Made by a program: the position numbers and the translations under genes
NCBI GenBank assembly: GCA_030531085.1
Contig: JAUNOM010000028.1
Location: 1 to 33,024, forward strand
Reading direction: 5' to 3'
DNA length: 33,024 bases
Source: Prevotellaceae bacterium
GTDB lineage: Bacteria > Bacteroidota > Bacteroidia > Bacteroidales > Bacteroidaceae
Notes under the pieces: model-generated
What the model was told of the DNA's origin: nothing
Database searches by the model: none
What the model saw: only the letters and a program-made list of their open reading frames with translations
Part shown: positions 1-33,024 of the stretch, in pieces
How positions within the stretch are numbered: position 1 is the stretch's first letter
How the letters are laid out: every line of letters begins with the position of its first letter

Positions 1-13
1 CCTGGTGGCACCA
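1..13 (+). tRNA. possible 3' end of a tRNA gene (partial)
   Basis: The first 13 bases can be read as the end of a T-stem, a seven-base acceptor strand (3-9), discriminator A (10) and an encoded CCA (11-13). A hairpin terminator follows three bases later, which is typical for a tRNA gene end. Too little is present to identify the tRNA, and the match could be chance. The rest would lie outside the window. Confidence 0.3.
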
Positions 14-15
14 CT

Positions 16-51
16 AAAAAGCGGATTGCAGAAATGCAGTTCGCTTTTTTA
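16..51 (+). terminator. intrinsic terminator
   Basis: A 15-base stem (16-30 with 35-49, two G-T pairs) closes a GAAA tetraloop. The right arm ends in a run of T. It would end transcription of whatever lies left of the window, and it separates that unit from the acetyltransferase gene. Confidence 0.8.
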
Positions 52-156
52 GTTTACTGCGGTTTTATAGCGCCCGGTGTCATTTGGAGGGTTATAGAGA
101 CAATCCTTATACCTGTTATTAATTAATGGTACATCTTACAAGTTTATTCTGTGAAT

Positions 157-672
157 ATGGATATTATAATACGTCAAGAGAGTGAGAGCGACTTCCGTGC
201 GGTGGAGGATGTTGTAACCTTGGCATTTAAAGGAGCGGATCACAGTGACGGGAACGAGGCTTCGCTGGTAAGAGCCTTGCGGACCAGCGGTAGTTTCATT
301 CCGGAACTGTCTTTAGTTGCAGTTGTGGAAGGGATGATTGTGGGATATATCCTTCTTACAAAAGTAGGGATAGGCAGTGGAACAGGAGTCGCACTTGCCC
401 CTTTGGCAGTGCTGCCGTCATTTCAACGTATGGGGATAGGCACGGTGTTAGTCAGTCGTGGACATGAAGAGGCGAAAAGAATGGGCTTCAGTGTCTCTGT
501 TGTTCTTGGCTCTCCGGATTACTATATGCGCCATGGTTATAAGCCGGCGGATGCTTATTGCGTTTATCCGCCGTTTGATGTGGCCTCTGAATATTATATG
601 GTGTGTGTCCTTGACCGTTGCCGCACAGTGCCACGAGGGGTGGTGCGGTATGATTCCGCATTTGGAATATAA
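157..672 (+). CDS. GNAT family N-acetyltransferase
   Basis: A protein of about 171 residues with the GNAT fold, expected to transfer an acetyl group from acetyl-CoA to an unknown amine. The acetyl-CoA-binding loop is visible as Q-R-M-G-I-G-T-V-L near residue 95, after the beta strand L-A-P-L-A-V-L-P. The end Y-Y-M-R-H-G-Y-K is the usual tail of the fold and resembles the YhbS-like subgroup. An in-frame GTG lies six bases upstream of the ATG used here; nothing decides between them. A second, unrelated GNAT gene begins 27 bases downstream on the same strand, so the two are probably cotranscribed. The substrate cannot be read from the sequence. Confidence 0.85.
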   Translation: MDIIIRQESESDFRAVEDVVTLAFKGADHSDGNEASLVRALRTSGSFIPELSLVAVVEGMIVGYILLTKVGIGSGTGVALAPLAVLPSFQRMGIGTVLVSRGHEEAKRMGFSVSVVLGSPDYYMRHGYKPADAYCVYPPFDVASEYYMVCVLDRCRTVPRGVVRYDSAFGI

Positions 673-699
673 TAATGATTATAGAACTGTAATTCCGCT

Positions 700-1137
700 A
701 TGCCTATAGAACGGTGTTTTGATTACGATGCGTTGACAGAGGTCTGGCTGGCTTCTGTCAAGGCTACACATGATTTCCTTACTGCTGATGACATGGAGTT
801 CTACCATCAGCGGCTTCCGCATGACTATATGCCCAATGTTGATATTTACGCTGTCCGGGATGACATGGGGGAACTGTGCGCCTTCATTGGCCTTGGCACA
901 GACACGATAGAGATGCTCTTTGTGCATCCCGACGCTATGGGCAAGGGCTGCGGCTCATGCCTGATTGATTTCGCAATTATGGAGAAAGGGATGCGTAAGG
1001 TGGATGTCAACGAGCAGAATCAGCGTGCCCTGGACTTCTACCTCCGGCGTGGTTTCGCCGTTGTGGGGCGTGATGCCGTTGACGGTGAGGGAAAACCTTA
1101 CCCCATACTGCATCTGCATTACGGTGCGGAAGTCTGA
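700..1137 (+). CDS. GNAT family N-acetyltransferase, YjaB-like
   Basis: The 145-residue protein follows E. coli YjaB along its length. It has an N-terminal S-V-K-A-T-H-D-F-L segment, the CoA loop G-K-G-C-G-S near residue 81, the V-N-E-Q-N-Q-R-A-L-D-F-Y stretch, and the terminal G-K-P-Y-P-I-L-H-L. YjaB-type enzymes bind acetyl-CoA, but their physiological substrate is not settled. The gene starts 27 bases after the previous acetyltransferase. Its last 19 bases overlap the 3' end of the convergent lpxH gene, so no terminator separates them. Confidence 0.88.
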   Translation: MPIERCFDYDALTEVWLASVKATHDFLTADDMEFYHQRLPHDYMPNVDIYAVRDDMGELCAFIGLGTDTIEMLFVHPDAMGKGCGSCLIDFAIMEKGMRKVDVNEQNQRALDFYLRRGFAVVGRDAVDGEGKPYPILHLHYGAEV

Positions 1138-1889
1138 CTCTCGCCCTCCACATAGTTCTCCATGAATATGTGATCGCCGTCAAATACGGCGTATGTGAAC
1201 TGCCTTATCCAGTCGCCGAGTATCATCATGCGCGTCTGACGTGTCAGTATCAGGTCCAGCTCTATGTGCCTGTGGCCGAACATGAAGAAGTCTATGTCGG
1301 GGTGCGTGCGCAGGTATTCCTTTGCAAACAGCACGAGATACTCCCTGTCCTCGCCCATATACGGCGGCTCCGTGCCGTCCACCCGCTTCAGTCTTGAGTG
1401 CTTGGCCCAGTTCAGTCCCAACGCCATTCCCCACCGTGGGTGTAGCGCGTTGAGTGCCTTCTGGCACAGTCTGTTGTTGAAACACCATTTCAGCATCTTG
1501 AATTTTGGGTCGGGGTCTCCCAGACCGTCACCGTGTGCCAGGAAGAATGTCTTGCCGTGTATCTCGGTGACAGATGGCTTGCGGTGCAGTATCACGCCGC
1601 ATTCCTCCTCCAGATAGCCGTATGTCCACAGGTCATGGTTGCCAACAAAGTAGTGCACCTCCACGCCCAGGTCCGTCAGTTCGGACAGTTTCCCGAGGAA
1701 GCGTGTGTATCCCTTGGGCACCACATAGCGGTACTCGTTCCAGAAGTCGAACATATCCCCGAGAAGATATACGGCCTCTGCCTTGTGCTTTATCTCATCA
1801 AGAAAGCGTACCAGGCGCCTTTCCTGTGTGCGCCGGTGCTCTATGGCGAGCGAGCCGAGGTGCGCGTCGGCCAGGAAGTATGTGTTCAT
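1119..1889 (-). CDS. lpxH: UDP-2,3-diacylglucosamine diphosphatase (LpxH-type)
   Basis: A calcineurin-like metallophosphoesterase of 256 residues. It would hydrolyse UDP-2,3-diacylglucosamine to lipid X and UMP in lipid A synthesis at the inner membrane. The metal-binding blocks are all present: D8-x-H10, G-D45-x-x-D48, G-N84-H85-D86, H119-G-D121 and a late G-H-R-H. The spacing and the F-D-F-W-N-E-Y segment after the second block match the LpxH group rather than generic phosphoesterases. It is last in a minus-strand operon, 15 bases after the DUF59 gene. Its stop end overlaps the convergent acetyltransferase gene. A distantly related LpxH2-type hydrolase cannot be excluded. Confidence 0.85.
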   Translation of the reverse strand: MNTYFLADAHLGSLAIEHRRTQERRLVRFLDEIKHKAEAVYLLGDMFDFWNEYRYVVPKGYTRFLGKLSELTDLGVEVHYFVGNHDLWTYGYLEEECGVILHRKPSVTEIHGKTFFLAHGDGLGDPDPKFKMLKWCFNNRLCQKALNALHPRWGMALGLNWAKHSRLKRVDGTEPPYMGEDREYLVLFAKEYLRTHPDIDFFMFGHRHIELDLILTRQTRMMILGDWIRQFTYAVFDGDHIFMENYVEGESQTSAP

Positions 1890-1904
1890 GCTTCAGCAGT
1901 TTAT

Positions 1905-2225
1905 TTATTCAAACCCCAGTTCCACACGTGCCTCCTCCGTCATCATGCTCTTGTCCCATTCCGGTTCAAACACCATGTTGATGTTGGCGGATGTCACTCC
2001 GTTGACAGCTGATACCTTTGTGCGCACGTCCTCTATTATGAAGTCGGCTGCGGGGCATGACGGAGCGGTGAAAGTCATGTCAAGTTCCAGGTTGCCCTCT
2101 ATGTCCAGGTCTATCCTGTATATCAGTCCGAGGTCGTATATGTTTACTGGTATCTCCGGATCGTATACGGTCTTCAGCACGTCTATGATACGCTGCTCCG
2201 TCTGTGAATGCTCTTCTTGTGTCAT
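1905..2225 (-). CDS. DUF59/MIP18 family iron-sulfur assembly factor (SufT/PaaD-like)
   Basis: A small single-domain protein of 106 residues. The motifs are V-Y-D-P-E-I-P-V-N-I-Y-D-L-G-L-I-Y near residue 20 and the T-A-P-S-C-P-A-A stretch with its conserved cysteine near residue 57. Members of this family help mature Fe-S proteins. In Bacteroidota it often occurs as a stand-alone gene like this one. It sits 15 bases before lpxH and 26 bases after radC, so it is probably translated from the same operon message. The partner Fe-S protein cannot be deduced. Confidence 0.88.
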   Translation of the reverse strand: MTQEEHSQTEQRIIDVLKTVYDPEIPVNIYDLGLIYRIDLDIEGNLELDMTFTAPSCPAADFIIEDVRTKVSAVNGVTSANINMVFEPEWDKSMMTEEARVELGFE

Positions 2226-2251
2226 TGTAAGTCTGATTAGTTTTTGAAAGT

Positions 2252-2992
2252 TTATATCCTTCCCTCGTCGCGGTACGAGTAGTATTCTCCGTTTGTTATG
2301 ATTATGTGGTCCAGAAAGTGCATACGCATGGTCTCGCAGGCATCCTTCACGCTCTTTGTCAGCCTGTCATCCTCCCGGCTTGGCCTTGCGTTTCCGCTTG
2401 GATGGTTGTGCGCCAGCGCTATGACTGTAGCCCTGGCCTGCAGCGCCTCTATCATTATCTGCCTTACGTCGACCGCCGTCTCGGTGAAACCTCCGTTGGA
2501 CAGTCTCACGGTCTTTATGTGATACAGTCCCTGGTTCATCAACACCACGTACGCCTGCTCCGTGTTCAGGTCGCGCATCATTGGGTGCAGTAGCTCGAAC
2601 AGCACCCTTGCGTCGCTGACCTTTTCCCTTTCCGGCCTTTTCTCCATCTCTCTCCTCCGTCCCAGCTCGCTTGCCGCCAGTATGGCTATCGCCTTCGCCT
2701 CGCCAATGCCCCTGTATTCCGCCAGCTCCTCCACGCTCTTGCGGCTTAGGGCGGCGATGCTGTTGCCGCAGTCGCCGAGAATGCGCTTCATCAGGTCCAC
2801 GGCTGTCTCGTTGCGGCTGCCGCTTCCTATCAGTATGGCGTACAGCTCCGCCGTCGACAGTGTCTCCGCCCCGTGCGCCATCAGCTTCTCCCGGGGCCTG
2901 TCGTCCTCCGCCCACTGCGTGATGGTGCGTGGCTTCGCCTCGTCCTCCACCGTTTCCGGCCCGTATATCTCACTGACTTTCCATCTCTTCAT
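2252..2992 (-). CDS. radC: RadC family protein (JAB/MPN metalloprotease-like domain)
   Basis: About 246 residues from the chosen start. The N-terminal half has a helix-hairpin-helix-like segment (L-A-E-Y-R-G-I-G-E-A-K-A). The C-terminal half carries the JAMM metal site, H-N-H-P-S-G followed by D about ten residues later. RadC was named for DNA repair, but its biochemical role is unsettled; the fold suggests a zinc-dependent isopeptidase or nuclease-like activity. A longer frame begins at 3037, but that would overlap the upstream glycosyltransferase. The ATG at 2992 gives the family-typical beginning M-K-R-W-K-V and leaves a 22-base gap, so it is preferred. Part of the GT2-radC-DUF59-lpxH operon. 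Confidence 0.9.
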   Translation of the reverse strand: MKRWKVSEIYGPETVEDEAKPRTITQWAEDDRPREKLMAHGAETLSTAELYAILIGSGSRNETAVDLMKRILGDCGNSIAALSRKSVEELAEYRGIGEAKAIAILAASELGRRREMEKRPEREKVSDARVLFELLHPMMRDLNTEQAYVVLMNQGLYHIKTVRLSNGGFTETAVDVRQIMIEALQARATVIALAHNHPSGNARPSREDDRLTKSVKDACETMRMHFLDHIIITNGEYYSYRDEGRI

Positions 2993-3014
2993 GGCTTCCG
3001 CAGGCTTGTTCCTT

Positions 3015-4052
3015 TTATTTATAGAAATTCTTCTCAAAGGCCTGAAACTCGTCCTTGCCCCTTATGCAGCGCTTCCACCACGCCTCCAGAAAGCCGCATC
3101 CGTAGCCTATCAGCTGCACAAAGGCCGCCGCCACGCTTATGAAGCCTATCTTCGGTGAGCGGTTCTGTACCGTTGAGTCGGTGAATATCAGTGCCGAGTA
3201 CAGCAGTATGGGCAGCCATGGCGCGGCGCAGAGCCAGTACCACCTGTTTATGTCATCATATTCCATCAGCACCCGTCCCACGGCAGAGGTGAGCACGAGT
3301 GCCATTACGCCTACAGTGAATACCGCCGGCAGCAGATGTACCGCCTTCAGCGTCCCGGGATGCCTCTTGGTCAGGTTTATACGCGCTATGCCGCTGTTGT
3401 AAACCTGCCTGAAGAACTTGCGCAGGTCTGTGCGGCGCTTGTGCCACACCCATGCTTCCGGGAACAGCCTTGACGAGTGTCCCGCCTCGATGATGCGGTA
3501 TGAGAAGTCTATGTCCTCGCCGAAGCGCATACGGCTGAACCCTCCGAGGCTCATGTACACATCGCGGCGTATGCCCATGTTGTACGACCGCGGATAGAAA
3601 CGGTCCAGCTTCTTCTTGCCGCCGCGTATCCCTCCCGTGGTGAAGAAGCTCGTCATGGAGTAGCTTATGGCCTTCTGCACGGGGGTGAATGACGGGTGTG
3701 ACGCGTCAGCACCGCCGAAGGCGTCGCACGGCATCGCCTTCAGCTCACTGTCCACAGCCATCAGGTAGCCCTCGGGCAGCACCACATCGCTGTCTAATAT
3801 AATAAGGTATTCCCCCCTGGCACGCTCCGCGCCGTAGTTACGGCTCTGTCCCGGCCCGGAATTAGGCTTCTCATAGTATGCCAGGGTGAGCCGTCCGCTG
3901 TACCTGCCGCACACCTCACGGCATGGAGTCTGTGAGCCATCCTCCACTATTATCACCTCAAAGTCGCCGTATGTCTGCCGTGTCAGGCTGTCAAGCAGTT
4001 CGTCCACCTCGTCCGGCCTGTTGTAAACGGGCACTATGATGCTGTATCTCAT
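3015..4052 (-). CDS. family 2 glycosyltransferase with C-terminal membrane segments
   Basis: The N-terminal 230 residues form a GT-A domain: S-I-I-V-P-V-Y-N-R-P at the start, the nucleotide-metal motif L-D-S-D-V-V-L, and the acceptor-side F-G-E-D-I-D-F-S motif. Two or three hydrophobic helices follow, so the enzyme should be anchored in the inner membrane with its active site in the cytoplasm. It would transfer a sugar from a nucleotide sugar to a lipid or polysaccharide acceptor; the substrate is unknown. The frame is open back to 4118, but that region holds the efp terminator. The ATG at 4052 also begins directly at the first beta strand, so it is used here. First gene of the operon with radC and lpxH. 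Confidence 0.88.
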   Translation of the reverse strand: MRYSIIVPVYNRPDEVDELLDSLTRQTYGDFEVIIVEDGSQTPCREVCGRYSGRLTLAYYEKPNSGPGQSRNYGAERARGEYLIILDSDVVLPEGYLMAVDSELKAMPCDAFGGADASHPSFTPVQKAISYSMTSFFTTGGIRGGKKKLDRFYPRSYNMGIRRDVYMSLGGFSRMRFGEDIDFSYRIIEAGHSSRLFPEAWVWHKRRTDLRKFFRQVYNSGIARINLTKRHPGTLKAVHLLPAVFTVGVMALVLTSAVGRVLMEYDDINRWYWLCAAPWLPILLYSALIFTDSTVQNRSPKIGFISVAAAFVQLIGYGCGFLEAWWKRCIRGKDEFQAFEKNFYK

Positions 4053-4084
4053 CTGTCTGCGGTATGGCATTGCTGCCGTTAAAT

Positions 4085-4122
4085 TAAAAAAGTGAAGAAA
4101 GAGACTATCAATCTTCACTTTT
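4085..4122 (-). terminator. intrinsic terminator downstream of efp
   Basis: A perfect 11-base stem (4088-4098 with 4112-4122) with a 13-base loop is followed, on the minus strand, by a T-rich run. It lies between the efp stop and the glycosyltransferase start, and so separates the two transcription units. Confidence 0.8.
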
Positions 4123-4158
4123 CCCTTGGTTATGTCTTCCCCTGTCAGTGCAGGTCCT

Positions 4159-4725
4159 TTATTCCTTCATGCGCTGCAGATAGCTGCCGTCGCGTGTGTC
4201 CACCTGTACCAGCTCGCCCTCGTTGATGAAGAGAGGCACGCGTATCTCCACGCCAGTCTCCAGTGTTGCGGGCTTCAGAGTGTTGGTAGCGGTGTCGCCC
4301 TTCACGCCCGGCTCGGAGTGAACCACGCGCAGCACGGTCTTTACTGGCATCTCCGCATAGAGTACTGTCTCCGTGTCAGCGTCGCTGACAACCTCCACGA
4401 TGTCTGACTCCTTCATGTACTCCACGCCTGTAACGAGGTCGGCAGGGATAGGAGCCTGGTCAAATGTCTCCTGGTTCATGAATATATAGTCCTCGCCCTC
4501 CTTGTAAAGGTACTGGTATGGACGGCGCTCCAGGCGCACATCCTCAAGCTTCTCGCCGATATTGAAGCGGCGCTCCAGAACGCGACCGTCGCTAACGTTC
4601 TTCAGTTTGATGTTCATGATGGTGTTACCCTTACCTGGCTTGCGGTGCTGGAAGTCTATGCAAACCCAAATGCCACCGTCCATACGGACAGCGACACCCT
4701 TCTTGATGTCCTGTGAATTAATCAT
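4159..4725 (-). CDS. efp: translation elongation factor P
   Basis: 188 residues, the usual length. EF-P enters the ribosome E site and relieves stalling at consecutive prolines. The N-terminal KOW-like domain carries the exposed loop R-K-P-G-K32-G-N, whose tip lysine is the position modified in many bacteria. The two OB-type domains follow, ending in the family motif T-R-D-G-S-Y-L-Q-R. No modification genes (epmA/epmB, ymfI or earP) are in the window, so the modification state is unknown. The gene is divergent from rpmH. A TAATTTTG element at 4771-4764 may be its promoter, but it lacks a good upstream TTG. Confidence 0.97.
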   Translation of the reverse strand: MINSQDIKKGVAVRMDGGIWVCIDFQHRKPGKGNTIMNIKLKNVSDGRVLERRFNIGEKLEDVRLERRPYQYLYKEGEDYIFMNQETFDQAPIPADLVTGVEYMKESDIVEVVSDADTETVLYAEMPVKTVLRVVHSEPGVKGDTATNTLKPATLETGVEIRVPLFINEGELVQVDTRDGSYLQRMKE

Positions 4726-4843
4726 TGTTATTGTCGTTTATGTTATATTCGCGTATAATGATGCAAAATTAATAAAAAAACTTCATAAAACTGCATTTCG
4801 TGAATGATTTTACCACTTTTCAGAACTAAAATCGTTTGTTTTC

Positions 4844-4874
4844 TTGCATAATTGAAAAGAAATGAGTACCTTTG
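4844..4874 (+). promoter_or_regulatory. Bacteroidota promoter of rpmH
   Basis: TTG at 4844-4846 and TACCTTTG at 4867-4874 are separated by exactly 20 bases, which matches the consensus for the primary sigma factor of this phylum. Transcription would begin near 4881 and leave a leader of about 100 bases before rpmH. Confidence 0.85.
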
Positions 4875-4979
4875 CACCCTGAATTGCGTAATGCGCCTAT
4901 CTCGCGTGTGGATTGTACTGTGACAGGGGCCGTGCGCAGCCGGTTTTGCAAACATAATAAAATCTTAAGATAAATAAAA

Positions 4980-5135
4980 ATGAAAAGAACATTCCAACCA
5001 CACAACCGCCGTCGCGTGAACAAGCACGGCTTCCGTGAGCGCATGTCAACAAAGAATGGCCGCCGCGTTCTCGCATCCCGTCGCGCGCATGGCCGCAAGA
5101 AGCTCACTGTAAGTGACGAGCACCACGGAAAGTAA
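4980..5135 (+). CDS. rpmH: 50S ribosomal protein L34
   Basis: A 51-residue, highly basic protein that begins [12 protein letters not shown] and continues [15 protein letters not shown], the signature of L34 in the large ribosomal subunit. The end [12 protein letters not shown] is slightly longer than in E. coli, as is common in this phylum. The gene has its own consensus promoter and terminator. It is divergent from efp, so two translation genes share one intergenic region. Confidence 0.97.
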
Positions 5136-5184
5136 GCCTTTCTTACGGTATCCGTATGTGCTGGCGGTTGAGACATACCGCAAT

Positions 5185-5231
5185 AAGGCAGTCCGCTGTT
5201 TCCCGTTTCGGGGCAACGGACTGCCTTTTTT
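5185..5231 (+). terminator. intrinsic terminator of rpmH
   Basis: An 11-base stem (5185-5195 with 5217-5227, core GGCAGTCCG) is followed by a run of T. It lies 50 bases after the rpmH stop. Confidence 0.88.
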
Positions 5232-5792
5232 GTTTGCCTTATAGCACTGTCTTGATATGTTAAAATGCAGGGAGGCCAAATGTTAAAGTTTCCTTAATGT
5301 TGGCTATAATGGTCTGAAAAGACGTGATATTGGTGCGGAATGCGGTGCCGTATGTATGTTTTCGGGCAGCAATCAGATACATATTGCACTGCAAAAGCTA
5401 TCAGATTGCATTGCTATTTGATAGAGATTGCATAGTAAAAGCATAGAGATTGCGCCGCAAAGGCATATTTCTTGAAATGCAGAAAAATCGCATCCCGTTT
5501 TTGCCGCCTTACAGGCTCTCTGGCGGGGTCACTCCGTTTGTGGCTTGATGCGCCACCGGCAGTGATTTAACGCGGCAGAATGAGTTTTCCTGTTTTGTTG
5601 TCTTTGCAGGGCTGTTTCCATCCTACTGCCAAGATGCTGGAGGCTCACACGCTGTCAGCTGGCGGAAACGGCAGGCGAGGAAGGCTGCCTCCATGACGTG
5701 CCTGTATGTTTGTAAACGGAGCATGAGGGGTTGAAAAAGATACCATAAATCAATAACACTGCCCACAGAAAGTCATTTTTGTTATGTGGAAG
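5232..5792. other. intergenic region with repeat motifs and a broken reading frame
   Basis: No convincing gene. The part at 5371-5467 has repeated ATAGAGATTGC and CTATCA/TGATAG words, and its first 34 bases recur with few changes at 21021-21054. From 5477 to 5734 a plus-strand frame of 85 codons is open apart from one TGA at 5546-5548. It is rich in Cys and Arg and matches no family I recognise, so it may be noise or a decayed small gene. Confidence 0.6.
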
Positions 5793-5823
5793 TTGCATAG
5801 CTGCATTATTTTTATTAACTTTG
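5793..5823 (+). promoter_or_regulatory. promoter of the AraC-type regulator gene
   Basis: TTG at 5793-5795 and TAACTTTG at 5816-5823 are spaced by 20 bases. The predicted start of transcription near 5830 leaves a leader of only about 30 bases before the ATG at 5859. Confidence 0.85.
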
Positions 5824-5858
5824 CGCAGAAAAAGTAACCAATAGAACAGACAACACTT

Positions 5859-6659
5859 ATGCAAAGCGTAGTATTAGAAAACGATTTCAGCAATTTGACC
5901 AACAAGCGTTACACATCCTATCAGGCCATTATCTTGTGCTATCAGGGCAGCTGCAGGCTCTCATATAATGAGGCTGAGCACGAGATGCGTGCCGGATGTT
6001 GCGCCATACTCTTCAATATGAAGATGCTGAAGGGTGTGACCACGTCGTCAGACTGTGTGTGCAAGGTGCTTTATGTGGAGGAGTACTTCCTGCGACAGAG
6101 CGAGCCTCGCACACCTTATATAATACAAGGGCTGCTGGCACTGCATACTCGGCCGGTGATAGAGCTTGGAGATAGCGAGGCGGAACAGTGCAAGGCGCTC
6201 TTCCGTAACCTTGAACAGCGTCTGGAGAATACAGAGCATAAGTTCTATTCAGATGTTCTGCGCACGTCATTGCACCTGATGCTGCTTGACATCTTTGACT
6301 TTCACGCTCGTATCAGTGAGACAGTGGACACGTCACTCAGCGCTTCCAGTATCATGGCTAAGTTCATTGCCATGCTGGAGAATAAGGAATACCGTGAGAA
6401 CCGTGAGGTGGCCTATTACGCAGAGAAGCTGTGTGTGGTGCCAAAGTACCTTTCCGAGGTGTCAAACAAGGTCAGCGGCTTCTCGGCTTCATACTGGATC
6501 AGCCGCTATGCTGCCCAGGATATCAGTGAGGTGTTGAGGAAGAACGAGCGTCCTGTGTCCGAGATTGCGCAGATGTTCCACTTTACTTCCACCTCATACT
6601 TTAACCGTTACGTGAAGCGTACGCTTGGCGTGTACCCCTCAGAGCTTAGGGCGAGTTAG
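5859..6659 (+). CDS. AraC family transcriptional regulator
   Basis: A 266-residue protein whose last ~100 residues form the double helix-turn-helix of the AraC/XylS family: A-Y-Y-A-E-K-L-C-V-V-P-K-Y-L-S-E-V for the first helix pair, then P-V-S-E-I-A-Q-M-F-H-F-T-S-T-S-Y-F and the typical ending R-Y-V-K-R-T-L-G-V-Y-P-S-E-L-R. The N-terminal ~160 residues look like a cupin-type sensing domain. That domain has several cysteines (G-C-C-A-I-L, D-C-V-C-K), so redox or metal sensing is possible but unproven. It is a single-gene unit with its own promoter. No neighbouring gene is an obvious target. Confidence 0.9.
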   Translation: MQSVVLENDFSNLTNKRYTSYQAIILCYQGSCRLSYNEAEHEMRAGCCAILFNMKMLKGVTTSSDCVCKVLYVEEYFLRQSEPRTPYIIQGLLALHTRPVIELGDSEAEQCKALFRNLEQRLENTEHKFYSDVLRTSLHLMLLDIFDFHARISETVDTSLSASSIMAKFIAMLENKEYRENREVAYYAEKLCVVPKYLSEVSNKVSGFSASYWISRYAAQDISEVLRKNERPVSEIAQMFHFTSTSYFNRYVKRTLGVYPSELRAS

Positions 6660-7036
6660 ATGGTTTCTGGGGGTTGCTGGTTGTAGGTTTTGGGGTTGTT
6701 GGTTGTAGGTTATTGGTTTTGGGTTTTAGGGGGATTTGGTTGCTGGTTATAGGTTATTGGTTTTGGGTCTTATGTATAATGAAACAGGCCGCAAACCCAC
6801 AACCATCAACCTCAAACCAAAGGCAAAAAGCACCTCAATCCGTATGAGGACAGACCTACAACCCATAACCTACAACCTCCAACCAAAACAAAAAGCACCT
6901 CAATCCGTATGAGGACAGACCTACAACCCATAACCTACAACCTCCAACCAAAGAAACCTACCACCCCAAACCCACAACCAACGACCTCAAGACCCACAAC
7001 CCACAACCAAAAACCCACAACCCTAAAACCGCAACA
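6660..7036. repeat. low-complexity G/T-rich to A/C-rich intergenic repeat
   Basis: From 6660 to about 6775 the plus strand is almost only G and T, built from words such as GGTTGTAGGTT and GGTTATTGGTTTTGGG. After a short switch, 6787-7033 is almost only A and C, built from the complementary words ACAACC, ATAACC and ACCTACAACC. The two halves can therefore pair as a large imperfect hairpin. Inside the right half is a 65-base tandem duplication (6824-6888 and 6889-6953, identical for about 64 bases), each copy with a small CCTCA/TGAGG hairpin. It contains no gene and lies between the AraC regulator and dut. Confidence 0.9.
6824..6953. repeat. 65-base tandem duplication
   Basis: Two consecutive copies begin at 6824 and 6889, each opening with CAAAAAGCACCTC, and are identical until the last base or so. 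They lie inside the larger low-complexity repeat. Such perfect identity suggests a recent duplication. Confidence 0.92.
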
Positions 7037-7474
7037 ATGGTCACAATAAAGATAAAGAACACTGGCCGGCAGGCGTTGCCGGCATACGCTACGAGCCAGA
7101 GTGCAGGCATGGACCTGCGCGCGGACATATCAGAGCCGTTCGTGTTAAGGCCTCTTCAGCGCCGACTTGTGCCTACGGGGCTGCATATAGCGTTGCCCGA
7201 GGGGTACGAGGCGCAGGTGCGCCCGCGCAGCGGACTCGCTTTGAAACATGGAGTCACGGTACTTAACACTCCCGGTACTATCGATGCCGACTACAGAGGT
7301 GAGATAGGAGTGGTGCTGGTAAACCTCTCTGATACGGATTTCGTTGTAAATCCCGGTGAGCGGATAGCCCAGATGGTGGTGGCACGCTATGAGCAGGCGG
7401 AGCTGCTGCAGGTTGATAAGCTTGACGAGACAGAGCGTGGAGAGGGCGGATATGGACATACGGGAGTGCGGTAG
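7037..7474 (+). CDS. dut: dUTP diphosphatase
   Basis: 145 residues, the normal length for the homotrimeric enzyme that hydrolyses dUTP to dUMP and pyrophosphate. This keeps uracil out of DNA and feeds dTMP synthesis. All five motifs are present in order: [37 protein letters not shown] and [10 protein letters not shown]. The last motif has Tyr and His where many species have Phe and Ser. The gene follows the low-complexity repeat directly and leads a cluster with three envelope genes, an arrangement common in Bacteroidales. Confidence 0.96.
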
Positions 7475-7550
7475 GCGCTCCCGATGATGGGCAGGGCATT
7501 GCGCTGGGCGGCGCACTGCCTGTATTTTTTATCTAATCACAGGTAAACCA

Positions 7551-9257
7551 ATGAAAAGAGTCTTTCACCTTATTTTGTTCCTGTTTGCGTTGCAGCTGCA
7601 CAGTGCGGCGTCTGGCAACGGAATGAAGTACCGCTACATATACATTGAGGCGGTGCGCCAGCAGGATATGGGCAATTATTCTCTGGCTTTCGAGCTGTTC
7701 AGACGGTGCCATGAGATGGCTCCCCGGGCGGCGGAGACCAGCTTTGAGCTTAGCAAACTGTATCTTGCGGCCAAGCAGGACTCTCTGGGTCTGGTGCTGC
7801 TTAAAGGCGCTGTGGAGCAGGAACCGCAGAATACGGAGTACGCAGAGCTACTGGCACGGATGTATCTGTACAGGAACGAGGTGGACTCGGCCGCTGCCGT
7901 CTATGAGGGACTGGCCACTCTGCAATATGACAGGCCGGAGTATCTGCACCTTCTGGCACGTATCTATGAGCAGCAGCGTGACTATTCCAAGCTGTTGTCT
8001 GTGCTGGACAGGATGGAACTGCGTGAGGGACAGTCGGAGGAGATAACGCTCTCCAAGATGCAGGCGTACTCCTATATGGGCGATCAGCAGGGTGCTTACA
8101 GGGAGTTGAAGAGCCTTGTGGACGCGCACCCTAACGACAAGAACCTGCAGGTGATGATGGGTAACTGGCTGTTGGGTAACGGCCGTAAGGAGGAGGCTTA
8201 CGCTACGTTCACGGATGTGTTGCGTGAGGAGCCTGATAACGCACAGGGGCAGATGTCACTGATGGACTTCTACCGCGCGGAGGGGCGCACGCAGCAGGCA
8301 GACAGCCTGCTTTACAATATGCTTGTCAATCCCCGTACCGATCCGTCAACACGTGTTACTATGATGCGTGACTGGGTAAAGGACAGCGAAGAGAAAGGGG
8401 GAGACTCGCTAAGAATAATGCAGATGTTCGACAGGGTGCTGCAACTGCCGCAGAAGACGGCCGAGGTGGCGGAGATGAAGGTGGCGTACCTAATGCTGAA
8501 GAAGGCGCCAAAGGACTCCATAAAGAGCGGATGGGAGAGTGTGCTGCGCATAACTCCCGAGTACGTAGGGGCACGGCTGGAACTGATAAAGATACTTTGG
8601 GCGGACAGTATAGATGACAAGGTGATAGACGAGTGCCGCAAGGCGGTGGAGTATGTGCCTGACGAGCCTGTGCTGTATTATCATCTCGGGGTGGCGCAGT
8701 ATGTGAACAAGCGCTATACGGAGGCGATAGAGTCGCTGAGGCGTGGCGTTGCGAACTTCACCAAGGAGACATCGGCAAGCCTGTCGGCAGATATCTACGT
8801 GATGCTTGGTGACGCTCTGTATAAGGAAAAACGCATAGAGGAGGCCTATGCCGCATACGACAGCTGCCTGATATACAGTCCTGACAATGTGGTATGCCTG
8901 AATAACTACGCCTATTTCCTCTCTCTTGACAACCGGGAGCTTAAGAAAGCGGAGAAGATGAGCTATCGCGCCATAACGGCGGAGCCTAACAACGGGACAT
9001 ATCTTGATACGTATGCGTGGATACTTTACCTGCAGCAGCGCTACGAGGAGGCACGGATATACATAGACCAGGCCATAAAATGCGAGCTGGCGGAGGACTC
9101 CGCCGCCGTGATAGCTGGCGATATACTGGAGCACGCGGGTGACATCTACATGAAACTGGGGCACAAGGAGGAGGCAATGGACTTCTGGAACCGTGCCTTG
9201 AAGAGCGGTGTGGAGGATGAGGCCACGCTGCGCAGGAAGATAAATACATTAAAATAG
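7551..9257 (+). CDS. exported tetratricopeptide repeat protein
   Basis: 568 residues with a signal peptide (M-K-R-V-F-H-L-I-L-F-L-F-A-L-Q-L, cleavage near residue 21). The rest is helical TPR units with the usual spacing of A, Y, G and P: for example residues 41-110, then repeats through Y-H-L-G-V-A-Q-Y near 380 and a clear last set with L-N-N-Y-A-Y-F-L and A-W-I-L-Y-L-Q-Q-R-Y-E-E-A. It probably acts as a periplasmic scaffold. Its stop codon directly abuts the ATG of the DUF4292 lipoprotein gene, so the two are translationally coupled. Partners are unknown; the linked EnvC-like protein suggests a cell-wall or outer-membrane role. Confidence 0.9.
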   Translation: MKRVFHLILFLFALQLHSAASGNGMKYRYIYIEAVRQQDMGNYSLAFELFRRCHEMAPRAAETSFELSKLYLAAKQDSLGLVLLKGAVEQEPQNTEYAELLARMYLYRNEVDSAAAVYEGLATLQYDRPEYLHLLARIYEQQRDYSKLLSVLDRMELREGQSEEITLSKMQAYSYMGDQQGAYRELKSLVDAHPNDKNLQVMMGNWLLGNGRKEEAYATFTDVLREEPDNAQGQMSLMDFYRAEGRTQQADSLLYNMLVNPRTDPSTRVTMMRDWVKDSEEKGGDSLRIMQMFDRVLQLPQKTAEVAEMKVAYLMLKKAPKDSIKSGWESVLRITPEYVGARLELIKILWADSIDDKVIDECRKAVEYVPDEPVLYYHLGVAQYVNKRYTEAIESLRRGVANFTKETSASLSADIYVMLGDALYKEKRIEEAYAAYDSCLIYSPDNVVCLNNYAYFLSLDNRELKKAEKMSYRAITAEPNNGTYLDTYAWILYLQQRYEEARIYIDQAIKCELAEDSAAVIAGDILEHAGDIYMKLGHKEEAMDFWNRALKSGVEDEATLRRKINTLK

Positions 9258-10124
9258 ATGAAGAAGAACTTACTGATAATATCCGCGGTGGCCGTGCTGA
9301 CGGCCTGCGGAACGGGCAAGACGGTGCAGAATGGGGACGGTAAGCCATCCGCAACGGTGGCCGACAGGGAGAAGGGAAGCGTGGACTTCCTTAGGAAACT
9401 GACCGACAATGCAGTCTACAGCCGTAACATTGTGGCGCCAATCAACTTCACACTGTCCACAAAGGACCGCAATATCTCTGTCAGTGGCAAGCTGCAGATG
9501 CGCAAGGATGAGGTGATACGCATCACGCTCAGCCCCTTCGGACTGATGGAAGTGGGGCGTATAGAGTTCACACCGGACTATGTCATGCTGGTTGACCGTG
9601 TCAATAAGGAGTATGTTCAGGCCACATACAGCGACCTGGACTTCCTTAAAAGCAACGGAATGAACTTCTATACCCTTCAGGCTTTGTTCTGGAATGAGCT
9701 GTTTGTGCCAAGTAAACAGACCCTGTCGGACTCTGACCTGTCGGGCTTTGAGGCCGATATGCTGATGCAGAACGACCGCCCTGTGACCCTGAAGGCAGGC
9801 GACCTGCACTTCAGCTGGACCACGGATGTGCAGCGGTGTCAGATAAAGAGCGCCGCCATAACGTACCGAAAGGGCACGTCACAGCAGTCGGAGGTGTCGT
9901 TTAAGTATGATGCCTTCGCACCCGTAGGCGTGAAGAAGTTCCCGTCCAAGGAGACAATATCCTTCAATTCCAGCGCGGCAGGACTGGGAAAGGTCACGCT
10001 TGACATGGAGATGAGCCGTATTGGCACTGATGACAAATGGGAGACACGCACCAAGGTGGCTGACAGATACAAGCGTCTGACCGTTCAGCAGGTCATGAAA
10101 CTGGTGGGACTCCTGATAAAGTAG
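9258..10124 (+). CDS. DUF4292 family lipoprotein
   Basis: 288 residues. A lipoprotein signal ends in L-T-A-C at residue 17, so the mature protein should be acylated and held in a membrane facing the periplasm. The body has repeated beta strands such as I-S-V-S-G-K-L-Q-M-R-K-D-E and Y-V-M-L-V-D-R-V-N-K-E-Y-V, which look like a LolA/LolB-type half-barrel. This is the pattern of the Bacteroidota DUF4292 family, whose function is not established. A lipoprotein- or lipid-carrier role is an inference from the fold-like pattern. The ATG starts on the base after the TPR gene's stop; the EnvC-like gene follows after 21 bases. Confidence 0.85.
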   Translation: MKKNLLIISAVAVLTACGTGKTVQNGDGKPSATVADREKGSVDFLRKLTDNAVYSRNIVAPINFTLSTKDRNISVSGKLQMRKDEVIRITLSPFGLMEVGRIEFTPDYVMLVDRVNKEYVQATYSDLDFLKSNGMNFYTLQALFWNELFVPSKQTLSDSDLSGFEADMLMQNDRPVTLKAGDLHFSWTTDVQRCQIKSAAITYRKGTSQQSEVSFKYDAFAPVGVKKFPSKETISFNSSAAGLGKVTLDMEMSRIGTDDKWETRTKVADRYKRLTVQQVMKLVGLLIK

Positions 10125-10145
10125 TGTATCAATCCATTCCTTTCA

Positions 10146-11732
10146 ATGAACAGAATCATTCTGATAATTGCAACAATGCTGCTCTGTCTGGCGCCATGTG
10201 GCGCGGAACTGCAGAAGAAGCCTGCCACCGTCAGGAAGACAACGCGTGCCACAACGCAGAAGAAAAGGACTGGTGTCAAGGCTAAAAGCACAAAGAAGGC
10301 GACGACATCGCGCCCCGCATCAATCTCCGGACTGCGTAATGAGCAGGCGCGCATAAAGCAGAACATACGTAAACAGGAGCAGGCACTGAAGGCAAATAAG
10401 GCCCAGATGAGGCAGAAACTGAAGGATTTGGAGCGCATCAGCAGTGACATGACGCGCAGACAGCGCTCCATTGACTCCATAAATACCGACATACACCGCC
10501 TTGACAATAACATCGGACTGCTGTCATCACAACTGGACAACCTGCAGAAGCAACTGGAGGAGCGCAAGGCCAGCTATGTGAAGTCCATGCGGTATATGGC
10601 CCGGCAACGGACCATACAGAACCAGCTGATGTTCATTTTCTCTGCGAAGAGCCTTACGGAGACTTACCGCAGGATGCGTTTCGTGAGGCAGTATGCGGCA
10701 TATCAGCGCACGCAGGGAAAGGCTGTACTGGAGAAACAGAGGCAGATGAACGAGAAACGCAGGCAGCTGCACGCCACAAGAGGTGAGAAGTCGACCATGT
10801 TACAGAAGGGACACAGGGAGCAGGCGGCACTGACTAAGCAGAAAAGTGAGCAGCAGGAACTGGTGACATCGCTGCAGAAGCAACAGAAAACCATTAATGC
10901 TGTGATAGACGAGCAGAAGAAAAAGGACGCTGCACTGAACGCCCAGATAGACCGTCTGATAGCGGAAGAGGTGGAAAAGGCACGCCAGCGCGCCATAGCA
11001 GAAGCGAAACGCAAGGCCGAGCAGGCTGCCGCCGCTAAGAAAAGGGCCGAGGAACTGGCGAGAAGGAAGGCCGAGGCCGAGGCCAGGGCACGTGAGAATG
11101 AGCGCAGAATAGCTGAGGCCAAGGCTGCGGAGGAGCGTGCCAAGGCGGCAAGAGCGGAGGCAAGGAACGCAGAGGCGAGAGAGAGGGCGGAGCAGAGGGC
11201 ACGTGAGGCCGAGGCAGCAAGAGTGGCCGCGGAGCGCAAGGCGGCTGCGGACAGCCGCAGGGCCGAAAAGGTTGTGGCCGAGGCAAAGCGTGAACAGGAG
11301 AGGGCCATAAACCTTTCAAGTGTGGACAGGGCGCTGAGCGGACAGTTTGAGGCCAACAAGGGGCGCCTGCCGTCACCGGTTGCGGGCGGCAGGATAGTGT
11401 CACACTTCGGTCATCACGGTGTGGAGGGACTGCCGGGTGTGGTGCTTGACAATAAGGGAATAAACATTATGGGCTCTCATGGCTGTGCCGCGCGGGCCAT
11501 ATTCGATGGTGAGGTGTCGGCTATATTCAACTCTGGCGGCGCCTGGGGAGTGCTGGTGCGCCACGGAGGCTACATTTCCGTGTACTGTAACCTGTCATCT
11601 GTCAGCGTATCAAAGGGACAGAAGGTTGCGACAAGACAGACTCTCGGCACTGTCGGACGTGATAATATACTGCAGTTTCAGTTACGCAGGGAGCGTTCAA
11701 AGCTTAATCCCGAACAGTGGATAGCGAGATAG
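10146..11732 (+). CDS. EnvC-like murein hydrolase activator (degenerate M23/LytM domain)
   Basis: 528 residues: a signal peptide (cleavage near residue 20), a basic segment, long coiled coils (about 58-130 and 180-270), an Ala/Glu/Arg-rich helix to about 390, then a LytM domain at about 410-525. The zinc ligands of active M23 peptidases are missing. The H-x-G-x-D position reads N-K-G-I-N, the Y-A-H-L position reads Y-C-N-L, and the last L-H-F-E position reads L-Q-F-Q. As with E. coli EnvC, such a protein would activate amidases rather than cut peptidoglycan itself. It is cotranscribed with the TPR and DUF4292 genes. Its alanine-rich helix has many shadow ORFs on the other strand. Confidence 0.9.
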   Translation: MNRIILIIATMLLCLAPCGAELQKKPATVRKTTRATTQKKRTGVKAKSTKKATTSRPASISGLRNEQARIKQNIRKQEQALKANKAQMRQKLKDLERISSDMTRRQRSIDSINTDIHRLDNNIGLLSSQLDNLQKQLEERKASYVKSMRYMARQRTIQNQLMFIFSAKSLTETYRRMRFVRQYAAYQRTQGKAVLEKQRQMNEKRRQLHATRGEKSTMLQKGHREQAALTKQKSEQQELVTSLQKQQKTINAVIDEQKKKDAALNAQIDRLIAEEVEKARQRAIAEAKRKAEQAAAAKKRAEELARRKAEAEARARENERRIAEAKAAEERAKAARAEARNAEARERAEQRAREAEAARVAAERKAAADSRRAEKVVAEAKREQERAINLSSVDRALSGQFEANKGRLPSPVAGGRIVSHFGHHGVEGLPGVVLDNKGINIMGSHGCAARAIFDGEVSAIFNSGGAWGVLVRHGGYISVYCNLSSVSVSKGQKVATRQTLGTVGRDNILQFQLRRERSKLNPEQWIAR

Positions 11733-11743
11733 GCGTAAGACTT

Positions 11744-12130
11744 ATGATAAGAATAGACCATATAGCAATGTATGTGCTGGACTTGGAGGGCGCAAGAGAC
11801 TTCTTCAAGACATTCTTCCGCGCGCAGTCCAATGATATGTACCATAATCAAAAAACAGGATTGAGGACATACCTCATGACGTTTCCTGATGGAGGGAGAC
11901 TGGAAATAATGAGCAGACCCGAAGTGAAAAGTCTGAATGAGACAGTCTATAGGAGCGGTTTCATACACCTTTCCATCGCTCTTGGCTCACGTGTCGAGGT
12001 GGATCGCATGACATCCCTGCTGGCATCGCATGGATATGAGGTGCTGTCAGGGCCGCGAGTGACGGGCGACGGGTACTATGAAAGCTGCGTCAGGGGCTTT
12101 GAGGGAAACCTTATAGAGCTGACAGAGTAG
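11744..12130 (+). CDS. VOC (glyoxalase-like) family protein
   Basis: 128 residues in two beta-alpha-beta-beta-beta halves, the vicinal-oxygen-chelate fold: I-R-I-D-H-I-A-M-Y-V at the start, R-L-E-I-M-S-R in the middle, G-F-I-H-L-S-I-A-L-G opening the second half, and G-N-L-I-E-L-T-E at the end. The metal ligands expected in glyoxalase-type enzymes (His, Glu) are present at H5, E51-like, H73-like and the terminal Glu. The reaction cannot be assigned. A longer frame from 11717 overlaps the EnvC-like gene; the ATG at 11744, 12 bases after that stop, gives the standard N-terminus. Confidence 0.85.
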   Translation: MIRIDHIAMYVLDLEGARDFFKTFFRAQSNDMYHNQKTGLRTYLMTFPDGGRLEIMSRPEVKSLNETVYRSGFIHLSIALGSRVEVDRMTSLLASHGYEVLSGPRVTGDGYYESCVRGFEGNLIELTE

Positions 12131-12151
12131 GGTATTCTGTATACATTAACA

Positions 12152-12200
12152 GCAGTGGGGCTGACACTTCGCATCGAGTGTCAGCCCCACTGCCGTTCTT
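12152..12200. terminator. bidirectional terminator between convergent genes
   Basis: A perfect 17-base stem (12152-12168 with 12177-12193) with an eight-base loop lies between the stop of the VOC gene and the stop of the FadL-type gene. No long T run follows on the plus strand, but the stem is strong and well placed for both genes. Confidence 0.82.
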
Positions 12201-12225
12201 ATATTATTGTGTTCGCTGTCCAATC

Positions 12226-13878
12226 TTAGAACCTGTAACCAAGAGTGGCGTTTATCTGGTGACGGTTGTTCTTTATGGTGGTTGGAGTACCGATGTTTGT
12301 TTCAGAGGCGATTTCTGCCACCTGTCCGTTTTCCAGACCGAAAGTCTTCAGGTCATAGACAGACTGGAACGGGTGATATTCACCCTTCTGTGTGGAATAC
12401 TGATAGGACAGGTCAAGGTTCAGGTTCTTTGACAGTGAGAAACCGAGACCGAATGTGACGCGGTGTGTGTCCTTCCAGTTGGTGTAGTCGTATGTAGTGT
12501 AGTAGTTTCCCACACTGCCGTCATTCGGATTGGTGTATATCATGAAGTCCTTGCTGGCATTGTCCCGGTACATAGGGCTGATATAGTTGTAGCCCATGCG
12601 TATGGCAACCTCCTGAACAGGCTTTACCTCCACTCCGAACTTGGCGGTGTGCACCCCTCGCAGGTTCATGTCCGTATTGTTGTCCATGTCAAAGTCCTTC
12701 TCGTACACGCTGTGGTCATAGTCAAGTACTATCTTGTTCTTGATGAAGGAATAGTCCGCATACTCGTAAGTTGCGCCAAGTGCCACGATGTTGTCTACGG
12801 TATGTCCTACGGACAGGCCGAACTTCCATGGCGTTGTCATCTTGTACTTGTAGTCGTAGGTCTGGGAATATGCCGGAGAATACTCCTTGTTGTCCAGAGA
12901 GTAGTATGCCTCCGCGCCCATACTTCCGTAACAGTCCAGGTCGTACCATGTGGGAGTGTGGATGTATGCGCCTATGCGGAATGGGGAATCCTCTATAGGT
13001 CGGAATATCATACCAAACTTAATGTCAAATCCTGTGCCCGTTATCTTGCGGTTATCGTATGTGTATACGCTGCCTCTTGGGGCGTCCGCAGCGTCCACAA
13101 GACTCTCATTGTATGTCGTGTAGCTGTTATAGTGCACGTCCTTCAGTCCGAATGACACTCCAAGATATATGCGGTTGAACAGGTTTCCGCTGAAATTGAT
13201 GTCGAACTGGCTTATATATCCGCTGTTGTCCTTTCTTGCGAAGTAGCTGTCAGCCGCACTGTATCCGTCAAAGCAGTCGTTTCCCGCGCCGTAGTCGGCA
13301 AAGTTGTCGTTGATGACAGAGTAGTTCACATCGTCCATAAGGCTCATGTCGTACCATCTGTCGTCCCTGCCCTTGTTCCAGGAGTCTACGTTTATCTTCT
13401 GACTTGCCAGCCTCATGTACGACATCTTGTTCAGAGAGGCGTTGTTCAGTACGTTCACCGCATCGGAGAGCATATTGAAATTCGTGCTCTTATGGTAGTT
13501 AACGCCAAGGTTGAACCATGTCTGCGAGCCCGTTTGTGTGCTGTATACAAAGCCTATCTGGTTGAAGTCAGCGTTTGTCACACCCTTCTTGCCGTCATAG
13601 TCGCTTAACGTCACAGGGCCATTGTCAGCAGATCCGCGCTGAACGGTAAGTCCTCCGGACGCTCCCACCCACGACTTGCGGAACAGTCCGATGCCTGCCG
13701 GGTTGGAACTCATTGTTGATATGTCCGCTCCGAGCGCCTCCATGGCTCCGCCCATGCCTATGTAGCGTGCCGTTCCGTTAAGGTTCGTGCTGGCGAGCTG
13801 TGCGCTCTCGTATGTCTCTTGTGCCGTTGCGGCGCCCGAGGCGAGCAGCATGGCAGTGCAAATTATAGTCTTGTTCAT
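12226..13878 (-). CDS. outer membrane protein, OmpP1/FadL family
   Basis: 550 residues with a signal peptide ending near A-A-T-A (residue 19). The beginning of the mature protein carries the FadL-family signature: G-T-A-R-Y-I-G-M-G-G-A-M-E-A-L-G-A-D followed by S-S-N-P-A-G-I-G. The rest alternates in beta-barrel fashion and ends in L-G-Y-R-F, with the terminal aromatic expected for BAM-dependent insertion. FadL-type barrels let hydrophobic compounds cross the outer membrane; the substrate is unknown. It follows the Trp/Tyr-rich secreted protein gene after 59 bases on the same strand and is probably in the same operon. Confidence 0.9.
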   Translation of the reverse strand: MNKTIICTAMLLASGAATAQETYESAQLASTNLNGTARYIGMGGAMEALGADISTMSSNPAGIGLFRKSWVGASGGLTVQRGSADNGPVTLSDYDGKKGVTNADFNQIGFVYSTQTGSQTWFNLGVNYHKSTNFNMLSDAVNVLNNASLNKMSYMRLASQKINVDSWNKGRDDRWYDMSLMDDVNYSVINDNFADYGAGNDCFDGYSAADSYFARKDNSGYISQFDINFSGNLFNRIYLGVSFGLKDVHYNSYTTYNESLVDAADAPRGSVYTYDNRKITGTGFDIKFGMIFRPIEDSPFRIGAYIHTPTWYDLDCYGSMGAEAYYSLDNKEYSPAYSQTYDYKYKMTTPWKFGLSVGHTVDNIVALGATYEYADYSFIKNKIVLDYDHSVYEKDFDMDNNTDMNLRGVHTAKFGVEVKPVQEVAIRMGYNYISPMYRDNASKDFMIYTNPNDGSVGNYYTTYDYTNWKDTHRVTFGLGFSLSKNLNLDLSYQYSTQKGEYHPFQSVYDLKTFGLENGQVAEIASETNIGTPTTIKNNRHQINATLGYRF

Positions 13879-13937
13879 ATAGTTATTTGTTATCTGTTTG
13901 TCTGTTCATGTTTCTACAGTGCTGCATAGAGGTGCCG

Positions 13938-14816
13938 TTACCGTCTGCCTCCTCTGCTTCCTCCACCGCCGTATGAGCGTGATCCGCCTCCTCCACCAGT
14001 GGCGCGTGAGCTTCCTCCGTATGAGTGTGAGGAGCTGCCGCTGCTGTATGAGCGTGACGGCGTGGTCTGTGTGTTGAAGTTGTTGCGCGTTGTGGTGTTC
14101 CGTTCTGTCCGTGATGGTGTTGTGTTGTTATACTGTCTCGTCCTTGTACGGCTTGGTGTGTTGTTCCTGTACGTCCTGTTTGTCGTCTGTCCCGTCCTTC
14201 TCGTGGTGGCCCATCTGCCAGATCCGCCTCCGCCACGGTTGCTTATGTGTCCTCCATGCCATATAGGACGGTGGTAAACGGGCCTGTACCAGCCGTGCCA
14301 TCCACCCCATCCGTACCATCCTGTGTGGTAATAATGGTAGCGCCATGGGTCATGATAGCCCCAGTACCATGGGTCATGCCACCGTGTATGCCAGTAGAAT
14401 GAATCGTAATACCATGGGTCATAATACCACGGATCATAGTACCACGGGTCGTTTACAACGAGGATTGTGCTGTGAAAGCCGTCAAACCGCTTCATCCTCA
14501 TGCTGTTCTCATAGTCCTGACGCGATACCATTATGGAGTCCTGCATATTGATTGAGTCGCCAAGGTGCTGTGCGTAGCCCTTGTTGAAGCGGTCCCGGCG
14601 GTTGTACTCGTCCACATCGCGCAGCGTTCCGTATGTGTATTCGCTCCCGGACGGCTGTGAGTAGTCGTACGTCTCGGACACCCTGCTGTCCGGTACGGTC
14701 CTTACTGTCTTCACGTCACGTCCCTTTTTCGGGGTGAAGTACATATCATCATCCTGTGCCCTTGCGCCTATCGCCATGAACAGGCATAAGGCTGTGAGTA
14801 TAAAGTAACGTCTCAT
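13938..14816 (-). CDS. secreted Trp/Tyr/Asp-rich low-complexity protein
   Basis: 292 residues. The start at 14816 puts a signal peptide at the N-terminus (cleavage after A-R-A, residue 20); a longer frame to 14912 would hide it. Residues 122-185 are dominated by Trp, Tyr, His and Asp-Pro, with D-P-W-Y-Y three times in a row (123-137) and again as D-P-W-Y-W and D-P-W-R-Y. Residues 195-292 are Gly/Ser/Arg/Thr-rich with repeated T-P-S-R and end in Arg-Gly runs. I recognise no catalytic domain. Similar aromatic-rich tails occur in hypothetical proteins of Prevotella. A surface or outer-membrane location is inferred from the signal peptide and the adjacent FadL-type gene. Confidence 0.8.
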   Translation of the reverse strand: MRRYFILTALCLFMAIGARAQDDDMYFTPKKGRDVKTVRTVPDSRVSETYDYSQPSGSEYTYGTLRDVDEYNRRDRFNKGYAQHLGDSINMQDSIMVSRQDYENSMRMKRFDGFHSTILVVNDPWYYDPWYYDPWYYDSFYWHTRWHDPWYWGYHDPWRYHYYHTGWYGWGGWHGWYRPVYHRPIWHGGHISNRGGGGSGRWATTRRTGQTTNRTYRNNTPSRTRTRQYNNTTPSRTERNTTTRNNFNTQTTPSRSYSSGSSSHSYGGSSRATGGGGGSRSYGGGGSRGGRR

Positions 14817-14938
14817 AACTGTTAGTTTTATGGGGATACGGGGCTCCCCAGTGGTTGGATAATGCAAAATTAATGATAATTTTACTGCAAATATACGGAA
14901 AAACCCTAACATAAGGTAGGTTTTTCCCTATTTTTTTC

Positions 14939-14946
14939 TAACTTTG
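14939..14946 (+). promoter_or_regulatory. promoter element of prmA
   Basis: TAACTTTG matches the -7 element of this phylum, but no TTG lies 20 bases upstream. Transcription would start near 14953. This rules out the GTG at 14946 as a prmA start codon and supports the ATG at 15000. Confidence 0.6.
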
Positions 14947-14999
14947 TGGCGAATTTAACATATAGTGCAGGCTGCGACCTGTCATGCAAGTTACATCTT

Positions 15000-15878
15000 A
15001 TGAAGTATTACCAGACAATATTTAACATTGTGCCTCCCTCGGCGGAACTGATGCAACCGTGCCGTGAACTGCTGGCTGATGCCTGCGGTGACTGTGGTTA
15101 TGAGAGCTTTGAGGATACGGACAGCGGCATAAACGGCTATGTGCAGCAGGACCAGTACTCACAGACTGCCCTGGACAGGGTCATAAGCTCTTTCCCGATA
15201 GATGGTGTTGCCATCACATACACAACCGAGTCCATTCCCGATCAGGACTGGAACGCCGCCTGGGAGGAACAGGGTTTCGCGCCAGTGATGGTGGATGGCG
15301 AGGTTACGATATATGATGCGCGCCACACTGTGGACCCTTCCGTGTTCAATACCCCATTGACTGTAGGCATACAGGCCAGTAACGCCTTTGGCACCGGCAC
15401 CCACGAGACTACACGTATGGTTGTGCGCACGCTGCTTGACCTGCCCCTTGACGGCCGCAGAGTGCTGGACTGTGGCTGTGGCACGGGCATACTGGCGATA
15501 ATATCTCTGATGCGTGGAGCGGCGGAAGCCGTGGGTTACGACATAGACGAGTGGAGCGCGGACAACGCCATGCACAATGCGCGGCTCAATGGCATAGACA
15601 GCAGGCTGCGGGTGCTTCTCGGTGATGCCACGGTGCTGTCACAACTGGAGAGACGGTTTGATGTGGTGGTGGCCAATATCAACCGTAACATCCTTCTGGC
15701 CGACATGGTCCGCTTCCGTGAGGTAATGTCATCGGGCGGCACACTGATAGTCAGCGGCTTCTATACCACGGACGTTCCGATGCTGCTTGATGAGGCCTCC
15801 GCCCATGGTCTGCATGAGGTGGGGCGGATGGAGGATAACGGCTGGTGCTGCCTTAGGCTGCAACTGAACAGAGAATGA
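15000..15878 (+). CDS. prmA: ribosomal protein L11 methyltransferase
   Basis: 292 residues from the ATG at 15000. The enzyme methylates L11 using S-adenosylmethionine. The C-terminal Rossmann domain has the SAM motif L-D-C-G-C-G-T-G-I-L-A-I near residue 158, preceded by the family motif A-F-G-T-G-T-H-E-T-T-R. The N/D-P-P-Y-type position reads V-V-A-N-I-N-R-N-I-L. The N-terminal domain that binds L11 is present but divergent. An upstream in-frame GTG falls inside the promoter and is not used. The gene stands alone on the plus strand between two minus-strand units and ends at a shared terminator. Confidence 0.93.
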   Translation: MKYYQTIFNIVPPSAELMQPCRELLADACGDCGYESFEDTDSGINGYVQQDQYSQTALDRVISSFPIDGVAITYTTESIPDQDWNAAWEEQGFAPVMVDGEVTIYDARHTVDPSVFNTPLTVGIQASNAFGTGTHETTRMVVRTLLDLPLDGRRVLDCGCGTGILAIISLMRGAAEAVGYDIDEWSADNAMHNARLNGIDSRLRVLLGDATVLSQLERRFDVVVANINRNILLADMVRFREVMSSGGTLIVSGFYTTDVPMLLDEASAHGLHEVGRMEDNGWCCLRLQLNRE

Positions 15879-15890
15879 TATTGAAAGAAT

Positions 15891-15935
15891 GAACCGCCGA
15901 CATCGTAATAGGCTCGCTATTGATGCCGGCGGTTC
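15891..15935. terminator. bidirectional terminator between prmA and the outer-membrane barrel gene
   Basis: An imperfect long hairpin pairs 15891-15910 with 15918-15935 (core GAACCGCCG/CGGCGGTTC, one mismatch and a two-base bulge). It sits between the two convergent stop codons. Confidence 0.75.
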
Positions 15936-15957
15936 CTTATACACTAACTAACTATAC

Positions 15958-18768
15958 TTACTTCTTGTTCGGCTTGCGTGTGAACTTGTATGTCATGCTG
16001 AACATTACATATCTCGGAATGTTGTTATACCATGTCTCTATGCGGCTCTGCGCGTTCACGCTGTACCGTCTGGAGTTCAGTTTCTGCAGTATGTCGTATG
16101 CCTGCAGCTTGGCAATCAGTGAGCCTTTGAAGAACGGCCGTGTCAGCTGTGCGTTCCATACCAGCTCGTTGGTGTTCATGTCCGCGTCATATCCGCGCCT
16201 GCTGTACATATTCATGTCCGTCGCCACGGTGAGTTTCACCACTGGTATGGTGTAAGTCACGTTGCCGCCATACTGTATGTCGCACACATCCATGTTCCTT
16301 ACTATGTCCAGACGGCCCCTGGTGTGCTTTGATGTGACCTTTCCTATAAGCCCGGCCGACAGGTCTCCCACCTTGTATGTCAGCTTCAGCCGTCCTTGCA
16401 GGTTCACATTGTCCACGTGTGAGAGTGGGGACTCGTCCACATCCATGTTCGTTGCGGTGGCGAAGTCAACGCTGTGCTGCAGCTCCGCCATGCCATACAG
16501 GTCTATGCGCAGTCTCTTCTTGGCGTCCAGCGGGCGCTGCCATCCGCTGTTCAGCCTCGCGCTCCAGTTGCCGTCCACGTTGTCCTGACGGTAGGTGTAC
16601 ACTCCCGTGACGTTGTTGAATGATGTCCGCGTTCCAATCTGGTTGTACCGCGCGTCGCCGTTGACCCCTATGTACACGCTACTGCCAAGCGAGTCGTTCT
16701 TGAAGGTTATGCGTCCGCTCAGGTAGTGCGTCGTGTTGGGCTTCAGGTCCGGGTTACTGATGGTGACATATAGTGGGTCCGAGTCGTCGCGTACAGGCAT
16801 CAGCGACTCAAATTCGGGGTGGTTGACCCTTAAGTTGTAGTTGAACTCAACGGGCCGCGATGTCTTTCCCCTGGTACGGAACCATACTGACGGCGTGAAC
16901 TCATTCGTCGAGCGCCGTGCCACGGTGTCAAGGCGTGCGCGTGCATAGCTCATCCGCTCCTCGTTCCTTTGGTATGGCAGGGAAATGTTAAGTGACATCT
17001 TCTCCGTTCGCTTCTGTAGGCTTATCGAAGCCCTGTAGCCTCTCTGCAATTTGTTGTAGGATATGCTGTTGTTTATATCCTTTGCGCTCATCATCTCGTC
17101 GAAAGTGGACGGCAGCCACCCCAGTTTGTCGTAATCAGCATCAGGTAACAGCTCCAGATTGAATCTGTTTGTGTGCCGGCTGTCATATATCTGGCCGTAT
17201 TTTATCTCCGGTATCAGCATCATATTGTCAGGAAGTTGCAGGACATAGTATACTGATGGCGACAAATGGTAATTCCTGTCGTAACTGTCGTTGAAGCGGT
17301 TTCGGGTGTCAGTGGTGCCTGTGCTTGCATAATGTGTGCGGCTGTTGTCGAAGTTCTCGCTGGGTTTGGTCAGCCTGTACGACATATCCATGCCCACTCC
17401 CAGAAAGTCCGCATCGTTAATCTTTACAAACCACGACATATAGTTGAAGGTGTTCAGTGACTTGCTCATCGACCTTCCGATGGCCTCGTTCATGTACGTC
17501 TGCGCCATGTCGCTGTATGTGGAGTCCTTTGAGGCTGTCCTCCTGTTGTTCCTGTCGTAGCTTGTGCTGTTATATATATTGAACCTTATCTTCTCCACAG
17601 TGACGCTCGTGTTGGCGTTCATGCTGTATGTGTCCGTATTTGACAGACTCATGGAGTTGCTGAATATGCTTCCGTTGCTGCCGAAGGTCTCCTTTGCCGT
17701 CCGGGCCTCATATCTTGAGTCGTTCCAGGCGAACCTTACGTTAGAGTTCACCTGCACATTCTTGTTCTTGTCCTCCGCGTTTATGTTCAGACCCGTCTGC
17801 TTTATGGTGCTTATTCCACTGAAGGCCTTCTTCGGATCCCACTCGCCGTCAGAGCCGGGAGTGCGGTTCTCGTTCACGTTGTTGGCGTTGCCGTATACCG
17901 ACACTCTCGTATGGTCGTCATAGTACATTCCGAAAGCCTTCGCCATCCATCTCTCCTCCGTTCCCATACCGGCCTCCGCGTTGGCTATGTAGCCTCTGGC
18001 ATACTCCCGTTTCAACGATACGTCCATCACATATTCCTTCTCTTCCAGCTCCTTCCCAAGCAGTTCGTTCTTCTTCGTGTCCTTATAGTACACCTTCAGG
18101 TCCTTGACGGTGAAGTAGGGCAGGTTCTCCAGTACCACCTTCGTGTCGCCCTTGAAGAAGTCGTTGCCGTTGATTGTCAGCATATCAATCTTCTTTCCGT
18201 TGATGTATATGTCCCCGTTGTCCTTCAGTTCCGCTCCCGGCAGCTGGCGTATCAGCGCGTCGAGGCTCGAACCTTCAGGCAGTTTGAAGGCTGCCGCATC
18301 GTAAACGATGGTGTCTCCGCGGTAGGCTATCTGCACCCTTGTGCCCTTTACCACCACGCCTTCAAGGTCCACGTCCTTGTAAACGTCCTCATCCTTCTTG
18401 CGCTTCATCAGTATCTTGTCCAGTTGAATGAAGTTATTGCGCCCTATTTTCTTCACCTCCACGTCGGTGTACTTGTCCTCGTATCCGCTGGCGGTGGTCT
18501 TTACTATGTAGGTCTGCACCACCGCGGGCACTTTCATGTTGAAATACGAGTAGCGCCAGCGGTCCGACACGTCGCAAGTAACGGTATCTATCACCGTGGA
18601 GTCCTGGTTCATCACTGTCACAAAGGCCTTTACGTTCGTCTTTGTGAAGGAGTCGTACACTTCACCGTAGAGTGTAAGCTCCCTTTTCTTGCCCTTCTTC
18701 TCCGTCTCTGGGGCGGCGATTGCCACGCCGGCGATGAGGGCAAGAATCATAATAAATATATGTCTCAT
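15958..18768 (-). CDS. large outer membrane beta-barrel protein (TonB-receptor-like, PF14905 type)
   Basis: 936 residues. A signal peptide (cleavage near A-I-A-A, residue 19) is followed by a carboxypeptidase-regulatory-like beta domain (about 30-120). A plug-like segment comes next (V-V-V-K-G-T-R, then G-D-T-I-V-Y-D-A-A-A-F and G-D-I-Y-I-N-G-K-K-I). The rest is a long barrel rich in aromatic beta strands, ending with S-M-T-Y-K-F and a basic tail. No clear TonB box is seen, so it may be a barrel of the Outer-membrane-beta-barrel-3 type rather than a classical TonB receptor; the ligand is unknown. It is last in the PadR-PspC operon, 13 bases after the small PspC gene. Confidence 0.88.
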   Translation of the reverse strand: MRHIFIMILALIAGVAIAAPETEKKGKKRELTLYGEVYDSFTKTNVKAFVTVMNQDSTVIDTVTCDVSDRWRYSYFNMKVPAVVQTYIVKTTASGYEDKYTDVEVKKIGRNNFIQLDKILMKRKKDEDVYKDVDLEGVVVKGTRVQIAYRGDTIVYDAAAFKLPEGSSLDALIRQLPGAELKDNGDIYINGKKIDMLTINGNDFFKGDTKVVLENLPYFTVKDLKVYYKDTKKNELLGKELEEKEYVMDVSLKREYARGYIANAEAGMGTEERWMAKAFGMYYDDHTRVSVYGNANNVNENRTPGSDGEWDPKKAFSGISTIKQTGLNINAEDKNKNVQVNSNVRFAWNDSRYEARTAKETFGSNGSIFSNSMSLSNTDTYSMNANTSVTVEKIRFNIYNSTSYDRNNRRTASKDSTYSDMAQTYMNEAIGRSMSKSLNTFNYMSWFVKINDADFLGVGMDMSYRLTKPSENFDNSRTHYASTGTTDTRNRFNDSYDRNYHLSPSVYYVLQLPDNMMLIPEIKYGQIYDSRHTNRFNLELLPDADYDKLGWLPSTFDEMMSAKDINNSISYNKLQRGYRASISLQKRTEKMSLNISLPYQRNEERMSYARARLDTVARRSTNEFTPSVWFRTRGKTSRPVEFNYNLRVNHPEFESLMPVRDDSDPLYVTISNPDLKPNTTHYLSGRITFKNDSLGSSVYIGVNGDARYNQIGTRTSFNNVTGVYTYRQDNVDGNWSARLNSGWQRPLDAKKRLRIDLYGMAELQHSVDFATATNMDVDESPLSHVDNVNLQGRLKLTYKVGDLSAGLIGKVTSKHTRGRLDIVRNMDVCDIQYGGNVTYTIPVVKLTVATDMNMYSRRGYDADMNTNELVWNAQLTRPFFKGSLIAKLQAYDILQKLNSRRYSVNAQSRIETWYNNIPRYVMFSMTYKFTRKPNKK

Positions 18769-18781
18769 TGATTGTTTGTTT

Positions 18782-18970
18782 TTATTTGTTAGGTGGAATG
18801 ATAATGGCGAGCAGTATGTACAGCACTATTCCCGTCAGCATGAACGAGAACAGCGTCACGCATACCCACAATACTCTGATCAGAGTGGGGTCTACCTCGA
18901 AGTATTCCGCTATGCCTGCGCACACGCCGCACAACTTCTTGTCTTTTGAAAGCAATAGTCTTTTTTCCAT
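18782..18970 (-). CDS. small PspC domain protein
   Basis: 62 residues consisting of one PspC domain: K-K-L-C-G-V-C-A-G-I-A-E-Y-F as the N-terminal helix, V-D-P-T-L-I-R-V-L-W-V as the linker, and a hydrophobic segment ending L-L-A-I-I-I-P. PspC proteins sit in the inner membrane and respond to envelope stress in proteobacteria; in Bacteroidota the role is inferred. It lies 73 bases after the large PspC gene and 13 bases before the outer-membrane barrel gene. Confidence 0.93.
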   Translation of the reverse strand: MEKRLLLSKDKKLCGVCAGIAEYFEVDPTLIRVLWVCVTLFSFMLTGIVLYILLAIIIPPNK

Positions 18971-19043
18971 TTTTAAGTCCTTTACTTAGGTTATAGTCGT
19001 ATGTTATTGTTCTAATCTCTGTGGCATCGGGGCGTATAGCACC

Positions 19044-20297
19044 TCAATGCTCACTGTAGCCGACGGTGTCAACTGCTGTCGAGTCTCCATTCTGGGGGGG
19101 GACATTTCTGCCATTGCCCATCTGTTGCATCTCGTCCATGCTGTTCCGCATATCCATCATCTCCTCATGGAACCTGTGTTCCGCCCTCTCCATGTTCATG
19201 GCAAGGCTGATACACGAGAAGATAAGCACGGCAAGGCTTGCTATCCACATTATGGCCGCTACCAGAATGCCGCTGTTGGTGATGCTCCTGCCGCTGCCTT
19301 TCAGCTGTCTGTAGATGCAATATGTCGGTATTCCTATCAGAAGCAGGGCGGAGATGATAATCATGACATTGATGGCCGGGGCGGCTTCGAATCCTTCTAT
19401 CATCCATTCATGCCCGTCTTCCGCAAGGACGGGGAACACAGAGCCCACCGCTCCCATGAAGATTGTGGATATGAAGAGCACCGCCATGATGCACAGTCCT
19501 ACAACAGCGACGAACGGCAGCACCAGTATCAGGAGCATACCCTTCAGCAACAGCGACAGGCATCCGCCGTTTCTCCTGCCGCCCTGCGGCTCTGTACCGG
19601 CCGACTCACTGTCCGCCTCCTTTATTATCTCATTGGTTATGTTCTCGTGGTTCACGTCCTGCCCCTTCATCCGCAGCCAGTCCTCGGGGGCGGTGGGCAT
19701 AGGTACCAAGGCCCACAGCACGGCATAGACTATCAGTGTGAAGAATGTGATGGTCGGGAAAAGGCTGTTCCCGATGAACATGGGCAGGAACACCAGGGCT
19801 ATTATTGCCAGTCTCCACGCCAGAGGGCTGCCACTCTCCGTGAACCGTGCCACTCCCGAGCACACGCCGCCTATGATCTTGTCGTTAGGGTCACGGTACA
19901 GGTAGCGCCCCTTCATCCTTTCCAGCATATTGCGCAGGTAGGTGAAGATGTCACTGCTCTTCTTCCCGTCCGCCTCTCCGGCATTTTCGTCGTCCACGCT
20001 GTCCGTGTCCGCGGCGCTGTTACTGTCGTCTGCCGTGTCGTTTATCTCGTCCGGCTTACCTATCTTCTCTATAATCTCCTTTATTGTCTCTATGTTTATG
20101 GCCTCGGTGCCGCTTTCCTTCTTCTGCCATAGCAGCTCCGCCACCCGGTGCTCTATGTCATCGGCTATCTCCTCGCCGCCCTCCATGGTGCGGAAGTAGT
20201 TCCTCATGCTGTCCATGTAACGCTTCAGCAGTTCGTATGCGTCCTCGTCAATGGCGTATAGTGAGCCTAACAGATTGATGGTGATGTTCTTCTTCAT
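19044..20297 (-). CDS. PspC domain-containing membrane protein
   Basis: 417 residues. Residues 1-95 are a soluble N-terminal region (M-K-K-N-I-T-I-N-L-L-G, then helices with V-A-E-L-L-W-Q-K-K) that typically precedes PspC in Bacteroidota. An acidic linker follows, then a PspC domain from about 135 (D-K-I-I-G-G-V-C-S-G-V-A-R-F) with its membrane helices, and three more hydrophobic segments (about 235-275, 295-315, 340-365). The C-terminal tail includes P-P-Q-N encoded by a run of eight C on the coding strand (19101-19094). It starts 18 bases after the PadR gene, suggesting that PadR controls it. Confidence 0.9.
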   Translation of the reverse strand: MKKNITINLLGSLYAIDEDAYELLKRYMDSMRNYFRTMEGGEEIADDIEHRVAELLWQKKESGTEAINIETIKEIIEKIGKPDEINDTADDSNSAADTDSVDDENAGEADGKKSSDIFTYLRNMLERMKGRYLYRDPNDKIIGGVCSGVARFTESGSPLAWRLAIIALVFLPMFIGNSLFPTITFFTLIVYAVLWALVPMPTAPEDWLRMKGQDVNHENITNEIIKEADSESAGTEPQGGRRNGGCLSLLLKGMLLILVLPFVAVVGLCIMAVLFISTIFMGAVGSVFPVLAEDGHEWMIEGFEAAPAINVMIIISALLLIGIPTYCIYRQLKGSGRSITNSGILVAAIMWIASLAVLIFSCISLAMNMERAEHRFHEEMMDMRNSMDEMQQMGNGRNVPPQNGDSTAVDTVGYSEH

Positions 20298-20315
20298 GTC
20301 TTTTGTATATTGTTT

Positions 20316-20666
20316 TTAGGTGTTTGGGTTAGTGTCATTGTCTGTAGTGGTAAGTACGCTGACCGTGTGTGCAAGCTCATTCCACGCCTTGTCCAGCTCT
20401 GTCAGGAACTCCTCGCCGCTTTCTGTCAGCACATAGTACTTTCTTGGCGGTCCCATTGTTGACTCCTGCCAGTCGTAAGACAGCAGTCCGTCGTTCTTCA
20501 GGCGCGTCAGCAGCGGATAGAGAGTGCCCTCCACCACTATCAGCCTGGCATCCTTCAGCTGTTGTATGATATCAGCAGCGTATGAAGACTGTCTGCGCAG
20601 CAACAGCAGGATGCAGTATTCCAGCATCCCCTTTCTCATTTGAGATTTAGCGTTGTCTATGTTCAT
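20316..20666 (-). CDS. PadR family transcriptional regulator
   Basis: 116 residues from the ATG at 20666. It has the winged-helix pattern of short PadR proteins: M-R-K-G-M-L-E-Y-C-I-L-L-L-L, Y-A-A-D-I-I-Q-Q-L, V-E-G-T-L-Y-P-L-L-T-R-L-K-N-D-G-L-L and the wing P-P-R-K-Y-Y-V-L-T-E-S-G. PadR proteins are usually repressors of the operon they lead. A frame open to 20726 would run through the promoter, so the shorter start is used. It is the first gene of PadR - PspC - PspC - barrel and probably regulates this envelope operon, including itself. Confidence 0.92.
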   Translation of the reverse strand: MNIDNAKSQMRKGMLEYCILLLLRRQSSYAADIIQQLKDARLIVVEGTLYPLLTRLKNDGLLSYDWQESTMGPPRKYYVLTESGEEFLTELDKAWNELAHTVSVLTTTDNDTNPNT

Positions 20667-20695
20667 AGCTCTGTCGTATTGTTGTTTTCCTGGTG

Positions 20696-20726
20696 CAAAG
20701 GTATATATAAAAATAGAACCTTGCAA
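20696..20726 (-). promoter_or_regulatory. promoter of the PadR-PspC operon
   Basis: On the minus strand TTG (20726-20724) and TACCTTTG (20703-20696) are exactly 20 bases apart, a full match to the phylum consensus. The transcript would start near 20690, giving a leader of about 24 bases. A PadR operator is expected here, but no clear dyad is visible. Confidence 0.87.
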
Positions 20727-20796
20727 TACAAAGTACTATTTTTATGCTTTAATTTAGTATTTGTTAACAGATTGCGCGCCAATATGCCAAATAACA

Positions 20797-20838
20797 GACT
20801 GTAAGTAAAACGCCCTTTTTGCTTACAGTCCGCTTTTT
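20797..20838 (+). terminator. terminator-like hairpin with no upstream gene
   Basis: A 14-base stem (20797-20810 with 20817-20830, one G-T pair) is followed by CGC and a run of six T. No plus-strand gene ends before it, so it may be the end of an unannotated short RNA or a leftover of a lost gene. Confidence 0.6.
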
Positions 20839-20966
20839 TCCATCCCCAGGAGAATCGTTTATTTGAAAATTATCTTACAACGGACGCGTACTGCGCATTC
20901 TCCGTGATTTCTGGTAACATTCTGATATTCTTTGTGTTAGTGCTTTGTGTGCCTTTGGGAGTATGA

Positions 20967-21013
20967 AAAATCCCCTGAAAAAGGCCGCCTTTACGCCGTT
21001 TTCAGGGGATTTT
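20967..21013. terminator. perfect 15-base inverted repeat, terminator-like
   Basis: The arms 20967-20981 and 20999-21013 (AAAATCCCCTGAAAA and its complement) are perfect, with a 17-base loop. A-runs on one side and T-runs on the other would allow termination in both directions, but no gene ends here. Confidence 0.6.
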
Positions 21014-21280
21014 ACGCTGTAATCAGATAGAGATTGCACTGCAATAACTATCAAATCACCGGGTAATAGCTATCATATTACAAGGTAATCACTATCAAAT
21101 AGCGGCGGAAGTCATACTTTTCGCCTTATCATAGTGCTGTAAACAGGTTCCATCCTCTCTAAAACGCAAGGTGAGGATGACACTTCCAAAAACACAGACT
21201 GTAAGCAAAATGGCTGTTTTAGTTACGATTTGTAAGTTGTATGCTTTTGCTTTTCTTGCAGGAAAGGCGGTGAGTCCACA

Positions 21281-21490
21281 CTATGTCCGCCTGGTATCAA
21301 TTTCTGTCAGATACCAACTCAATTCGGGACGCAGTGTGTCCCGAATTGGGAAGCAGCAGTAGAATTGGCATATCCTGCGTAGTTCCCGCTCGCCAAAGCC
21401 CTTTCCGAAATCGTATGTCAGGCGTTTGGAAAGTTCCTTTGTCAGATATTTACCGTAGTTCGCGCGTTGTTTTGCGTCCAGCGAGAGCCT
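21281..21490 (-). pseudogene. remnant of a DUF1016 (YhcG-type) nuclease gene
   Basis: Reading the minus strand from 21490 gives 69 sense codons, then TAG at 21283-21281. The text includes Q-R-A-N-Y-G-K-Y-L-T-K-E-L-S-K-R-L, F-G-K-G-F-G-E-R-E-L-R and R-I-C-Q-F-Y-C-C-F-P. This is the conserved end of the DUF1016 N-terminal domain; compare R-A-E-Y-G-K-R-V-I-E-Q, F-G-K-G-Y-S-E-T-T-L-R and R-L-F-Y-Q-T-F-P in the intact gene at 22478. The start is missing (TGA directly upstream) and the nuclease domain is absent apart from an L-S-W-Y beginning. A palindrome (21320-21348) sits at the same linker position as those in the intact gene. Confidence 0.85.
21320..21348. repeat. palindromic element in the DUF1016 remnant
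   Basis: Perfect 11-base arms (21320-21330 and 21338-21348, CAATTCGGGAC and its complement) flank a seven-base centre. On the minus strand it encodes P-I-R-D-T-L-R-P-E-L, just after the F-Y-C-C-F-P end of the N-terminal domain. A second, weaker hairpin (21292-21298 with 21310-21316) adjoins it. Confidence 0.88.
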
Positions 21491-21566
21491 TCATATTATA
21501 TTCATTGCCTGTGAGGTTGCAAAACATCATGATAAAAAATCACGGAATGCGTGTTATTGCTCATAA

Positions 21567-21626
21567 GATAAAGTCCATACCCTGCGGAAATCTCAATGGA
21601 GAATGGCGCAGGGTGTGGACTTTGTC
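21567..21626 (-). terminator. long hairpin downstream of ndk
   Basis: Twenty bases (21567-21586) pair with 21607-21626 with only two G-T type changes, and the loop holds a further four-base stem. It lies 40 bases after the ndk stop, and the minus strand continues with a T-rich stretch, so it is probably the ndk terminator. Confidence 0.75.
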
Positions 21627-21665
21627 TGTCGTATGGGAATGCTGTTTCCGTGGCCCTCCGGTGGG

Positions 21666-22139
21666 TCAGAACTCGTCATCGGCGTAGAACACCTCGAAGA
21701 GCTGCCGTGGGAAGTCGAATATCTCCTCGTCCTTGAAGAAGCGCTTCAGCTCTATTGCGGCGTTCTCCGGTGAGTCGCTGGCATGAACGATATTCTCCTG
21801 ATAGCTCATGCTGTACATTCCGCGTATGGTTCCGGGCACGCATGAGGTGCGTCCGTTGGTTGGTCCCGTGATGGTGCGCACCACCTCGACCGCGCTGACG
21901 CCCTCAAGGCATACGGCAACAACAGGTGTTACCATCATGGAGTCCTTCACCCTCTGGAAGAAAGGCTTGCCGGAGAGGTGTGAGTAGTGTTCGGACAGCA
22001 CCTCGTCTGTAAGCTGCATCATCTTCAGACCTACTATCCTGAGTCCCTTTTTCTCAAAGATTGATAGGATTTCACCTATAAGGTTGCGCTTTACGGTGCA
22101 TGGCTTAAGGAGTACCAGTGTCTTTTCTGTCTGTTTCAT
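21666..22139 (-). CDS. ndk: nucleoside diphosphate kinase
   Basis: 157 residues from the ATG at 22139, a little longer than many bacterial Ndk proteins. The enzyme moves the gamma phosphate from NTPs to NDPs through a phosphohistidine. Visible motifs are T-L-V-L-L-K-P at the start, G-P-T-N-G-R-T near residue 93 (nucleotide binding) and the active site N-I-V-H119-A-S-D-S-P-E-N-A. The common lysine-proline-asparagine/aspartate triad reads K-P-C here. A longer frame to 22205 runs through the promoter region and is rejected. The gene is a core gene lying between two DUF1016-type loci. Confidence 0.95.
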   Translation of the reverse strand: MKQTEKTLVLLKPCTVKRNLIGEILSIFEKKGLRIVGLKMMQLTDEVLSEHYSHLSGKPFFQRVKDSMMVTPVVAVCLEGVSAVEVVRTITGPTNGRTSCVPGTIRGMYSMSYQENIVHASDSPENAAIELKRFFKDEEIFDFPRQLFEVFYADDEF

Positions 22140-22177
22140 AGTGTTACGTTTTTGGTTAGTGAATATGTGTATGTGTG

Positions 22178-22185
22178 CAAAGGTA
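22178..22185 (-). promoter_or_regulatory. promoter element of ndk
   Basis: TACCTTTG on the minus strand (22185-22178) lies 39 bases upstream of the ndk ATG. No TTG is found at the expected distance, so only the -7 element is supported. Confidence 0.55.
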
Positions 22186-22187
22186 AG

Positions 22188-22231
22188 TATAATTTCCGAG
22201 ACCACCGCATATTTTATCCTTTAATTTATTA
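22188..22231. repeat. repeat A, left copy
   Basis: This 44-base segment (starting TATAATTTCCGAGAC) recurs at 23721-23763 with about four differences. It lies just upstream of the ndk promoter and joins repeat B directly. Confidence 0.88.
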
Positions 22232-22276
22232 CAAAAATACTTGTGGAGTTGGTAAAAAAGTATTAACTTTGCTGCG
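22231..22276 (+). repeat. repeat B, left copy, containing a promoter
   Basis: The 46 bases here match 24836-24883 with few changes, the last 35 or so almost perfectly. The segment contains a complete promoter, listed separately. Confidence 0.9.
22241..22271 (+). promoter_or_regulatory. promoter of the DUF1016 nuclease gene
   Basis: TTG (22241-22243), 20 bases, TAACTTTG (22264-22271): a full consensus. The transcript would start near 22278, leaving an unusually long leader of about 200 bases before the ATG at 22478. Confidence 0.85.
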
Positions 22277-22337
22277 ATTCCTATTGAGAGTTTATTGACT
22301 CTACAAGATAAAAAACATGGTACTCGATGATTTTTAC

Positions 22338-22388
22338 ACAGCCGTTGTATTCCGTATGCTTATGTAATGTCCATAAGAATAGGGCTGT
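22338..22388 (+). promoter_or_regulatory. nested hairpin in the DUF1016 leader
   Basis: ACAGCC (22338-22343) pairs with GGCTGT (22383-22388), and inside it CTTATG (22359-22364) pairs with CATAAG (22372-22377). A short T run follows. It may be an attenuator-like leader structure; the short stems make this uncertain. Confidence 0.4.
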
Positions 22389-22477
22389 TTAGGATAAGTA
22401 ATATTACAAAATGTGTTTTTTTGCGACTAATAATGATATATCGTAATACGCTAATTTAAAGTACGTTTCAGAAGTAT

Positions 22478-23644
22478 ATGACTATAGAAAATGGAAAGAT
22501 AAAGGATATTGTTACAGATATAGATTTTGCTAACGATATTAAACATATCGTGAACTCTGCCAGAGAGTACAGCTACCGTGCAGCAAACTTAATGCAGGTG
22601 GCGTCTAACTGGCTGCTTGGTTGGCGTATTGTGGAGCAGGAACAGCATGGTGAGCGACGGGCAGAATATGGCAAACGTGTGATAGAACAAGCGTCAAAGG
22701 TCTTGACAGAGGAGTTTGGTAAGGGATATAGTGAAACAACATTAAGAGCTTACAGGCTGTTTTACCAGACTTTTCCCAATCTGCAAATTCAGCAGGCGTT
22801 GCCTGCTGAATTCAAAATAGAGTTGGAATCAATTCAGCAGACACTGTCTGCTGAATTGATAAGTGTTGGAAATAATACTACAACAGAGACACAATCGTTG
22901 CCTGTTCAGCTGTCATGGTCGCACTATGAACGCCTTATGCGTGTGAGAGATGCAGAGGCTCGGGAGTGGTATATGAAAGAAGCTGCTCTGGAACAATGGG
23001 ATTATCGTACCCTAAGACGAAATATTGACTCGCAGTATTATTATCGACTTCTGCAAACACCTGATACAAAGAAACACGAAGTGATAGCAGAAATGCAGAC
23101 ATTGACGGCCAACTACCAAAAGGAGAAGGACTCATTTGTAAAGAACCCATTTATTGTAGAGTTTCTGGGACTTAGTCCTAACACCGCTTTCACTGAGACA
23201 AACTTGGAAGAGGCTATCCTTAACCACATAACACGCTTTCTTATGGAAATGGGAAAGGGCTATGCCTTGGTTGCGCGCCAACAGCATATCCATACAGAAG
23301 ACGATGATTATTATATTGATCTTGTGTTCTATAACTATCTGTTGAAATGCTTTGTTCTTGTTGATCTCAAGACAACTAAGGTGTCTTATCAGGATGTTGG
23401 TCAGATGGATATGTATCTTAAGCTGTATGATACGTATAAAAAGACTGATACAGATAATCCAACAATCGGTATTATACTGTGTGCAGAGACAAATACAGAT
23501 GTAGCTCGTTTCTCCTCACTTGCCACAAATAAGCAGATGTATGCAGCAAAGTACTTAACATATATGCCTTCTATTGAGGAGTTGCGAAGGGAAATTGAGC
23601 AGCAGAAAGAGATATATAAATTACAGCATCCCGATGATAAATAA
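22478..23644 (+). CDS. DUF1016 / PDDEXK nuclease family protein (YhcG-type)
   Basis: 388 residues in two domains. Residues 20-100 are the DUF1016 N-terminal domain (W-L-L-G-W-R-I-V-E-Q-E, R-A-E-Y-G-K-R-V, F-G-K-G-Y-S-E-T-T-L-R, F-Y-Q-T-F-P). Residues 141-388 are the PDDEXK nuclease domain, beginning L-S-W-S-H-Y-E-R-L-M-R-V; catalytic candidates are D281 in Y-I-D-L-V-F-Y and the D296-L-K298 pair, where relatives usually have E-L-K. The linker (101-140) is encoded partly by two perfect palindromes. YhcG-type proteins are often found near restriction, toxin and other mobile genes, and their role is unsettled. The GC content is low compared with the core genes, consistent with transfer. Confidence 0.9.
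   Translation: MTIENGKIKDIVTDIDFANDIKHIVNSAREYSYRAANLMQVASNWLLGWRIVEQEQHGERRAEYGKRVIEQASKVLTEEFGKGYSETTLRAYRLFYQTFPNLQIQQALPAEFKIELESIQQTLSAELISVGNNTTTETQSLPVQLSWSHYERLMRVRDAEAREWYMKEAALEQWDYRTLRRNIDSQYYYRLLQTPDTKKHEVIAEMQTLTANYQKEKDSFVKNPFIVEFLGLSPNTAFTETNLEEAILNHITRFLMEMGKGYALVARQQHIHTEDDDYYIDLVFYNYLLKCFVLVDLKTTKVSYQDVGQMDMYLKLYDTYKKTDTDNPTIGIILCAETNTDVARFSSLATNKQMYAAKYLTYMPSIEELRREIEQQKEIYKLQHPDDK
22786..22812. repeat. palindromic element 1 inside the DUF1016 gene
   Basis: Perfect 12-base arms (22786-22797 and 22801-22812, AATTCAGCAGGC and its complement) flank a three-base centre. In frame it encodes I-Q-Q-A-L-P-A-E-F (residues 104-112), right after the conserved F-Y-Q-T-F-P. Confidence 0.95.
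22828..22860. repeat. palindromic element 2 inside the DUF1016 gene
   Basis: Perfect 15-base arms (22828-22842 and 22846-22860) flank a three-base centre. The core AATTCAGCAGAC differs from element 1 by one base. In frame it encodes S-I-Q-Q-T-L-S-A-E-L-I (residues 118-128). Confidence 0.95.
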
Positions 23645-23720
23645 TTATAGAACGGTACAAGTTATATATATATTGTTTTTTTCTGACGTATAGGCACACT
23701 GTAACCTTGGGTGCCTGGTG

Positions 23721-23763
23721 TATAATTTCCGAGACTTCCGCATATTTTATCCTTTATTTATTA
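23721..23763. repeat. repeat A, right copy
   Basis: A near copy of 22188-22231, in the same orientation, located 77 bases after the DUF1016 stop. The pair brackets the DUF1016 gene like the ends of an inserted segment. Confidence 0.88.
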
Positions 23764-23848
23764 AATAAATCACGTCTAAAAACGCAGGAAACAGCAGAAT
23801 AAAGTTTTGGTATTGAGTCTGAAATGATTGTGACAGTCGTTGGCTTTT

Positions 23849-23906
23849 AGTGGCATTGACGTGGAAATTTATACCGTAGATAATAAGAATTTACCACAAT
23901 GCCACT
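23849..23906. repeat. inverted repeat at the antitoxin 3' end
   Basis: AGTGGCATTG (23849-23858) is repeated in inverse at 23897-23906, which overlaps the last codons of the antitoxin gene. It may act as an RNA end structure for the higBA message; no T run is seen. Confidence 0.5.
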
Positions 23907-24226
23907 TTTCCGGCAATGCCCAAGTCAATAGTTGCAGTTGCTACACCCAAAGCCTTGAACACTTTTCTCATTGTAGGAATAGTTATACTGTAACCTCTTT
24001 CCAATCGAGAAATCTGCGCTCTTTTCACTCCAATACGCTCACCAAGTTGCTCTTGGGTCAGGTTCTGTTCTATACGAGCCTTTTTGATGGCCTCGCCCAG
24101 CCTGTAAGCATGTAAAGCTTCATTCACATCACTCTCGAAAGCATCACGTTTTGGAGTGCCAACTTTACCGAAATGCTTGTCAAGTACATCGTCCAATGGG
24201 GTAAGATTCATTTGTGCCATAATCAT
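23891..24226 (-). CDS. HigA/XRE-type antitoxin
   Basis: 111 residues. The C-terminal two thirds form an XRE helix-turn-helix: A-R-I-E-Q-N-L-T-Q-E-Q-L-G-E-R-I-G-V-K-R-A-Q-I-S-R-L-E-R-G. An N-terminal segment (M-N-L-T-P-L-D-D-V-L-D-K-H-F-G) is typical of antitoxins encoded after a RelE/HigB toxin. Such proteins bind and block the toxin and repress the shared promoter. The ATG at 24226 overlaps the toxin stop as ATGA, which supports translational coupling; an ATG at 24220 is also possible. The gene is intact although its toxin partner is interrupted. Confidence 0.88.
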   Translation of the reverse strand: MIMAQMNLTPLDDVLDKHFGKVGTPKRDAFESDVNEALHAYRLGEAIKKARIEQNLTQEQLGERIGVKRAQISRLERGYSITIPTMRKVFKALGVATATIDLGIAGKVALW

Positions 24227-24561
24227 TTGGTTTTGAAATATTCTTTTCTTATAGCTTCCGCTTTCGCTATTTCCTTACTTGGTGTCTTTTGGATTTTCTT
24301 AATGATGCCGTGTGTGGCAATCACCAATGTTTCTTTGTCTTTATCCCAAAAGGCAAATAAGCGATAAGCCGTTTTATTATATAATGTTCAGAACTCCCAT
24401 ATTTCCGAATTCTCTAACTTCTTAAAAAGTTCTTTGTTGCGTTCACCATCTGCAACACGCTTGATGTTGTAGTATATCTTATAGGCTACTGTTTCGGGTA
24501 AACTTTCAATGAAGTCTTGTGCCTCGTCTGTCAAAACAAGTCGGAATATATTTTGTGTCAT
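24223..24561 (-). pseudogene. RelE/HigB-type toxin gene interrupted by a TGA codon
   Basis: From the ATG at 24561 the frame reads M-T-Q-N-I-F-R-L-V-L-T-D-E-A and continues through N-S-E-I-W-E-F to a TGA at 24390-24388 (codon 58). It then goes on in the same frame with T-L-Y-N-K-T-A-Y-R-L-F-A-F-W-D, V-I-A-T-H-G-I-I-K-K and Q-K-T-P-S-K-E-I to a final TGA at 24225-24223, 112 codons in all. Relatives have Arg after W-E-F; CGA to TGA is a single C-to-T change. The rest of the gene shows no frameshift or second stop, so the break looks recent. As it stands, only a 57-residue fragment without the core toxin strands would be made. Confidence 0.88.
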
Positions 24562-24579
24562 ACATCTTTATCTTGCATA

Positions 24580-24587
24580 CAAAGGTA
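24580..24587 (-). promoter_or_regulatory. promoter element of the toxin-antitoxin pair
   Basis: TACCTTTG on the minus strand (24587-24580) lies 19 bases upstream of the toxin ATG. There is no TTG at the expected distance. Autorepression by the antitoxin would be expected here. Confidence 0.55.
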
Positions 24588-24847
24588 AATATTGTGTTTC
24601 ATAAATAAGAAACATTATAAAGAAAAAGACACCATTTCCCCTCTTTTTAACATTTACAGAAAGTATAATTGCGTATAAGAAACTTGTTTTTATACCCTTG
24701 CTCATAAAGAATCCGCAGACTGATAATAAAATCTAAAAACAAATTGTTTTATCTTTTATCAGCATAATTGTCGTACCTTTGCCAAAAGAAAAAAGTTGCT
24801 TGATAAGCTATTTATAACAAATTAGCATGATTTTGAACAAAAAAAAC
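24588..24847. other. AT-rich intergenic region
   Basis: No gene is seen. An imperfect inverted repeat of CTGATAA words spans 24719-24761. A TACCTTTG element on the plus strand (24774-24781) lacks a proper TTG and is followed by no gene before the next promoter at 24848. Confidence 0.55.
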
Positions 24848-24883
24848 TTGTGGGGTTGGTAAAAAAGTATTAACTTTGCTGCA
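24836..24883 (+). repeat. repeat B, right copy, containing a promoter
   Basis: A near copy of 22231-22276 in the same orientation. The two copies carry the same promoter but lead into different downstream sequences. Confidence 0.9.
24848..24878 (+). promoter_or_regulatory. promoter upstream of a structured leader
   Basis: TTG (24848-24850), 20 bases, TAACTTTG (24871-24878). Transcription would start near 24885. The first annotated gene downstream begins only at 25192. Confidence 0.85.
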
Positions 24884-24884
24884 C

Positions 24885-25191
24885 TTTCCGGGAGAAATCG
24901 GAGGGTGCAAGGGAGCGTAGTGTGCTTTTTTCTCTGTTTAACCGAAATCGCCAAATTTCATCAATCAGAACAGAAAGGGGAATGACTCACGACGTCTTTC
25001 GTTGTATTTGCACGAATGCGCATTCGGCTCCACGCCGTAATGCCTGGGCATATACGGCGTGGATGAGGTGTATTTGTTTGTTTTTCTGTTTGGGGCGTTT
25101 GGCGATGCCCGGTTAGATGAATGAACAGTTACGGCAGCATCCGCGCTTCTTTGTATATATTTTTGTACAGGGAATTGTCAATAAGTAGATT
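24885..25191 (+). ncRNA. long structured leader or non-coding RNA
   Basis: This stretch of about 300 bases follows a consensus promoter. It has a hairpin at 24880-24909 (11 pairs), a run of six T at 24925-24931, a 14-base perfect palindrome at 25013-25026, and a strong hairpin at 25029-25063 (11 pairs plus an inner five-pair stem). A T-rich stretch follows that hairpin. A 64-codon frame at 24922-25116 overlaps these structures and resembles no known protein, so an RNA function or a leader of the HTH gene is more likely. Confidence 0.45.
25029..25063 (+). terminator. strong hairpin, possible terminator
   Basis: TCCACGCCGTA (25029-25039) pairs with 25053-25063, and ATGCC/GGCAT form an inner stem. 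The next 25 bases are T-rich but interrupted by G. It could end a short RNA begun at about 24885, or act as an attenuator for the HTH gene. Confidence 0.5.
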
Positions 25192-25422
25192 ATGCACATT
25201 GGAAATGTTTTGCGGCAGAGGCTGAAGACGGACGGCAAGAGCGTGGTATGGCTGGCGCGCGAGCTGGGCTGTCACCGTACTAATGTGTATAACCTGTTTG
25301 ACAAGTACAGCATAGACACGCAGCAACTGCAGCGTATCAGCGTCATTATGCGCTATAACTTCTTTAAACTGTATTGTGAGGACACTGAGAGAAAGATTGA
25401 TGAGGATAAGGGCAGAGTGTAG
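25192..25422 (+). CDS. small helix-turn-helix protein
   Basis: 76 residues, mostly an XRE-like DNA-binding domain: V-L-R-Q-R-L-K-T-D-G-K-S-V-V-W-L-A-R-E-L-G for the first helices, C-H-R-T-N-V-Y-N-L-F-D-K for the recognition region, then L-Q-R-I-S-V-I-M-R-Y-N-F-F-K-L-Y. Single-domain proteins of this type are common in Bacteroidales and their targets are unknown. The likely promoter is repeat B at 24848. A pectinesterase gene follows on the other strand; no functional link is evident. Confidence 0.85.
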   Translation: MHIGNVLRQRLKTDGKSVVWLARELGCHRTNVYNLFDKYSIDTQQLQRISVIMRYNFFKLYCEDTERKIDEDKGRV

Positions 25423-25486
25423 TCTGCTGCTATACATGTAGTGTTATCCGCTACATTGTCTTCCTGTTTCATTAAGTTATTATGCC

Positions 25487-25494
25487 TACCTTTG
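25487..25494 (+). promoter_or_regulatory. promoter element of a putative small RNA
   Basis: TACCTTTG on the plus strand. At 23 bases upstream the sequence is CTG rather than TTG, so the upstream element is only a partial match. Confidence 0.5.
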
Positions 25495-25500
25495 CAGAAC

Positions 25501-25615
25501 TTAAGATAATTAAGTTAGTGAAATTATTGTACACCGTCTGACAATGGTGTATGACTGCCGCGGTGGCGGCGGAAAAGAATAACGCAGACCGGCTGTGAAG
25601 CTCGTCTGCGTTTTC
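25501..25615 (+). ncRNA. candidate small RNA
   Basis: The roughly 110 bases between the promoter element and the terminator contain no reading frame. They hold three stems: TACACC/GGTGTA (25530-25535, 25546-25551), GCCGC/GCGGC with a four-base loop (25557-25561, 25566-25570) and the terminator stem. Promoter, compact structure and terminator together suggest a small RNA. I do not recognise its family. Confidence 0.5.
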
Positions 25616-25618
25616 TTC
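25575..25618. terminator. bidirectional terminator
   Basis: AACGCAGAC (25581-25589) pairs with GTCTGCGTT (25604-25612). A-rich bases on the left and T-rich bases on the right make it usable in both directions: for the putative small RNA and for the pectinesterase gene, whose stop is at 25641. Confidence 0.8.
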
Positions 25619-25640
25619 TGTCAGGGTCATATCTTTTTAC

Positions 25641-26618
25641 CTATTGGTTCGTCTTGTACCACTCCGGCTTGTCGTTGTCTGCCAGAACCTTGTCTATGGT
25701 GTAGTCGGACGGTGTGATTTTCCTCGCCCATGCCACACGGCGGCTGGTGTCAACGGGCTTGCCCTTCTCGTCAATGGAGCCGCTTTCAGCGTAGAATGCC
25801 GTCTTCTCCTTCTCCACACCCCAGTTGTGCCACCCCTCTGGTGTGATGTGGCTGCCCATGGTGCAGTCTATGAATACGGTGTGGGCGTATGGTCTCCATG
25901 GTCTGCCAAGCATCACCTTCTCAACTCCCGGGGCGGCGGTGAGGCGGCATCTGTTGAACACATAGCCGTATTTCACATCCTGTAGCGTAGAGGCGGCGGT
26001 GAGATAGCCGCGCCCTATGCTGCGTATCTCGCAGTTGTCGAAGTAACACGTGGATGCTCCGAAGATGAAGTCTACCGTCCCTTCGACATAGCAGTTTCTG
26101 TAAAGTTGTTTGGAGTGCTTGCCGTATGTGTACAGAGTGTCCTGGAAACCCTTGAAGCGGCAGTTGGTGAATACGGCCCTGTCGCCGCTGACAAACATGG
26201 CAACGGCCTGGCCTACCGGCCCGGAAGTGTTGCTGAAGGTGATGTTCTCGGCGTGGAAGTCAGGCCCGTAGACATAGAAGGACGATGAGCCGGAGGTGCC
26301 TTTGTTCTCGCCGAAGCGGTTGGGCTTGGAGGCATAGTCGTCGTATGTGAGCACGGTGCCGTCCACGCTCTCGCCTATCAGCGTTACGTTCTGCTTGCTT
26401 TCCGCCAGCACTATCTTCTCCTTGTAGACGCCATTGCGTATGTATATGCGCGTCTCGCCGGCCTTGCGGTAGTCGGGTACGGCGTTGATGGCCTCCTGTA
26501 CTGTGGTGTAGTCGCCGCTACCGTCCTGTGATACGATGATGTCGTACTTGCTTCCCGTTTGCGCCATGGTGATAATGGCGGTAAGAAGCATGATGATGAG
26601 TGATGTGGTTCTTTTCAT
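25641..26618 (-). CDS. pectinesterase (carbohydrate esterase family 8)
   Basis: 325 residues with a signal peptide (cleavage near T-M-A, residue 19), so it acts in the periplasm or at the surface. It would remove methyl esters from pectin as a step in plant-fibre use. The CE8 catalytic set is visible: G-Q-A-V-A (Gln), G-F-Q-D-T-L-Y (Asp), V-E-G-T-V-D-F-I-F-G (Asp) and L-G-R-P-W-R (Arg). The right-handed beta-helix pattern fills the rest. No polygalacturonase, SusC/SusD pair or other pectin gene is near, which is unusual for this phylum. It lies nine bases after the NigD-like lipoprotein gene. Confidence 0.95.
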   Translation of the reverse strand: MKRTTSLIIMLLTAIITMAQTGSKYDIIVSQDGSGDYTTVQEAINAVPDYRKAGETRIYIRNGVYKEKIVLAESKQNVTLIGESVDGTVLTYDDYASKPNRFGENKGTSGSSSFYVYGPDFHAENITFSNTSGPVGQAVAMFVSGDRAVFTNCRFKGFQDTLYTYGKHSKQLYRNCYVEGTVDFIFGASTCYFDNCEIRSIGRGYLTAASTLQDVKYGYVFNRCRLTAAPGVEKVMLGRPWRPYAHTVFIDCTMGSHITPEGWHNWGVEKEKTAFYAESGSIDEKGKPVDTSRRVAWARKITPSDYTIDKVLADNDKPEWYKTNQ

Positions 26619-26627
26619 TTCTGTCGG

Positions 26628-27341
26628 TTAGTTATGGTTATCGGTGCTTGTTATGAATTTCCTTGTTACCGTACCGCCGTATGTGCGCATGGTGACGCAT
26701 ACGGTGTCCGGCTGCATTGCGGGGTCGTCAGCGTATGGTATGGTAAGGTCTCTGGTGGAGAGGCTTATATGCAGCTCCTCCGTGTAGTATTCCGGTACGC
26801 CGGCCTGGTCATGGTATAGTGACAGGAAGAGCGCCGCGCGCCCCGCAGTGTGTATGGAGTCGCGCACTATCTGTATCAGCTGCCTGCCGTTGTCCGCCTC
26901 GCTGTTGCCGCACATCACGCCTAAGTGCAGGTTGATGTACCGTCCGTTGCGTGACTTCCACATACTGATCAGCTTGACAGGGTCGGTCTTCATGCCGGTT
27001 ATCTCACTCCTGTCGTGCGGTGTCAGTACGGTGACTGGAGTCGTGCCGAGCAGCTCTATTGGTGACGTCTGTTCGCGGAGGTTGTAGTGCAACAGTGCCC
27101 GCAGCAGGGTGTCGCGCGGCATTGACAGGCTGACGGACAGCCCCTCAGGTGGTACAAGCTCCATGTCATCGTCCGTTATGATACTGGTTACGGCACCTTT
27201 TCTTACAGTTATGTCTGCATAGTCAGCGCGCATATACGACAGACCGCCGTCTCCCGTCTCGTAAGGTGTGCTCTCGCAAGACGGCAGTGCGGCGGCCATG
27301 CCTGCTGCCATTATATATAATATGGTGTGATGAAGTCTCAT
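26628..27341 (-). CDS. lipoprotein, probably NigD-like
   Basis: 237 residues. The lipoprotein signal ends in L-P-S-C at residue 22. The mature part has an N-terminal beta region (A-D-Y-A-D-I-T-V-R-K-G-A-V-T-S-I-I-T-D-D) and a C-terminal region with many short strands (L-H-L-G-V-M-C-G, E-E-L-H-I-S-L-S-T-R). This resembles the two-domain NigD-like lipoproteins of Bacteroidales, whose function is not established; the match is from memory and weaker than for other genes here. It sits in a minus-strand series with the acyltransferase five bases upstream and pectinesterase downstream. Confidence 0.65.
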   Translation of the reverse strand: MRLHHTILYIMAAGMAAALPSCESTPYETGDGGLSYMRADYADITVRKGAVTSIITDDDMELVPPEGLSVSLSMPRDTLLRALLHYNLREQTSPIELLGTTPVTVLTPHDRSEITGMKTDPVKLISMWKSRNGRYINLHLGVMCGNSEADNGRQLIQIVRDSIHTAGRAALFLSLYHDQAGVPEYYTEELHISLSTRDLTIPYADDPAMQPDTVCVTMRTYGGTVTRKFITSTDNHN

Positions 27342-27346
27342 TCCCC

Positions 27347-28552
27347 TTATGCGTCATTGTCCTTTGCGGCAAGATAGTTGCGTGCCGGATTGGCGTACAT
27401 GGTGAGTATGCGTTCGCGCAGGAACGGTATATCGGGATTGGGTACCCTTACCTTGGACAGCTGGCCTTTGATATACTTCTCGAAAGTCTGTCTGTCCTTG
27501 TTGGAATAGCGCTGGCTGTGGTCGGTGCCGTCCAGCTCGTCCATGGCAATCCAGTTGCACGGGTACAGCCGGTAGCGTGAGTGTATCTCCCTGTCGATAT
27601 GCTCCGCCACGATGCGGAACACCTCCTTCTTGGGCAGTGTGCGGTCTATCGTGTCCAGCCACGGGTCTATACATGGCGCCACCTCATAGTGTACACGCCC
27701 CTTCTTGCCGAATATTCCCGTCTTCATGTTGTTCAAGTCATCGCCTTTTGACTTCTTCCACCCCTGCACGTCACGCTTGAACTGGAACTCCTCCGCCTTC
27801 AGATAGTCGCAGGGATCGTACTCGTAGGAGATGGCAAGCGGCGCTATGTGCAGATGCTTCAGCGCCTCTATGACGCTGCCTCCTGCCGTAATGCCGTCCT
27901 GTTTCGTAACTTCCGGCGGTGCGCCGAGACAGAACATCTTCAGCACTGCGTCCTGTGTGCGGTCGTCCGAGTCCTTGGCGCGCCCCTCGCGCTGCGCTAT
28001 CCAGATGTTCTCCTGCTTCTCGTTGACGGCATAGTGTATGTACTGGCTCATGAGCATGGATGAACGCATCATCTCGTGTGCGGTCAGTCCGCGGCGTACT
28101 GTGAAGGCCTTGTTCATGCGCACCAGCTTCTTTATCCACGGATAGATAAGCAGGTTGTCGCCGATACCTATCTCCACGGTGCGGTCAAAGCCGTTCTCAA
28201 ACAGCGCGACGTCAAGGAATGCGGAGTCAAGGACTATGTCACGGTGGTTGGAAAGGAAGATGTAGCGGCCGTGCTTGTCCAGTTCTCCGGGGTAGTTGAA
28301 GGTAAGCCCTTTCGTGCACTTCCATATAATGAAGCGCACAATGGGCTTCATTATGCGTATCTGGAAGTCCTGCGAGGTTCTGACACCACGGTATAGCAGG
28401 CGCAGTGTGCTGTTGCGCAGAGCCTTCGGCATACCGGGTACCAGACTCTTCAGTACATGGTTGAACTGTCTGTCCTCAAGCAGCTCGTTGAATATTACGG
28501 GCATCTCGTCCTCATTGTATGGACGAATATCGTTGAATTCGTTAGGAGTCAT
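27347..28552 (-). CDS. PlsC-like glycerol-3-phosphate/lysophospholipid acyltransferase
   Basis: 401 residues. The acyltransferase motif H-x4-D appears as N-H-R-D-I-V-L-D-S near residue 120. The third block, I-W-I-A-Q-R-E-G-R-A-K-D, follows at the usual distance. The protein is longer than typical PlsC and fits the group of 1-acyl-glycerol-3-phosphate acyltransferases common in Bacteroidota, acting at the inner membrane in phospholipid synthesis. The precise acyl acceptor is unknown. A TTG at 28573 would overlap ddl by four bases; the ATG at 28552, 18 bases after the ddl stop, is preferred. Confidence 0.85.
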   Translation of the reverse strand: MTPNEFNDIRPYNEDEMPVIFNELLEDRQFNHVLKSLVPGMPKALRNSTLRLLYRGVRTSQDFQIRIMKPIVRFIIWKCTKGLTFNYPGELDKHGRYIFLSNHRDIVLDSAFLDVALFENGFDRTVEIGIGDNLLIYPWIKKLVRMNKAFTVRRGLTAHEMMRSSMLMSQYIHYAVNEKQENIWIAQREGRAKDSDDRTQDAVLKMFCLGAPPEVTKQDGITAGGSVIEALKHLHIAPLAISYEYDPCDYLKAEEFQFKRDVQGWKKSKGDDLNNMKTGIFGKKGRVHYEVAPCIDPWLDTIDRTLPKKEVFRIVAEHIDREIHSRYRLYPCNWIAMDELDGTDHSQRYSNKDRQTFEKYIKGQLSKVRVPNPDIPFLRERILTMYANPARNYLAAKDNDA

Positions 28553-28569
28553 CTCTGTATACGCTTGTC

Positions 28570-29562
28570 TCAAAACTGGTTTTCCACAATCTCTGCCAGC
28601 ACATCACCCATGTCCAGGCCGGCTGCACGTACCTGTTGGGGAATGAAGGAGGTGGCGGTCATGCCGGGAGTGGTGTTTATCTCAAGCATATTGATCTTGT
28701 CTGTACCGTCGGCATTCTTGCTTATTATGTAATCAATGCGTATTATGCCGTTGGCGTGCAGTATGTCATAGATGGCCGATGTGACCTTTGCCACACGCTC
28801 TGCCGTCTCTGGTGCGAGGCGTGCGGGGGTGATCTCCTTCACCTGTCCGTTGTACTTCGCGTTGTAATCAAAGAACTCGTTCTCTGTCACCACCTCTGTA
28901 GCGGGGAGCACCACGCTCTTGTCCCTGGTCTTATATACACCCTGTGAGATCTCGATACCTGTCAGCAGACTCTCAATCATTACCGTGTCACTCTCGCAGA
29001 AGGCCTTGTCCAGTGCGGATGGCAGCTGTGCGAATGTCTTTACCTTGCTGACACCGAAGCTGGAACCGTCTGCGGCAGGCTTCACAAAGCATGGAAAACC
29101 AACCGTGCTCTGTATGCTTTCCTCTGTCAGACTGTGCTCCTCACCATGGCGCACCAGTATGCTGTCGGCCACGCTGACGCCGAACTGGCGCAGGTAGTTG
29201 TTGGTTACGAACTTGTCAAAGGTCATGGCTTCAACCAGTACGCTGCTTGTGGAGTAGGGCAGGTGCAGCAGTTCAAAGTAGCCCTGCAGCAGTCCGTTCT
29301 CTCCCGGAGTGCCGTGTATGGTGATGTAGGCGTAGTCAAAGGTTCTGCGTCTGCCGTCCATCATGAACGAGAAGTCGTTGCGGTCAATTCGTGATGTGCT
29401 GCCGTCTGGCAGGTTGACGTGCCAGTCAAGCCCCTTGATGTCAACGATGAACACATCATACTTGTCTTTGTTGAAGAAAGAGTAGACACCTGCTCCGGAA
29501 CGCAGTGACACGTCATGCTCGGATGAGTCGCCACCGCAGATTACAGCTATTGTACGTTTCAT
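28570..29562 (-). CDS. ddl: D-alanine--D-alanine ligase
   Basis: 330 residues with an ATP-grasp fold. The enzyme joins two D-alanines for the peptidoglycan stem peptide. Motifs: A-V-I-C-G-G-D-S-S-E-H-D-V-S at the N-terminus, H-G-T-P-G-E-N-G-L-L-Q-G near residue 84, F-V-K-P-A-A-D-G-S-S-F-G-V for the ATP loop, and N-M-L-E-I-N-T-T-P-G-M-T near the end. The many Bacteroidota ligases with G-E-D at the second motif have P-G-E-N here. It leads the series ddl - acyltransferase - lipoprotein - pectinesterase. Confidence 0.96.
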   Translation of the reverse strand: MKRTIAVICGGDSSEHDVSLRSGAGVYSFFNKDKYDVFIVDIKGLDWHVNLPDGSTSRIDRNDFSFMMDGRRRTFDYAYITIHGTPGENGLLQGYFELLHLPYSTSSVLVEAMTFDKFVTNNYLRQFGVSVADSILVRHGEEHSLTEESIQSTVGFPCFVKPAADGSSFGVSKVKTFAQLPSALDKAFCESDTVMIESLLTGIEISQGVYKTRDKSVVLPATEVVTENEFFDYNAKYNGQVKEITPARLAPETAERVAKVTSAIYDILHANGIIRIDYIISKNADGTDKINMLEINTTPGMTATSFIPQQVRAAGLDMGDVLAEIVENQF

Positions 29563-29612
29563 GTATATGTTTTTATTGTACTATGTTTGATTGTATGTAG
29601 GTATTCAGCGGA

Positions 29613-29620
29613 CAAAGTTA
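29613..29620 (-). promoter_or_regulatory. promoter element of ddl
   Basis: TAACTTTG on the minus strand (29620-29613) lies 51 bases upstream of the ddl ATG and ends just after the stop of the MarR-GNAT gene. No TTG is found at the expected distance. Confidence 0.5.
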
Positions 29621-29625
29621 CAAAA

Positions 29626-30645
29626 TTATTTTGTATTGCTGTCACTTTTCCGGAAGTTTTTATTGTGTGTCATGTTAATTTGCCGCTCCAGAGCCGTCAA
29701 GAAAAGCTCCATCTGGATGTCACCACGCACGTATGACGGATGATATTCCGCGAGTTCGCGGAATCCTAACTTCCTGTATGTGTGGATGGCAGGCTTGAGC
29801 AGCGTGTTGCTTTCAAGGAAAATGCCGCCTGCTCCGAGAGACCTTGCCTTGTCCACCACCGCTTTGCACAGCAGATAGCCTATGCCCTTGCCGCGCGCGT
29901 CGGGGCTTACGGCCAGTTTGGCCAGCTCATAGTCATATCTCGGATGGTTCATCCTGCAGAGGGCGCATACACCGACTGGCGTGTTGCGGTATAGGGCTAC
30001 AAATATGTATCCGCCCTTGTCGATGATGCTTTCCTGCGGATTGTCGATACATTCTATGTCATGTTCCTCCAGTGTCCAGTGCTGTGTGATCCATTGTTCG
30101 TTCAGTGAACGGAACACATCCTTGTGACATGACGCGTACGGAACAATCCGCACTTCCTGCCTTTCCCGTGCCTTGCGGGCTTCCCTGACCCGTTCCAGAA
30201 GGCTTTTCTTGGACAGTTGCTCTTCCCATTCCTCTATGGCTTTCCACAGATTGTGTCTGGTTGTGTATGACACCTCATCAACCGCCACCGCCACATCCTT
30301 GCAGGTGTCTGCCAGTATGCCGCATATCCTCCTGCCTTGCGGTGTGAGGACGATGGTGGTGCGCCGCCTGTCCGTTTGGTCTGCTGCCTCCCTGATTAGT
30401 CGTTCCTTTACCATCTCCTTTACAATGTTACTCACTGAGGGGTGGGTCTGCCCTATCTCCCTTGCTATTCCTGTAATGGTCTTTGCCTCACCCTCGGACA
30501 ATGAGTAGAGTACAGGAAACCATTTCGGCTTTATGTCCAACCCATATAGATGGTAGATCTCTGCTGCGTCGTTCGTGATTAGGTCTGTAAGCATCCGCAG
30601 TCTGCTGCCTATCGCCATTGTACCTGTCTTGTCGAAGAAGTCCAT
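29626..30645 (-). CDS. MarR-type regulator fused to a GNAT acetyltransferase
   Basis: 339 residues in two parts. Residues 1-160 form a MarR winged helix: A-K-T-I-T-G-I-A-R-E-I-G-Q-T-H-P-S-V-S-N-I-V-K for the recognition helix, then D-R-R-R-T-T-I-V-L-T-P-Q-G for the wing. Residues 165-325 are a GNAT domain with the acetyl-CoA loop D-A-R-G-K-G-I-G-Y-L-L near 250 and Y-R-K-L-G-F-R-E at the end. Such fusions occur in several phyla; acetylation may be coupled to gene control, but ligand and substrate are unknown. The gene is not obviously cotranscribed with its neighbours. Confidence 0.92.
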   Translation of the reverse strand: MDFFDKTGTMAIGSRLRMLTDLITNDAAEIYHLYGLDIKPKWFPVLYSLSEGEAKTITGIAREIGQTHPSVSNIVKEMVKERLIREAADQTDRRRTTIVLTPQGRRICGILADTCKDVAVAVDEVSYTTRHNLWKAIEEWEEQLSKKSLLERVREARKARERQEVRIVPYASCHKDVFRSLNEQWITQHWTLEEHDIECIDNPQESIIDKGGYIFVALYRNTPVGVCALCRMNHPRYDYELAKLAVSPDARGKGIGYLLCKAVVDKARSLGAGGIFLESNTLLKPAIHTYRKLGFRELAEYHPSYVRGDIQMELFLTALERQINMTHNKNFRKSDSNTK

Positions 30646-30990
30646 GAATGTGCTTTTATTGTTGTTAAATACGTAATCGGTTACAAAATTGCATATTTTC
30701 TTTTAAATGACAAAGTGAATTGTATGTTATGTTGTATGAAAAAATTCTTAACTATATATTTGAATGGGCAAAGGGTAGCATTAAAAAATATCCCCGCATC
30801 TTCGTTCGAAGTGCGGGGATTGTTGATGTCTATCCGAGGTAGTTAATTTAGGTTGTAGAAGTTAATTCTTTTTTCTTTTCGTTGTGTGTTATATAAATTT
30901 GTCGTTCCATTTACATATCATTTTAAATGTGCTTTTTCACTATCATGCGCATCTAACCTTGGAATTGTATTATTCCGTCAATGGCAAGTT
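30646..30990. other. AT-rich intergenic region
   Basis: Apart from the terminator hairpin at 30790-30820 nothing is recognised: no gene, no complete promoter and no repeat. GC content falls sharply here, and this marks the left edge of the AT-rich segment that runs to the window end. Confidence 0.6.
30780..30820 (-). terminator. intrinsic terminator of the HNH gene operon
   Basis: Nine pairs (30790-30798 with 30812-30820) plus an inner five-pair CTTCG/CGAAG stem form a strong hairpin. On the minus strand it is followed by a run of T. It lies about 170 bases after the HNH gene stop. Confidence 0.85.
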
Positions 30991-31989
30991 CTAATCTGGT
31001 TTTAATTCTCCATTTAGGATAGAAATAAATAAATCTTCTGGTTCATCACCAATGTCGTAAACACCCATATTCTCATGATAGAATATAGCATCTTTAAATG
31101 TTATTCTCGTTATTGCATGAGTTTTCCAGCCAATACTGACATTGCACATAACCCATAAGTTATCAGAATTTGTTATACCAAACTTTAAGACTGTAGACTC
31201 TCCGTAATTATTCTTACTGAAAACCTTACCCTCTTTCAAATTGGAAAGGTAAGTTTCAAGTGGCTTGTCCGTAGCTTGTTGTGGACAACAAGGAAATTCT
31301 ACTGGGTTTTTCCAGTTTAATTGTATTGCATTAGATGTAATGGATTTTGTTTCTTGTGGAACGAATACAGGTTCTTCTATAGGCTTAGACTGTTGATTTT
31401 GTATTGTATAATATGATACATCGGCTGTCTTCCGCTCTTGGAATATCCATTCTCCAAGACTTCCGCCTTGTGGCTTTGGATGCTCTTTAGCCCAAAGCGT
31501 CAACCGCATCAGTGACGCATTGGCTTCTTCTGGGGAAACAGCTCGCATCCAAGTGAAATTAGAATCTATATCTTCATGTCCTCGCAAAACGGATGGATTT
31601 GCGAGAAAAACTTCTATACTGCCACAAATGTTCTCTATTTTAGCACGAGTAATCGGATTGTTCAATGCATTTTCCAACCGCGTCACCCAGCGCAGGTTTT
31701 CAGGTCTGTTGTTGCGTCGGTTTGTGTCGATATGGTCAACGACGTGTTGTTCTGTTGGTGGATTACCATGAAAAGCAACAGCTACAATCCTGTGAACTCT
31801 CTGACCAGCAATCTCCATATAGCCAGTCTTATCGTTTGGCTTTCCAAAAGTCCAAACATTATCATCTTTACGAATACGTTTTCCTTCACGTGCATGACGC
31901 ATTACTGCCCCATTGTCGCGAACCGAATAATATTCTTCTTTGTAGATGCAGTCTTTTTCTTCATGGAAAAAATCATTGACACTTACCAT
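30991..31989 (-). CDS. HNH endonuclease with an unassigned C-terminal region
   Basis: 332 residues. Residues 20-60 are a short beta-rich region (Y-Y-S-V-R-D-N-G-A-V-M) as found before HNH domains of phage or homing type. The HNH core is H66-R-I-V-A-V-A-F-H, then V-V-D-H86-I-D-T-N-R-R-N94-N and R-P-E-N98-L-R-W-V, so the His-Asn-Asn set is intact. Residues 130-332 are unassigned, with G-E-W-I-F-Q-E-R-K and V-E-F-P-C-C-P-Q as notable words. It starts three bases after the lipoprotein gene's stop, so the genes are cotranscribed. AT-rich relative to the core; transfer is likely. Confidence 0.85.
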   Translation of the reverse strand: MVSVNDFFHEEKDCIYKEEYYSVRDNGAVMRHAREGKRIRKDDNVWTFGKPNDKTGYMEIAGQRVHRIVAVAFHGNPPTEQHVVDHIDTNRRNNRPENLRWVTRLENALNNPITRAKIENICGSIEVFLANPSVLRGHEDIDSNFTWMRAVSPEEANASLMRLTLWAKEHPKPQGGSLGEWIFQERKTADVSYYTIQNQQSKPIEEPVFVPQETKSITSNAIQLNWKNPVEFPCCPQQATDKPLETYLSNLKEGKVFSKNNYGESTVLKFGITNSDNLWVMCNVSIGWKTHAITRITFKDAIFYHENMGVYDIGDEPEDLFISILNGELKPD

Positions 31990-31992
31990 CTC

Positions 31993-32613
31993 TTACTCCT
32001 TTTCTTCTTCAATCTGTTCTTGAAATTGTGCAATAGCTTCCTGTACTTGATTATATGCCTCTGCTTTCATTGAGTATGTAACTTCTTTAAAGTTCTTGTC
32101 AAAAAAGAAAATTGCATTACCGATTAAAGTGTTACCGGCATTATTGTCTGCACGGTAGTTATGGATAGCCTTGTAACCAATGAACTTACGATCACCTTGT
32201 AGCAAGGATATGACTTTCTCGTATTGCTTTTGGCCTTTTGTCTTTATTTTCTTTATCTTTGCATTTGCGTCATTATAATCTGCTTTTGCCTCTTGATATT
32301 CGTTTCTTCCAAATGCTGTCTGATAAGGACCACTCCATATTGACATGGATGACCTTGCTTGTTTCAACTCTTTCTCTAAGTCCTCGTATTCAGAACTCAA
32401 TTTTTCTAATTCTGCTAATTCATCAAATAAAACGGGGTCATCGTATGGAGCGAATGCGCTGTCCACCTTTGTTTCAATAGGATTGTAGGTATCTGGCTTA
32501 TAAAGAGACTTTCTCAAACTTTCTTTTATTAAAGTCTCTGCCTTTTGTTCCTGTGATTGTCTACACGCAACTATTACAACAGTTAGTAACGCAAAAAATA
32601 AAATATTTCTCAT
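31993..32613 (-). CDS. lipoprotein of unknown function with coiled coil
   Basis: 206 residues. The signal peptide ends in V-I-V-A-C with the acylated cysteine at residue 17. A long charged helix with coiled-coil character runs from about 65 to 130 (S-S-E-Y-E-D-L-E-K-E-L-K-Q, then Y-N-D-A-N-A-K-I-K-K-I-K). A short beta section follows (K-F-I-G-Y-K-A-I-H-N-Y-R, A-I-F-F-F-D-K-N-F-K-E), and the end is very acidic. I do not recognise a family beyond similar Bacteroidales hypothetical proteins. It lies between the partial gene and the HNH gene in one minus-strand unit. Confidence 0.75.
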   Translation of the reverse strand: MRNILFFALLTVVIVACRQSQEQKAETLIKESLRKSLYKPDTYNPIETKVDSAFAPYDDPVLFDELAELEKLSSEYEDLEKELKQARSSMSIWSGPYQTAFGRNEYQEAKADYNDANAKIKKIKTKGQKQYEKVISLLQGDRKFIGYKAIHNYRADNNAGNTLIGNAIFFFDKNFKEVTYSMKAEAYNQVQEAIAQFQEQIEEEKE

Positions 32614-32624
32614 AGCCTTTTACT

Positions 32625-33024
32625 TTATAGGTCGTCCATTTCATCTTGCATCTTCTTATAGAAGTTAACCATATCTTTGTAGTCTACATGAAGAAAGAAC
32701 GTATTTTGTGAAGTATATCCCGTGGAGACAATAAACAAATCTATAGTACCGTTCTCAACTGAATATGAATGCTGAACGAATTTCTGCAGATGGTCATCTT
32801 CTACTTCATTTGATTGCTTGCTCTCAGTTCCATACTTCGCATCCAATTTACTTTCCATCTTGCTCATCAGTTGTTCTATCAAATCCTTTCCATATCTGCT
32901 AATAACGGCTTTCGCACGATAAACATCTTTCGTTCGGGGATTATACCAAACAATGATTTGGGCATCCTCGCCAGAAAAAGTTCCTTCATATATTCTTATT
33001 CCTATAGGTTGTTGTTTGGATTGT
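32625..33024 (-). CDS. hypothetical protein, incomplete at the window edge
   Basis: The frame is open from the right edge of the window to the stop at 32627-32625, at least 132 residues; the start lies outside. A TTG at 32882 is only an internal codon. Readable text includes I-Y-E-G-T-F-S-G-E-D-A-Q-I-I-V-W-Y-N-P-R-T near the edge, a central K/E/S-rich linker and the end F-Y-K-K-M-Q-D-E-M-D-D-L. No family is recognised. It stops 11 bases before the lipoprotein gene, so it probably belongs to the same operon. Confidence 0.7.
   Translation of the reverse strand, partial: QSKQQPIGIRIYEGTFSGEDAQIIVWYNPRTKDVYRAKAVISRYGKDLIEQLMSKMESKLDAKYGTESKQSNEVEDDHLQKFVQHSYSVENGTIDLFIVSTGYTSQNTFFLHVDYKDMVNFYKKMQDEMDDL

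Follow-up and report, generated by a model that had tools for sequence, protein, structure and literature searches.

Why should a bacterial nuclease gene carry two DNA palindromes, side by side and in frame, within its own coding sequence? The question is raised by a 33,024-nucleotide stretch of a Prevotellaceae genome (contig JAUNOM010000028.1 of assembly GCA_030531085.1; hereafter the window), and was addressed here by comparing the gene with its relatives at the DNA and protein levels.

Twin palindromes in a DUF1016/YhcG nuclease gene

The features of the gene are as follows, with residue numbers related to alignment columns by mapping from the conserved G83.

22478..23644 (+), DUF1016/YhcG nuclease gene encoding 388 aa (P0001), from the open reading frame, Pfam and PADLOC
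22733..22771 (+), recognition helix, residues 86-98, in the predicted model
22736-22741 and 22745-22750 (+), codons of T87, T88, R90 and A91 (columns 72, 73, 75 and 76), from covariation
22786..22812, in-gene site 1, 27 bp with 12-bp perfect arms and a 3-base centre, centred at 22799
22828..22860, in-gene site 2, a 33-bp perfect palindrome centred at 22844, with a 27-bp core at 22831-22857
22928..22930 (+), codon of E151 (column 108), covarying with half-site position -4
23003..23005 (+), codon of Y176 (column 133), covarying with half-site position -3
23135..23593 (+), PD-(D/E)XK nuclease domain, with a predicted fold nearest to EndoMS/NucS

Two palindromes 15 bases apart had been described in the original prediction, and both were confirmed at these positions, intact and with the expected translations, IQQALPAEF for site 1 and IQQTLSAEL for site 2. 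The arms of site 2 extend over 16 bp round a 1-base centre, which is equivalent to 15-base arms with a 3-base centre, and the centres of the two sites are 45 bp apart. The product matches Pfam DUF1016_N (PF17761; residues 20-190, 1.9e-32, 112.6 bits against a cut-off of 32.8) and YhcG_C (PF06250; residues 220-372, 1.2e-50, 171.9 bits against a cut-off of 32.5), as well as the PADLOC model PDLC04807 (2.4e-126) of the family PDC-S02, a name that we take to denote a candidate defence family. Based on these boundaries the sites, at approximately residues 103-128, are situated inside DUF1016_N and not between the DUF1016 and PDDEXK domains as first proposed; in the predicted model they follow the recognition helix and precede the next DNA-contacting helices.

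The catalytic residues D281 and K298 of the nuclease domain are invariant in the alignments (D in 302/303 and K in 302/302 genes covering the columns). The DNA-binding domain has a predicted fold nearest to ParB/Noc, with an E value of only 0.04 against ParB from Foldseek alone and a weak profile comparison with one ParB (probability 12%, E 0.0023). Pfam at E 0.001 detected only DUF1016_N and YhcG_C, and not the CTP-binding ParBc domain; a long helix stands in the model where ParB has its N-terminal CTP-binding domain. No ParB relatives for building a profile were found in viral contigs, and among solved structures the single protein had no relatives by sequence, while a profile search returned only two matches, both to ribosomal proteins and neither better than E 0.25.

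A palindrome at the same place throughout the family

Homologues were gathered from genome contigs (the best 80 of 584), plasmid and phage records, viral contigs (2, 0, 2 and 3 DUF1016 relatives from four single queries) and whole-genome searches, the last contributing part of the matches listed rather than all matches. A total of 366 open reading frames matched, from which 325 distinct genes were kept after leaving out frames shorter than 180 aa, frames with unknown residues, duplicates and frames lacking the two anchor columns. One further locus (L117) was also left out of the counts.

Perfect arms of at least 12 bp were present in 108 of the 325 linkers, compared with 0/6500 codon shuffles that kept the protein unchanged and 4/2595 other windows of the same size in the same genes. 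For arms of at least 11 bp the corresponding counts were 142/325, 9/6500 and 6/2595, and for a score of at least 10, which allows mismatches, 175/325 linkers, 4/1625 shuffles and 13/2595 other windows. Under the lenient threshold of 7, sites were scored in 292/325 linkers against 151/1625 shuffles and 153/2595 other windows, and in 267 of the 294 genes covering at least 90% of the profile. Of 1267 third bases at fourfold codons, 1138 paired with their partners, where 346.0 were expected from each gene's codon use. Palindrome frequency is therefore far above codon expectation, the comparison that had been suggested at the outset, and a coding coincidence was rejected by these synonymous-codon tests. 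Homologues without the palindrome, which were named beforehand as contrary evidence, do exist but are few, with no clear site (score <7) in 33/325 genes. Carriers include Arthrobacter, Rhodococcus, Burkholderia, Glaesserella, Vibrio and a Wolbachia phage; the site of Leptolyngbya is weak (score 8).

A probable double-stranded DNA signal

The single central base is the first base of a codon in 269 of the 292 sites scoring at least 7; the remainder comprise 20 even-centred sites in one phase, mostly encoding I-W-H-x-R-V-P-N-L-like sequences, and three others. In the main phase, pairing joins second codon bases to third bases, leaving silent positions free to change with their partners. The consensus of the odd-centred class consists of AATT, seven variable bases, CA, the centre, TG, seven bases and AATT, and its centre is most often found 18 bp 5' of the Trp codon of the LSWTH motif (132 genes). 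Two or more sites are present in 42/325 linkers, and sites within one gene tend to share their variable bases, namely base -3 in 54/56 pairs (0.29 for random genes) and base -7 in 49/69 pairs (0.42). In some genes (L246, L015 and L028) the linker is expanded and contains four or five sites that differ slightly from one another.

Perfect inverted repeats of this kind would also fold in the transcript, and an mRNA hairpin within the coding sequence could in principle control translation or decay. An RNA hairpin is expected to tolerate G.U pairs and not A.C. Mismatched pairs outside the centre were G.T in 22 cases and A.C in 15 (58 and 50, respectively, within the centre), so that A.C is about as frequent as G.U would be; moreover, most centres consist of a single base, and the bases of the site correspond to residues of the helix-turn-helix, as described below. 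An RNA hairpin, disfavoured by the mismatch spectrum, is thus highly improbable. Given one codon phase and no G-U preference among mismatches, the signal looks like double-stranded DNA. The suggestion that the palindromes matter for the gene itself accordingly holds with respect to recognition, in that double-stranded DNA appears to fit the gene's own product, and falls with respect to the hairpin form.

Insertion of a dispersed palindromic element resembling those of Rickettsia, as also suggested, or a coincidence of coding, would suit the in-frame position and the repeated linkers, and we consider either next to impossible since synonymous positions are selected for pairing, nearly all scored genes share one phase, the site sequence shifts with the protein across lineages, and a search for AATTCAGCAG-N7-CTGCTGAATT with up to three mismatches recovered only sites 1 and 2 in the gene's own genome (2.37 Mb, 81% complete). 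The dispersed element was rejected on the last of these grounds.

Residues of the protein covary with bases of the site

Covariation was examined in 233 genes with odd-centred sites scoring at least 8 and covering more than 75% of the profile, by relating changes in each protein column to changes in each half-site base within identity strata, with site-coded columns excluded. The best columns were 72 for position -7, 73 for -5, 75 for both -8 and -9, 108 for -4 and 133 for -3. At position -6 the best column was 154, with column 76 third. Seen from the protein, columns 72, 73, 75 and 76 covary with -7, -5, -8/-9 and -5/-6, respectively. Columns 72-76 are the start of the helix-turn-helix recognition helix (GFSxxNLxxMR), and columns 108 and 133 are in later helices.

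Individual pairings in this set are close to exclusive for several residues. At column 72, R occurs with G in 68/72 genes and K with C in 13/13; at column 73, N with A in 158/184; at column 75, Y, W or F with T(-8) in 89/90 and E with C in 17/17; and at column 76, R with C(-5) in 25/28. R or K is accompanied by C in 75/78 genes at column 108 and in 51/59 at column 133. For the residues of the Prevotellaceae gene, E at column 108 pairs with G(-4) in 22/25 genes, and the gene has G; Y at column 133 is found with A six times, G seven times and T once, and the gene has A in site 2 and G in site 1.

Shared ancestry was reduced by thinning the set to 76 genes less than 60% identical. R72 remained with G(-7) in 30/31 genes compared with 8/44 for other residues, R/K76 with C(-5) in 9/10 compared with 1/63, and R/K108 with C(-4) in 20/21 compared with 0/52, while at column 133 R/K went with C in 26/30, T/S/A with G in 16/17 and V/L/I/F with A/T in 21/21. 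After thinning, the N73-A(-5) link did not reach significance (p 0.60) and E75-C rests on one gene. Across 106 disjoint close pairs, eight column-position links were recovered at p values from 0.009 to 3e-13. When 25 control labels were taken from third bases elsewhere, columns 72, 73, 75, 76, 108 and 133 were never the best; because some control labels scored high (z up to 9.2 at column 155 and a score up to 0.48 at column 166, against 0.49 for the best real score), a high score alone is not proof.

Restricting the analysis to fourfold codons preserved the links, with R72-G(-7) in 74/78 against 15/104, R/K108-C(-4) in 13/18 against 2/50, R/K76-G(+5) in 40/43 against 5/163 and Y/W/F/H75-A(+8) in 98/100 against 37/115, which makes a coupling within the protein hard to invoke. 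Held-out half-sites were predicted from the six columns with 72% of bases right when training genes were less than 60% identical (commonest base 49%, nearest relative 55%), and with 69% right at less than 45% identity (43% for both). Random columns, evaluated on every third gene, averaged 46% and reached 53% at best; at position -6 the code adds little (0.68 against 0.66). The site and the DNA-reading residues of the same protein covary as a chemical code, and this code, the DNA-level palindrome and its fixed phase are all direct results of computation.

Natural exchange between Escherichia coli alleles

Escherichia coli provides a natural swap of both partners at the gltD or yhcF - nanQ locus. 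Type A alleles (SE11, F2_81) read SAKNLRQM and carry AATTCGCCAGACAGTGTCTGGCGAATT, and type B alleles (EC16, C10, UID2309220003) read STRNLWQF and carry AATTGTGCAGACACTGTCTGCACAATT. From A to B, K72 becomes R72 as position -7 changes from C to G, and R75 becomes W75 as position -8 changes from G to T, both consistent with the code; position -9 changes from C to G and is unexplained by it, as W75 elsewhere occurs with C (25/26).

The difference between the two types is mainly one block of ~180 bp that holds the recognition helix and the sites. When F2_81 was compared with EC16, 15 of 16 60-bp blocks outside columns 241-420 were 92-100% identical and one was 83%, while in the three blocks inside these columns 60-68% of aligned bases agree. 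Among 5426 E. coli genomes, a type-A-like block was detected in 4013 (3385 over at least 80% of the block) and a type-B-like block in 618 (468 over at least 80%), the totals of 4013 and 618 including short partial matches; yhcG itself has matches in 4412, in 3309 of which 80% or more of the query is covered.

Additional sites follow the pattern less closely. The second and third sites of type A alleles are imperfect, and in none of the three intact type B alleles does the second site belong to the B kind; it is without the G(-7) expected for R72. In C10 the arms of the second site resemble the type A site, and among strains with type B alleles (L393 and L401) paired changes, T/A to G/C at -8, distinguish the second sites. 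In the yhcG of MG1655 (L390, 1968-3095) two nearly invariant tryptophans are changed, one of these changes being shared with HNSQ2209, and the first site is imperfect, with 11/12 pairs. The K-12 YhcG protein may be impaired, which bears on the choice of strain for study.

Sites elsewhere in genomes

The window contains a second, degraded member of the family.

21284..21490 (-), second DUF1016 gene, a broken remnant, from a profile match (E 1.7e-12) and the reading frame
21321..21347, palindromic site kept within this remnant, with one mismatched pair

The likeness of the remnant to DUF1016 ends just past the LSW motif. At its columns 72 and 75 the remnant has R, in agreement with G at -7 and at -8 of its site.

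One site pattern, allowing up to one mismatch, was searched for in 296 genomes and located at 19 places in 17 genomes, compared with none for a control pattern among the matches listed. Thirteen of the 19 places are inside listed DUF1016_N matches and five, one of them in the Prevotellaceae window, are in frames with a DUF1016 profile match; the frame at the remaining place (L381) has no profile match at E 0.001, yet reads as a DUF1016 remnant. With all 19 places in DUF1016 genes or remnants, the genes themselves were the sole targets in this 296-genome test.

Flanking DNA rarely holds sites of the gene's own type, which were found with up to three mismatches in 2/414 flanks (4/4111 control scans) and with up to seven in 5/414 (33/4111). 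The two closest, at L071 and L165, are near copies of the own site, with 3 mismatches in 25, present 90 and 52 bp upstream of the open frame, respectively; these copies are possible promoter-side operators. At a further locus (L388, in G353:C33) the profile match jumps from column 67 to column 166, the DNA-reading part and the site being absent together, and one genome (G558) has 17 DUF1016_N matches, some of them partial.

Proposed function and alternatives

DUF1016/YhcG nucleases very probably recognise a site inside their own gene. We propose that the protein would be a sequence-specific DNA-binding nuclease, composed of a ParB/Noc-like helix-turn-helix domain and a PD-(D/E)XK nuclease, of which a two-fold symmetric dimer presumably binds the ~27-bp palindrome AATT-N7-CA-n-TG-N7-AATT in its own coding sequence. 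The palindrome occupies a fixed place, after the codons of the recognition helix and before those of the next two DNA-contacting helices, and its middle bases, which differ among lineages, match residues at columns 72, 73, 75, 76, 108 and 133 of the protein encoded by the same gene. Because lock and key are on one stretch (~190 bp in compact members, 270 bp in the Prevotellaceae gene), they would be inherited together, and this linkage, with the site lying between the codons that read it, may explain the fixed in-frame place.

We infer that freshly synthesised nuclease occupies the site in its gene, obstructs RNA polymerase there and holds its own level low, while leaving its own site uncut or poorly cut. 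The nuclease residues are conserved, so the gene seems to be recognised by a product that is capable of catalysis. Self-cutting would let silent mutations erase the site, yet the site is kept, and we therefore take it to be beneficial to the gene, the simplest role being that of an operator inside the gene of a costly nuclease, by analogy with the self-repression of I-TevI. Self-restraint by in-gene autorepression would be the likeliest purpose of self-recognition, and we give it about even weight. As a whole, a nuclease that binds its own site and restrains itself through it is the best explanation of these data and, in our judgement, a fairly probable one. Pure repression would lead one to expect promoter-side sites more often than in the two of 414 flanks observed, and their rarity leaves room for roles in exclusion or tethering.

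Exclusion between alleles, comparable to homing, would have the nuclease cut its own site in other copies, such that a resident copy, its site spared in some way, attacks incoming elements of the same allele. This possibility, which we regard as doubtful, would fit the presence of DUF1016 on mobile DNA (457 plasmid records, of which 172 are predicted conjugative, and 15 phage records), the near invariance of the nuclease residues, the restriction of the 19 pattern places to DUF1016 genes or remnants, and four E. coli alleles that are broken at or near their sites. It is opposed by the retention of a site that self-cutting would tend to remove silently, and we know of no mechanism that spares the resident copy. 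Frame breaks along the profile likewise show no clear excess at the linker, with 18/76 break ends in columns 68-108, some loci being counted repeatedly.

Alternatively, the nuclease could be held inactive on its own gene as a tether or sensor and freed by invading DNA or damage, acting in defence. The assignment to the PADLOC candidate PDC-S02 is in keeping with such a role, as are neighbouring genes for a CBASS cyclase (at L121) and for a DNA methyltransferase and restriction S subunit (at L128), but a cell with one or two sites could keep few molecules in this way, and we consider it unlikely.

Tentatively, and with no greater probability, the gene may be viewed as self-addressed, the nuclease reading an in-frame address that tells same-allele DNA from other DNA. 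Lock and key would then switch together as an exchangeable ~200-bp cassette, forming a many-allele recognition system over distant bacteria, by which mobile elements could recognise self or kin, or which could act in copy control.

That the palindromic segment is instead a recombination hot spot exchanging specificity cassettes between alleles accords with the single ~180-bp block that distinguishes E. coli types A and B. It gives no account of bases that follow protein residues, and the exchange may be a consequence rather than a function; we rate this reading as very unlikely.

Comparison with known systems

YhcG/DUF1016 is a common and widespread bacterial nuclease gene, for which our literature search, with most subscription journals and all of bioRxiv outside its scope, returned no description of function and no paper on an in-gene site. 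The ParB-like domain, the palindromic site and the possible autorepression are known kinds of parts; the element for which we found no precedent in this literature is a site that most members carry within their coding sequence and that coevolves with it. If the proposal of a self-binding nuclease is correct, the DNA target of any member could be read from its own gene and its function would be directly testable, and the family would be a striking case of a protein and its DNA site that evolve within the same reading frame. The family also offers hundreds of natural pairs of protein and site, all of one fold, as a ready data set on the DNA-recognition code.

The closest resemblance in predicted DNA binding is to ParB/Noc (Spo0J) and its parS/NBS sites, which DUF1016 resembles in the predicted fold of its DNA-binding domain and in the palindromic form of its putative site. 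A B. subtilis parS site probably lies inside spo0J, a placement for which the papers searched offered no confirmation. The covarying DUF1016 residues are situated in the recognition helix and the following helices and include R-G and R-C pairings, comparable with the specificity residues of ParB/Noc, for which R to G and R to C contacts are described (PMC7383237). Unlike ParB/Noc, DUF1016 has no CTP-binding domain detected by Pfam and is followed by a nuclease domain, and its site is ~27 bp rather than 16, is in-gene in most sampled members, and has highly variable middle bases.

A homing endonuclease gene inserts in, and so interrupts, its own cleavage site and spreads to empty sites. Among such enzymes I-TevI is also an autorepressor, binding its operator with equal affinity and cutting it ~100-fold less (PMC2988022). 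It resembles DUF1016, a putative sequence-specific nuclease, in having a binding site (putative in DUF1016) on its own DNA. The operator of I-TevI overlaps a promoter upstream of the open reading frame, whereas the DUF1016 site falls within the coding sequence itself and varies in step with the protein among distant relatives.

The Rickettsia palindromic elements are selfish elements of ~100-150 nt that occur at many places (PMC4316617). They share with DUF1016 the presence of palindromic DNA in frame inside genes and differ in that the DUF1016 site is ~27 bp and confined to one gene family in the tests made. With respect to regulation, lac O2 is an intragenic operator, and a binding site within coding sequence is able to block transcription. 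Unlike lac O2, which is outside the gene of its regulator, the DUF1016 site lies within the gene of its putative regulator, site and protein coevolving as one unit.
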